A stretch of 40,232 nucleotides of DNA, taken from contig CANROJ010000017.1 of NCBI GenBank assembly GCA_947632215.1, forward strand, positions 1 through 40,232. Direction: 5' to 3'. Position numbers and translations under genes: made by a program. This document shows, piece by piece, positions 1 through 40,232 of this stretch. The stretch's first letter is position 1, and the number at the start of each line of letters is the position of its first letter. The DNA comes from an uncultured Flavobacterium sp. GTDB taxonomy: Bacteria > Bacteroidota > Bacteroidia > Flavobacteriales > Flavobacteriaceae. Below the pieces are notes generated by a model. The model did no database searches. It worked only from the letters and a program-made list of their open reading frames with translations, and had not been told where the DNA came from.

Positions 1-696
1 AAGTTATTAATTTTCAACTGAAAAATATTGATAGCTATTTAAGCTAAACTCTACTACTAATTTAAAATTCTCTACTAAAGAATAAGCAAGAGCGAAGATA
101 TAATATCTAATAAGTGATTAATGGCTATTTATTAAGTCATTTCCTACTCCAATAGCTGTCCTATATAATCCAATACGATCACACTGTAAATCTTTGTCAA
201 ACAAAAAATTAAGATCTTCCAAATTCATTGGTTATAAGTAGTCTATCAAGCTTGGAATTATTCACAATACCACACATGATTTAGTAGTCATAGAAAAAAT
301 CACTTGTTGAATCACCCATATTACAAGTAAAACCAACTAATTGATTATCTTGCTTTAACTCCAAAGCTTAGATTAAAGCCAAAGAAACTACTTAAATAAC
401 AGCAAAACCCTTCAGCGTAAGTTAAAGTAGAGTTGCTAATTGAAAAAAAATATTGAAAAAGTGTGATTTTTAAAACCACTATGCGAATAATTAAGAAAAG
501 ACGAGCACTTCTTAGAAAACGAAGCTAAAACGAAAAAAACACCAGATCAATCATTGCTCTCACAAAGGTATTTACAGTACTATTATCAAGCTGGGGCTTT
601 CCAATAACAAGAATTATTATAGTACAAAAAACCCGATAAAAACAGGCAACATGACCTATGTAGTAATTTTAGCTTCTCATTAATTCAAACCAAATT
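1..696. other. Gene-free leading region
   Basis: I see no credible coding frame here on either strand. Stop codons are frequent in all frames and the stretch is very AT-rich. No tRNA, strong hairpin or repeat is obvious. The last bases must hold the promoter of the sigma-factor operon that starts at 697, but I cannot point to a convincing TAnnTTTG element. It could be the decayed end of something to the left of the window. Confidence 0.5.
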
Positions 697-1206
697 ATGA
701 ACACAAATAAGACAGATGACTTTCTTAATGTTATTGAGAGTAATAAAGGAATTCTTTACAAGGTCGCAATTTCATATTGTCGAAATAATGAAGACAGAAA
801 AGACCTCATTCAAGAAATTATATTGCAATTATGGAAATCTTATGACAACTACAACCAAACACATAAATACTCTACTTGGATGTACAGAATCTGCTTGAAC
901 GTGGCTATTTCCTTCTACAGAAAACAGAATAGCAGAAAGCGTATTTCTAATGCGCTAACAAGTGATATTTTCGATTTTTCCGACACAGAAATATCCCATG
1001 AAAAAGAAGCCGACTTGAGTATCCTAAATCAAGTAATTTCAGAATTAAATGATTTTAACAAGGCCCTAATGTTACTTTATCTGGAAGAAAAGAGTTACAA
1101 GGAAATTTCGGAAATCATGGGAATTACACAAACTAATGTCGCAACAAAAATTGGCAGGATAAAAATCAAAATAAAAAAGGAATTTACACAATTTAAAAAT
1201 AAGTGA
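697..1206 (+). CDS. ECF-type RNA polymerase sigma factor
   Basis: A 169-residue sigma-70 family protein of the extracytoplasmic-function type, which would direct RNA polymerase to a small stress or envelope regulon. Region 2 is visible around residues 15-75, with the LIQEIILQLWKSY core and the STWMYRICLN stretch. Region 4 is at about 110-165, with a helix-turn-helix reading YKEISEIMGITQTNVATK. Length is normal for the class, which has no region 3. The frame ends in UGA and the next gene starts at once (GTG at 1203, ATG at 1209), so the two are translationally coupled. The next gene encodes a membrane protein and may act as the anti-sigma factor, although no zinc-binding anti-sigma motif is seen. 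The regulon cannot be inferred. If UGA were read as Trp, the protein would gain five residues before a UAG. Confidence 0.88.
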   Translation: MNTNKTDDFLNVIESNKGILYKVAISYCRNNEDRKDLIQEIILQLWKSYDNYNQTHKYSTWMYRICLNVAISFYRKQNSRKRISNALTSDIFDFSDTEISHEKEADLSILNQVISELNDFNKALMLLYLEEKSYKEISEIMGITQTNVATKIGRIKIKIKKEFTQFKNK

Positions 1207-1208
1207 AA

Positions 1209-1871
1209 ATGGAAAATATAGAACTTATAAATATTTGGAAAACACAAAATGACAAAATAGAACAGACATTACTGATTAATAAACTACTTTTGAAACAGAA
1301 TCTTACCCAAAAAGCAGAATCTTCCTTACAAGGTTTGGCTAAATTAAAAACAGTAGGAATTGTTGCTTTTGTATTTTACCTACTCATTTTGGGTTATGCT
1401 TTATTTTATGCTATTTTAAATTATTCTTCAGCAAATAATTATTTTATTGTTTCACTTTGCGCAATCGCTTTAATAAATTTAAAAGGGTTTTCGGATTATA
1501 TAAAACACCTTGCTTGGACAAAAAATATAAATTATGATGGAAGCGTTATAGAAATACAAAAACACTTGTCAAAACTTCAACTTTCCATAATTGACCACGG
1601 TAAAATTATGTGTTTACAATTTCCTTTTTTCACCACATTTTTCTTGAGTAATAAATGGTTTCCTCAAGAGGTAAGTTTAGGCTACGTTATTTTTCAAATT
1701 ATTCTAACAGGCAGTTCTATATACTTATCTTATTGGTTATACAAAAACCATAAAGTCGAAAATTTAAATAAGAAGTGGTTTAGGAATTTAATTGCAGGAT
1801 CTGGTGGGAAATCTCTAGAAAATGCCATCAAATATTACAGAGAAATAGAATATTTCTCTAAAGAAGAATAG
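1209..1871 (+). CDS. Membrane protein coupled to the sigma factor (possible anti-sigma)
   Basis: A protein of about 220 residues that I cannot assign to a named family. Residues 1-47 look cytosolic and lysine/glutamine rich. Hydrophobic segments follow at roughly 48-70, 78-92, 131-147 and 155-178, so four membrane passes are likely, with a charged C-terminal tail (NHKVENLNKKWFR onwards). A soluble N-terminus that starts right behind an ECF sigma gene suggests a membrane-bound partner that holds the sigma factor. This is inferred from position only. ATG at 1209 is chosen; GTG at 1203 would add two residues and overlap the sigma stop. The gene ends with UAG and is followed by a strong terminator at 1991-2030. 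Confidence 0.7.
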   Translation: MENIELINIWKTQNDKIEQTLLINKLLLKQNLTQKAESSLQGLAKLKTVGIVAFVFYLLILGYALFYAILNYSSANNYFIVSLCAIALINLKGFSDYIKHLAWTKNINYDGSVIEIQKHLSKLQLSIIDHGKIMCLQFPFFTTFFLSNKWFPQEVSLGYVIFQIILTGSSIYLSYWLYKNHKVENLNKKWFRNLIAGSGGKSLENAIKYYREIEYFSKEE

Positions 1872-1990
1872 GAGAATCCAACAAGTATCAGTACATAAGA
1901 TCGTTCATAAAAACAACCACATAGCTCTAAGTATTTCACAAAAAAATGTTATAAACCTACTACTGCAGAATTCTTCTTTCTTAAGTACAA

Positions 1991-2030
1991 AAAAAAGGCT
2001 ACTTTCCTAAATAGGAAAGTAGCCTTTTTT
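1991..2030. terminator. Bidirectional Rho-independent terminator
   Basis: An 18-bp perfect stem (1991-2008 pairs with 2013-2030) around a four-base loop, with A-rich and T-rich ends, so it can act on both strands. It separates the plus-strand sigma operon from the minus-strand secDF gene, which ends at 2054. Confidence 0.92.
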
Positions 2031-2053
2031 TTGTATCTAGATAGTTTAGTATA

Positions 2054-5000
2054 TTATACTAAAGCATCGTCTTTTTGTTCTTGTTCAAACATCTTATGTC
2101 TTTTCTCAATCTCTTCCTTATCTTTCTTAGGCATAGTATCCACTAATACTGGAGTAGCTAAGAATAAAGAGGAATAAGTTCCCACTACAATACCAATTAA
2201 CATAGCAAAGATGAATCCTCTAATGGAATCTCCACCAAAGATAAACATAATTAAAAGTACCATGATAAGAGTCACAGAAGTGTTAATAGTACGAGATAGA
2301 GTTGTATTTACCGAGTCATTAACAATTTTCTTGAAGTCACCGATAGTATCACCAGCAATATACTCACGTACACGGTCAAACACAATTACTGTATCGTTCA
2401 TCGAATAACCAATAACGGTTAAGATAGCAGCAATAAAATGTTGATCTATCTCCATATGCCAAGGCATAAATTTATAAGTTAATGAGTAAACCCCAAGAAC
2501 GAAGATAACATCGTGAGCAACCGAAACAATAGCTCCTAAAGAATATTGCCATTTACGGAAAGAAATAACTAAATAAACAAAGATCGCAGCCATAGAACCT
2601 AATACAGCCCAATAAGCATTTTGCTTAACATCCTTAGCCATTGATGGTCCAATTTTAGAAGCTTGGATAATACCTATTTGTGCTCCATCTACTGGACTTA
2701 CAAAGTCCTCATAAGTTATATCGCTATTATAGAAAGGTTTTAATGTCTCATATAAACGTTGGTTCACCTCTAAATCAACATCGGCACCTTCTTGTTCTAC
2801 TTTATATTTAGTTGTAATCTTTAATTGTTCTTTATTACCAAAGACCTTAGCCTCTACGTTTACTCCAAAGGCATCCCCTAGAGTTTCACTTACTTCATTG
2901 GCAACTACTTCCTTATCAAATTTCACTTGGAAAGTACGTCCTCCAACAAAATCCGTTCCTTCATCAAAACCATTAGTAAAAAATGAAGCGAAAGAAACAA
3001 TCACAATAACAGCTGAAAGTCCATAAGTATATTTCTTAACTTTTAAGAAATCAAAATGGAAGTTAGTAAACCAGTTCTTAGTAATTGAAGTAGAGAAAGC
3101 AAGAGTTCTTCCTTTTAAGATATCTCTATCCATAAAGATACGAGCAATGAAAATAGAGGTAAACAAAGAAGTTGCAATACCAATTAATAAGGTAGTAGCA
3201 AATCCTTTAATAGGACCTGAACCGAAAGCAAATAAAATAACTCCTGTTAAAATATGGGTTACGTTAGCATCAACAATTGGACGCATAGCACCTTTCCAAG
3301 AATAAGACTGCTTAACAGTGTCAGCAAGGTTCATTCCCTTTCTTAAACACTCTTTTGCTCGCTCGGAAATAATAATATTAGCATCTACTGCAGTACCCAT
3401 AGTTAATACGATACCAGCAATACCAGGAAGAGTTAAAACTGCTCCTAAACTCGCTAAAATACCAAACATAAATAAAAGGTTAGCTAACAATGCAATATTA
3501 GCATACCAACCAGCTCTACCGTAGTAGAAGGCCATCCAAGCTCCAACGATAATTAAACCAGCAACAGCCGATAACATACCTGCATCAATTGCTTGTTGTC
3601 CTAAAGATGGTCCTACAATTTCACTTTGAACAATATCAGCACCTGCTGGTAATTTTCCTGCTCTAAGAATATTAGCTAAGTCTTTTGCCTCAGCTAAAGT
3701 AAAGTCACCAGAGATCGATGATCTACCTCCGGAAATTGGTCCAGTAGTAACTCCTGGTGCAGAATAAACAACATTATCTAAAACAATAGCAATATTACTG
3801 TTATCTCTATAAGCTTTTCCAGTAAGTTCTTCCCAAATTTTAGCACCTCTAGGATTCATTTGCATGCTAACATTTGGATTGCTATACTGGTCAAATTCTT
3901 CATGAGCACCAGTTACAACACTTCCACTTAATGGAGGAATTCCCTCACGGTTAGTTTGTAAAGCATAAAGCTCTACTACTCCACCAGACTTTGATTTAGG
4001 TTTACCCCAAACAAAACGTGTGTATTTTAAATTAGCAGGCAATAAAGCTTTAACATCTGCGCGTTTAAAATATGAATTTACTTTTACTGTATCTTTTGCA
4101 TTGAAATAAGCCAATACTGGACTCTCTGGGTGACCTGTACCAACCATAAGATCTAACAAAGGACCATTGCTTAGTACTTCTTCACTTTGTAATGAATCTG
4201 TTCTAGAACCTAATAATGCATCAATTTCTGAAAGCTCTTCCGTAGGGGTTTCTACCACCACTTCTTCTTGAGTTATTGCTACCTCAGGAGCTTGGGTACT
4301 TTTCAAATACTCGTTAACTGTCTGGATATAGTTTCCTACATCTTTCAACTTGTAAGTTTCCCAAAACTCTAACTGAGCTGTACTTTGTAGAAGATTTTTA
4401 ATACGATCTACATCTTTTGCACCTGGAAGTTCTACTAAAATACGACCAGTATCTCCTAACATTTGGATATTAGGTTGGCTTACACCAAACTTGTCGATAC
4501 GCTCACCAAAAACTCTGTAAGCACTTTCAATAGATTCCTTTACCTTAACATCTAAAATAGTCTTTACTTGACTATCTGACATTCCAATGGTAATCTCACT
4601 TAGATTTCTATTAGCAAAAATATCTCCAGAGGCTAATTTAACCTTACCTTGAGATGCTTTTTCAAACGCTACATAAAAAGCATCTAAATAAGTTTGATTT
4701 CCTTGTCTAATTGTTTCAGCTTCACTTAAAGCTTGTACAAAAACAGGGTTTTTGGAATTGTTTGCTAATCCTTTTAAGATGTCTTTAATCGAAATTTGAA
4801 GAGTAACGTTAATTCCTCCCTCTAAGTCCAAACCTTTATTAATCTGCTTGGCTCTAACTTGATTAAAAGTTTCCCCTAAAAAAACCTTTTGCTGTCCAAT
4901 GGAGTCTAAGTATTGTAATTCCTTAACAGAATCACCATTGGCATAAGCCTTTGCCTTATCCTCATAATGGTTAGCAACAAAGGTAAAAGATAGCTGGTAA

Positions 5001-5056
5001 ATACTTACCAGAGCAAATATGATCGCAAAAAATTTAACGAGTCCTTTATTCTGCAT
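2054..5056 (-). CDS. secDF: SecDF protein-export membrane protein (fused SecD-SecF)
   Basis: A 1000-residue fusion of SecD and SecF, the proton-driven RND-type accessory of the SecYEG translocon that pulls exported proteins across the inner membrane. Residues 8-28 form the first membrane helix, followed by a large periplasmic domain with the LDLEGGINVTLQI motif. The SecD membrane cluster carries TMGTAVDANIIISERAKE near residue 555. The SecF half begins near 660 (NWFTNFHFDFLKVKKYTY), with FVGGRTFQVKFDKEV in its periplasmic part and YSMNDTVIVFDRVREYI near 880, the proton-path region. The fusion is common in Bacteroidota. An acidic, low-conservation insert at about 245-300 (VAITQEEVVVETPTEE) is a lineage-specific periplasmic extension. 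The ATG at 5056 follows a good promoter at 5095-5125. It is probably transcribed alone. Confidence 0.97.
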   Translation of the reverse strand: MQNKGLVKFFAIIFALVSIYQLSFTFVANHYEDKAKAYANGDSVKELQYLDSIGQQKVFLGETFNQVRAKQINKGLDLEGGINVTLQISIKDILKGLANNSKNPVFVQALSEAETIRQGNQTYLDAFYVAFEKASQGKVKLASGDIFANRNLSEITIGMSDSQVKTILDVKVKESIESAYRVFGERIDKFGVSQPNIQMLGDTGRILVELPGAKDVDRIKNLLQSTAQLEFWETYKLKDVGNYIQTVNEYLKSTQAPEVAITQEEVVVETPTEELSEIDALLGSRTDSLQSEEVLSNGPLLDLMVGTGHPESPVLAYFNAKDTVKVNSYFKRADVKALLPANLKYTRFVWGKPKSKSGGVVELYALQTNREGIPPLSGSVVTGAHEEFDQYSNPNVSMQMNPRGAKIWEELTGKAYRDNSNIAIVLDNVVYSAPGVTTGPISGGRSSISGDFTLAEAKDLANILRAGKLPAGADIVQSEIVGPSLGQQAIDAGMLSAVAGLIIVGAWMAFYYGRAGWYANIALLANLLFMFGILASLGAVLTLPGIAGIVLTMGTAVDANIIISERAKECLRKGMNLADTVKQSYSWKGAMRPIVDANVTHILTGVILFAFGSGPIKGFATTLLIGIATSLFTSIFIARIFMDRDILKGRTLAFSTSITKNWFTNFHFDFLKVKKYTYGLSAVIVIVSFASFFTNGFDEGTDFVGGRTFQVKFDKEVVANEVSETLGDAFGVNVEAKVFGNKEQLKITTKYKVEQEGADVDLEVNQRLYETLKPFYNSDITYEDFVSPVDGAQIGIIQASKIGPSMAKDVKQNAYWAVLGSMAAIFVYLVISFRKWQYSLGAIVSVAHDVIFVLGVYSLTYKFMPWHMEIDQHFIAAILTVIGYSMNDTVIVFDRVREYIAGDTIGDFKKIVNDSVNTTLSRTINTSVTLIMVLLIMFIFGGDSIRGFIFAMLIGIVVGTYSSLFLATPVLVDTMPKKDKEEIEKRHKMFEQEQKDDALV

Positions 5057-5094
5057 TATTACTAAAAATTAATTATTTATTATTTTAAAACGAG

Positions 5095-5125
5095 CAAATA
5101 TAAAATATGCACAAGTATTAACCAA
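5095..5125 (-). promoter_or_regulatory. secDF promoter (Bacteroidota type)
   Basis: On the minus strand, TTG at 5123-5125 is followed after exactly 20 bases by TATATTTG at 5095-5102. This matches the Bacteroidota consensus TTTG-N19/21-TAnnTTTG. It lies about 40 bases upstream of the secDF ATG. Confidence 0.75.
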
Positions 5126-5191
5126 TATTTTACAAAAGAATATCCGCTTTTTTTTGTACATATCTTATATTTTCTTTAACAATGTGTTTTT

Positions 5192-6127
5192 CTATGACAA
5201 AAAGTTCCCCAGCTCTTTATTGGTTTGGCTTACCATCTGTGCACTTTGCTCGAATTTTTGTTTTTCTTCTTGATTTAATTTCAATTCAACAATCTCTTCT
5301 AAACCATTTTTACCAAGAATACAAGGTACTCCGATATATAAGTCATTCTGGTCATACTCTCCTTGTAAAAAAACAGAGCACGGCACTAATTTCTTTCTAT
5401 CGTTTAAAATACTATCTACCATATAGGCAACAGAAGCACCAGGAGCATACCAAGCAGAGGTTCCAAGTAGCTTAGTTAGAGTAGCACCTCCTACCATAGT
5501 TTGTTGCACTACCTGATCTTGCTGCTCTTTAGTCAAAAATTCACTCACTGGAATTCCCTTATAGGTAGCAAAGCGAATTAATGGAATCATAGTGGTATCT
5601 CCATGTCCTCCAATTACCATGGCATGAATATCCTTCATTGGTTTATCCATTGCTTGTGCTAAAAAATAAGTGAAACGAGAAGAATCTAACGCACCACCCA
5701 TTCCTATTACTTTTCTTTTATCTAATCCACTAATTTTTAGCGCCGCCAAGGCCATTGTATCTAATGGATTAGTTACTACTATAAAAATAGCATTAGGTGA
5801 ATACTCCAATGCATTCTCAATTACACTCTTAACAATAGAGGCATTAGTTCCTATTAACTCCTCTCTAGTCATTCCAGGTTTACGAGGAATACCAGAGGTA
5901 ATAACAACCACATCACTATCCTTTGTGGGAGCATAATCATTTGTTGTCCCACTAATTATAGTATCAAAACCAGAAGTAGCGGCACATTGCATCAAATCCA
6001 TGGCTTTACCTTGTGCAAATCCAGGTACAATATCTACAATTACCACTTTAGAGGCAATTTGATGATTGGCAATTATTTGAGCACAACTTGCGCCAACATT
6101 ACCGGCGCCAATAACAGATACTTTCAT
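5192..6127 (-). CDS. mdh: Malate dehydrogenase
   Basis: An NAD-dependent malate dehydrogenase of 311 residues, interconverting malate and oxaloacetate in the TCA cycle in the cytosol. The N-terminus has the Rossmann motif VIGAGNVGASCA (residues 5-16). The mobile loop reads ITSGIPRKPGMTREEL, with the substrate-binding arginines and no lactate-type glutamine. IVVTNPLDTM follows, and the catalytic histidine lies in VIGGHGDTTMIPL. Length is standard for the LDH-like MDH group found in Bacteroidota. It sits between gyrB (upstream on this strand, separated by a terminator at 6155-6185) and secDF, and is likely its own transcription unit. The stop is UAG. Confidence 0.96.
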   Translation of the reverse strand: MKVSVIGAGNVGASCAQIIANHQIASKVVIVDIVPGFAQGKAMDLMQCAATSGFDTIISGTTNDYAPTKDSDVVVITSGIPRKPGMTREELIGTNASIVKSVIENALEYSPNAIFIVVTNPLDTMALAALKISGLDKRKVIGMGGALDSSRFTYFLAQAMDKPMKDIHAMVIGGHGDTTMIPLIRFATYKGIPVSEFLTKEQQDQVVQQTMVGGATLTKLLGTSAWYAPGASVAYMVDSILNDRKKLVPCSVFLQGEYDQNDLYIGVPCILGKNGLEEIVELKLNQEEKQKFEQSAQMVSQTNKELGNFLS

Positions 6128-6154
6128 ATTTATTTATTTTTATGGTTAATAAAA

Positions 6155-6185
6155 AAAGGTCAACACATAAACTGTCTTGACCTTT
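6155..6185 (-). terminator. gyrB terminator
   Basis: On the minus strand, nine bases at 6177-6185 pair with 6155-6163, and the stem runs into a seven-base U tract (A run at 6151-6157). It lies 20 bases past the gyrB stop and just ahead of mdh. Confidence 0.85.
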
Positions 6186-6205
6186 ATAATAGTTTTTAAT
6201 ATGTT

Positions 6206-8218
<2,013 letters not shown>

Positions 8219-8259
8219 TTAAAACAAACAAAACACAAAAAAAAAGATAAAAAAAGCAA

Positions 8260-8291
8260 AAATGCGCCTAGAGATTTTTCTAGGCGCATTT
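8260..8291 (-). terminator. Terminator of the GreA-like gene
   Basis: A perfect 13-bp GC-rich stem (8260-8272 with 8279-8291) with a six-base loop. On the minus strand it is followed by a U-rich run (8240-8259). It closes the gene ending at 8318 and insulates gyrB. Confidence 0.9.
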
Positions 8292-8317
8292 ACAGGCTAT
8301 TTTATACTTTTTTGCTA

Positions 8318-8767
8318 CTATCGCAAAGAATTAACTGTAAACTCACAGTTGTTAAATACAAAGGTATCATTGAGTTCTTTACCAATCAATTCCTTAGCAA
8401 TAGGTGCGTCCATTGAAATGGCTAAAATAGATTCATCTTGATAGGTTATTTTAGGCAAAGCTGCACTAAGAAATAAGTTAACGCTGTTAAGTTTAACTAC
8501 ACTTCCAAATTCTACCTTGTTAGATATCTTTGTTTCATCTACTCTTAAAATAACATCGCGAAGTGCAATATTTTCATTAATCTTCTTACTTAAATTCTCT
8601 TGCTCTAAATGCATCATCGACAAGGAGGTTTCGTGTTTATCTCCAGCAGAGCTCTTGGCATCATTTTGTGCATCTAAAGAAAGATCAGTGATAATATTTT
8701 GGAAAGCAGTGATCTTTTCATTTAGCCGCTCGAGGCAAAGCTGCTTAAGGTTTCTCTTTAAATTCAT
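8318..8767 (-). CDS. GreA/GreB-like transcription factor
   Basis: A 149-residue protein with the two-part layout of the GreA/GreB family, which binds the RNA polymerase secondary channel and stimulates cleavage of backtracked RNA. Residues 1-72 form a long helical hairpin whose acidic turn reads DLSLDAQNDAKSSAGDKHETS. This resembles the active tip of GreA/B but is diverged. Residues about 88-149 form a small C-terminal FKBP-like fold with ISMDAPIAKELIGKELNDTF, similar to the GreA 'SPIGKALLGK' stretch. Related flavobacterial proteins are, to my recollection, sometimes misnamed 3-oxoacyl-ACP synthase. Whether it cleaves RNA or is a competing channel binder cannot be told here. It is a single gene with its own -7 element and terminator. 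Confidence 0.78.
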   Translation of the reverse strand: MNLKRNLKQLCLERLNEKITAFQNIITDLSLDAQNDAKSSAGDKHETSLSMMHLEQENLSKKINENIALRDVILRVDETKISNKVEFGSVVKLNSVNLFLSAALPKITYQDESILAISMDAPIAKELIGKELNDTFVFNNCEFTVNSLR

Positions 8768-8804
8768 TTTTTTCTTTGTGTTCGTTAGTGAAGGTTATAT
8801 AACA

Positions 8805-8812
8805 CAAAAGTA
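8805..8812 (-). promoter_or_regulatory. -7 element of the GreA-like gene
   Basis: On the minus strand this reads TACTTTTG, matching TAnnTTTG, about 40 bases before the ATG at 8767. No clear TTG is found at the right distance upstream, so the call is weaker than for gyrB or secDF. Confidence 0.5.
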
Positions 8813-8906
8813 ACCTATATTTTATATTAAAAAACAGCACAATTGATATTTAACTAATTAAAATTCATCTTTTACAAAGAATCACCTAACAAATCACAAC
8901 AAATAT

Positions 8907-10637
8907 TTAAAAATCGAATTTATACATTGCACCTAATGCAACTTGAATTCCCTGCACCTTATAATTTACAAAACGCTCATATTTATCATTCAATAAGTTA
9001 TTCCCTTTAACAAACACCGTCCAGTTAACACTTGGGCGATAACCTACCTTAATATTAAGATCTAAATAAGCATCTAACTCAGAAACCACTTGGTTTATCT
9101 CAGTAGTTAATGGCTCAAAACTGGCAAAGCGATCAAATCTCTTTCCAACATAAAATACTTCCATTGCTGCAAACCATCCTTGATCAAATTCCATGTGAAG
9201 ATCTGCTCCCACTTTAAACTTTGGCATATTCCATGGTTTTTGCTCTGAAGTGCTATAGTGATTATACTGAGCTTGTACTCCAACAGAGGCTTTACTTTCA
9301 AATTCATAGCGCAATTCTCCAAATAGATTTAATGTTTTTATATGCTGATAATCTACAGTAAAAGAATTTGCGTAACCATACGATGGTATAGAAGGGGTAA
9401 TTGGTTCAGGAAACACTCCCGAAACGAAGGTAGCCACATCACTTTGGCTCTTATAAGACCCCTTGGCATTAAAAGAAATATTACTATCTAATTTACCACG
9501 TAAACCTAGATATAGATCATATTTTGTACTAGTAGGAGTGATTTCTAAATTAGGAGATACAAATGGATTTTCTTGAACAAAATCCTTGAAAGAATTTTGC
9601 TTTAAACCTCCTTGTAATCCTGCATAAGCAACTAAAATATCGTCTACTAAATTATACGAGGCCTTTACTTGTGGATAAATATAGAATTTATTATTACTAG
9701 AAGAGTTTTCCTTACGATCATTGTAAAACACCCCTACTCCAAGTTCCAAAGAATATGTTTGGTCACTAAAATGCACACTTGGCTCTATACCGAAGTTTAA
9801 ATTCTTATAACTTACATCTTTAAAATCTGTAGAAACATAATCTACAATTACTCCTACTTTTAAATCACTATCAAATCCAATTCTAGTTTTAATATTTGGA
9901 CGGATAAAAAATCTATTCTCTGTGGCTTTGTAGCTATCCCAAAAACGATCATACCCTACGGATACCGAAGTAAATGGAGAATTTCTAAAATCTAAATCAC
10001 CTCTAAAATAAATATCTTTATATCTTTGCTTTGGATTAATATTAGAAATCATCTGATCTGTAAATTCCACATGATCAGTTGGAAGCCCATACCAATGACT
10101 TGTCTGTAAACTTCCTCCTAACTCAGTTCTCCAGCCAAAATTCTTTTTATTACCTAAGTAAAAACCAAAAAATTCTGTCTTAGCGAATTCATTGTCTAAC
10201 AAATTATTTTTAAGCCCTTTACCAGAGGTATGCTTACCGAAGGCTCCGATATAAGAATATTTATTTAATTTTTCACTAACAAATCCTTCCGCGTTTAAAT
10301 TTCTATAGTTTCCAAAAGATGCCATAGCATAATTAGAAAAAGGTTTTAATCGTGGGCTTTGCTCAACATCAGCCACTTCTCCTTTTTCAGGCACAAAGGT
10401 AGATGCCACAGGAAATGACATTATAGTGTATTGAACCTGTTTTTTATCAACAACTTCATTGTCTTGCGCCCCAGGTGTTTGCTTTACTTTAAAGGCATCA
10501 TTTATAACAGCCTCATATTCTCTTACCACTGTTACCTCTTCTATTCCCAAATCAGGAGTTTTAGTTTTCTCTTGAGAAAATCCATAACCACTAATTAAAA
10601 ATGCAGTCAAAGTAATATATATGTTTTTGTTTTTCAT
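8907..10637 (-). CDS. Outer-membrane beta-barrel protein (TonB-receptor-like, no plug)
   Basis: A 576-residue outer-membrane protein. Residues 1-21 form a signal peptide ending in GYGFSQ. Then comes GIEEVTVVREYEAVI, reminiscent of the start of a TonB-dependent receptor. Alternating amphipathic strands run to the C-terminus, which ends in an aromatic residue (ALGAMYKFDF), as outer-membrane barrels do. Near the end, VKGNNLLNDKYERFVNY resembles the last strands of TonB-dependent receptors. A full plug domain and a CarboxypepD-like domain are missing, so it is shorter than a true receptor (usually over 650 residues). The start lies 22 bases after the large TPR gene, so the two form one operon and probably act together in the periplasm and outer membrane. 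The substrate is unknown. Confidence 0.78.
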   Translation of the reverse strand: MKNKNIYITLTAFLISGYGFSQEKTKTPDLGIEEVTVVREYEAVINDAFKVKQTPGAQDNEVVDKKQVQYTIMSFPVASTFVPEKGEVADVEQSPRLKPFSNYAMASFGNYRNLNAEGFVSEKLNKYSYIGAFGKHTSGKGLKNNLLDNEFAKTEFFGFYLGNKKNFGWRTELGGSLQTSHWYGLPTDHVEFTDQMISNINPKQRYKDIYFRGDLDFRNSPFTSVSVGYDRFWDSYKATENRFFIRPNIKTRIGFDSDLKVGVIVDYVSTDFKDVSYKNLNFGIEPSVHFSDQTYSLELGVGVFYNDRKENSSSNNKFYIYPQVKASYNLVDDILVAYAGLQGGLKQNSFKDFVQENPFVSPNLEITPTSTKYDLYLGLRGKLDSNISFNAKGSYKSQSDVATFVSGVFPEPITPSIPSYGYANSFTVDYQHIKTLNLFGELRYEFESKASVGVQAQYNHYSTSEQKPWNMPKFKVGADLHMEFDQGWFAAMEVFYVGKRFDRFASFEPLTTEINQVVSELDAYLDLNIKVGYRPSVNWTVFVKGNNLLNDKYERFVNYKVQGIQVALGAMYKFDF

Positions 10638-10659
10638 TGCTATAATTTTAATTTGGTAT

Positions 10660-13600
10660 TTATTGAACTACGGAAGAATTGCGCTTTGCTTCTTCTGCAT
10701 TAATCGCCTGTAATTCTTTCTTAGCCTCAAATACAACATCATTGTATTGAGAGAAGTTCTCAATAACACTATCTAAGATATAAGTGGCTTGATAACTATC
10801 ATTTAAAGCATAGAAGTTCTTAGCCATTAGCACCAATCCTTTAGCTCCATAATAAGGATAACTAGAATAATCTTTAGCTAAAAGCTGTATAGTTTGATTA
10901 CTCAGATCATATTTACCTTCATTATTTTCAAAATACGCTTGATAAAATAAAGCCTCCGCTGCAACTTCACCACTAGCACTAGCCAGTACTTTTTGATAAC
11001 CTTGCTTAGCCTTTTGCATATCCTGGGTAACAAAAGCAGTACGAGCCACAATTAACTCAGCATCACTTTTAACTCTATTTTCCAAATTAGACTTAGCCAA
11101 AACTTTTTGAGCATAACTAAGAGCTTGCTCATAGTTGTTTTCTTGGTAGTATAATTTCATTAAATTAGACATCGCAAAAATCTGATTTTGCTGCACAGAA
11201 GCTTCTAATTCCAATTCAGACAAGACCTGTTTTGCTTGAGGTAATTTATTTTGCTTTAAATAAATTTCTGCCAAACGGACTAAACTAATTTCGCTGTATT
11301 GATTTTTCCCAAATTCTAAAACTGCAGTATAATAGTTTTGTGCTTTATCAAGGTCTTGACTGCTAAAGAACATTTGAGCTAAATTAAAATTAGCATTAAG
11401 TGCGTTCTTGCCTTTTGGAAATTCTCTTAAATACTGTTGATATCCCTTTATTGCCTCCTGGGTATTATTTAAAATATATTGTCTGTCAGCAGAATCAAAA
11501 GAATCACTCTCAATTTCTGAATCAGACACTTCGATAAAAGACAACCCTTTAACCCATTGTGCATATTGGTCTACTTGGCCATTTTCCATATATATTAATC
11601 GAGCATTTTGCACCGCTTCAACAGCCTCTGCAGAATTAGGCGACTCATTAACCACTGTCTTAAATTTACTTAAAGCTAAATCACTTTGATTTGTCTTATA
11701 GTAGATTAATCCTTGTCGTAAAATGGCTCTTGATTTTTTACTAGAGTTTGGGTATTTTTCAATTAAGACTTCAAAGGCCTGAATTGCTGGATTGTTTTGT
11801 TGTTGTAACTCATAAGAAACCCCTAATTCATACTGGGCCTCATGAGCCAAAGTAGAATTGGGATATTGCTCAACAAACTGGATTAATTCTTGTTGTTTCT
11901 GGCTTTGTCTATCTACAAAACCATAGGATAAAGCTTTTTGAAACTTAGCATACCCGAGGTCTCCTTGTCCGGAATTAATAACCACATTGTAAGCATCCAT
12001 CGCTGGCCAATATTTAGCTTGTACAAAGTTAATATCACCCATACGAAGGTAACTATCATATTGTCTTACCTTATCAATTCCCGGTGTATTTACAAAAGAA
12101 GTGAAAGCCTTTAATGCCTCAGGATAATTTTTCATCTTAAAAAAAGAATACCCTAAATTATAGTCCACATTAGTATATTCTAAAGAACCTTTGGCTGCAT
12201 TATTATCTTTAAAAGCAATAAAGTATTCAACAGATTCTGGATACTTCCCTAAAGACGAAAGAGTTTCAGCCTTCCAATATAATGCACGAGCTCTAAGTTT
12301 ATCATCTTGCTTTTGCTCTAAAGACTTATTGAGTAAAATAAGGGCCTGGTTGTAATCTGCTTGTTCATATAATTCTAAAGCACGATATAAAGTAACTTTT
12401 TGATATACCAGAGCATTACCTATAGACTTATTTTTCTCTAGTAATTCTAAGGCATCTTTATAATTTTTTGCAGTAATAAAAGAATCTATTAGAAGAGCTT
12501 CTAATTCAGCCTTATGTGGAGAATTAGGATATTTTTCAATAAATGCCATCAAAACAGTTGGTGCACTTTGAAAGGCATTTCCTATTTCGTAGCTCAATTT
12601 TGCATAATTCAAAAACGCATCTTCTTGTATGGCTGCATCGTAACGCATTTCCGAGGCATTTTTAAATGCATTTAAGGCCTGTAATTTCTTACCCGAATGC
12701 AAATAACTTTCTCCTAGGTGGTAATATGCATTTTGAGCAATACTATTATTTCCTTGAATAATTTTATTAAACTGCTCTATAGCTTTTTCATACTGCCCTT
12801 GCTTATAATAGGTGTATCCCAACTGATAGAAGTCGGTATTATTCCACTTGCCGTCTTTTCCTTGATATTGCTGTAGATAAATTAAAGCTTTATCGTACTG
12901 CTCGAGATTGAAATAACTCTCTCCTACAATTTTTGATAATTCCGAACGCTCCGAATCACTTTGTGCTTTATCCAATTGGGTTAAACCTTCAGTTAATGAG
13001 CTTTCAAAATTTCCACTTTTAAAATTCATATCCGCCTTGTAATACCCCATTTTATCTTGAAAGGAAGATTCTATATCAATTTTATTGAAATGAGTCTGGG
13101 CATCGGCATAATTATTATTAGCATAAGCCATGTAACCAAGATAATAAGTGGCTTGATCACCCCACTGGCTACTTGATCTAACCTTTAACAAGTTTTTTCT
13201 TGCTTCTTTTGGGTTTTTTACAAAGAAAAAACTATATCCTTTTTGGAATAAAAATCGATCCTGTTTACTGTGTTCTAAAATGTTTACATTTCTAACCTTA
13301 GTGGCATACTGTAAAGCCTTAGCATATTCTCCCTTGGAAAAGTAATAATCTGTTACATCAACATACGCTTGATTTTGCTTTGCACTAGTAGGATAATTCT
13401 TAACAAACTCATCTATCTTTCTCTCTGCCCCCACTTGATCTAAACGAATAGCACAATTGGCAATATAATAAGCACAGTCTGCTTGTACTTCAGTATAGGT
13501 AGCAACAGAGGACTCCTTGACCTTCTCAAACAAAAGTTGTGCAGCTAAGTATTGCTCTTCATCATAAAGGGCAATTGCGTGATTAAAATCTGCTAAACTA

Positions 13601-13686
13601 TTGGTGGAAATAATGGACTGCTGTGCTGTAGCTGTTAGCCCAGTCAAGCCCAAAGCCAAATAAGCTAATCTATTCATTTTACGCAT
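10660..13686 (-). CDS. Large periplasmic TPR-repeat protein
   Basis: A 1008-residue protein made almost entirely of tetratricopeptide repeats after a signal peptide (residues 1-22, ending LTATAQ). Repeats of the form Y..A...F....Y..S can be followed from about residue 30 to the end, for example YKQGQYEKAIEQFNKII and ELGVSYELQQQNNPAIQAFEVLIEKYPNS. Such superhelical proteins act as scaffolds. Because the gene is directly upstream of an outer-membrane barrel (22-base gap, same strand), a periplasmic assembly or support role for that barrel is likely, but no catalytic domain is present. An alternative ATG lies three codons downstream. A weak -7 element (TATATTTA, 13709-13716) precedes it. Confidence 0.85.
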   Translation of the reverse strand: MRKMNRLAYLALGLTGLTATAQQSIISTNSLADFNHAIALYDEEQYLAAQLLFEKVKESSVATYTEVQADCAYYIANCAIRLDQVGAERKIDEFVKNYPTSAKQNQAYVDVTDYYFSKGEYAKALQYATKVRNVNILEHSKQDRFLFQKGYSFFFVKNPKEARKNLLKVRSSSQWGDQATYYLGYMAYANNNYADAQTHFNKIDIESSFQDKMGYYKADMNFKSGNFESSLTEGLTQLDKAQSDSERSELSKIVGESYFNLEQYDKALIYLQQYQGKDGKWNNTDFYQLGYTYYKQGQYEKAIEQFNKIIQGNNSIAQNAYYHLGESYLHSGKKLQALNAFKNASEMRYDAAIQEDAFLNYAKLSYEIGNAFQSAPTVLMAFIEKYPNSPHKAELEALLIDSFITAKNYKDALELLEKNKSIGNALVYQKVTLYRALELYEQADYNQALILLNKSLEQKQDDKLRARALYWKAETLSSLGKYPESVEYFIAFKDNNAAKGSLEYTNVDYNLGYSFFKMKNYPEALKAFTSFVNTPGIDKVRQYDSYLRMGDINFVQAKYWPAMDAYNVVINSGQGDLGYAKFQKALSYGFVDRQSQKQQELIQFVEQYPNSTLAHEAQYELGVSYELQQQNNPAIQAFEVLIEKYPNSSKKSRAILRQGLIYYKTNQSDLALSKFKTVVNESPNSAEAVEAVQNARLIYMENGQVDQYAQWVKGLSFIEVSDSEIESDSFDSADRQYILNNTQEAIKGYQQYLREFPKGKNALNANFNLAQMFFSSQDLDKAQNYYTAVLEFGKNQYSEISLVRLAEIYLKQNKLPQAKQVLSELELEASVQQNQIFAMSNLMKLYYQENNYEQALSYAQKVLAKSNLENRVKSDAELIVARTAFVTQDMQKAKQGYQKVLASASGEVAAEALFYQAYFENNEGKYDLSNQTIQLLAKDYSSYPYYGAKGLVLMAKNFYALNDSYQATYILDSVIENFSQYNDVVFEAKKELQAINAEEAKRNSSVVQ

Positions 13687-14044
13687 TTGATTGTATTTAA
13701 TTTATTTGTAAATATATCATTTAATACCATGAAAAAAAGAATTCCATGTTTTTTTTAATCCCTATAAAAGCCCCTTTAACATTATTTTTAACAAAAAAAC
13801 ATTCAGAGATAAACCCCAATGTATTACACCAACAATAACTCTAGCAAGTATAGATTCATTACTACTATAAAAAACCATGCCAACACTTGCAAAAAGACGT
13901 AGAATATTAGTTAACACAAAGATTTATTTTAAATATAGAAATACAACATAACCAGAAAAAAAACCACTCCAAATACAAGTTTATTAGCCTTTTAGTAACA
14001 TTTAATTAAACTATAACTTAAGGAAGTGTGCTATTTTTGCTCTG

Positions 14045-14147
14045 AGAAAATAAAAATGCACTTCTATGGTATAGATAAAAATTATAAGGTAAAAGGTTAG
14101 TTAGAAAACAAAGGTAGTCTTTAACTAGGCTACCTTTAACTTTTTTA
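14045..14147 (+). ncRNA. Possible small RNA or tiny-peptide transcript
   Basis: A TATTTTTG element at 14032-14039 matches the Bacteroidota -7 consensus. About 100 bases downstream there is a hairpin followed by a T run (14110-14147). Between them is one short reading frame, ATG at 14056 to TAG at 14100 (14 codons). No longer gene is attached. This layout fits a small regulatory RNA, with or without the 14-residue peptide. A matching -33 element is not visible, and no Rfam family is recognised. Confidence 0.35.
14110..14147 (+). terminator. Rho-independent terminator in the intergenic region
   Basis: AAAGGTAG at 14110-14117 pairs with CTACCTTT at 14130-14137, extended by a C-G and a G-U pair, and is followed by AAC and six T. 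It lies far from any plus-strand gene end, which is why a short transcript is suspected upstream. Confidence 0.7.
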
Positions 14148-14560
14148 GTCATATCCAGGAACACTTTATGGTCACTTTACCCAATTACTCACTTAAAAGT
14201 GATTTCATAAAATTTCAACCACCTAGCTTAACCTTATTAACCAAAGACACTTTTGAGATAAAACTCTACAATTAATCTATAGTAAACAGGCAGATTATCA
14301 AAGAGTACAACGTCTAGCTTTTTTCTAAGTAAACTATACTTTTTTACTCAAAAAACAGCAATTTTTAGAATTCACACCTCATTTAAAATGAATTGTTAAA
14401 AATAATATATTATCTTGCTTGTATATTTTAATAATCCCTGCATAGACAAACAATAATAAAAGCAGTGAAATACTGTGCAACTACTAGAAAAATAACTTTT
14501 AAGAAATAGTCTGTGACTTTTTCAAGCAACGGATATATATAACCAAAAAAACTACCCCTA

Positions 14561-15571
14561 ATGCTAATACTAAAAACTAAGCATTTTATATTTTTCTGTA
14601 TTTTTTTTAGCATTTATTGCAATGCTCAAAACTCTGATACCCTCACTATTAAGAACCTAGAAACAAAGAAAATAGTAACCTATACTACAGATAAATTCTC
14701 TGTCCTACGTCCTTTGAATCTTGATTATACCTATAGTACTCCTTATCAATATAAATACAAAGGGGAATTCAAGGATGCTGGTCCAAATAAAATTAATCAT
14801 TTCGAGCATTTGCGCTTAACTGCCAATATGCGTTTTTTCGCTAAAAACAAATGGATGATTGGTACGACTTTGGGATATACAAATGTTAAGTTCGGAGCCA
14901 ACATCTCTGAGCCTTATAACTCACAACTTGTCAACCTGGAGAGAACATACCATGAAATATCGGTAGCTTTTAACGCCCTGTATACCACAACGCTTTTTGA
15001 TAGGAGAACAATTTTTTCTGGATCTTTAAAAGTAGACACAAGTATTAAACACTTCGAGAGAATAAAGGGACTACTCTCAGGGATTATGGTAATGAACAAT
15101 ACCCCAAGAACCAAATTAAGCCTTGGTATTCTACTTAATATAGACCCTAGAGCACAATTGCCAATATTGCCAATTGTAGCTTACGAACACCACTTAGGCA
15201 ACAATTTTTTAATTGATCTAACATTGCCAAAAGGCTTCTTTATAAGAAAGAATGTTTTTAAACAAGCAAGAATATCTTTAGGAACAGATATAGAACAAAT
15301 CAGCTTCTACCTTTTTGACACCTTTAAAGACAACCAAACCTATATCTTTAGGCAAATCGACTTTAACTCTGGAGTGACTTACGAGCATGCGCTGGGTCAT
15401 TTTATACTTACGGCAAGAACAGGCCTAAAAAGTACCTACTATGGTAGACTCTACGAAAAAGGTCAAAATTATTCCAACCCTCTTTTAGAAATTAGTCCTG
15501 AGTCTCGCTTTTACTTTTCTTTAGGATTATCTATTAACCCATTTACCTTGCTTGGCAAAAAAAAGTCTTAA
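14561..15571 (+). CDS. Outer-membrane beta-barrel protein of unknown function (DUF6268-like)
   Basis: A 336-residue protein. Residues 1-22 form a signal peptide (hydrophobic FIFFCIFFSIYC, cleaved near NAQ). The rest alternates polar and hydrophobic residues in strands typical of a barrel, for example WMIGTTLGYTNVKFG, FILTARTGLKSTYYGRLYE and the final RFYFSLGLSINPFTLL. It resembles proteins annotated as DUF6268 outer-membrane barrels in flavobacteria. That is recognition by style, not by a diagnostic motif. It stands alone on the plus strand; ftsE begins 142 bases further on. Its job is unknown. Confidence 0.6.
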   Translation: MLILKTKHFIFFCIFFSIYCNAQNSDTLTIKNLETKKIVTYTTDKFSVLRPLNLDYTYSTPYQYKYKGEFKDAGPNKINHFEHLRLTANMRFFAKNKWMIGTTLGYTNVKFGANISEPYNSQLVNLERTYHEISVAFNALYTTTLFDRRTIFSGSLKVDTSIKHFERIKGLLSGIMVMNNTPRTKLSLGILLNIDPRAQLPILPIVAYEHHLGNNFLIDLTLPKGFFIRKNVFKQARISLGTDIEQISFYLFDTFKDNQTYIFRQIDFNSGVTYEHALGHFILTARTGLKSTYYGRLYEKGQNYSNPLLEISPESRFYFSLGLSINPFTLLGKKKS

Positions 15572-15713
15572 CAAAACCACTATACAAGCCAACCTAAACA
15601 AAGTATTGCCTCCTAGAGTAAAGCACTTATTGTATCACCTAGATTTTGTTGAAGATTTTGCTATGCTAAAATAATTAAACTTAGTACATTTACCCAAACT
15701 TACATTTTACATT

Positions 15714-16397
15714 ATGTCTAAAATAGTATTATCCTTACAAGGAGTCGACATTTACCAAAATAAAAATAAAATATTGTCCAATGTTAATCTACAAGTAGAA
15801 AAAGGAGAATTCATTTATATTATTGGTAAAACCGGCGCAGGTAAAAGCAGCTTCATGAAGACTCTTTACGCAGATCTTCCCTTAGAGCATGGCCATGGTA
15901 GTATAGTAGATTATGATTTAAAAACTTTAAACCAAAAAGACATTCCGTATCTAAGAAGATCTTTAGGTATCGTCTTTCAAGATTTCAAACTGCTTCCTGA
16001 TAGAACAATTTATGGCAATCTACACTTTGCCTTACAAGCCACAGGATGGAGTGAAAAAACAGAGATCAATCGAAAGATAGAAGAGGTTTTAACATCGGTA
16101 GGTATGTTAGCTCACATACAAAAGATGCCTCATCAGCTCTCCGGAGGTGAGCAACAACGCGTAGCTATTGCCAGAGCGTTATTAAATGATCCAGATTTAA
16201 TTCTAGCAGACGAACCAACCGGAAACTTAGATCCACAAACTAGTGCCGAGGTAATGGATTTGCTTTTGAAAATAAACCAAAGTGGCAAGACCATCTTGAT
16301 GGTTACTCACGATTATGCCCTTTTGCTTAAATATCCAGCAAAGACACTAAAATGTGACCAAATGAATTTATTTGAAGTTATTTACAAAACCTCTTAA
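15714..16397 (+). CDS. ftsE: Cell-division ATP-binding protein FtsE
   Basis: A 227-residue ABC ATPase that, with the membrane protein FtsX, controls peptidoglycan hydrolases at the division site. Walker A is [12 protein letters not shown] (about residues 38-49). The Q-loop region is [20 protein letters not shown], the signature [15 protein letters not shown], and Walker [14 protein letters not shown], with the H-loop [16 protein letters not shown] right after the Q-loop is characteristic of FtsE among small ABC ATPases (compare LolD or MacB). ftsX is not next to it in this window; in Bacteroidota the two genes are often apart. No clear terminator follows. Confidence 0.88.
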
Positions 16398-16642
16398 AGG
16401 GTTACTTCAAAAGTATTTACAGCATTGTTTTTTTACAAAACAAAACTATAGTGAAGCAAAAGCTAATTAAAACTATTTTTAGTGATTCAAAAATGCATTA
16501 TTAGACCTTAACACCTTGTAATGTAAAGACTATTTTAAATTAAAATATAAACTCTATAAACACAAAAAAGCTAAATATTTTACCTATGTTTTTATAAATA
16601 TTATATCATATTTTTAAAAACAGTTAAGCCTTTAGGATAAAA

Positions 16643-16673
16643 TTGCTATTCTGAAGGATTTTAAGTATATTTG
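16643..16673 (+). promoter_or_regulatory. thrS operon promoter (Bacteroidota type)
   Basis: TTG at 16643-16645, 20 bases, then TATATTTG at 16666-16673. Transcription should start at about 16680, so the leader before the thrS ATG (16696) is only about 16 bases. That leaves no room for a T-box or other leader riboswitch. Confidence 0.8.
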
Positions 16674-16695
16674 CCTTTTATTTTTGAAATTAATT

Positions 16696-18648
16696 ATGAT
16701 TAAAATTACATTACCAGACGGTTCAGTGAGAGAGTTCGCCTCAGGGGTAACTCCATTCGATGTTGCAAAAAGTATAAGCGAAGGCTTAGCTAGAAATGTT
16801 ATTTCAGCAAGCTTTAATGGCACCACTATCGAAACCACCACCGAATTGACCACCGATGGTAGTTTAATTTTATACACTTGGAACGATCAGCAAGGAAAGC
16901 AAGCTTTCTGGCACTCTACTTCTCACGTAATGGCTCAAGCCTTACAGGAACTATTCCCAGGTGTTATCCTAACTATAGGTCCTTCTATTGAAAATGGTTT
17001 TTACTACGATGTGGACTTCAAAGACCACAAAGTAACTGATGCTGATTTCAAGCAAATTGAAGCTAAGGTATTAGAAATAGCCAAAGGTAAACATGACTTC
17101 AAGATGCGCTCTACAACAAAAGCAGAAGCCCTAGAGTATTACAAAGAACAAAACAACGATTATAAAGTAGAATTAATAGAAAACCTTCAAGACGGTACTA
17201 TTACATTTTGCGACCATTCAGATTTCACAGATCTATGTAGAGGTGGACATATTCCAAACACAGGTATAATTAAAGCTTTTAAAGTTTTATCTCTTGCAGG
17301 TGCATATTGGAGAGGAAACGAAAACAATAAACAACTTACACGCGTTTACGGAATTTCATTCCCTAAACAAAAAGAATTAACCGAGTACTTAGAGCTTTTA
17401 GAAGAAGCTAAGAAAAGAGACCACCGTAAATTAGGTAAGGAATTAGAACTTTTCACTTTCTCACAAAAAGTAGGACAAGGACTACCGTTATGGTTGCCAA
17501 AAGGTGCTGCATTAAGAGAAAGATTAGAGCAGTTTTTAAGAAAAGCACAGAAAAAGGCAGGATATGAACAAGTAGTTACTCCTCATATTGGCCAAAAGGA
17601 ACTATATGTAACTTCTGGACACTATGCTAAATACGGAGCTGATAGCTTCCAGCCTATTCACACACCAGTGGAAGGAGAAGAATTCTTATTAAAACCAATG
17701 AATTGTCCTCACCACTGTGAAATTTACAATGCAAAACCATGGTCTTATAAAGATTTACCAAAACGTTTTGCTGAATTTGGAACAGTATACCGTTACGAAC
17801 AATCAGGAGAACTACATGGATTAACACGTGTAAGAGGATTTACTCAAGATGATGCACATATTTTCTGTACACCAGAACAATTAGATGAAGAATTCAAAAA
17901 AGTAATTGACTTAGTACTATATGTATTTGGTTCTTTAGGATTTGAGAACTTTACTGCTCAAGTATCTGTTCGCGATTTAGATAATCCTGATAAATATATT
18001 GGATCTGTAGATAATTGGGAAAAAGCAGAACAAGCCATCATTAATGCGGCTAAAGACAAAGGCCTAAATTATGTTATAGAAAGTGGTGAAGCTGCATTTT
18101 ATGGTCCTAAATTAGACTTTATGGTTAAAGATGCTTTAGGAAGAAGCTGGCAACTTGGAACTATCCAAGTGGATTATAATCTTCCAGAGCGTTTTGACTT
18201 AACATACAAAGGTTCAGACAATGAATTACATCGTCCAGTAATGATTCACCGCGCTCCTTTTGGATCGATGGAAAGATTTATAGCTATCTTATTAGAGCAT
18301 ACAGGAGGTAATTTCCCACTTTGGTTAGTCCCAGAACAGGCTATAATCCTGTCTTTAAGTGAGAAATACGAAAAATATGCAAAAAAAGTTTTAGATTTGC
18401 TAGAAAATAACGAAATTCGCACCCTGATAGATAACCGTAATGAAACTATCGGTAAGAAGATTCGAGAAGCAGAAGTCCAAAAGTTCCCTTATATGTTGAT
18501 TGTAGGTGAAGAAGAAGAGAAAAATGGCACAATTTCTGTAAGAAAACACGGAGACTCCGGAAAATCAAACCAAACAATGAAAATTGAAGAATTTGTTTCT
18601 TTAGTTCAAGAACAAGTAAAAGCTTCTATTAAACAGTTTGGAGAATAA
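16696..18648 (+). CDS. thrS: Threonyl-tRNA synthetase
   Basis: A class II aminoacyl-tRNA synthetase that charges tRNA-Thr, about 650 residues. Domains in order: TGS ([14 protein letters not shown], 1-62), the N2 editing domain with [11 protein letters not shown] and the Hxxx[11 protein letters not shown] residues that remove mischarged serine (70-230), the catalytic core with motif 2 ([25 protein letters not shown]) and motif 3 ([17 protein letters not shown]), and a C-terminal anticodon-binding domain (about 540-650). Zinc ligands are visible at [10 protein letters not shown]. The ATG at 16696 fits the family start; an in-frame TTG lies four codons upstream. It is the first gene of the conserved thrS-infC-rpmI-rplT operon, 17 bases before infC. 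Confidence 0.98.
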
Positions 18649-18665
18649 AATATTATGTATAACGC

Positions 18666-19253
18666 TTGGTAAGACAAGCAAAAACTTTTAAAGCCATAGC
18701 AGTAAGACAAAACAGAGGTTACAGACCTCGCGAAGAAAAAAAAGATGCGCATAGAATAAACAATGCCATCCGCGTTCCTGAAGTTAGACTTGTTGGTGAC
18801 AATGTAGAACTTGGTGTATATAAACTTGCAGACGCAATGCGTATTGCTGAACAGTTAGAATTGGACTTGGTGGAAATTTCACCAAATGCAGAACCACCTG
18901 TTTGTAAAGTAATTGATTATAAAAAATTCCTTTACGAGCAAAAGAAGCGTGAAAAAATGCTAAAGGCTAAGTCAACTCAAATCACTGTTAAAGAGATTCG
19001 TTTTGGTCCTCAAACAGATGAACACGATTATGAATTTAAAAAGAATAATGCAGAGAAATTCTTAAAAGAAGGATCTAAATTAAAAGCATTTGTTTTCTTT
19101 AAAGGAAGATCAATCATCTATAAAGATCAAGGTCAAATATTATTATTAAGACTAGCACAGGATCTTGAAGAATTTGGTAAAGTTGAATCTATGCCTGTTT
19201 TAGAGGGTAAACGTATGACTATGTTTATTGCTCCTAAAAAGAAAAAAGTATAA
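18666..19253 (+). CDS. infC: Translation initiation factor IF-3
   Basis: IF-3 binds the 30S subunit, prevents premature joining of 50S and checks start-codon choice. The protein (about 195 residues) shows the N-domain [16 protein letters not shown] and [37 protein letters not shown], the linker [11 protein letters not shown], and the C-domain beginning [10 protein letters not shown]. No ATG lies in frame at the start: a stop is at 18660-18662 and the first usable codon is TTG at 18666. Non-AUG starts on infC are a known device, because IF-3 rejects them and so limits its own synthesis. A six-codon frame, ATG at 18655 to TAA at 18672, overlaps the TTG and could couple translation. Confidence 0.95.
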
Positions 19254-19312
19254 TTCCGACTAAGAATTAAAAAAATAGTTAAGTAAGATAATCATTAATA
19301 AATAGGAAAGAA

Positions 19313-19510
19313 ATGCCTAAAATGAAAACTAAATCTAGCGCTAAGAAACGTTTCAAACTTACTGGCTCTGGGAAAATCAAAAGAAAACACGCTTTTAAAA
19401 GTCACATTTTGACTAAAAAATCTAAAAAGCGTAAATTAGCTTTAACTCACTCTGGATTAGTGTCTAAAGCAGATACAGCAAGTATCAAAGATCAATTAAG
19501 ATTAATCTAA
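19313..19510 (+). CDS. rpmI: 50S ribosomal protein L35
   Basis: A 65-residue basic ribosomal protein, beginning [18 protein letters not shown] and containing [20 protein letters not shown], the typical L35 pattern. It is the third gene of the thrS-infC-rpmI-rplT operon and is followed by an unusually long, foldable spacer before rplT. Confidence 0.98.
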
Positions 19511-19550
19511 TCCTTAATTGGAATTCGGTTAAAACAATTTTATAACCCTG

Positions 19551-19603
19551 GAGTGGTGCAAATGTAATGTTTGTTAAGTGTTACTATAGGTAACCGCCCA
19601 CTA
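19551..19603 (+). promoter_or_regulatory. Possible structured leader of rplT
   Basis: The 112-base spacer between rpmI and rplT can fold. An outer stem pairs AGTGG at 19552-19556 with CCACT at 19598-19602. An inner five-bp hairpin pairs GTTAC (19580-19584) with GTAAC (19590-19594) around a five-base loop. L20 is known to repress its own operon by binding mRNA in other bacteria, so an L20 site is a natural guess. Its sequence is not one I recognise. Confidence 0.4.
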
Positions 19604-19622
19604 CAAAAAAACATTTAAAGAA

Positions 19623-19967
19623 ATGGCAAGATCAGTAAATGCAGTAGCTTCAAGAGCAAGAAGAAAAAGAATTTTGAAGCAAGCCAAAGGTTACTTTGGA
19701 AGACGTAAAAACGTTTATACAGTAGCTAAAAACGCGGTAGAAAAAGCAATGGTATATGCTTACCGTGACAGAAAACAAAAGAAAAGAAACTTCCGTTCAT
19801 TATGGATCATGCGTATTAACGCAGGAGCTAGACAACACGGACTTAGCTATTCTCAGTTCATGGGGAAAATCAAAGCTAACAACATCGAATTGAACCGTAA
19901 AGTTCTTGCAGATTTAGCTATGAATCATCCTGCAGCTTTTGCAACTATCGTGAATAAAGTAAAATAA
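19623..19967 (+). CDS. rplT: 50S ribosomal protein L20
   Basis: A 114-residue ribosomal protein needed for early 50S assembly. [33 protein letters not shown] is split here only to show the basic N-terminal tail ([16 protein letters not shown]) and the conserved [10 protein letters not shown]. The globular part has [20 protein letters not shown] and ends in [14 protein letters not shown]. Length and start are standard. It is the last gene of the operon, ending at a strong terminator at 20008-20036. Confidence 0.98.
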
Positions 19968-20007
19968 TAAACGTTTGTCAAATCTGATTTATCTTACTTA
20001 ATATATA

Positions 20008-20036
20008 AAGCCCCCTCTTTTTAAGAAGGGGCTTTT
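20008..20036 (+). terminator. Terminator of the thrS-infC-rpmI-rplT operon
   Basis: AAAGCCCC at 20008-20015 pairs with GGGGCTTT at 20029-20036, and the inner bases extend the stem after one mismatch. A run of T follows. It lies 40 bases past the rplT stop. Confidence 0.92.
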
Positions 20037-20068
20037 TTATTATATTACCCAAACAAAATTATCTTATT

Positions 20069-20695
20069 ATGACTTGCTCTTTATGCAATAGCACATTACC
20101 TAAGAAAGACTACAATGGCTTTAGACATTGTCCTTGTTGTAAAGCATATGTCAAAGACCCTAATACCTATTATAGCTCTACTAAGGAAAGAGATCATTAT
20201 CTACAGCATAATAATGATATACACCACAAGGGCTACCAAAATTTTGTATCAGATCTTAGAGATACAGTTTTACAGTATTGCACCCCTGAGCAGTTAGGCC
20301 TAGATTTTGGTTGTGGCTCAGCTCCTGTAACTACTCACCTGTTGCGACAACACAAGTATAACATAGATTTATATGATCCTTATTTTTATCCAAATCAGGA
20401 CTACAAAAAAAATAAATATCACTATATATTCTCTTGTGAAGTATTTGAACACTTACATCACCCAAAAAAAGAAATAGAAGCTTTACTTTCTATCTTAGAA
20501 CCTACAGGAATAATCTTTATTAAAACCCACTTGTTCACTAATCAAACTAATTTTGATTCATGGTATTATATTAAAGACCTTACCCATGTATTTATCTATA
20601 CCCCGGATACTTTTAAATATATAGCTGAAAAATACGATCTAGAGATTATTACAATGACTCAAAGGATAATAGTTTTAAGAAAAAACGTCTCTTAA
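20069..20695 (+). CDS. SAM-dependent methyltransferase with N-terminal zinc ribbon
   Basis: A 208-residue class I methyltransferase (Methyltransf_23-like). Residues 1-25 form a small zinc-binding knuckle (C3-x2-C6 and C21-x2-C24). The Rossmann SAM site is LGLDFGCGSAPVTTHLL near residue 77. The later acidic turn is CEVFEHLHHPKKEIEALL, followed by PTGIIFIKTHLF and DLTHVFIYTPDTFKYIAEKY, a pattern common in this superfamily. The substrate cannot be told from sequence; the zinc knuckle suggests a nucleic acid or protein target. It stands alone between the rplT terminator and the FrnE-like gene. The stop is UAA. Confidence 0.82.
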   Translation: MTCSLCNSTLPKKDYNGFRHCPCCKAYVKDPNTYYSSTKERDHYLQHNNDIHHKGYQNFVSDLRDTVLQYCTPEQLGLDFGCGSAPVTTHLLRQHKYNIDLYDPYFYPNQDYKKNKYHYIFSCEVFEHLHHPKKEIEALLSILEPTGIIFIKTHLFTNQTNFDSWYYIKDLTHVFIYTPDTFKYIAEKYDLEIITMTQRIIVLRKNVS

Positions 20696-20791
20696 TTACT
20701 CATTATATCCAACGAGCTAAGTAGAATATACTTGGTAAATTAACTTGCAAATAGCCACAAAGTAAAGATTATCGAGCCAAATAAGTATATA

Positions 20792-20812
20792 TTGTTGTAA
20801 CTTGTTGTTACA
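20792..20812 (+). promoter_or_regulatory. Possible operator upstream of the FrnE-like gene
   Basis: Two 10-base repeats in tandem (TTGTTGTAAC then TTGTTGTTAC) also form an inverted repeat, TGTAAC-N5-GTTACA (20796-20801 and 20807-20812). It lies 18 bases before the ATG at 20830, a place where a repressor would block transcription or initiation. The regulator is unknown. Confidence 0.35.
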
Positions 20813-20829
20813 CATAAAAGTATCTTATT

Positions 20830-21528
20830 ATGAAAATAGAAATCTGGTCAGATATAAACTGTCCTTTTTGTTATATTGGTAAAAAACATTTAGACCTTGC
20901 CTTGGATCAATTGGATTTCAAAGATAAAATTCAAATTATCCATAAAGCATATCAATTAGACTCATCCTTGCCAATACAAGCCTCAGATATGAGTAATCAG
21001 GACTACTTGACTCATAAAAAAGGATATCCAGCAAAGCAAGTCAAAGCAATGTTTGATCAAATTAAACAAAGTGCCAAACAAGTTAGTTTAGATATAGATC
21101 CTGGAATTAGCATTCCTGTTAACACATGGAATGCACAAAAATTAATTCTACTTGCTCAAGAACATAACTTAGCTAATCAAATGCAAAGGGCCTTATTTGA
21201 TGCATACTTCACTAAAGGGCTAAATATAGCAGATAAAGAAGTACTCACTCAATTGGCTATCTCAGTTGGACTCTCAAAGCAACAAATACAGCAAGGATTT
21301 GATTCAGAAAAATTAAATCAACAAATCAATCAAGATATTCAACAGGGTAATGATCTTCAAATAAAAGGGGTTCCCTTTTTTGTTATAGACCAAAAATATG
21401 GCATTTCAGGAGCCCAACCCATACAGAGCTTTGTAGATGTTTTAAGCCAGGGCTATGAAGAATTCAAACAGACTTCAAGAGATTTTAACTCCGATGGAGC
21501 TACTTGTTCAATAGATGGCTGTAATTAA
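20830..21528 (+). CDS. FrnE-like DsbA-family dithiol oxidoreductase
   Basis: A 232-residue thioredoxin-fold protein of the DsbA/FrnE group. The active site is C11-P-F-C14 (WSDINCPFCYIG). A helical insert spans about 55-170, and the cis-proline loop is GVPFFVID near residue 182. There is no signal peptide, so it acts in the cytosol, as FrnE proteins do. The very end carries a second pair, C226-x4-C231 (ATCSIDGCN). A C-terminal CX4C pair is described for FrnE of Deinococcus radiodurans, where it affects the redox state of the CXXC site, so the arrangement here fits the same type. It probably works in protein disulfide exchange under oxidative stress. It is a single gene with a possible operator upstream and a terminator downstream. 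Confidence 0.88.
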   Translation: MKIEIWSDINCPFCYIGKKHLDLALDQLDFKDKIQIIHKAYQLDSSLPIQASDMSNQDYLTHKKGYPAKQVKAMFDQIKQSAKQVSLDIDPGISIPVNTWNAQKLILLAQEHNLANQMQRALFDAYFTKGLNIADKEVLTQLAISVGLSKQQIQQGFDSEKLNQQINQDIQQGNDLQIKGVPFFVIDQKYGISGAQPIQSFVDVLSQGYEEFKQTSRDFNSDGATCSIDGCN

Positions 21529-21535
21529 AAACACT

Positions 21536-21575
21536 AAAAGACCTAGATTTTATCTGTGATAAGGTAGGTTTTTTA
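21536..21575 (+). terminator. Terminator of the FrnE-like gene
   Basis: A long hairpin with a two-base bulge (AAAAGACCT and TTTTATC on the left, GATAAGGT and AGGTTTTTT on the right), ending in six T. It starts 8 bases past the stop codon at 21528. Confidence 0.85.
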
Positions 21576-21597
21576 GCTCTCTGACCAATAATAGTTT

Positions 21598-21605
21598 TAC
21601 CTTTG
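21598..21605 (+). promoter_or_regulatory. -7 element very close to the helicase start
   Basis: TACCTTTG matches TAnnTTTG and ends only four bases before the ATG at 21610. If used, transcription would begin at or within the start codon, giving a leaderless mRNA. No good -33 element is seen. Confidence 0.4.
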
Positions 21606-21609
21606 TATA

Positions 21610-22923
21610 ATGAAAATTAGCAAAATACTTTCCAATTTAGATATACAAGAGCTTAATGCTATGCAGCACCAAGCCTTAGATAAAAGTCAAAGTAGCAGTG
21701 AGCTTGTAGTTTTATCTGCAACAGGTTCAGGAAAAACCCTAGCCTTCTTACTTCCTATTATCTCCAAGCTAGATCCAAATAAAACTGGGGTTCAGGCCAT
21801 ATGTTTAGTTCCTACTAGAGAATTAGCACTTCAAATAGAAAGTGTGTTTAAATCCATGAAAACACCCTTTAAAGTAAACGCTTGCTATGGAGGTCATAGC
21901 GTAAAGACCGAACTAAATAACTTTAGTGTTCCCAGTGCCTTACTCATAGGTACTCCAGGAAGAATAAAGTTTCACTTAGAGCAAAATTCTTTTGATCCAA
22001 AGAGTGTCACCTCTTTAGTTATAGATGAATTTGATAAGGCTTTAGAATTTGGTTTCACTAACGATATGAGTTATATTATCGATTGTTTTGAGAATCTAAA
22101 TTTCAAAATGTTAACCTCAGCCACAAAGCTAAGTTCAATACCTAGCTTTACTAAAATAAAGAATCCTTTAGAGATAAATTTTCTGGATAGCCAAGTGCAA
22201 CAACCTCAGCTTAGTTTTAGTAAAATTGTTTGTAAAAGCACAGAGAAATTGGAGGACTTAGTTAAACTATTGGCTAAAATAGGTAAAGATACCGTACTTA
22301 TTTTCTGTAATCACCGTGATGCAGTAGATAGAATTAGTCAGACTTTAACTAAAAACAAAGTAGCAAATAGCGCCTTTCATGGTGGTCTAGATCAAGAAGA
22401 TCGTCAAAGGGCATTAATGAGATTCAGAAACGGTAGCTGTAATATTTTAATAAGTACAGATCTTGGTTCTAGAGGATTAGACATCCCTGAAATAGGTCAT
22501 GTTATTCACTATCAAGTTCCAGAAAACAAAGACACTTTTACCCATAGAAATGGCCGAACTGCACGTATGAAAGCAAAAGGAAAAGTGTATTTAATTATCA
22601 GTGAACTAGACCAAGAATTACAATACATACCACAAGATTTACCTTTGGAAGATCTATCAGGTAAAGCCCTTATAGATAATAAAACAGATTTTCAAACTAT
22701 TTATATAAGTGCTGGTAAAAAAGATAAAATCAATAAAGTTGATATCGTCGGATTTCTAATTAAAACAGCAGGTTTAAACAAAGAAGATATTGGTTTAATT
22801 GACCTAAGAGATACCCAAGCTTTTATTGCTATTAAGTCAAATAAGGTCAAAGCTTTACTTAGAAATGTAAAAGATTCTAAAATTAAAAATAAGAAAGTAA
22901 AAATAGATGTAGCTAGAAGTTAA
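21610..22923 (+). CDS. DEAD-box RNA helicase (DbpA-like)
   Basis: A 437-residue ATP-dependent RNA helicase. The Q motif is LNAMQHQAL (13-23) and motif I ATGSGKT (37-43). PTRELALQ and TPGR follow. Motif II reads VIDEFDK, so the usual DEAD is DEFD. Motif III is SAT. In the second RecA domain, HGGLDQEDRQRALMRFRNG, STDLGSRGLDIPEI and HRNGRTARM (motif VI) are complete. Residues about 355-437 form an RNA-binding tail of the DbpA/CsdA type (TIYISAGKKDKINKVDIVGFLIKTAGL), so a ribosome-assembly role by way of 23S rRNA is likely. The gene starts just after a TAnnTTTG element and ends with UAA. Confidence 0.92.
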   Translation: MKISKILSNLDIQELNAMQHQALDKSQSSSELVVLSATGSGKTLAFLLPIISKLDPNKTGVQAICLVPTRELALQIESVFKSMKTPFKVNACYGGHSVKTELNNFSVPSALLIGTPGRIKFHLEQNSFDPKSVTSLVIDEFDKALEFGFTNDMSYIIDCFENLNFKMLTSATKLSSIPSFTKIKNPLEINFLDSQVQQPQLSFSKIVCKSTEKLEDLVKLLAKIGKDTVLIFCNHRDAVDRISQTLTKNKVANSAFHGGLDQEDRQRALMRFRNGSCNILISTDLGSRGLDIPEIGHVIHYQVPENKDTFTHRNGRTARMKAKGKVYLIISELDQELQYIPQDLPLEDLSGKALIDNKTDFQTIYISAGKKDKINKVDIVGFLIKTAGLNKEDIGLIDLRDTQAFIAIKSNKVKALLRNVKDSKIKNKKVKIDVARS

Positions 22924-22924
22924 C

Positions 22925-23162
22925 TCATAAAAGACTGTGTCGATAAAGACTTACCTAATAACTTCTTTGGACTATTTGATTATTACTGTAAGTTTGGTGG
23001 TAATTATCAGCATCAACTTATGGCTGATTATAATATAAGTACAATGATTGATTATAAAACAAGTCGAGAGTCCTTACAGCTATGAACATTACCAAGCCTT
23101 AGTTTTGGATTGAGTAACACTAATACCTATAAAGCCTTGTCAAACACAAAAAGAATCAACTA
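22925..23162 (+). pseudogene. Coding-like remnant after the helicase
   Basis: Directly after the helicase stop, the same frame stays open for 54 codons (to TGA at 23085-23087) with plausible protein composition (for example DLPNNFFGLFDYYCKFGGNY). Past that TGA the frame is open again to TAA at 23160. A neighbouring frame also reads protein-like (SYEHYQALVLD). There is no start codon of its own. It looks like the decayed fragment of a lost gene, but chance is possible in AT-rich DNA. I do not recognise a family. Confidence 0.3.
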
Positions 23163-23180
23163 AAGATAAATTCAAACAAA

Positions 23181-23664
23181 ATGCGACACAAACGAAATGC
23201 AATTAAATATTGTTTCATTATATTGTTCTTATCTATAACTAGCGATATGTTGTCTCAAAAAATTAGTGTAGACAACACTATAATCGTTGATACTACTTTA
23301 ATGGATGAAGATCATAAGATAATAAGCACAGAAGTCATACAATAAAACGCTATAACTACTCTGTACTATCGGATAAGTAATAGGGATAATTTATATTTTT
23401 ATATCACCAAAAAAGTAGAATTAAATGAAATAGAGCGGTCCACATGAAATCTTTTCCTTTTGGGAGTTCCTTGGTTTTTGTGACGATCATTTTAAAGCAA
23501 CAGCTAATAAAAACAGGCTATGGACACTTCCTACAAGATTTTATATCGATAACTATAATTTTAATAATTTATATATAAAAGTGTTAGATAGTACAACAAA
23601 TGAATTTAATTATTATAAAGCTAATTTCTGGTACTTCATGAATGAAGATGAATCAATAGAGTAA
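23181..23664 (+). pseudogene. Decayed gene for a small exported protein
   Basis: An ATG at 23181 opens a 54-codon frame with a clear signal peptide (basic RHKR, then YCFIILFLSITS). It ends at TAA, 23343-23345. The same frame continues in protein-like sequence (ITTLYYRISNRDNLYFYITKK, here quoted only to show composition: YYRISNRDNLYFYITKK), reaching about 23440. After that the plus-one frame carries on as FWEFLGFCDDHFKATANK and later YIDNYNFNNLYIKVLD to TAA at 23662-23664. One stop and one frameshift therefore split what was probably a secreted protein of about 160 residues. No family is recognised. A shared terminator follows at 23672-23718. The 54-residue peptide could still be made. Confidence 0.5.
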
Positions 23665-23671
23665 ATCAAAA

Positions 23672-23718
23672 AAAAAACAAAGGGAGCTATCTAAATACGA
23701 AAGCTCCCTTTGTTTTTT
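23672..23718. terminator. Bidirectional terminator
   Basis: A perfect 17-bp stem, 23672-23688 with 23702-23718, with A and T runs at its ends. It serves the decayed plus-strand gene and the minus-strand TPR gene that ends at 23808. Confidence 0.9.
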
Positions 23719-23807
23719 ATATGGCTAGAAGATTTGTGAAAAGTACTAGTCATAGGTTATTGACATGCAACTACATTGCTTAATAATAAAGACCATCAAA
23801 TACCTTC

Positions 23808-25322
23808 TTAACCTACATTGGTGTTGAGTAAAGAAACTTCAAAGGCCTTCCACCCCCACTGTTGCCTTTTTTTATTAAAAACCATAAAAGCTTTATAGGT
23901 TATAGCAGATTCGTTAGTAATATAATTATTTGCTAAGAGCTCTTGAGAAAAGTACACATCTCCAATAAAACCAAGTCCGTTAGCTAAAATTCGAATTACA
24001 CCATGACCTGATTTGATCGCTTCACAGCTTTGCTGGGTACTTCTTTCAACGGTATTTGCTAGATAAAAACCGTTATCTCCCTCTTTTTGTAATCGAACAT
24101 CTAAAATCTCGCCAATTTTGGGATTCTTTATAAAAGTATCATATTTAAAAAAACCACTAAAGTTCTTATTTTTTATAAAATGAAGTAGCTTCTTGTCGTA
24201 ATGTACATATTCTACCACTACTACATCAACTGGGATATCTTGATAAAGAAGTTTTTCGGCTATACCTTTATAGCGTTTATATAATATATAATTATTATCG
24301 GAGCCTCTAACCATTGTATACCAAGGTTGGTTCATCCAATATTTAACCTTTTGTGGTGTATTAAGAGATTGGCTATGATATACTTTTAATAAATGCTGAA
24401 TCTCAGTTCTAGCCTCTACATACATTTTACTTTCTATAAGTAAATCACAAAAATCTTGTCTGACTCTAAGCAAAAATTCATCCTTAGCTCCCAATGAAAG
24501 GGCCTTACAATAACAAGCAAAAGCGTAAGGAGCATTATCATTATAGATATTGGCTAGTAACTCCCATACCCAAAAATTGTTAGCCTTGCTTCTTGCAAAA
24601 GGTAACACAGCTTCTAATGCCTTTGTGTTTTGGCCTAATTCTAAGAGAATCTTAGCCTTATAGTAGGCAGGATATACGTAATTGGGATACTGCTCAATTA
24701 GCTTTGTTAAACGAATATTAAACTCCTGTAATCTATGTTTTCTATTGTCTATTTCTATTATTGAATCTTTATTGAGTAAAGACTTAGCGTAATTAATATA
24801 TATCTTCTCAACAATTGACATGCCTTTATTTCCATTGATGTGGCTCTCTACATAATCTTGGGCTTCAAAACTATCTAAAGTACACCAATCCATTACTTCC
24901 AAATAATTATTATACTTGAGAAAACCATGATGTAATGTACGTATTAAAAGACTAAAAGTCTCGCTAGGCCTTGTAAAGCACAAGGGTTTAATTAAGTTAA
25001 AAAGTTGATCGGCTACTATAAAGTTCCACTTATTTTTAGATATTAGATTATCCACTAAGCTCCTAATAGGCCATGCTAAAGAATCAATTAATAGATTAGG
25101 TTTTTTAGGTAATTCTAAATCAGAGATATTTGCTAAAACTTCTATAAAAGCATCAAAATCTATTTCAAGGGCATGTCGTTTTAAATAATCATAATAAACC
25201 CAACCCAAGGACAATTTCTCTTCCATATCCTCTGGGTTTAATTGCAAATTTTGCTTGGCTAATACAAAAGCTTCTTCTAGCTTACCTTGCTTACGAAGCA
25301 CTAGTACAGGATTACTTATCAT
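23808..25322 (-). CDS. TPR protein with C-terminal S1/CSD-like domain
   Basis: A 504-residue protein with no signal peptide. Residues 1-330 contain TPR-like helical repeats (for example GKLEEAFVLAKQNLQLNPED at the start, and LGQNTKALEAVLPFARSKANN later). Residues about 434-497 look like a small OB/S1 or cold-shock domain (GHGVIRILANGLGFIGDVYF and a tail QQWGWKAFEV). This TPR-plus-S1 layout recalls the TPR-S1 proteins described with tellurium-resistance and TOTE-type conflict systems, but none of the usual partners (Ter proteins, primase, helicase-nuclease) is nearby. It stands between a decayed gene and a mobilization module, so it may be accessory. The function is unknown. Confidence 0.6.
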   Translation of the reverse strand: MISNPVLVLRKQGKLEEAFVLAKQNLQLNPEDMEEKLSLGWVYYDYLKRHALEIDFDAFIEVLANISDLELPKKPNLLIDSLAWPIRSLVDNLISKNKWNFIVADQLFNLIKPLCFTRPSETFSLLIRTLHHGFLKYNNYLEVMDWCTLDSFEAQDYVESHINGNKGMSIVEKIYINYAKSLLNKDSIIEIDNRKHRLQEFNIRLTKLIEQYPNYVYPAYYKAKILLELGQNTKALEAVLPFARSKANNFWVWELLANIYNDNAPYAFACYCKALSLGAKDEFLLRVRQDFCDLLIESKMYVEARTEIQHLLKVYHSQSLNTPQKVKYWMNQPWYTMVRGSDNNYILYKRYKGIAEKLLYQDIPVDVVVVEYVHYDKKLLHFIKNKNFSGFFKYDTFIKNPKIGEILDVRLQKEGDNGFYLANTVERSTQQSCEAIKSGHGVIRILANGLGFIGDVYFSQELLANNYITNESAITYKAFMVFNKKRQQWGWKAFEVSLLNTNVG

Positions 25323-26346
25323 ATCAGATGGATTACATATAACTATTTAACTAAGGCGTATCACAAATCAGTGATTATGCACTTGTTTAAATATACAATT
25401 TATTTTCAATTTTCTAAAACACTTTTACAGCTAATTTTTTAACAATCATATCCTTAGACTTACCCTATTAGTAAACTACCTCACTAGCCAAGGGTATACT
25501 TTAGCCCTGACAAAGAGTTATAGACCATGTAAAGTATTTATTTTACAAAGAAAAATGCGTGCTCCTGCCTACTGTTTTTTTTTAATTGCGTTTTTAATCT
25601 GTAAAAAACAATTTTATAAACATTAATGGCTCTGTTCTATATCTTATAAACACATAATTTTACTGGTAATAAACACATTTTTAAGTCTTTAAAAATAAAT
25701 ATTTAAATTTAAATTAGACTTTATACTTGGAAATGTCAAATATATTATTGACTTTTACAATTACAAATCAAAAAACAATGCGAATATTTTAAAAATCAGT
25801 ACTCCTTAATGTCAAAATATCTAATGTTTGACAGCTATTTTTAAGTATTTCGCACATAAGATTTTCAAAGCATGTTATGCATAGACTCTTAGAGCTAAAA
25901 ATGTAAAAAAACACATTTACTTCTATGGCCTTGAAATCTAATAATTGTTAATAGAGCTAAGGTTAATAACCTATTGTTAAAAAAACTACTGTTTATCTAT
26001 AATACACAAGTTCATTAAAAAGGTTTTATTATAAACCCAATTAATCTATCCTTGTCTTGGTAGGTATTTTACAGACCTACCTTATCCTAGGATAAGATAC
26101 TTTATGCAAAAAACAAGTTGTTTGCTATGGTGTATTTCTACGATCTGTAATTCTTTATAATACTTGGTATTTAATTAAACTCTATCCCGTGGAATATAAC
26201 ACTTAAACTTCCACACATGCTCTATTGTTTTTGTCTATTAGAAACAATAGTATAAGCAATTCTATAGCTTATTTTGACCATTCCAATTTTATTACGCTTT
26301 GGCTATTTCTAGCCTTAGCAAGAAACTTATTTACATTTTTTTGATT
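25323..26346. other. Long AT-rich intergenic region with paired inverted repeats
   Basis: About 1 kb without a gene, between the divergent TPR-S1 gene and the mobilization protein. A weak minus-strand -7 element (TATATTTA) lies at 25388-25395, and a short repeat ATCAC-N6-GTGAT at 25360-25375 is close to the TPR-S1 start. Two similar inverted repeats, built on GTCAAA...TTGAC, lie at 25735-25752 and 25811-25832. I see no coding sequence in it. Confidence 0.5.
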
Positions 26347-27876
26347 ATGACAGATTTAATAGTATATGAAAAGTCTGAGCTTTCTCATATAATAATCTTA
26401 TGCAGAAAGGATAACAAACAAGCCTTGGCCTTATCCCATATTGATATAATGGGCAATCTACAAGGCGTACCAATTATACCCTCGAACTATGTGAAATTCC
26501 TTAAAGTTCACAACCAAATACGACCATTTTTAAACTTTTTCGCGATTTTCGTCAGTAAAGCAGTGGACAAAGAGCAGTATTCTTTCTATAAGATACCTAT
26601 ACATTACTTAGTGCATCTATACATCAGTATGTCAAAAGAGAGCACTGCAAATAATCTATTACACTACTTAGAGAAAATACCACAAAAGTACCTTGTTGTA
26701 CAAAGAGAGCCCTTAACTAGTAAGAGTCCAACTTACAAGGTAGTTAGGTTAGGCAAATCTAGAAAGGTAACTAGAACCAAAAAAGCTAAAAATAAAAAAA
26801 AAGCAACTTTACAAACTACCACTTCAAATACTCTTAACCAGAGTACTTTAAATTATAATAAAGAATATTTTACTAACTGGCAAACAATTGAACCTATGAA
26901 AATCCAAGCATCCAATCAGTCTTATAATCAAGACAAAAAGAACAATACAGCTAAAAAAGCAACATCTAAAGAGACCGCTAATCAAAAATCCGATCCTGTT
27001 AAAAACACACCCAAACAAGACACACAACAACATAAAGCTTCTTTAGATAAACAGGACAAAGTAAAATCCTTTATTATTAAAGAAAGTCAAGTAAATTGGG
27101 GTCTCTTAGATGAGCTAGGAGTAAGTAAACAAAGATTGATAAATTCTAATCAATTAGAACTTTTATTAAAAGGATTAAAGACAAAATATCTATATTGGAT
27201 AAAATATCGAACGCACAACTTATTATTTAAATTCGAGGCTAGAATCAGTTTTCGTCACAATCAAGATGGTCTAATCACTATTGTATTACATGGAATCAAT
27301 AAAGAGCCGGCCTTACATCTACCTTTCTTTGATCATAATTTCACTGAACAGGATAAAACAAACTTACTACACACTGGAAACATGGGAAGAGTGGCTATTT
27401 TGACAAATAAATTTTCTCAAGAAAAGATTCCTTCACTAATAAGCATCGATAAGTTAACAAACGAAATTATTGCAATCGATCAGGAAAAGGTAAAAGTACC
27501 AGAAGTATTTAAAGGCGTTAATCTTTCTTTAGAACAGCAAGAAGATCTAAGACAAGGCAAGAAAATCTTTCTACAGGGTCTGCAGTCCAATAAAGGAACC
27601 ATATTTGATGCGCATGTACAATATAATGCTGACAGGCGATTTTTGGACTTTTTCTTTACTAACAACCCTGATCAAACTCCAATTACTTTTACAACTTTAG
27701 GTGTTCCTACTACATTTCGTGGAATAACCTTTACAGAAGAACAAATCATTGAACTAGAGAGTGGACACTGGGTGTACTTAGATAATCTAGTTGGCAAAAA
27801 AGCCAATACCTATAAAGGTTATGTTTTATTTAATGAGCAAACAAAATCTTTAGATTTCTTCTTTGAAAGACCCTAG
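26347..27876 (+). CDS. DUF4099/DUF3945-type mobile-element protein
   Basis: A protein of about 509 residues of the kind found in Bacteroidota conjugative and mobilizable elements. Residues 1-125 are a unique N-terminal part. Residues 135-240 are low-complexity and rich in Lys, Gln and Thr (disordered linker). At about 245-370 lies a DUF4099-like region (VNWGLLDELGVSKQRLINSN). Two tandem DUF3945-like repeats follow at about 383-437 (FKGVNLSLEQQEDLRQGKKI) and 446-505 (FRGITFTEEQIIELESGHWV), each ending in DFFF. In many elements this set is attached to a type IA topoisomerase or its partner; no topoisomerase part is present here. ATG at 26347 is preferred over an upstream TTG at 26299. The stop is UAG. 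It converges on the coupling-protein gene. Confidence 0.75.
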   Translation: MTDLIVYEKSELSHIIILCRKDNKQALALSHIDIMGNLQGVPIIPSNYVKFLKVHNQIRPFLNFFAIFVSKAVDKEQYSFYKIPIHYLVHLYISMSKESTANNLLHYLEKIPQKYLVVQREPLTSKSPTYKVVRLGKSRKVTRTKKAKNKKKATLQTTTSNTLNQSTLNYNKEYFTNWQTIEPMKIQASNQSYNQDKKNNTAKKATSKETANQKSDPVKNTPKQDTQQHKASLDKQDKVKSFIIKESQVNWGLLDELGVSKQRLINSNQLELLLKGLKTKYLYWIKYRTHNLLFKFEARISFRHNQDGLITIVLHGINKEPALHLPFFDHNFTEQDKTNLLHTGNMGRVAILTNKFSQEKIPSLISIDKLTNEIIAIDQEKVKVPEVFKGVNLSLEQQEDLRQGKKIFLQGLQSNKGTIFDAHVQYNADRRFLDFFFTNNPDQTPITFTTLGVPTTFRGITFTEEQIIELESGHWVYLDNLVGKKANTYKGYVLFNEQTKSLDFFFERP

Positions 27877-27899
27877 AGGTAAATATAAATTATAACAAA

Positions 27900-27943
27900 A
27901 AAAGCAATCTTATAGAGCTTATATCTCTTTTAAGATTGCTTTT
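27900..27943. terminator. Bidirectional terminator
   Basis: A 13-bp stem (27900-27912 with 27931-27943), extended inside by AGAG/CTCT, flanked by A and T runs. It lies between the convergent ends of the DUF3945-type gene and the coupling-protein gene. Confidence 0.9.
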
Positions 27944-27952
27944 ACTATTTTA

Positions 27953-29881
27953 TTATTTATGACTCATTAATTCGCGTTGAACTAAGTCATGTATTTGTAT
28001 TTTTATATCTCTAAAATTCTTTTCAACATAATACTCCAAAGGTAAAGCAGTACTTAATAATTTGCCTGAATTGGTAAAGGGCAAAGTAATTTGTTCCACT
28101 TGGCTATCCATACTTGCATCGGCATGAAGTTTTGCATGAAACACTGGTTGATCTAAACTAACTCCTACTGTTTGAGTTAAACAACCAACAAAAAATCCTT
28201 GCGATAGTTGGCTAATCTTTGCACTTGGAATAAGAGCGTCTAACTGGGTTGAAATTGAATTAGAAATGTCTTGAGTATTACTACTATACCCTTGTCTTGT
28301 CTGCAGAATTCTTCCAAATCTCTCGCTAAGTAATTTGGCTGTCTCTCCTAGTACTTGACCACTAATAATATTACCTATAGTATTGAAAACAACTCTACTT
28401 TGCCTTTCACCATAATCTCTTACTAATTGAGAAAAATCTTGTAGAATTAAACAAGTTGCTATCCTATTACTTCTGGCAGTAGCAATAAAGTGATCTAAAC
28501 CATGTACAAAAACCGTAGGCAGTTCATCTATAATTAGCGCCAAATCATGTTGCTTCTTTTTATTTACCAGCTTCATCACCCTACTAATATACAGACCAAT
28601 GGCAGCTCCATAGATTTGTTGTCTTTGTGGATTATTACCAATACATACAACCTTTGGGTGTCGTGGATTATTTAAATCCAAAGTAAAATCATTACCACTT
28701 AATACCCAGTACATATTCTTAGAGACTAACCTAGATAAAGGAATCTTCAAAGAAGCCAATTGTCCCTGCAATTGATCTTGTGCCCCACCTTGTAAAGCGT
28801 CTTGAAAAGCGGAGAGATAATTTCTTAACTCTAGGTGATTACTTAAAAGAGTAAGCAGCTCCTTATAGGGTTGATTAATTAACTCTATAACATGAGGCAG
28901 AGTACAATATTTACCGTTTTGATAAAGTTTCAAGTACCATATTACAGCGCTAAGTAATAGAATTGGTGATTCCACAAAAAAATCTCCTTGTTTTTGTATC
29001 CAAGATCTATTCAGATTTAGCATTAAGCAACTCGCAGCTTCATAGGCATCTAAAATACTTTCTAAATGTTGTGGATGTAAAGCATTACAACGATGAGAAT
29101 ACCTGAGATCATCGAAATTTATCACATAAAATCCCAATTGTTTACTCTTTGGGTTTTTATATTTATTCATGGCATGATAGCTCAACTTAGTTAAGTCGTT
29201 AAACTTAAAGTCATAAATTAACATAGCATATCCTTTACCAATAAATTGCCTAATAAAACTATGTACGATTGTATAGCTCTTTCCCGATCCCGGGGTTCCT
29301 AATACTAGGGTACCACGAAAAGGGTTTAAGAGATTAATTCACCCATCTCGACACTTATTCTTACAGTAAAATTTCATCCTCAAATGCAGGGAATCTTTGG
29401 TTACAACCTTTTTTGTCTGTTGATAAAAACTCTCATTTTTGACATTAAAATAATCAAAGCTATCTTCCATAATATTAAATCTCTTTAAACCCAGCCCGCT
29501 ACAGCCCATTAGAAGATATCCAATACAAGTACTTATTACAACATAGGAGCTATAGGAGCTGTTTTGAACCATAGGGATAAAGTCGCTCCAAAACACAAGT
29601 ATTACAGCCACTAATAAGCCATAAAAGCCTTTTAATCTAGCATTGGAAAGCTCCAATCGAACCGGAGAAGCCCATATACTCAACACTAAAAAAAGCAAAC
29701 TTAGAATCTTTAAATGATAAATACTCTGGGCTTGCAAGACCCTGGTGGTAGTTCAAAATCCAAATACAGGAGTATCTATAAAATTAGACGCCCAAAAATA
29801 GCTAACTAATAAAAGCACACTTATACTTAGAAAAAAGTACCAAATACCCTGTGGGGATGTGGTGGTTTTAAATTTATTCAT
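27953..29881 (-). CDS. MobC/TraG-type conjugative coupling protein, with two in-frame UGA codons
   Basis: Read as one frame, this is a full-length (642-residue) VirD4/TraG-type ATPase that links the relaxase-DNA complex to a type IV secretion channel. ATG at 29881 starts an N-terminal membrane part (helices near residues 13-35 and 60-110). Walker A GTPGSGKS is at 195-202, Walker B near LALIIDELP, and the C-terminus is TraG-like with a Q-rich ATPase end. Two UGA codons interrupt it, codon 43 (29753-29755) and codon 181 (29339-29341). The second reads RDG-[UGA]-INLLNPFRG, where relatives, as I remember them, carry Trp. No other stop and no frameshift occurs. Under the standard code only fragments can be made, the longest intact one (27953-29224) lacking Walker A. 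It is last in a mobA-mobB-mobC order, 36 bases after the relaxase gene. Confidence 0.8.
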
Positions 29882-29917
29882 GTTTATATATATCTAAATT
29901 AAACGTTTAACTTAAAC

Positions 29918-31153
29918 CTAATCTCTAGAGCTCAATGCCATGATTTGCCTGTGATGGATTTCTCTTTGCTCTTTATCAACTTGTTGATCTAAGCCAAAAG
30001 AATTGCCTAAGGTATCCCCATTTAAACCATCCCAGCTTACTTGTAAAATACTGGCTGGATTTCTGTCATTTTGCTGCTTATAGAAATTATCAAGAAGAAT
30101 CTTTTGAGGAATTTCCAAATAAGCTAAGTAATTCATTTGGTTCAATAACTTGTGAGAACTAGTCTGTAAAGATTCTATAGGCACAACAATTTTAGGCTCA
30201 AACTCTAGTACATAATTATAACTCGGGCTTTGTTTGGCTGGATACAATAAACTCATACCTAAGTCTTTTAAAACAACCCGGCAATTTGCTAGATCATCAA
30301 CCTTTTGTAAATGATGCAATAAATAATCACTTAACTTGTCAATGTCTATAACTCTACGCATTGTATTATTAGTCAAACTAAACTTAGTCTGTATCTGCTC
30401 AAAGCTAAATTCAGCACTGAATAAGTCCTGATTTAATCCATTACCAACAAACTGTTTATCGCCATCTAAAGCGTAAAAAATAAAATAGTTTTGGCTTGGA
30501 CTTCCCAAGGGTATATGAGTAGTAAATCCAACCCCTAAATGAGCTAATAGGTCACTATAGGTGTAGAGATCTCCATAAACAAAATTGTTATTAACGGCTT
30601 GCAATGCTTTGGATATATGCTGTTTTATATCACCAAAAGTATAGCGAATAGGACTAATACGCTTTGAAAACCCCGGCTTATTTCATCTAGGTAAGCCAAG
30701 TAAGTTAAATTCTTTACTTACCTCTTGAGCTACTTCTGTTAATTTAAAAGAATCCATGATTTGTGTCTGATTCTTATCAAAGACACTTTGGTTACATCCA
30801 ATAATGTGGAAGTGAACCCTTGAAATATCAAAGTGTTTAAATACAACATAAGGCTGATGAGTATAACCTAGAGTATCCATAAATTTTTTGATTATCTCTA
30901 TACTTTGCCAATCCAAAATAGCGTCCGTGGGAGAAGGACTTAGGGAGATGTGGAAGGCATTTTTTTTGTCGTTTTCACCTAGATTTAGGTAGAAATTTAT
31001 TCACTGATTTGCAGTTTGCAAAGTAGTTTCTACTTGCTTTTGACCACCAAATTGATTGGTATATAAGATACTTGCTTGCGCTGCATTTTGCTTCTCGAAA
31101 TGATATTTAAGTGAACTAAATATACATTGACTGTAAGAAATGTTAGTTATCAT
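29918..31153 (-). CDS. MobB-type relaxase, with two in-frame UGA codons
   Basis: Read as one frame, a 411-residue relaxase that nicks oriT and stays bound to the transferred strand. The N-terminus (MITNISYSQC onwards) supplies the family's first motif, and the metal-binding motif is visible as KHFDISRVHFHII, with two histidines spaced H-x-H. The later part, ISPIRYTFGDIKQHISKALQAV, matches the relaxase helical region. UGA interrupts it at codon 51 (31001-31003; NQ-[UGA]-INFY) and codon 157 (30683-30685; LPR-[UGA]-NKPG). Everything else is open, with no UAA, UAG or frameshift. Its ATG overlaps the end of the MobA-like gene by 11 bases, so the two are coupled. As above, it is either readable through UGA or inactivated by two nonsense changes. 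Confidence 0.78.
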
Positions 31154-31655
31154 AATTAGAATCTTTAATGGGATAATGTGATTTGAAATCTTGAATTAAC
31201 ACCACAACCTCTTTGGATATCTTTGCCAAATCTTTGGTGTAAACTTGTAATGTTCCGAGCATTTCTGTGTTCTGTTGTATTAGCGATTCTCTTTGGACTA
31301 TTAATTCAGAATAACTACTAGCAATGGAGTGAAGATCTTGATAAAAACTATTCAAACGCATGTAGAAGGCTAATTTTTCTTTTTCCTTATCTTTTACATA
31401 TTCTTTTGTCTGTTGCTCCGGACTTACTTTTTTTACAGAGCTACTTATAGTAGTTCTGGGTTTACCTTGAATGGTCATCAAGACTTTCTCTTTAATAAAA
31501 GCATCGTAATTCTCATGCTTACTCTCGTTGTATAAGCGCTTAAATCTCCTGTATTGCTTCTTGCTTAAGAACATGGACAATCTCTTTTTGTTCCTTGGTT
31601 CCATCTGGGATTTTAAAGGTAATTCATAGGTTTTTGTTTTGTTTGTTTGGTCCAT
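31143..31655 (-). CDS. MobA-like relaxosome accessory protein
   Basis: A 170-residue, strongly basic protein in the place where Bacteroidota elements carry MobA, a DNA-binding helper that loads the relaxase on oriT. Residues 15-60 (NKKRLSMFLSKKQYRRFKRL) fit a ribbon-helix-helix-like DNA-binding part. Residues about 85-150 form a coiled coil (QDLHSIASSYSELIVQRESL). It is intact and has no UGA or Trp codon. Upstream lie an inverted repeat (31660-31672) and the likely oriT. It overlaps the relaxase start by 11 bases, giving the order mobA, mobB, mobC. Confidence 0.7.
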   Translation of the reverse strand: MDQTNKTKTYELPLKSQMEPRNKKRLSMFLSKKQYRRFKRLYNESKHENYDAFIKEKVLMTIQGKPRTTISSSVKKVSPEQQTKEYVKDKEKEKLAFYMRLNSFYQDLHSIASSYSELIVQRESLIQQNTEMLGTLQVYTKDLAKISKEVVVLIQDFKSHYPIKDSNYDN

Positions 31656-31858
31656 AATTTTAACATTGTTAATAAGTTACACATAATATATATGTTTTGG
31701 TATGGAACAAATAAAGAACAAATAATTCATTTAAACAACAGACAAACTAGGACAACCTACGCCATTATAGCGCCAAAATAAAACTTTAACATTTCAAGCT
31801 GTGCTTTTCTTTTAAAATTAGCTCCCAATAGAACTTTATCTTTAGCCATTAGCACAAT
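31656..31858 (-). other. Candidate oriT and mobA control region
   Basis: A 203-base gene-free stretch directly upstream of mobA, the usual site of oriT. A perfect inverted repeat, TTAAC-ATT-GTTAA, is at 31660-31672, five bases before the mobA start codon, and could be an operator for autoregulation. Further up, on the minus strand, TGGCG is repeated 11 bases apart around 31758-31773. The nick site cannot be recognised. Confidence 0.4.
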
Positions 31859-31894
31859 AAAAAAAGCTAGCTACCAAAAAAGAGGTAGCTAGCT
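31859..31894 (-). terminator. Terminator of the RND efflux operon
   Basis: A perfect 11-bp stem (31865-31875 with 31884-31894) followed on the minus strand by seven U (31859-31865). It lies 30 bases past the end of the outer-membrane channel gene. Confidence 0.92.
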
Positions 31895-31924
31895 AAAACT
31901 ATAAAAAAACAGATAGGTTTAAAA

Positions 31925-33325
31925 TCAATGGCCTCCTAAGGCGCGATAAAGCTCCACTTGGTTAACCAAATAATCTCTTTGTAAACCTACAAAATTCAAA
32001 TCCGCATCTAAGGCTAATCCTTGTGCACTAATAACCTCTAGATAAGTGGCCTTATCCATCTCGAACATAAACTTAGTATTGTTTAAAGATTCATTTAAAA
32101 TATTTACTCGTTCTTGCATCAAGACAGACTTGTCTTTGACCTTTTCGATCTTTACTAGAGTATTATGCACATCGGTGAATCCGCCAATTACAGCTGCTTT
32201 AAATGCAATAGCAGCTTTTTCTCTCTCTACCTTTGCTACTTCAAAAGCAGTTCTAAGTTTCTTTTTATTGAAAATAGGTTGAAAAATTCCACCACCTATC
32301 ATACCAAACAAAGATCCTGGGGTATTAAACCAAGAAGATCCTTCAATGGCATTTAATCCTCCTTGAGCAGACAACACCAAATTAGGATACATCTGTCCCT
32401 GGGCAGCACCCACTTTAGCATTTGCTCTTTTTAATTCAAACTCTGCCACTTGAATATCGGGTCTTTGACTAACAAAATCAGCCGGAACACCGCTATTAAA
32501 ACTAGTTGCTAATTGCAATGTCTTTAACGAAGAGTTACGTTCTATTTTTTGAGGATAGTGATTTAACAATAAATTTAATGCACTTTCCTGCAGGGCAATC
32601 TCGGTTTGAATATCTGTTAAAACCTCTTTAGATTCTATCCACTGGGCTTGGGATTGTTGCACAGCCAAAATACTTGTATTTCCAACCTCAAATAACTTTT
32701 GAGTAACCGCATAGGTATTATATCTCAATTCAATACTAGCCTGAGCGATCTGCATTTGAGCATCTAACATCAAAAGATTGATGTATACGGTTGCAACTTG
32801 TGAAATTAGCTGGTTTTGTATAGCATTTCGCACCTCATTGGTTTGTAAATAAGTAGCTAAAGCAGCTTCTTTCTCACGGCGAATCTTTCCCCAAATATCT
32901 ACTTCCCAAGCGAAATCTAAACTAGCCATAAAATCGTTGTTAGTTCTTTGTGCACCACTTAATCCAACGGCTGAATTCTTAGAAGCCTCACTTCTAGAAG
33001 CATTTACATTTAAGCCTAAATCAGGTAAGATAGCTAATCTACTTTGGTTGTATAACAATTGAGTTTGCTCGATATTTTTCACCGCAGTTAACAAATCTGG
33101 ATTTTGCTCTAAAGCAAGACCAATTAACTTTTGTAACTCTGTATCATTGAAAAATTCTTGCCAAGTAACTTTGCTCAACTCATTTACCTCTGGGGAACTT
33201 TGTTGATTATCAACAAAGTTCGCAGGTAAATCTTGCTCGGGTCTTTCATAGTTCTGCCCCACTTTACAAGCGGTTAATAAACCACTGGCAACTACGATAT
33301 AAATTATTTTTTTCATTTTTTTCAT
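31925..33325 (-). CDS. Outer-membrane efflux channel (OprM/NodT type lipoprotein)
   Basis: The outer-membrane factor of a tripartite RND pump, 466 residues. A lipoprotein signal ends at LLTAC, with the lipid-bearing C20. Two OEP repeats follow, with DIWGKIRREKEAALATY in the first, VSQRPDIQVAEFELKRANAKVGAAQG at the start of the second (quoted in parts: SQRPDIQVAEFELKRAN) and QMYPNLVLSAQGG. The C-terminus reads LYRALGGH and then stops at UGA (31925-31927). In this family the end is often ALGGGW. Here UGA followed by TTT TAA would give ALGGH-W-F if UGA were Trp. It is third in the adaptor-pump-channel operon (29 bases after the pump). Confidence 0.92.
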   Translation of the reverse strand: MKKMKKIIYIVVASGLLTACKVGQNYERPEQDLPANFVDNQQSSPEVNELSKVTWQEFFNDTELQKLIGLALEQNPDLLTAVKNIEQTQLLYNQSRLAILPDLGLNVNASRSEASKNSAVGLSGAQRTNNDFMASLDFAWEVDIWGKIRREKEAALATYLQTNEVRNAIQNQLISQVATVYINLLMLDAQMQIAQASIELRYNTYAVTQKLFEVGNTSILAVQQSQAQWIESKEVLTDIQTEIALQESALNLLLNHYPQKIERNSSLKTLQLATSFNSGVPADFVSQRPDIQVAEFELKRANAKVGAAQGQMYPNLVLSAQGGLNAIEGSSWFNTPGSLFGMIGGGIFQPIFNKKKLRTAFEVAKVEREKAAIAFKAAVIGGFTDVHNTLVKIEKVKDKSVLMQERVNILNESLNNTKFMFEMDKATYLEVISAQGLALDADLNFVGLQRDYLVNQVELYRALGGH

Positions 33326-33354
33326 TTATAAATTTTCATTCCACCAACCATCTA

Positions 33355-36300
33355 CTACTCTTGATCACTTGCTGGCTTATAACCAGAGATCTTTTCTTGT
33401 AAATATTGGAAGAAAACGTATAACACAGGAATAATAAATACACCAAAGACAACTCCAAAGATCATTCCTCCAGCTGTACCGATACTAATGGAGTGATTAC
33501 CTTGTGCGGAAGATCCCACTACAGTCATCAAAGGAATTAAACCAGCCACAAAGGCAAAGGATGTCATAAGAATTGGGCGTAATCTCAGTTTTGAAGCCTC
33601 AATGGCAGATTCTACAATACTATAACCTTGGGCTCTTCGTTGTACGGCAAACTCAATAATTAAAATAGCATTCTTGGCCAAAAGACCAACAAGCATAATA
33701 AGTCCTACTTGTACATATATATTATTTGCTATTCCTACCAAACCAATAGCCACAAATACTCCCATCACCCCCACTGGAAGCGATAATAAGACGGCTAAAG
33801 GCAAGATGTAACTCTCGTATTGTGCTGCCAAAATAAAGTATACAAACAAAATAGAAAGACCAAAGATAAAGGCCATTTGTCCACCACTTTTCTTTTCTTC
33901 TTGACTTAGTCCTAACCATTCAATAGAGTATCCATCAGGTAACTTTTCCTGTGCAATTTGCTCTACTGTAGCCATGGCATCTCCGGTACTTGTACCAGGA
34001 TTAATAATACCATTTACTGTAATGGAGTTAAATAAGTTATGTCTACTAATAGCCTGTGGTCCGTAGGTCTTTTCTAATTTAGCTAATGAACTAATAGGAA
34101 TCATTTCTCCTGAACCAGATAATACGTATACAGAATCAAAGGAAGCTTCATCTGCTCTATAAGGAGCATCTCCTTGAACAAATACCTTAAACTGTTTTCC
34201 AAAACGGTTGAAGTCATTTACTTGTGCACTACCGTAGAATAATTGAATAGCACTCATGATATCTCTTACTTCTACCCCGTGCATTTTTGCCTTAACTGGA
34301 TCCACATCAATACGGTACATTGGGAAGTCTGCTTTAAACATAGTAAAGGCTGCCTGTACCTCATCGGAAGAACTCAAATCAACGTTAAACTGATTTACTA
34401 CATCTGCAAAATCAGTAATACTACCTCCTTTTCTATCTTGTACAACTAATTCTAATCCGTCGAAGTCTCCAAAACCAGGAACCGTTGGATTAGCGAACAT
34501 ATAGAAATCTCCTTCTTTAATTTGTGAAAGCTCCGCATTAATATTGGCAATAAGAGTATTAATCTCTACCACCTCACCTCTTTGATCCATATCTTTGAAG
34601 CTAACAAATCCCATTGCATACGCTGGAGAAGCTGCATTTCCAAGGATATTAAAACCTGAAATTGTAGTAACTGCTTTAACAGCTGGATTTTCTCTAATGA
34701 TTCTATCCCCTTCTTTTAATACCTCTGTAGTTCTATCGATGGATGATCCCGGAGGTAAAGACAAGGCGAACATCGCGAATCCCTGGTCTTCATTAGGTAT
34801 AAACCCTTTAGGAGTTCCATTCATCAGTAATATCATTCCCACCACAGAGGCGATAATAATACATAGACTAGTGAACTTTCTTTTAATTAAGAACTGAACC
34901 CCTTTACCATAACGGTCAGTTAATGCGGTGAAAGCCGCATTAAAAGAGCGGAAGAAACGCTTTAAAAGCCCTAGTTTTTTCTCTGGAGTTTTCTCTAAAT
35001 CATTATGGTGATTCTTTAACATCAAAGCACATAAGGCTGGTGATAAAGTAAGGGCGTTTACCGCAGAAATTAAAATAGCAATGGCCAGAGTAAAGGCAAA
35101 CTGCTGATAGAATACCCCAACAGGTCCTGTCATAAAACCAACGGGTAAGAACACGGCTGACATTACCAAGGAAATCGATATAATAGCCCCGGTGATTTCT
35201 CCCATGGCCTTATTTGTTGCTTGTGGGGCATCTAAGCCTTCGTGTTCCATGGTACTATGCACGGCCTCGACCACAACAATGGCATCATCGACCACAATTC
35301 CAATGGCCAGTACCAAAGCAAACAAGGTTAACATATTAATAGAGAAACCAATCAAATCTAAGAAGAAGAAGGTTCCAATTAGGGATACCGGTACTGCTAT
35401 GGCTGGAATCAAAGTAGATCTAAAGTCTTGCAGGAACACATATACTATAATAAACACTAAGATAAAGGCCTCTAATAAAGTATAAACAACTTGATTAATT
35501 GACTCATCTAATTGGGTTTTATTAGCAAAGGTCACATTGTAACGCAAACCAACAGGTAAATCAGGTGTTAGTTCTTCTAATACTTGATATACCTCAGTTT
35601 GAATGGCATTAGCATTAGATCCATTAGTTTGGAACACGGCCATAGTAACGGCTTGTTTTCCATTAATTCTATTATCTTCATCATAGGACACAGAACCGAA
35701 TTCAATTCTGGCTACATCTTTTAAATAAAGTACATTTCCAGCTTTATCGGCTTGCACAACAATTTGCTCAAACTGCTCTGGAGTGTTGTATTTCCCTGAA
35801 TAAGTTAAGGTATACTGCACACTTCCACCAGCATTTTGTCCAAGGTTACCTGCGGCAACCTCCATACTTTGATTTTGAATTGCTGCTTGAATATCGGAAG
35901 GAGTTAAACCTCTACTAGCCAATTTATGTGGGTCTAGCCACACACGCATAGCATAATCTTTCTCTCCGAAAATTTGAACGTTCCCAACTCCTTTAATACG
36001 CTTTAAGGCACGAACTAAATTAATACGGGCATAGTTCTGTACGAAGGTCTCATCATATAGGGTCTCATCATCAGAGATAAGGTCAACTACCATGATCATA
36101 CCACGTTGCTCTTTTTGGGTAATTACCCCAGCTTGAATTACCTCTTCAGGTAAAATCCCCTGTACTTGAGCAACTCTGTTTTGTACGTTTACCGATGCTT
36201 GATCGGGATCGGTACCCAATTCAAAGAATACCGTAATCATGGCCGTACCATCGTTACTTGCGGTAGATTCAATGTGGGTCATGTTTTCCACCCCATTTAC

Positions 36301-36504
36301 TACCTCTTCAATAGGAGTAACAACTGCTTTTAATACAGTCTCGGCGTTACCCCCTGGATAAGAAGCCTGAATAACCACACTTGGAGGTGCAATGTCTGGG
36401 AACTGTGCCATAGGTAGTTGGGTTAATCCAACTAATCCCAAAATCACAAGAATGACAGATATTACCGTGGCTAATACAGGTCTATGTATAATCTTTTTTA
36501 ACAT
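33355..36504 (-). CDS. RND multidrug efflux pump, HAE-1 (AcrB-like) family
   Basis: The inner-membrane, proton-driven pump of a tripartite drug exporter, 1049 residues, the usual AcrB length. The N-terminus is MLKKIIHRPVLATVISVILV, with PMAQFPDIAPPSVVIQASYPG following. The proton-relay helix carries LALVLAIGIVVDDAIVVVEAV (in part: AIGIVVDDAIVVVEAV). GFIPNEDQGFAMFALSLPPG marks the second half, and LIMLVGLLAKNAILIIEFA is TM11. HAE-1 is preferred over metal pumps because of the DD pair and the AQFPDI segment. It lies between the adaptor and the channel and is transcribed with them. The stop is UAG. Confidence 0.96.
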   Translation of the reverse strand: MLKKIIHRPVLATVISVILVILGLVGLTQLPMAQFPDIAPPSVVIQASYPGGNAETVLKAVVTPIEEVVNGVENMTHIESTASNDGTAMITVFFELGTDPDQASVNVQNRVAQVQGILPEEVIQAGVITQKEQRGMIMVVDLISDDETLYDETFVQNYARINLVRALKRIKGVGNVQIFGEKDYAMRVWLDPHKLASRGLTPSDIQAAIQNQSMEVAAGNLGQNAGGSVQYTLTYSGKYNTPEQFEQIVVQADKAGNVLYLKDVARIEFGSVSYDEDNRINGKQAVTMAVFQTNGSNANAIQTEVYQVLEELTPDLPVGLRYNVTFANKTQLDESINQVVYTLLEAFILVFIIVYVFLQDFRSTLIPAIAVPVSLIGTFFFLDLIGFSINMLTLFALVLAIGIVVDDAIVVVEAVHSTMEHEGLDAPQATNKAMGEITGAIISISLVMSAVFLPVGFMTGPVGVFYQQFAFTLAIAILISAVNALTLSPALCALMLKNHHNDLEKTPEKKLGLLKRFFRSFNAAFTALTDRYGKGVQFLIKRKFTSLCIIIASVVGMILLMNGTPKGFIPNEDQGFAMFALSLPPGSSIDRTTEVLKEGDRIIRENPAVKAVTTISGFNILGNAASPAYAMGFVSFKDMDQRGEVVEINTLIANINAELSQIKEGDFYMFANPTVPGFGDFDGLELVVQDRKGGSITDFADVVNQFNVDLSSSDEVQAAFTMFKADFPMYRIDVDPVKAKMHGVEVRDIMSAIQLFYGSAQVNDFNRFGKQFKVFVQGDAPYRADEASFDSVYVLSGSGEMIPISSLAKLEKTYGPQAISRHNLFNSITVNGIINPGTSTGDAMATVEQIAQEKLPDGYSIEWLGLSQEEKKSGGQMAFIFGLSILFVYFILAAQYESYILPLAVLLSLPVGVMGVFVAIGLVGIANNIYVQVGLIMLVGLLAKNAILIIEFAVQRRAQGYSIVESAIEASKLRLRPILMTSFAFVAGLIPLMTVVGSSAQGNHSISIGTAGGMIFGVVFGVFIIPVLYVFFQYLQEKISGYKPASDQE

Positions 36505-36593
36505 TTCAACTGTTTTATTATTTTAAACTATCTGTTCTACCAAAAGTATACTACTACTTTTGTGTAGTTCGATTATCTATTTACTTTACTTAA

Positions 36594-37724
36594 TTAAGAC
36601 TCTAAAGGGGTTACCGGCATTTGATCTTTTAATTTATCTGCTCCAGTAACAACCAAGGTTTCTCCTGGTTCTACTCCACTTTCAATAAAATAGGTATGTA
36701 AGTTTTTTCCAGTAATTTTAAGCTGTCTTTGTTCTACTGTATTATCTGGAGTTAATACAAAGGCAAATATCTTATCTTGTAAATCCACCGTTGCAGCAAT
36801 AGGAATTTGAGTTATATCCTTTTGTACACTTACTAGCTCAACTGTACCAGTTCCTCCATTACGAAGTAATCTATTTGGATTATCAAATACAGCTCTGACA
36901 CTAATAGCGTTGGTTTGTTTGTTAAACTCACCGTTAATTACATCTACTTTACCTTTAATTGGGTAAGTATCTCCGTTGCTAAGTACTAAATCCACAGGCA
37001 TGGTTAAAATGTTATCTGCACCTTGATTTTCTTTAACTAAATCCAGGTAGTTACTTTCCGATAAAGAGAAATAGGCATAGATCTGATTAATATCCGACAA
37101 AGTAGTTAATGGTTCCATATCGCTAGGCGACACTAAGCTTCCAACTCTTTGGGTAATTAGTCCCAAAAATCCATCCACTGGAGCTGTAATAGAACAATAG
37201 CTCAAATTTAACTCTGCATCAGCTAAAGCAGCCTTAGCTTGTAAAACACCAGCTTGAGCGGTTTGAAAATCTGCTTGAGCAGTTTGAAGTTGTATTGGAG
37301 AAACAAAAGAATTTTCTAATAAAGAAGCTACTTTATCTTGCTCTAATTGAGCATTTAGCAAAATAGATTCTGCTGCTTTTAAAGCTGCCTTAGCATTATT
37401 TACTTTAATTAGATAAGGCTGGTTGTCAATGCGCATAATCACTTGACCTTTCTTCACGTAACTTCCCTCTTCTATATCAATGCTACTAACATATCCTGAA
37501 ACCTTAGGCATAATCTGCACATTTACCTTTCCACTTAAAGAGGCAGTATAGGTGTTTACGATATTTGCGTCTTGTTTCTCTATCTTGGCTACCTTAACTT
37601 CTAAAGCTGGACCTTGTTGCATTGCTGATTGTTCATTATTGTCATTACAACTCACAAGTAAAACTGAACTTGTCAAGAACCCTGCTAAAAATAAAAATCT
37701 AGTTGTTCTAAAAATTTTCTTCAT
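36594..37724 (-). CDS. Periplasmic adaptor (membrane fusion protein) of the RND pump
   Basis: A 376-residue lipoprotein that joins pump and channel. The signal ends LVSC, with C26 the lipid site. The beta-barrel, lipoyl and hairpin parts follow: VQIMPKVSGYVSSIDIEEGSYVKKGQVIMRID is the first lipoyl half (conserved part PKVSGYV and EGSYVKKGQ), a coiled-coil hairpin runs through about 105-165, and LSYCSITAPVDGFLG is the second half. The C-terminus is a barrel and proximal domain. It is first in the operon (89 bases before the pump). A TAnnTTTG-like -7 is not certain. The two-component system just upstream is separated by a terminator. Confidence 0.94.
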   Translation of the reverse strand: MKKIFRTTRFLFLAGFLTSSVLLVSCNDNNEQSAMQQGPALEVKVAKIEKQDANIVNTYTASLSGKVNVQIMPKVSGYVSSIDIEEGSYVKKGQVIMRIDNQPYLIKVNNAKAALKAAESILLNAQLEQDKVASLLENSFVSPIQLQTAQADFQTAQAGVLQAKAALADAELNLSYCSITAPVDGFLGLITQRVGSLVSPSDMEPLTTLSDINQIYAYFSLSESNYLDLVKENQGADNILTMPVDLVLSNGDTYPIKGKVDVINGEFNKQTNAISVRAVFDNPNRLLRNGGTGTVELVSVQKDITQIPIAATVDLQDKIFAFVLTPDNTVEQRQLKITGKNLHTYFIESGVEPGETLVVTGADKLKDQMPVTPLES

Positions 37725-37895
37725 TATTTTCTGTTTTTTACAAGAACAAAAATGTAATAAAAAAAGACAAAAAAAATCTTTATCTAATCCAAGCGGAAAA
37801 ATAAGCCACTGAAGTGTAAAATATCCTTACCGTATATATTTGATGGAAGTTCCAGGCTGTGAAAAAATCAAGAAGACTACTTAATTATTGGCAAT

Positions 37896-37925
37896 AAAAA
37901 AACCTTTGACTTATCTAACCAAAGG
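37896..37925 (-). terminator. Terminator of the two-component operon
   Basis: On the minus strand CCTTTG (37920-37925) pairs with CAAAGG (37903-37908), followed by seven U (37896-37902). It lies past the response-regulator stop and before the adaptor gene, so the efflux operon probably has its own promoter in 37725-37895. Confidence 0.7.
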
Positions 37926-37985
37926 CCTTGTGCTGTTATAGTTTTTACAATTAAAAGATTAATATAAACTACTAAAAGATTGCAT

Positions 37986-38744
37986 TTAGGAATTTATCCA
38001 GTTCTTGAACAAAGGAGCCTTTTCTCTAGAAACTATAACCTCTCTAGTGGGGTCGTTTGCCAAAATAAGCTTTAGTTTTGCATTGAAGTGATTTTGAATA
38101 CTTGCCAGAGAATCAATGTGTATGATATGCTGTCTGTTGGCACGAAAGAAAAACCTAGGATCTAATTCTTCTTCTAATTCTTCCATTGTCTGTGAAACAA
38201 TAAAACTATCTCCTTTATAATTAACAATATGGGTGATCTTCTGTTCGGAATAAACATAGCTAATATCATCGACTTTTATGGTAATAAAACCATCCTTGTA
38301 AGGCAATAAAAAACGTGAGCGGTAAACTGGCTCCTTACTAGAGAGATGGGTTAAAATATCTTTAATTGGATCCGAGACACTAGCTTTACCTTGTAAAATT
38401 TCTAACTTCTTTAAAGAACTTTGCAAATCTTGTGAGCGCACAGGTTTCATAATATAATCTATGCTGTTTACTTTAAAAGCTTTCAAAGCATATTCATCAT
38501 ATGAAGTAGTAAAAATTACCGGACAAAGAACATCGACTTGTTGAAAAATTTCAAAACACAGCCCGTCCTCTAATCGAATATCCATAAATATCACCTGTGG
38601 CATTGGATTATCTTTGAGCCAACTCACTGTACTATCAATACTCTCTAAAACTTGTAACACAACAATGCTAGGGTCCAATTCGGTTAATAAACGCACAAGC
38701 ATATTTGCATTTCTTTGTTCATCCTCTACAATTAACACATTCAT
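37986..38744 (-). CDS. LytTR-family response regulator
   Basis: A 252-residue transcription factor. Residues 1-125 form the receiver domain: acidic pair in VEDE (7-9), phosphate-accepting D55 in FMDIRLEDG, and the conserved lysine in YIMKPVRS. Residues about 145-250 are a LytTR DNA-binding domain (RSRFLLPYKDGFITIKVDDI, FFRANRQHIIHIDSL). It lies seven bases after the sensor kinase gene, so the two are co-transcribed. LytTR regulators bind pairs of imperfect direct repeats. The efflux operon directly downstream is a natural target, but a terminator separates them and the sites are not evident. Confidence 0.93.
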   Translation of the reverse strand: MNVLIVEDEQRNANMLVRLLTELDPSIVVLQVLESIDSTVSWLKDNPMPQVIFMDIRLEDGLCFEIFQQVDVLCPVIFTTSYDEYALKAFKVNSIDYIMKPVRSQDLQSSLKKLEILQGKASVSDPIKDILTHLSSKEPVYRSRFLLPYKDGFITIKVDDISYVYSEQKITHIVNYKGDSFIVSQTMEELEEELDPRFFFRANRQHIIHIDSLASIQNHFNAKLKLILANDPTREVIVSREKAPLFKNWINS

Positions 38745-38751
38745 AAATACT

Positions 38752-39879
38752 CTACTCTATAGTTGTTTTTTTATTTGTTATATTCATTTCTAATAAGGGT
38801 AGCCACACTTCAAAATATTGCTCATTACTGTGAATTTTCACCCTAGAATCGCTTAATAATTTATAGCGATCGATAATATTTCTTAGACCTACTTTTGAAG
38901 ATGGTAATATAGCTCCAAGGGGGCGAATATTATTTCGCACCACCACTGTTTTATCTTCAATAAATATCTGTATTACTAAAGGCAGTTCTTTAGAGGCTTT
39001 ATTGTGTTTTACAGCGTTTTCAACTAAAAGCTGTAAGGCAATAGGTGCTATATAAAAATTTTGAGCCACATCTAAAGGTACCTTTACTTCAAGAATTACC
39101 TTATAGCCCATTCTTTCTTGAATCAGGTAAAAATAAGACTCCAGAAAATTTAACTCTTCCTCTAATGAAACTACATTTTTACGCACATTGGAAAGCATAT
39201 ATCTATAGACTAAGGCTAAGTGCTCTAAAAATTTAGCTGCAAGACTTTGATCTTCAATAACCAGTTCTGAGAGAGTCGAAAAATTATTAAACAAAAAATG
39301 TGGATCTAACTGCATCTTTAAACTCTCTAATTCGGCTTGAGAGGCAATTCTTTCTAATTTTTCTGTTCTAAGGCGCAGTTCTGCAGCATCCATCATCGAG
39401 GTACGCCAATTTGAAATTAAAAAGTATCCTGTATGTACAGTCGAAATAAAGATTCCGGTATTAATACTGATAATTAAACTCTGCCATATATCTATTTTTA
39501 AATCCAAAGGAATACCTTCCCCATGCTGTATTGGACTAATTATTATAAAAAATAGATGCAGAACAAAATATACAATAAAAATAAATACAATTAAGGACAA
39601 GACTTGAATAACTACTCTTAATCCAGGCCTGTGATCCCATGGAATACACTTATTTAAAACCGTACTGAGCCATAAACTAATCTCTGTAATTACTGTACAG
39701 TAAACCAAAAGCATAACTACAGTCTGAATGAGTTCCAACTCACTTATTTCAGCATACCAATGGGCATCGTAGGGATTCAATAAAAAATGCGAGAACAAAT
39801 ACAATAGAATCACAATAGGGATTACAATAAGCCTATAGTGTTTCATAAATAAAGATTCCTCTTTGGGGTTATTTGTCAT
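38752..39879 (-). CDS. LytS/YpdA-type sensor histidine kinase
   Basis: A 375-residue membrane kinase. Four hydrophobic segments lie at about 15-34, 50-73, 88-113 and 133-155, followed by a coiled coil (165-190). The phosphate-accepting H194 lies in MQLDPHFLFNNF, the hallmark of this His-kinase family. The ATPase part reads IAPIALQLLVENAVKHN (N box) and ends with VGLRNIIDRYKLL (G region). It lacks a large periplasmic sensor domain, so it probably senses within the membrane. The frame starts at ATG 39879; an alternative ATG lies at residue 12. It pairs with the LytTR gene. A TATTTTTG -7 element lies at 39905-39912. The stop is UAG. Confidence 0.93.
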   Translation of the reverse strand: MTNNPKEESLFMKHYRLIVIPIVILLYLFSHFLLNPYDAHWYAEISELELIQTVVMLLVYCTVITEISLWLSTVLNKCIPWDHRPGLRVVIQVLSLIVFIFIVYFVLHLFFIIISPIQHGEGIPLDLKIDIWQSLIISINTGIFISTVHTGYFLISNWRTSMMDAAELRLRTEKLERIASQAELESLKMQLDPHFLFNNFSTLSELVIEDQSLAAKFLEHLALVYRYMLSNVRKNVVSLEEELNFLESYFYLIQERMGYKVILEVKVPLDVAQNFYIAPIALQLLVENAVKHNKASKELPLVIQIFIEDKTVVVRNNIRPLGAILPSSKVGLRNIIDRYKLLSDSRVKIHSNEQYFEVWLPLLEMNITNKKTTIE

Positions 39880-39904
39880 TTTAATAAATTAGCATCTCAT
39901 TTTT

Positions 39905-39912
39905 CAAAAATA
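39905..39912 (-). promoter_or_regulatory. -7 element of the two-component operon
   Basis: On the minus strand this reads TATTTTTG, matching TAnnTTTG, 26 bases before the sensor-kinase ATG. No clear TTG lies 20 bases upstream. Confidence 0.5.
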
Positions 39913-40170
39913 CAAGTTTTGCCATTGGTAGAATATAAAAGAATAACCCAAATGGCATTAATGCAGCTTGAAACGTATTTTACGATTACCTGAAAAAATG
40001 CAACACATCTAATATCAATAAAATGGGGTTATCGTATAATTTATCGATAGCATAGTTATTTATGAAAACTTAAAAAGAATTGTACGCAATATAAGCAATT
40101 TACCAAAATAAACGAATTTTTATAAATTACCAGCTTAGTTAAAATCGCCAAATATTTTTATCTCAAGGTC
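39913..40170. other. Intergenic region at the right end
   Basis: From the start of the sensor kinase to the window end there are about 350 bases without a gene. It holds the promoter of the two-component operon on the left and the terminator of a minus-strand gene outside the window on the right (40171-40208). Nothing else is recognised. Confidence 0.5.
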
Positions 40171-40208
40171 AAAAAAAGGCCTAGATCAGTTACTAATCTA
40201 GGCCTTTT
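40171..40208. terminator. Terminator at the right edge
   Basis: A perfect 13-bp GC-containing stem (40174-40186 with 40196-40208) with seven A on its left, so a seven-base U tract on the minus strand, and a shorter T run on the right. It probably ends a minus-strand gene beyond the window. Confidence 0.88.
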
Positions 40209-40232
40209 ACAAATTTTTGAAAAAGTTAATTT

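What the first reader, a model, noticed from the sequence alone, without database searches (positions are those of the whole stretch)
27953..29881. Coupling-protein gene intact except for two UGA codons, one at a conserved Trp position
Seen: the minus-strand frame from ATG 29881 to UAA 27953 gives a normal-length MobC/TraG protein with only two interruptions, both UGA (codons 43 and 181), both in the same frame, with no indel, UAA or UAG. Codon 181 lies in RDG-[UGA]-INLLNPFRG, just before Walker A. From memory, relatives read xGWINxxNPFRG or SWINIINPFRG here, so UGA stands where Trp belongs. Inference: UGA is read as Trp, or Trp codons were changed by G-to-A mutation.
Basis: partly seen in the sequence, partly recalled or inferred. 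Interest (0 to 1): 0.85.

Follow-up and report, generated by a model that had tools for sequence, protein, structure and literature searches.

The report
UGA-only breaks in DNA-transfer genes
Two neighbouring DNA-transfer genes of a flavobacterium are interrupted by UGA stop codons and by no other break, and the single tryptophan tRNA found in that genome has a shortened stem predicted to let it misread UGA, so the genes may still be made whole at a low level, although ordinary gene decay remains nearly as likely.

Summary
The MobC/TraG frame (29881-27953, minus) has UGA at codons 43 and 181 and no other break. The relaxase gene directly upstream (31153-29918, minus) also has exactly two in-frame UGAs (codons 51, 157) and no other break. 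Codon 181 lies at a Trp column (W in 112 of 116 homologues); the other three lie at variable, polar columns. UGA is not reassigned genome-wide: RF2 is intact and keeps its UGA frameshift site, UGA ends 30 of 1017 sampled ORFs, and host codons aligned to a relative's Trp read UGG 411 times and UGA once. Four of four nonsense codons being UGA has probability 0.0003-0.004 under single-step mutation, uncorrected for the finding having been picked for its UGAs. All four are followed by A. The only tRNA-Trp found has a C27.U43 mismatch (4-bp anticodon stem) plus A24 and A59; an overexpressed 4-bp tRNA-Trp is reported to raise UGA readthrough in E. coli. Committed reading: the host likely reads UGA as Trp part of the time, so UGA lesions are tolerated in these weakly selected genes (0.45). 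Plain pseudogene decay is nearly as likely (0.42). G-to-A hypermutation is not supported.

The parts
27953..29881 (-). mobC/traG-type coupling protein gene, 642 codons, interrupted by two in-frame UGA
   Evidence: Pfam TraG-D_C, T4SS-DNA_transf and TrwB_AAD_bind over their cut-offs on the piece behind codon 181
29753..29755 (-). in-frame UGA, codon 43 of mobC; next base A; homologues polar (Q/N/D/E in 114 of 116)
29339..29341 (-). in-frame UGA, codon 181 of mobC; next base A; W in 112 of 116 homologues; just before Walker A
29918..31153 (-). MOB relaxase gene, 411 codons, interrupted by two in-frame UGA
   Evidence: PF03432 Relaxase 57.4 bits against cut-off 24.6 on the middle piece
31001..31003 (-). 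in-frame UGA, codon 51 of the relaxase; next base A; homologues Ser in 9 of 12
30683..30685 (-). in-frame UGA, codon 157 of the relaxase; next base A; homologues Lys or Arg in 10 of 12
31143..31655 (-). first gene of the mob operon (MobC_2/RHH-like accessory protein), intact, overlaps the relaxase start
   Evidence: PF19514 41.1 bits against cut-off 27.5; no UGG and no UGA
26347..27876 (+). DUF4099/DUF3945 gene next to the mob operon, intact
   Evidence: 4 UGG and 0 UGA

Best explanation
The relaxase and coupling-protein genes are each full length and carry two in-frame UGA codons and no other break, and the only tryptophan tRNA found in the host likely reads these UGA codons as tryptophan part of the time. 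Shown: the four UGAs, the absence of other breaks, the A after each, the intact RF2, and a single detected tRNA-Trp(CCA) whose top anticodon-stem pair is a C27.U43 mismatch, with A24 and A59. Reported by others: an overexpressed 4-bp-stem tRNA-Trp raises UGA readthrough in E. coli. Inferred: in this host UGA-A is leaky, so a UGA lesion lowers the yield of full-length protein instead of abolishing it. UGA changes could then persist in low-level, weakly selected mobilization genes, while UAA, UAG and frameshift changes, which would abolish the protein, were removed. The code as a whole stays standard, because RF2 still ends translation at UGA elsewhere.
For: 4 UGA, 0 UAA, 0 UAG, 0 frameshift over 1053 codons; probability of all four being UGA under single-step mutation 0.0003-0.004. 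As a comparison, 3 of the 40 MobC rows have stops inside: 2 UAA and 1 UAG, no UGA. All four UGAs are followed by A: p = 0.013 by base composition, 0.021 against UGG in the same genes (A after 2 of 9), 0.0045 against UGA at ORF ends (A after 6 of 30). Host tRNA-Trp (G000:C48:11468-11539) has C27.U43, A24, A59; the Rfam alignment flags this one stem pair as non-standard; a pyrimidine-27/U43 form matches in 3 of 398 genomes of the genus, the host included. PMC13092985 (abstract and sections 6, 17, 18, 20 read; other parts as passages): overexpressed C27A 4-bp tRNA-Trp raised UGA readthrough about 2.5-fold in E. coli; it cites in vitro work in which C27A was essential to a C27A/G24A/G59A triple mutant; genomes with only the 4-bp form use UGA stops less in 13 of 19 orders. 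Among 107 MobC columns invariant in 22 relatives the window protein differs at 14, one of them the UGA and most of the rest conservative. The truncated ORFs are each listed as one sequence on 8 and 7 contigs, and no near-identical longer protein is among the hits listed.
Against: Three of the four UGAs lie at polar columns in relatives, against 1 of 9 UGG-coded Trp of the same genes (p = 0.052). No other in-frame UGA appeared in the relative-protein alignments, about 91,000-93,000 codons of 1.45 Mb; host codons aligned to a relative's Trp are UGG 411 times and UGA once. RF2 is intact and UGA ends genes. Ordinary pseudogenes exist here: an nhaC copy on contig C4 has a frameshift and a UGA at a Ser/Ile/Val/Thr column. 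4-bp tRNA-Trp is common: 7 of the 11 order-level tRNA-Trp loci have a mismatched 27:43, and about 6.5% of standard-code genomes have only that form. The same paper notes that C27A alone gave no UGA readthrough in vitro. Low UGA stop use is not specific to it: G012 1 of 57 with a G.U pair, G026 1 of 53. UGA ends do not clearly avoid A: 6 of 30 against 283 of 796 for UAA, two-sided p = 0.12. A24 puts the tRNA outside that paper's 'Blastocrithidia-like' class. The window protein departs from otherwise invariant MobC columns more than its nearest intact relative P0054 does (23 against 14 of 121). The finding was picked because all its stops are UGA.
Confidence: 0.45

Rival explanations
1. The mob operon is an ordinary decaying remnant of a mobile element: four nonsense changes arose under relaxed selection and happen all to be UGA; nothing full length is made.
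For: I recognised no integrase or further transfer genes by eye among the ORFs (only 11 of the window's proteins or pieces were run against Pfam); three UGAs at non-Trp columns; in the alignments UGA is confined to these two genes and the nhaC pseudogene shows that decay in this genome can create UGA; broken MobC copies occur in relatives too (3 of 40 rows).
Against: No frameshift, although four nonsense changes imply about 46-98 neutral point changes under the models; 4 of 4 UGA at 0.0003-0.004; invariant columns mostly kept or changed conservatively; A after each UGA.
Confidence: 0.42
2. The genes came recently from a donor whose code reads UGA as Trp and have not been adjusted.
For: The relaxase has no close relative in what was searched (identities up to 33% over part of it).
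Against: GC at codon positions is within about 1.1 sd of the host mean; the MobC relatives listed are Bacteroidota with a standard code as far as named; 9 UGG remain beside the 4 UGA.
Confidence: 0.04
3. Strand-biased G-to-A hypermutation, for example a TC-specific cytosine deaminase, produced UGA in UGGA contexts.
For: All four UGAs are followed by A, the context such an enzyme would give; in the relaxase alone A-ending codons are somewhat commoner before A than elsewhere (0.765 against 0.639; host difference 0.043, sd 0.082).
Against: A-ending codons before A: 0.730 in the two genes together against a host mean of 0.792 (sd 0.081); GA dinucleotide ratio 0.93 and 0.92 against 1.00 (sd 0.11), so no gene-wide G-to-A excess; two UGGA codons remain.
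Confidence: 0.03
4. Sequencing or assembly error.
For: Draft genome of 101 contigs.
Against: The two truncated ORFs are listed as one sequence each on 8 and 7 contigs, although these may include the window's own contig and re-assemblies of the same sample; four independent errors all giving UGA are unlikely.
Confidence: 0.02

Closest known systems
4-bp anticodon-stem tRNA-Trp(CCA) reading UGA (Blastocrithidia nonstop, Condylostoma magnum, Ca. Zinderia insecticola, bacterium XS4; PMC13092985)
   Same: Single CCA tRNA-Trp with the top anticodon-stem pair open, here C.U as in the Blastocrithidia tRNA; no UCA tRNA found; in-frame UGA in genes
   Different: Here RF2 is intact, UGA still ends genes, in-frame UGA in aligned genes is confined to two mobilization genes and an nhaC pseudogene, and the tRNA also carries A24
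Hirsh-type UGA suppressor tRNA-Trp of E. coli (G24A)
   Same: A24 paired with U11
   Different: A24 is the state at all 18 tRNA-Trp loci of other genus members read, not a mutation peculiar to this host
MobB/MobC mobilization modules of Bacteroidota
   Same: Gene order accessory protein, relaxase, TraG/VirD4-like coupling protein; Pfam domains; mobA/mobB annotations under plasmid matches
   Different: Relaxase is remote from all those found (about 20-33% identity) and both main genes carry UGA
UGA=Trp genetic code (NCBI table 4)
   Same: UGA in frame, one of four at a conserved Trp column
   Different: RF2 present, UGA used as stop, no genome-wide UGA at Trp columns

Membership tests
TraG/VirD4-type coupling protein (MobC) | T4SS coupling-protein domains | tested here: met
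   PF12696 48.8 bits, PF02534 45.5, PF10412 40.3, all over cut-off
TraG/VirD4-type coupling protein (MobC) | uninterrupted reading frame | tested here: not met
   two in-frame UGA
MOB relaxase (PF03432) | relaxase nuclease domain | tested here: met
   57.4 bits on the middle piece, cut-off 24.6; aligns with 12 homologues
MOB relaxase (PF03432) | uninterrupted reading frame | tested here: not met
   two in-frame UGA; own row reads '2 TGA', the other printed rows 'none'
UGA=Trp reassigned code | release factor 2 lost | tested here: not met
   prfB 464.6 bits, cut-off 370, no stop inside; sequence and CTTTGAC frameshift site
UGA=Trp reassigned code | UGA not used to end genes | tested here: not met
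   30 of 1017 ORFs of 150 codons or more end in UGA; a few of these ORFs may be spurious
UGA=Trp reassigned code | UGA at many conserved Trp positions | tested here: not met
   host codons aligned to a Trp of a relative: UGG 411, UGA 1; one search printed UGG 420 and no count for UGA
UGA=Trp reassigned code | tRNA-Trp with UCA anticodon | tested here: inconclusive
   none among the tRNAs read at the 59 places, but only 150 of 274 candidates were scored and the genome is a draft
4-bp anticodon-stem tRNA-Trp | top anticodon-stem pair (27:43) unpaired | tested here: met
   C27.U43
4-bp anticodon-stem tRNA-Trp, 'Blastocrithidia-like' subclass | lacks A9C and G24A | tested here: not met
   A24 present; class definition read
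UGA readthrough by this tRNA-Trp | Trp inserted at UGA in the host | not testable with these tools
   needs proteomics or a reporter
ordinary pseudogene | frameshift, deletion, UAA or UAG besides UGA | tested here: not met
   none seen in either gene

The most novel reading that the evidence does not exclude
A standard-code bacterium caught at an early, ambiguous stage of UGA-to-Trp reassignment: a short-stem tRNA-Trp makes UGA-A a part-time Trp codon while RF2 is still present, and mobilization genes are the first genes to have taken up UGA as a sense codon.
Probability: 0.15. Interest if true: 0.85.

Novelty: new variant of a known kind. Interest (0 to 1): 0.5.

Why it matters
Short-stem tRNA-Trp is reported as widespread in bacteria with a standard code, and the authors leave open what it does at native levels (section 20 of PMC13092985). 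A natural operon interrupted only by UGA in a host where just this tRNA-Trp was found would be a direct place to ask that, and would show how a stop codon can drift towards a sense codon without loss of RF2. If the genes are simply dead, the case warns that 'UGA only, one at a Trp column' is weak evidence for recoding.

Tried and rejected
Genome-wide UGA=Trp code: rejected on RF2, UGA stops and Trp columns. A suppressor tRNA in the window: no tRNA at all. Structured RNA in the window: no Rfam match at gathering thresholds. G-to-A hypermutation: no gene-wide signal. In-frame UGA as a shared trait of this relaxase family: the search has matches in 164 of 398 genomes, and among its printed rows only the window's own has stops inside (more matches were not printed). 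Low UGA stop use as a fingerprint of the short-stem tRNA: not specific (G012 1 of 57 with a G.U pair; G026 1 of 53, its tRNA-Trp not read but not matching the pattern; G238 4 of 70 and G107 8 of 144 with C.U; G001 9 of 55, G002 5 of 54, G006 7 of 51). In-frame UGA in G238 and G107: none in 18,836 and 26,739 aligned codons. A hexamer scan for UGA-split genes was swamped by antisense shadows; its stricter form lists 17 UGA rows: the 4 mob codons, the nhaC copy, and 12 others. Three of those 12 score positively on both sides; one looks like a gene junction, one is overlapped by open frames on the other strand, and one stays unexplained (L172, 51 and 66 codons). The rest were not followed up. Free-energy folds of the tRNAs did not give a cloverleaf; the Rfam alignment was used instead. 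The invariance test used too narrow a set of homologues and that held wrongly picked ORFs; one search replaced both, dropping 8 of 30 homologues (three wrong ORFs, four second copies of loci already in the set, one cautiously). The stricter filter kept only 2 of the 4 mob UGAs, beside 2 UAA and 1 UAG elsewhere in the host. For the relaxase columns 12 homologues were used, all that BLAST found at E below 1e-10 in the ORFs of the 16 loci. Other strains of the species were not fetched (metagenome scans capped at 0).

Full report
What is there. The minus frame 29881..27953 encodes a 642-codon MobC/TraG-type coupling protein interrupted only by UGA at codons 43 and 181. Directly upstream, overlapping the stop of a small accessory gene, lies a relaxase gene of 411 codons (31153..29918) with UGA at codons 51 and 157 and no other interruption. 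Pfam confirms both families on the separate pieces. Together: four UGA, no UAA, no UAG and no frameshift in 1053 codons. Of the 26 genes tabulated, the other 24 have no internal stop (most by construction, as open frames) and two of them end in UGA.

Columns. In 116 MobC homologues column 181 is W in 112; column 43 is Q, N, D or E in 114. In 12 relaxase homologues (about 24-29% identity) column 51 is Ser in 9 and column 157 Lys in 8 or Arg in 2. The nine UGG-coded Trp codons of these genes align to W columns in 4 cases, to other hydrophobic columns in 4 and to an acidic one in 1. So the Trp-column argument holds for one UGA of four, and the excess of polar columns among UGAs (3 of 4 against 1 of 9, p = 0.052) speaks mildly against Trp at the other three. 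The Trp column is also a weak discriminator, because decay by transition makes UGA mostly from Trp codons (codon counts).

Chance. Under single-step mutation of the codons present, the probability that four nonsense codons are all UGA is 0.0043 (uniform), 0.002 (ts/tv 4), 0.0011 (GC>AT bias) or 0.00028 (GC>AT transitions only), and four nonsense changes would go with about 46-98 neutral point changes. No frameshift, and mostly conservative change at invariant columns (14 of 107 differ, one of them the UGA), do not fit long neutral decay well. Against this, the window protein differs at 23 of 121 columns invariant in the other relatives, the intact nearest relative P0054 at 14. In one search, 3 of 40 MobC rows in other places have stops inside: 2 UAA, 1 UAG, no UGA. 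The scan reached this locus because its stops are UGA, so the probabilities overstate the case.

The host's code. The genome (2.34 Mb, 101 contigs, 99.38% complete) has an intact RF2 with an SD-like stretch and a CTTTGAC frameshift site and an intact RF1. In 1.45 Mb of stretches, 797 ORFs of at least 150 codons end in UAA, 190 in UAG and 30 in UGA. Aligning proteins of relatives to these stretches covered 93,361 codons or, in a second set-up, 90,722. met 4 UGA (all in the mob genes), 5 UAA and 1 UAG in frame; four of the six UAA/UAG cases look like gene junctions. The stricter filter kept 2 UGA (both mob), 2 UAA and 1 UAG. Host codons aligned to a Trp of at least one relative were UGG 411 times and UGA once. 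A scan without homologues led to one more broken gene with UGA, an nhaC copy on contig C4 with an upstream frameshift and a UGA at a column that is Ser 12, Ile 9, Val 2, Thr 1 in 24 homologues, beside an uninterrupted paralogous frame on C22. Ordinary pseudogenes therefore exist here, and UGA is not confined to Trp sites.

The tRNA. RF00005 places in the genome number 59, with 150 of 274 candidates scored. Among the tRNAs read there is one tRNA-Trp, anticodon CCA, and no UCA tRNA; a direct DNA search finds the same single tRNA-Trp. Its 27:43 pair is C.U, and the Rfam alignment marks this one stem pair as non-standard. At 18 tRNA-Trp loci of 16 other genus members the pair is G.U, with A24 and A59 as in the host. 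A pyrimidine-27/U43 form matches in 3 of 398 genus genomes, the host included. At order level an open 27:43 is common: of 11 loci, 7 are mismatched (C.U 1, U.U 1, G.A 5), 2 G.U and 2 Watson-Crick. The 2026 survey PMC13092985 (abstract, sections 6, 17, 18 and 20 read; introduction, section 19, section 21 and discussion as passages) reports that 4-bp tRNA-Trp is the only form in about 6.5% of standard-code genomes, that such genomes use UGA stops less in 13 of 19 orders, and that an overexpressed C27A variant raised UGA readthrough about 2.5-fold in E. coli. It cites in vitro work in which C27A alone gave no UGA readthrough but was essential to the function of a C27A/G24A/G59A triple mutant. The host tRNA resembles that triple state (open 27:43, A24, A59). 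That resemblance is mine and untested.

Context. Each of the four UGAs is followed by A. By base composition this has probability 0.013; against UGG in the same genes (A after 2 of 9) p = 0.021; against UGA at ORF ends (A after 6 of 30) p = 0.0045 (counts, tests). UGA ends themselves do not clearly avoid A: 6 of 30 against 283 of 796 for UAA (two-sided p = 0.12) and 52 of 152 UGA ends in relatives (p = 0.14); a smaller first sample had shown 2 of 21. A deaminase acting in a TC context would give the same pattern, but the two genes together show no G-to-A excess.

Distribution. The truncated ORFs are listed as one sequence each on 8 (MobC piece) and 7 (relaxase piece) contigs, and no near-identical longer protein is among the hits listed (one search lists 120 of 7997), which argues against sequencing error. 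The relaxase has no close relative in what was searched. Among named hits the highest MobC identity is Myroides sp. LJL119, 59-60%. The neighbouring operon upstream is an RND-type efflux system by Pfam.

Verdict. I commit, at 0.45, to leaky UGA decoding that lets UGA lesions persist in weakly selected mobilization genes. Every step after the tRNA's sequence is inference. Plain decay follows at 0.42. What holds me back: the three polar columns, the absence of UGA in other aligned genes, the intact RF2, the commonness of short-stem tRNA-Trp, and the way the finding was selected. Literature searches in the held library listed no paper whose title or abstract start deals with UGA-interrupted mobilization genes in a standard-code bacterium; that is a statement about those searches only.

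Noticed in passing
L320:8104-9588 (G000:C4:48104-49588), minus: nhaC-type antiporter pseudogene (PF03553): frameshift near residue 45 and an in-frame UGA at a Ser/Ile column; an uninterrupted paralogous frame lies on contig C22 (the row for C22 reads '1 TAG', which shows only as the end of the frame).
   Followed up: yes
L001 (G000:C22:21163-22182): prfB keeps an RF2-type programmed frameshift site (AGGAGG ... CTTTGAC), so UGA should still act as a slow stop there.
   Followed up: partly
window 31925-37724, minus: RND-type efflux operon (outer-membrane efflux protein, AcrB-family pump, HlyD-type adaptor) directly upstream of the mob operon; the outer-membrane gene ends in UGA.
   Followed up: partly
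window 23808-25322, minus: Gene with DUF7017 and two S1/CSD-like domains of TOTE conflict systems next to the mobile remnant.
   Followed up: no
L087 and L040 (G000:C26): A distant coupling-protein-like gene (26-30% identity in two pieces, 581-codon open frame) with other large ORFs around it, possibly a separate conjugative element.
   Followed up: no
L290 (G238), L291 (G107): Two other genus members have the C27.U43 tRNA-Trp with a different neighbouring stem sequence; UGA ends 4 of 70 and 8 of 144 of their sampled ORFs.
   Followed up: partly
L352 (G055): An nhaC homologue in another genome of the order is listed with one TGA inside the match.
   Followed up: no
L172:10408-10761, plus: Two short open frames (51 and 66 codons) in one frame separated by UGA, both with positive coding score and no competing long frame; identity unknown.
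   Followed up: partly
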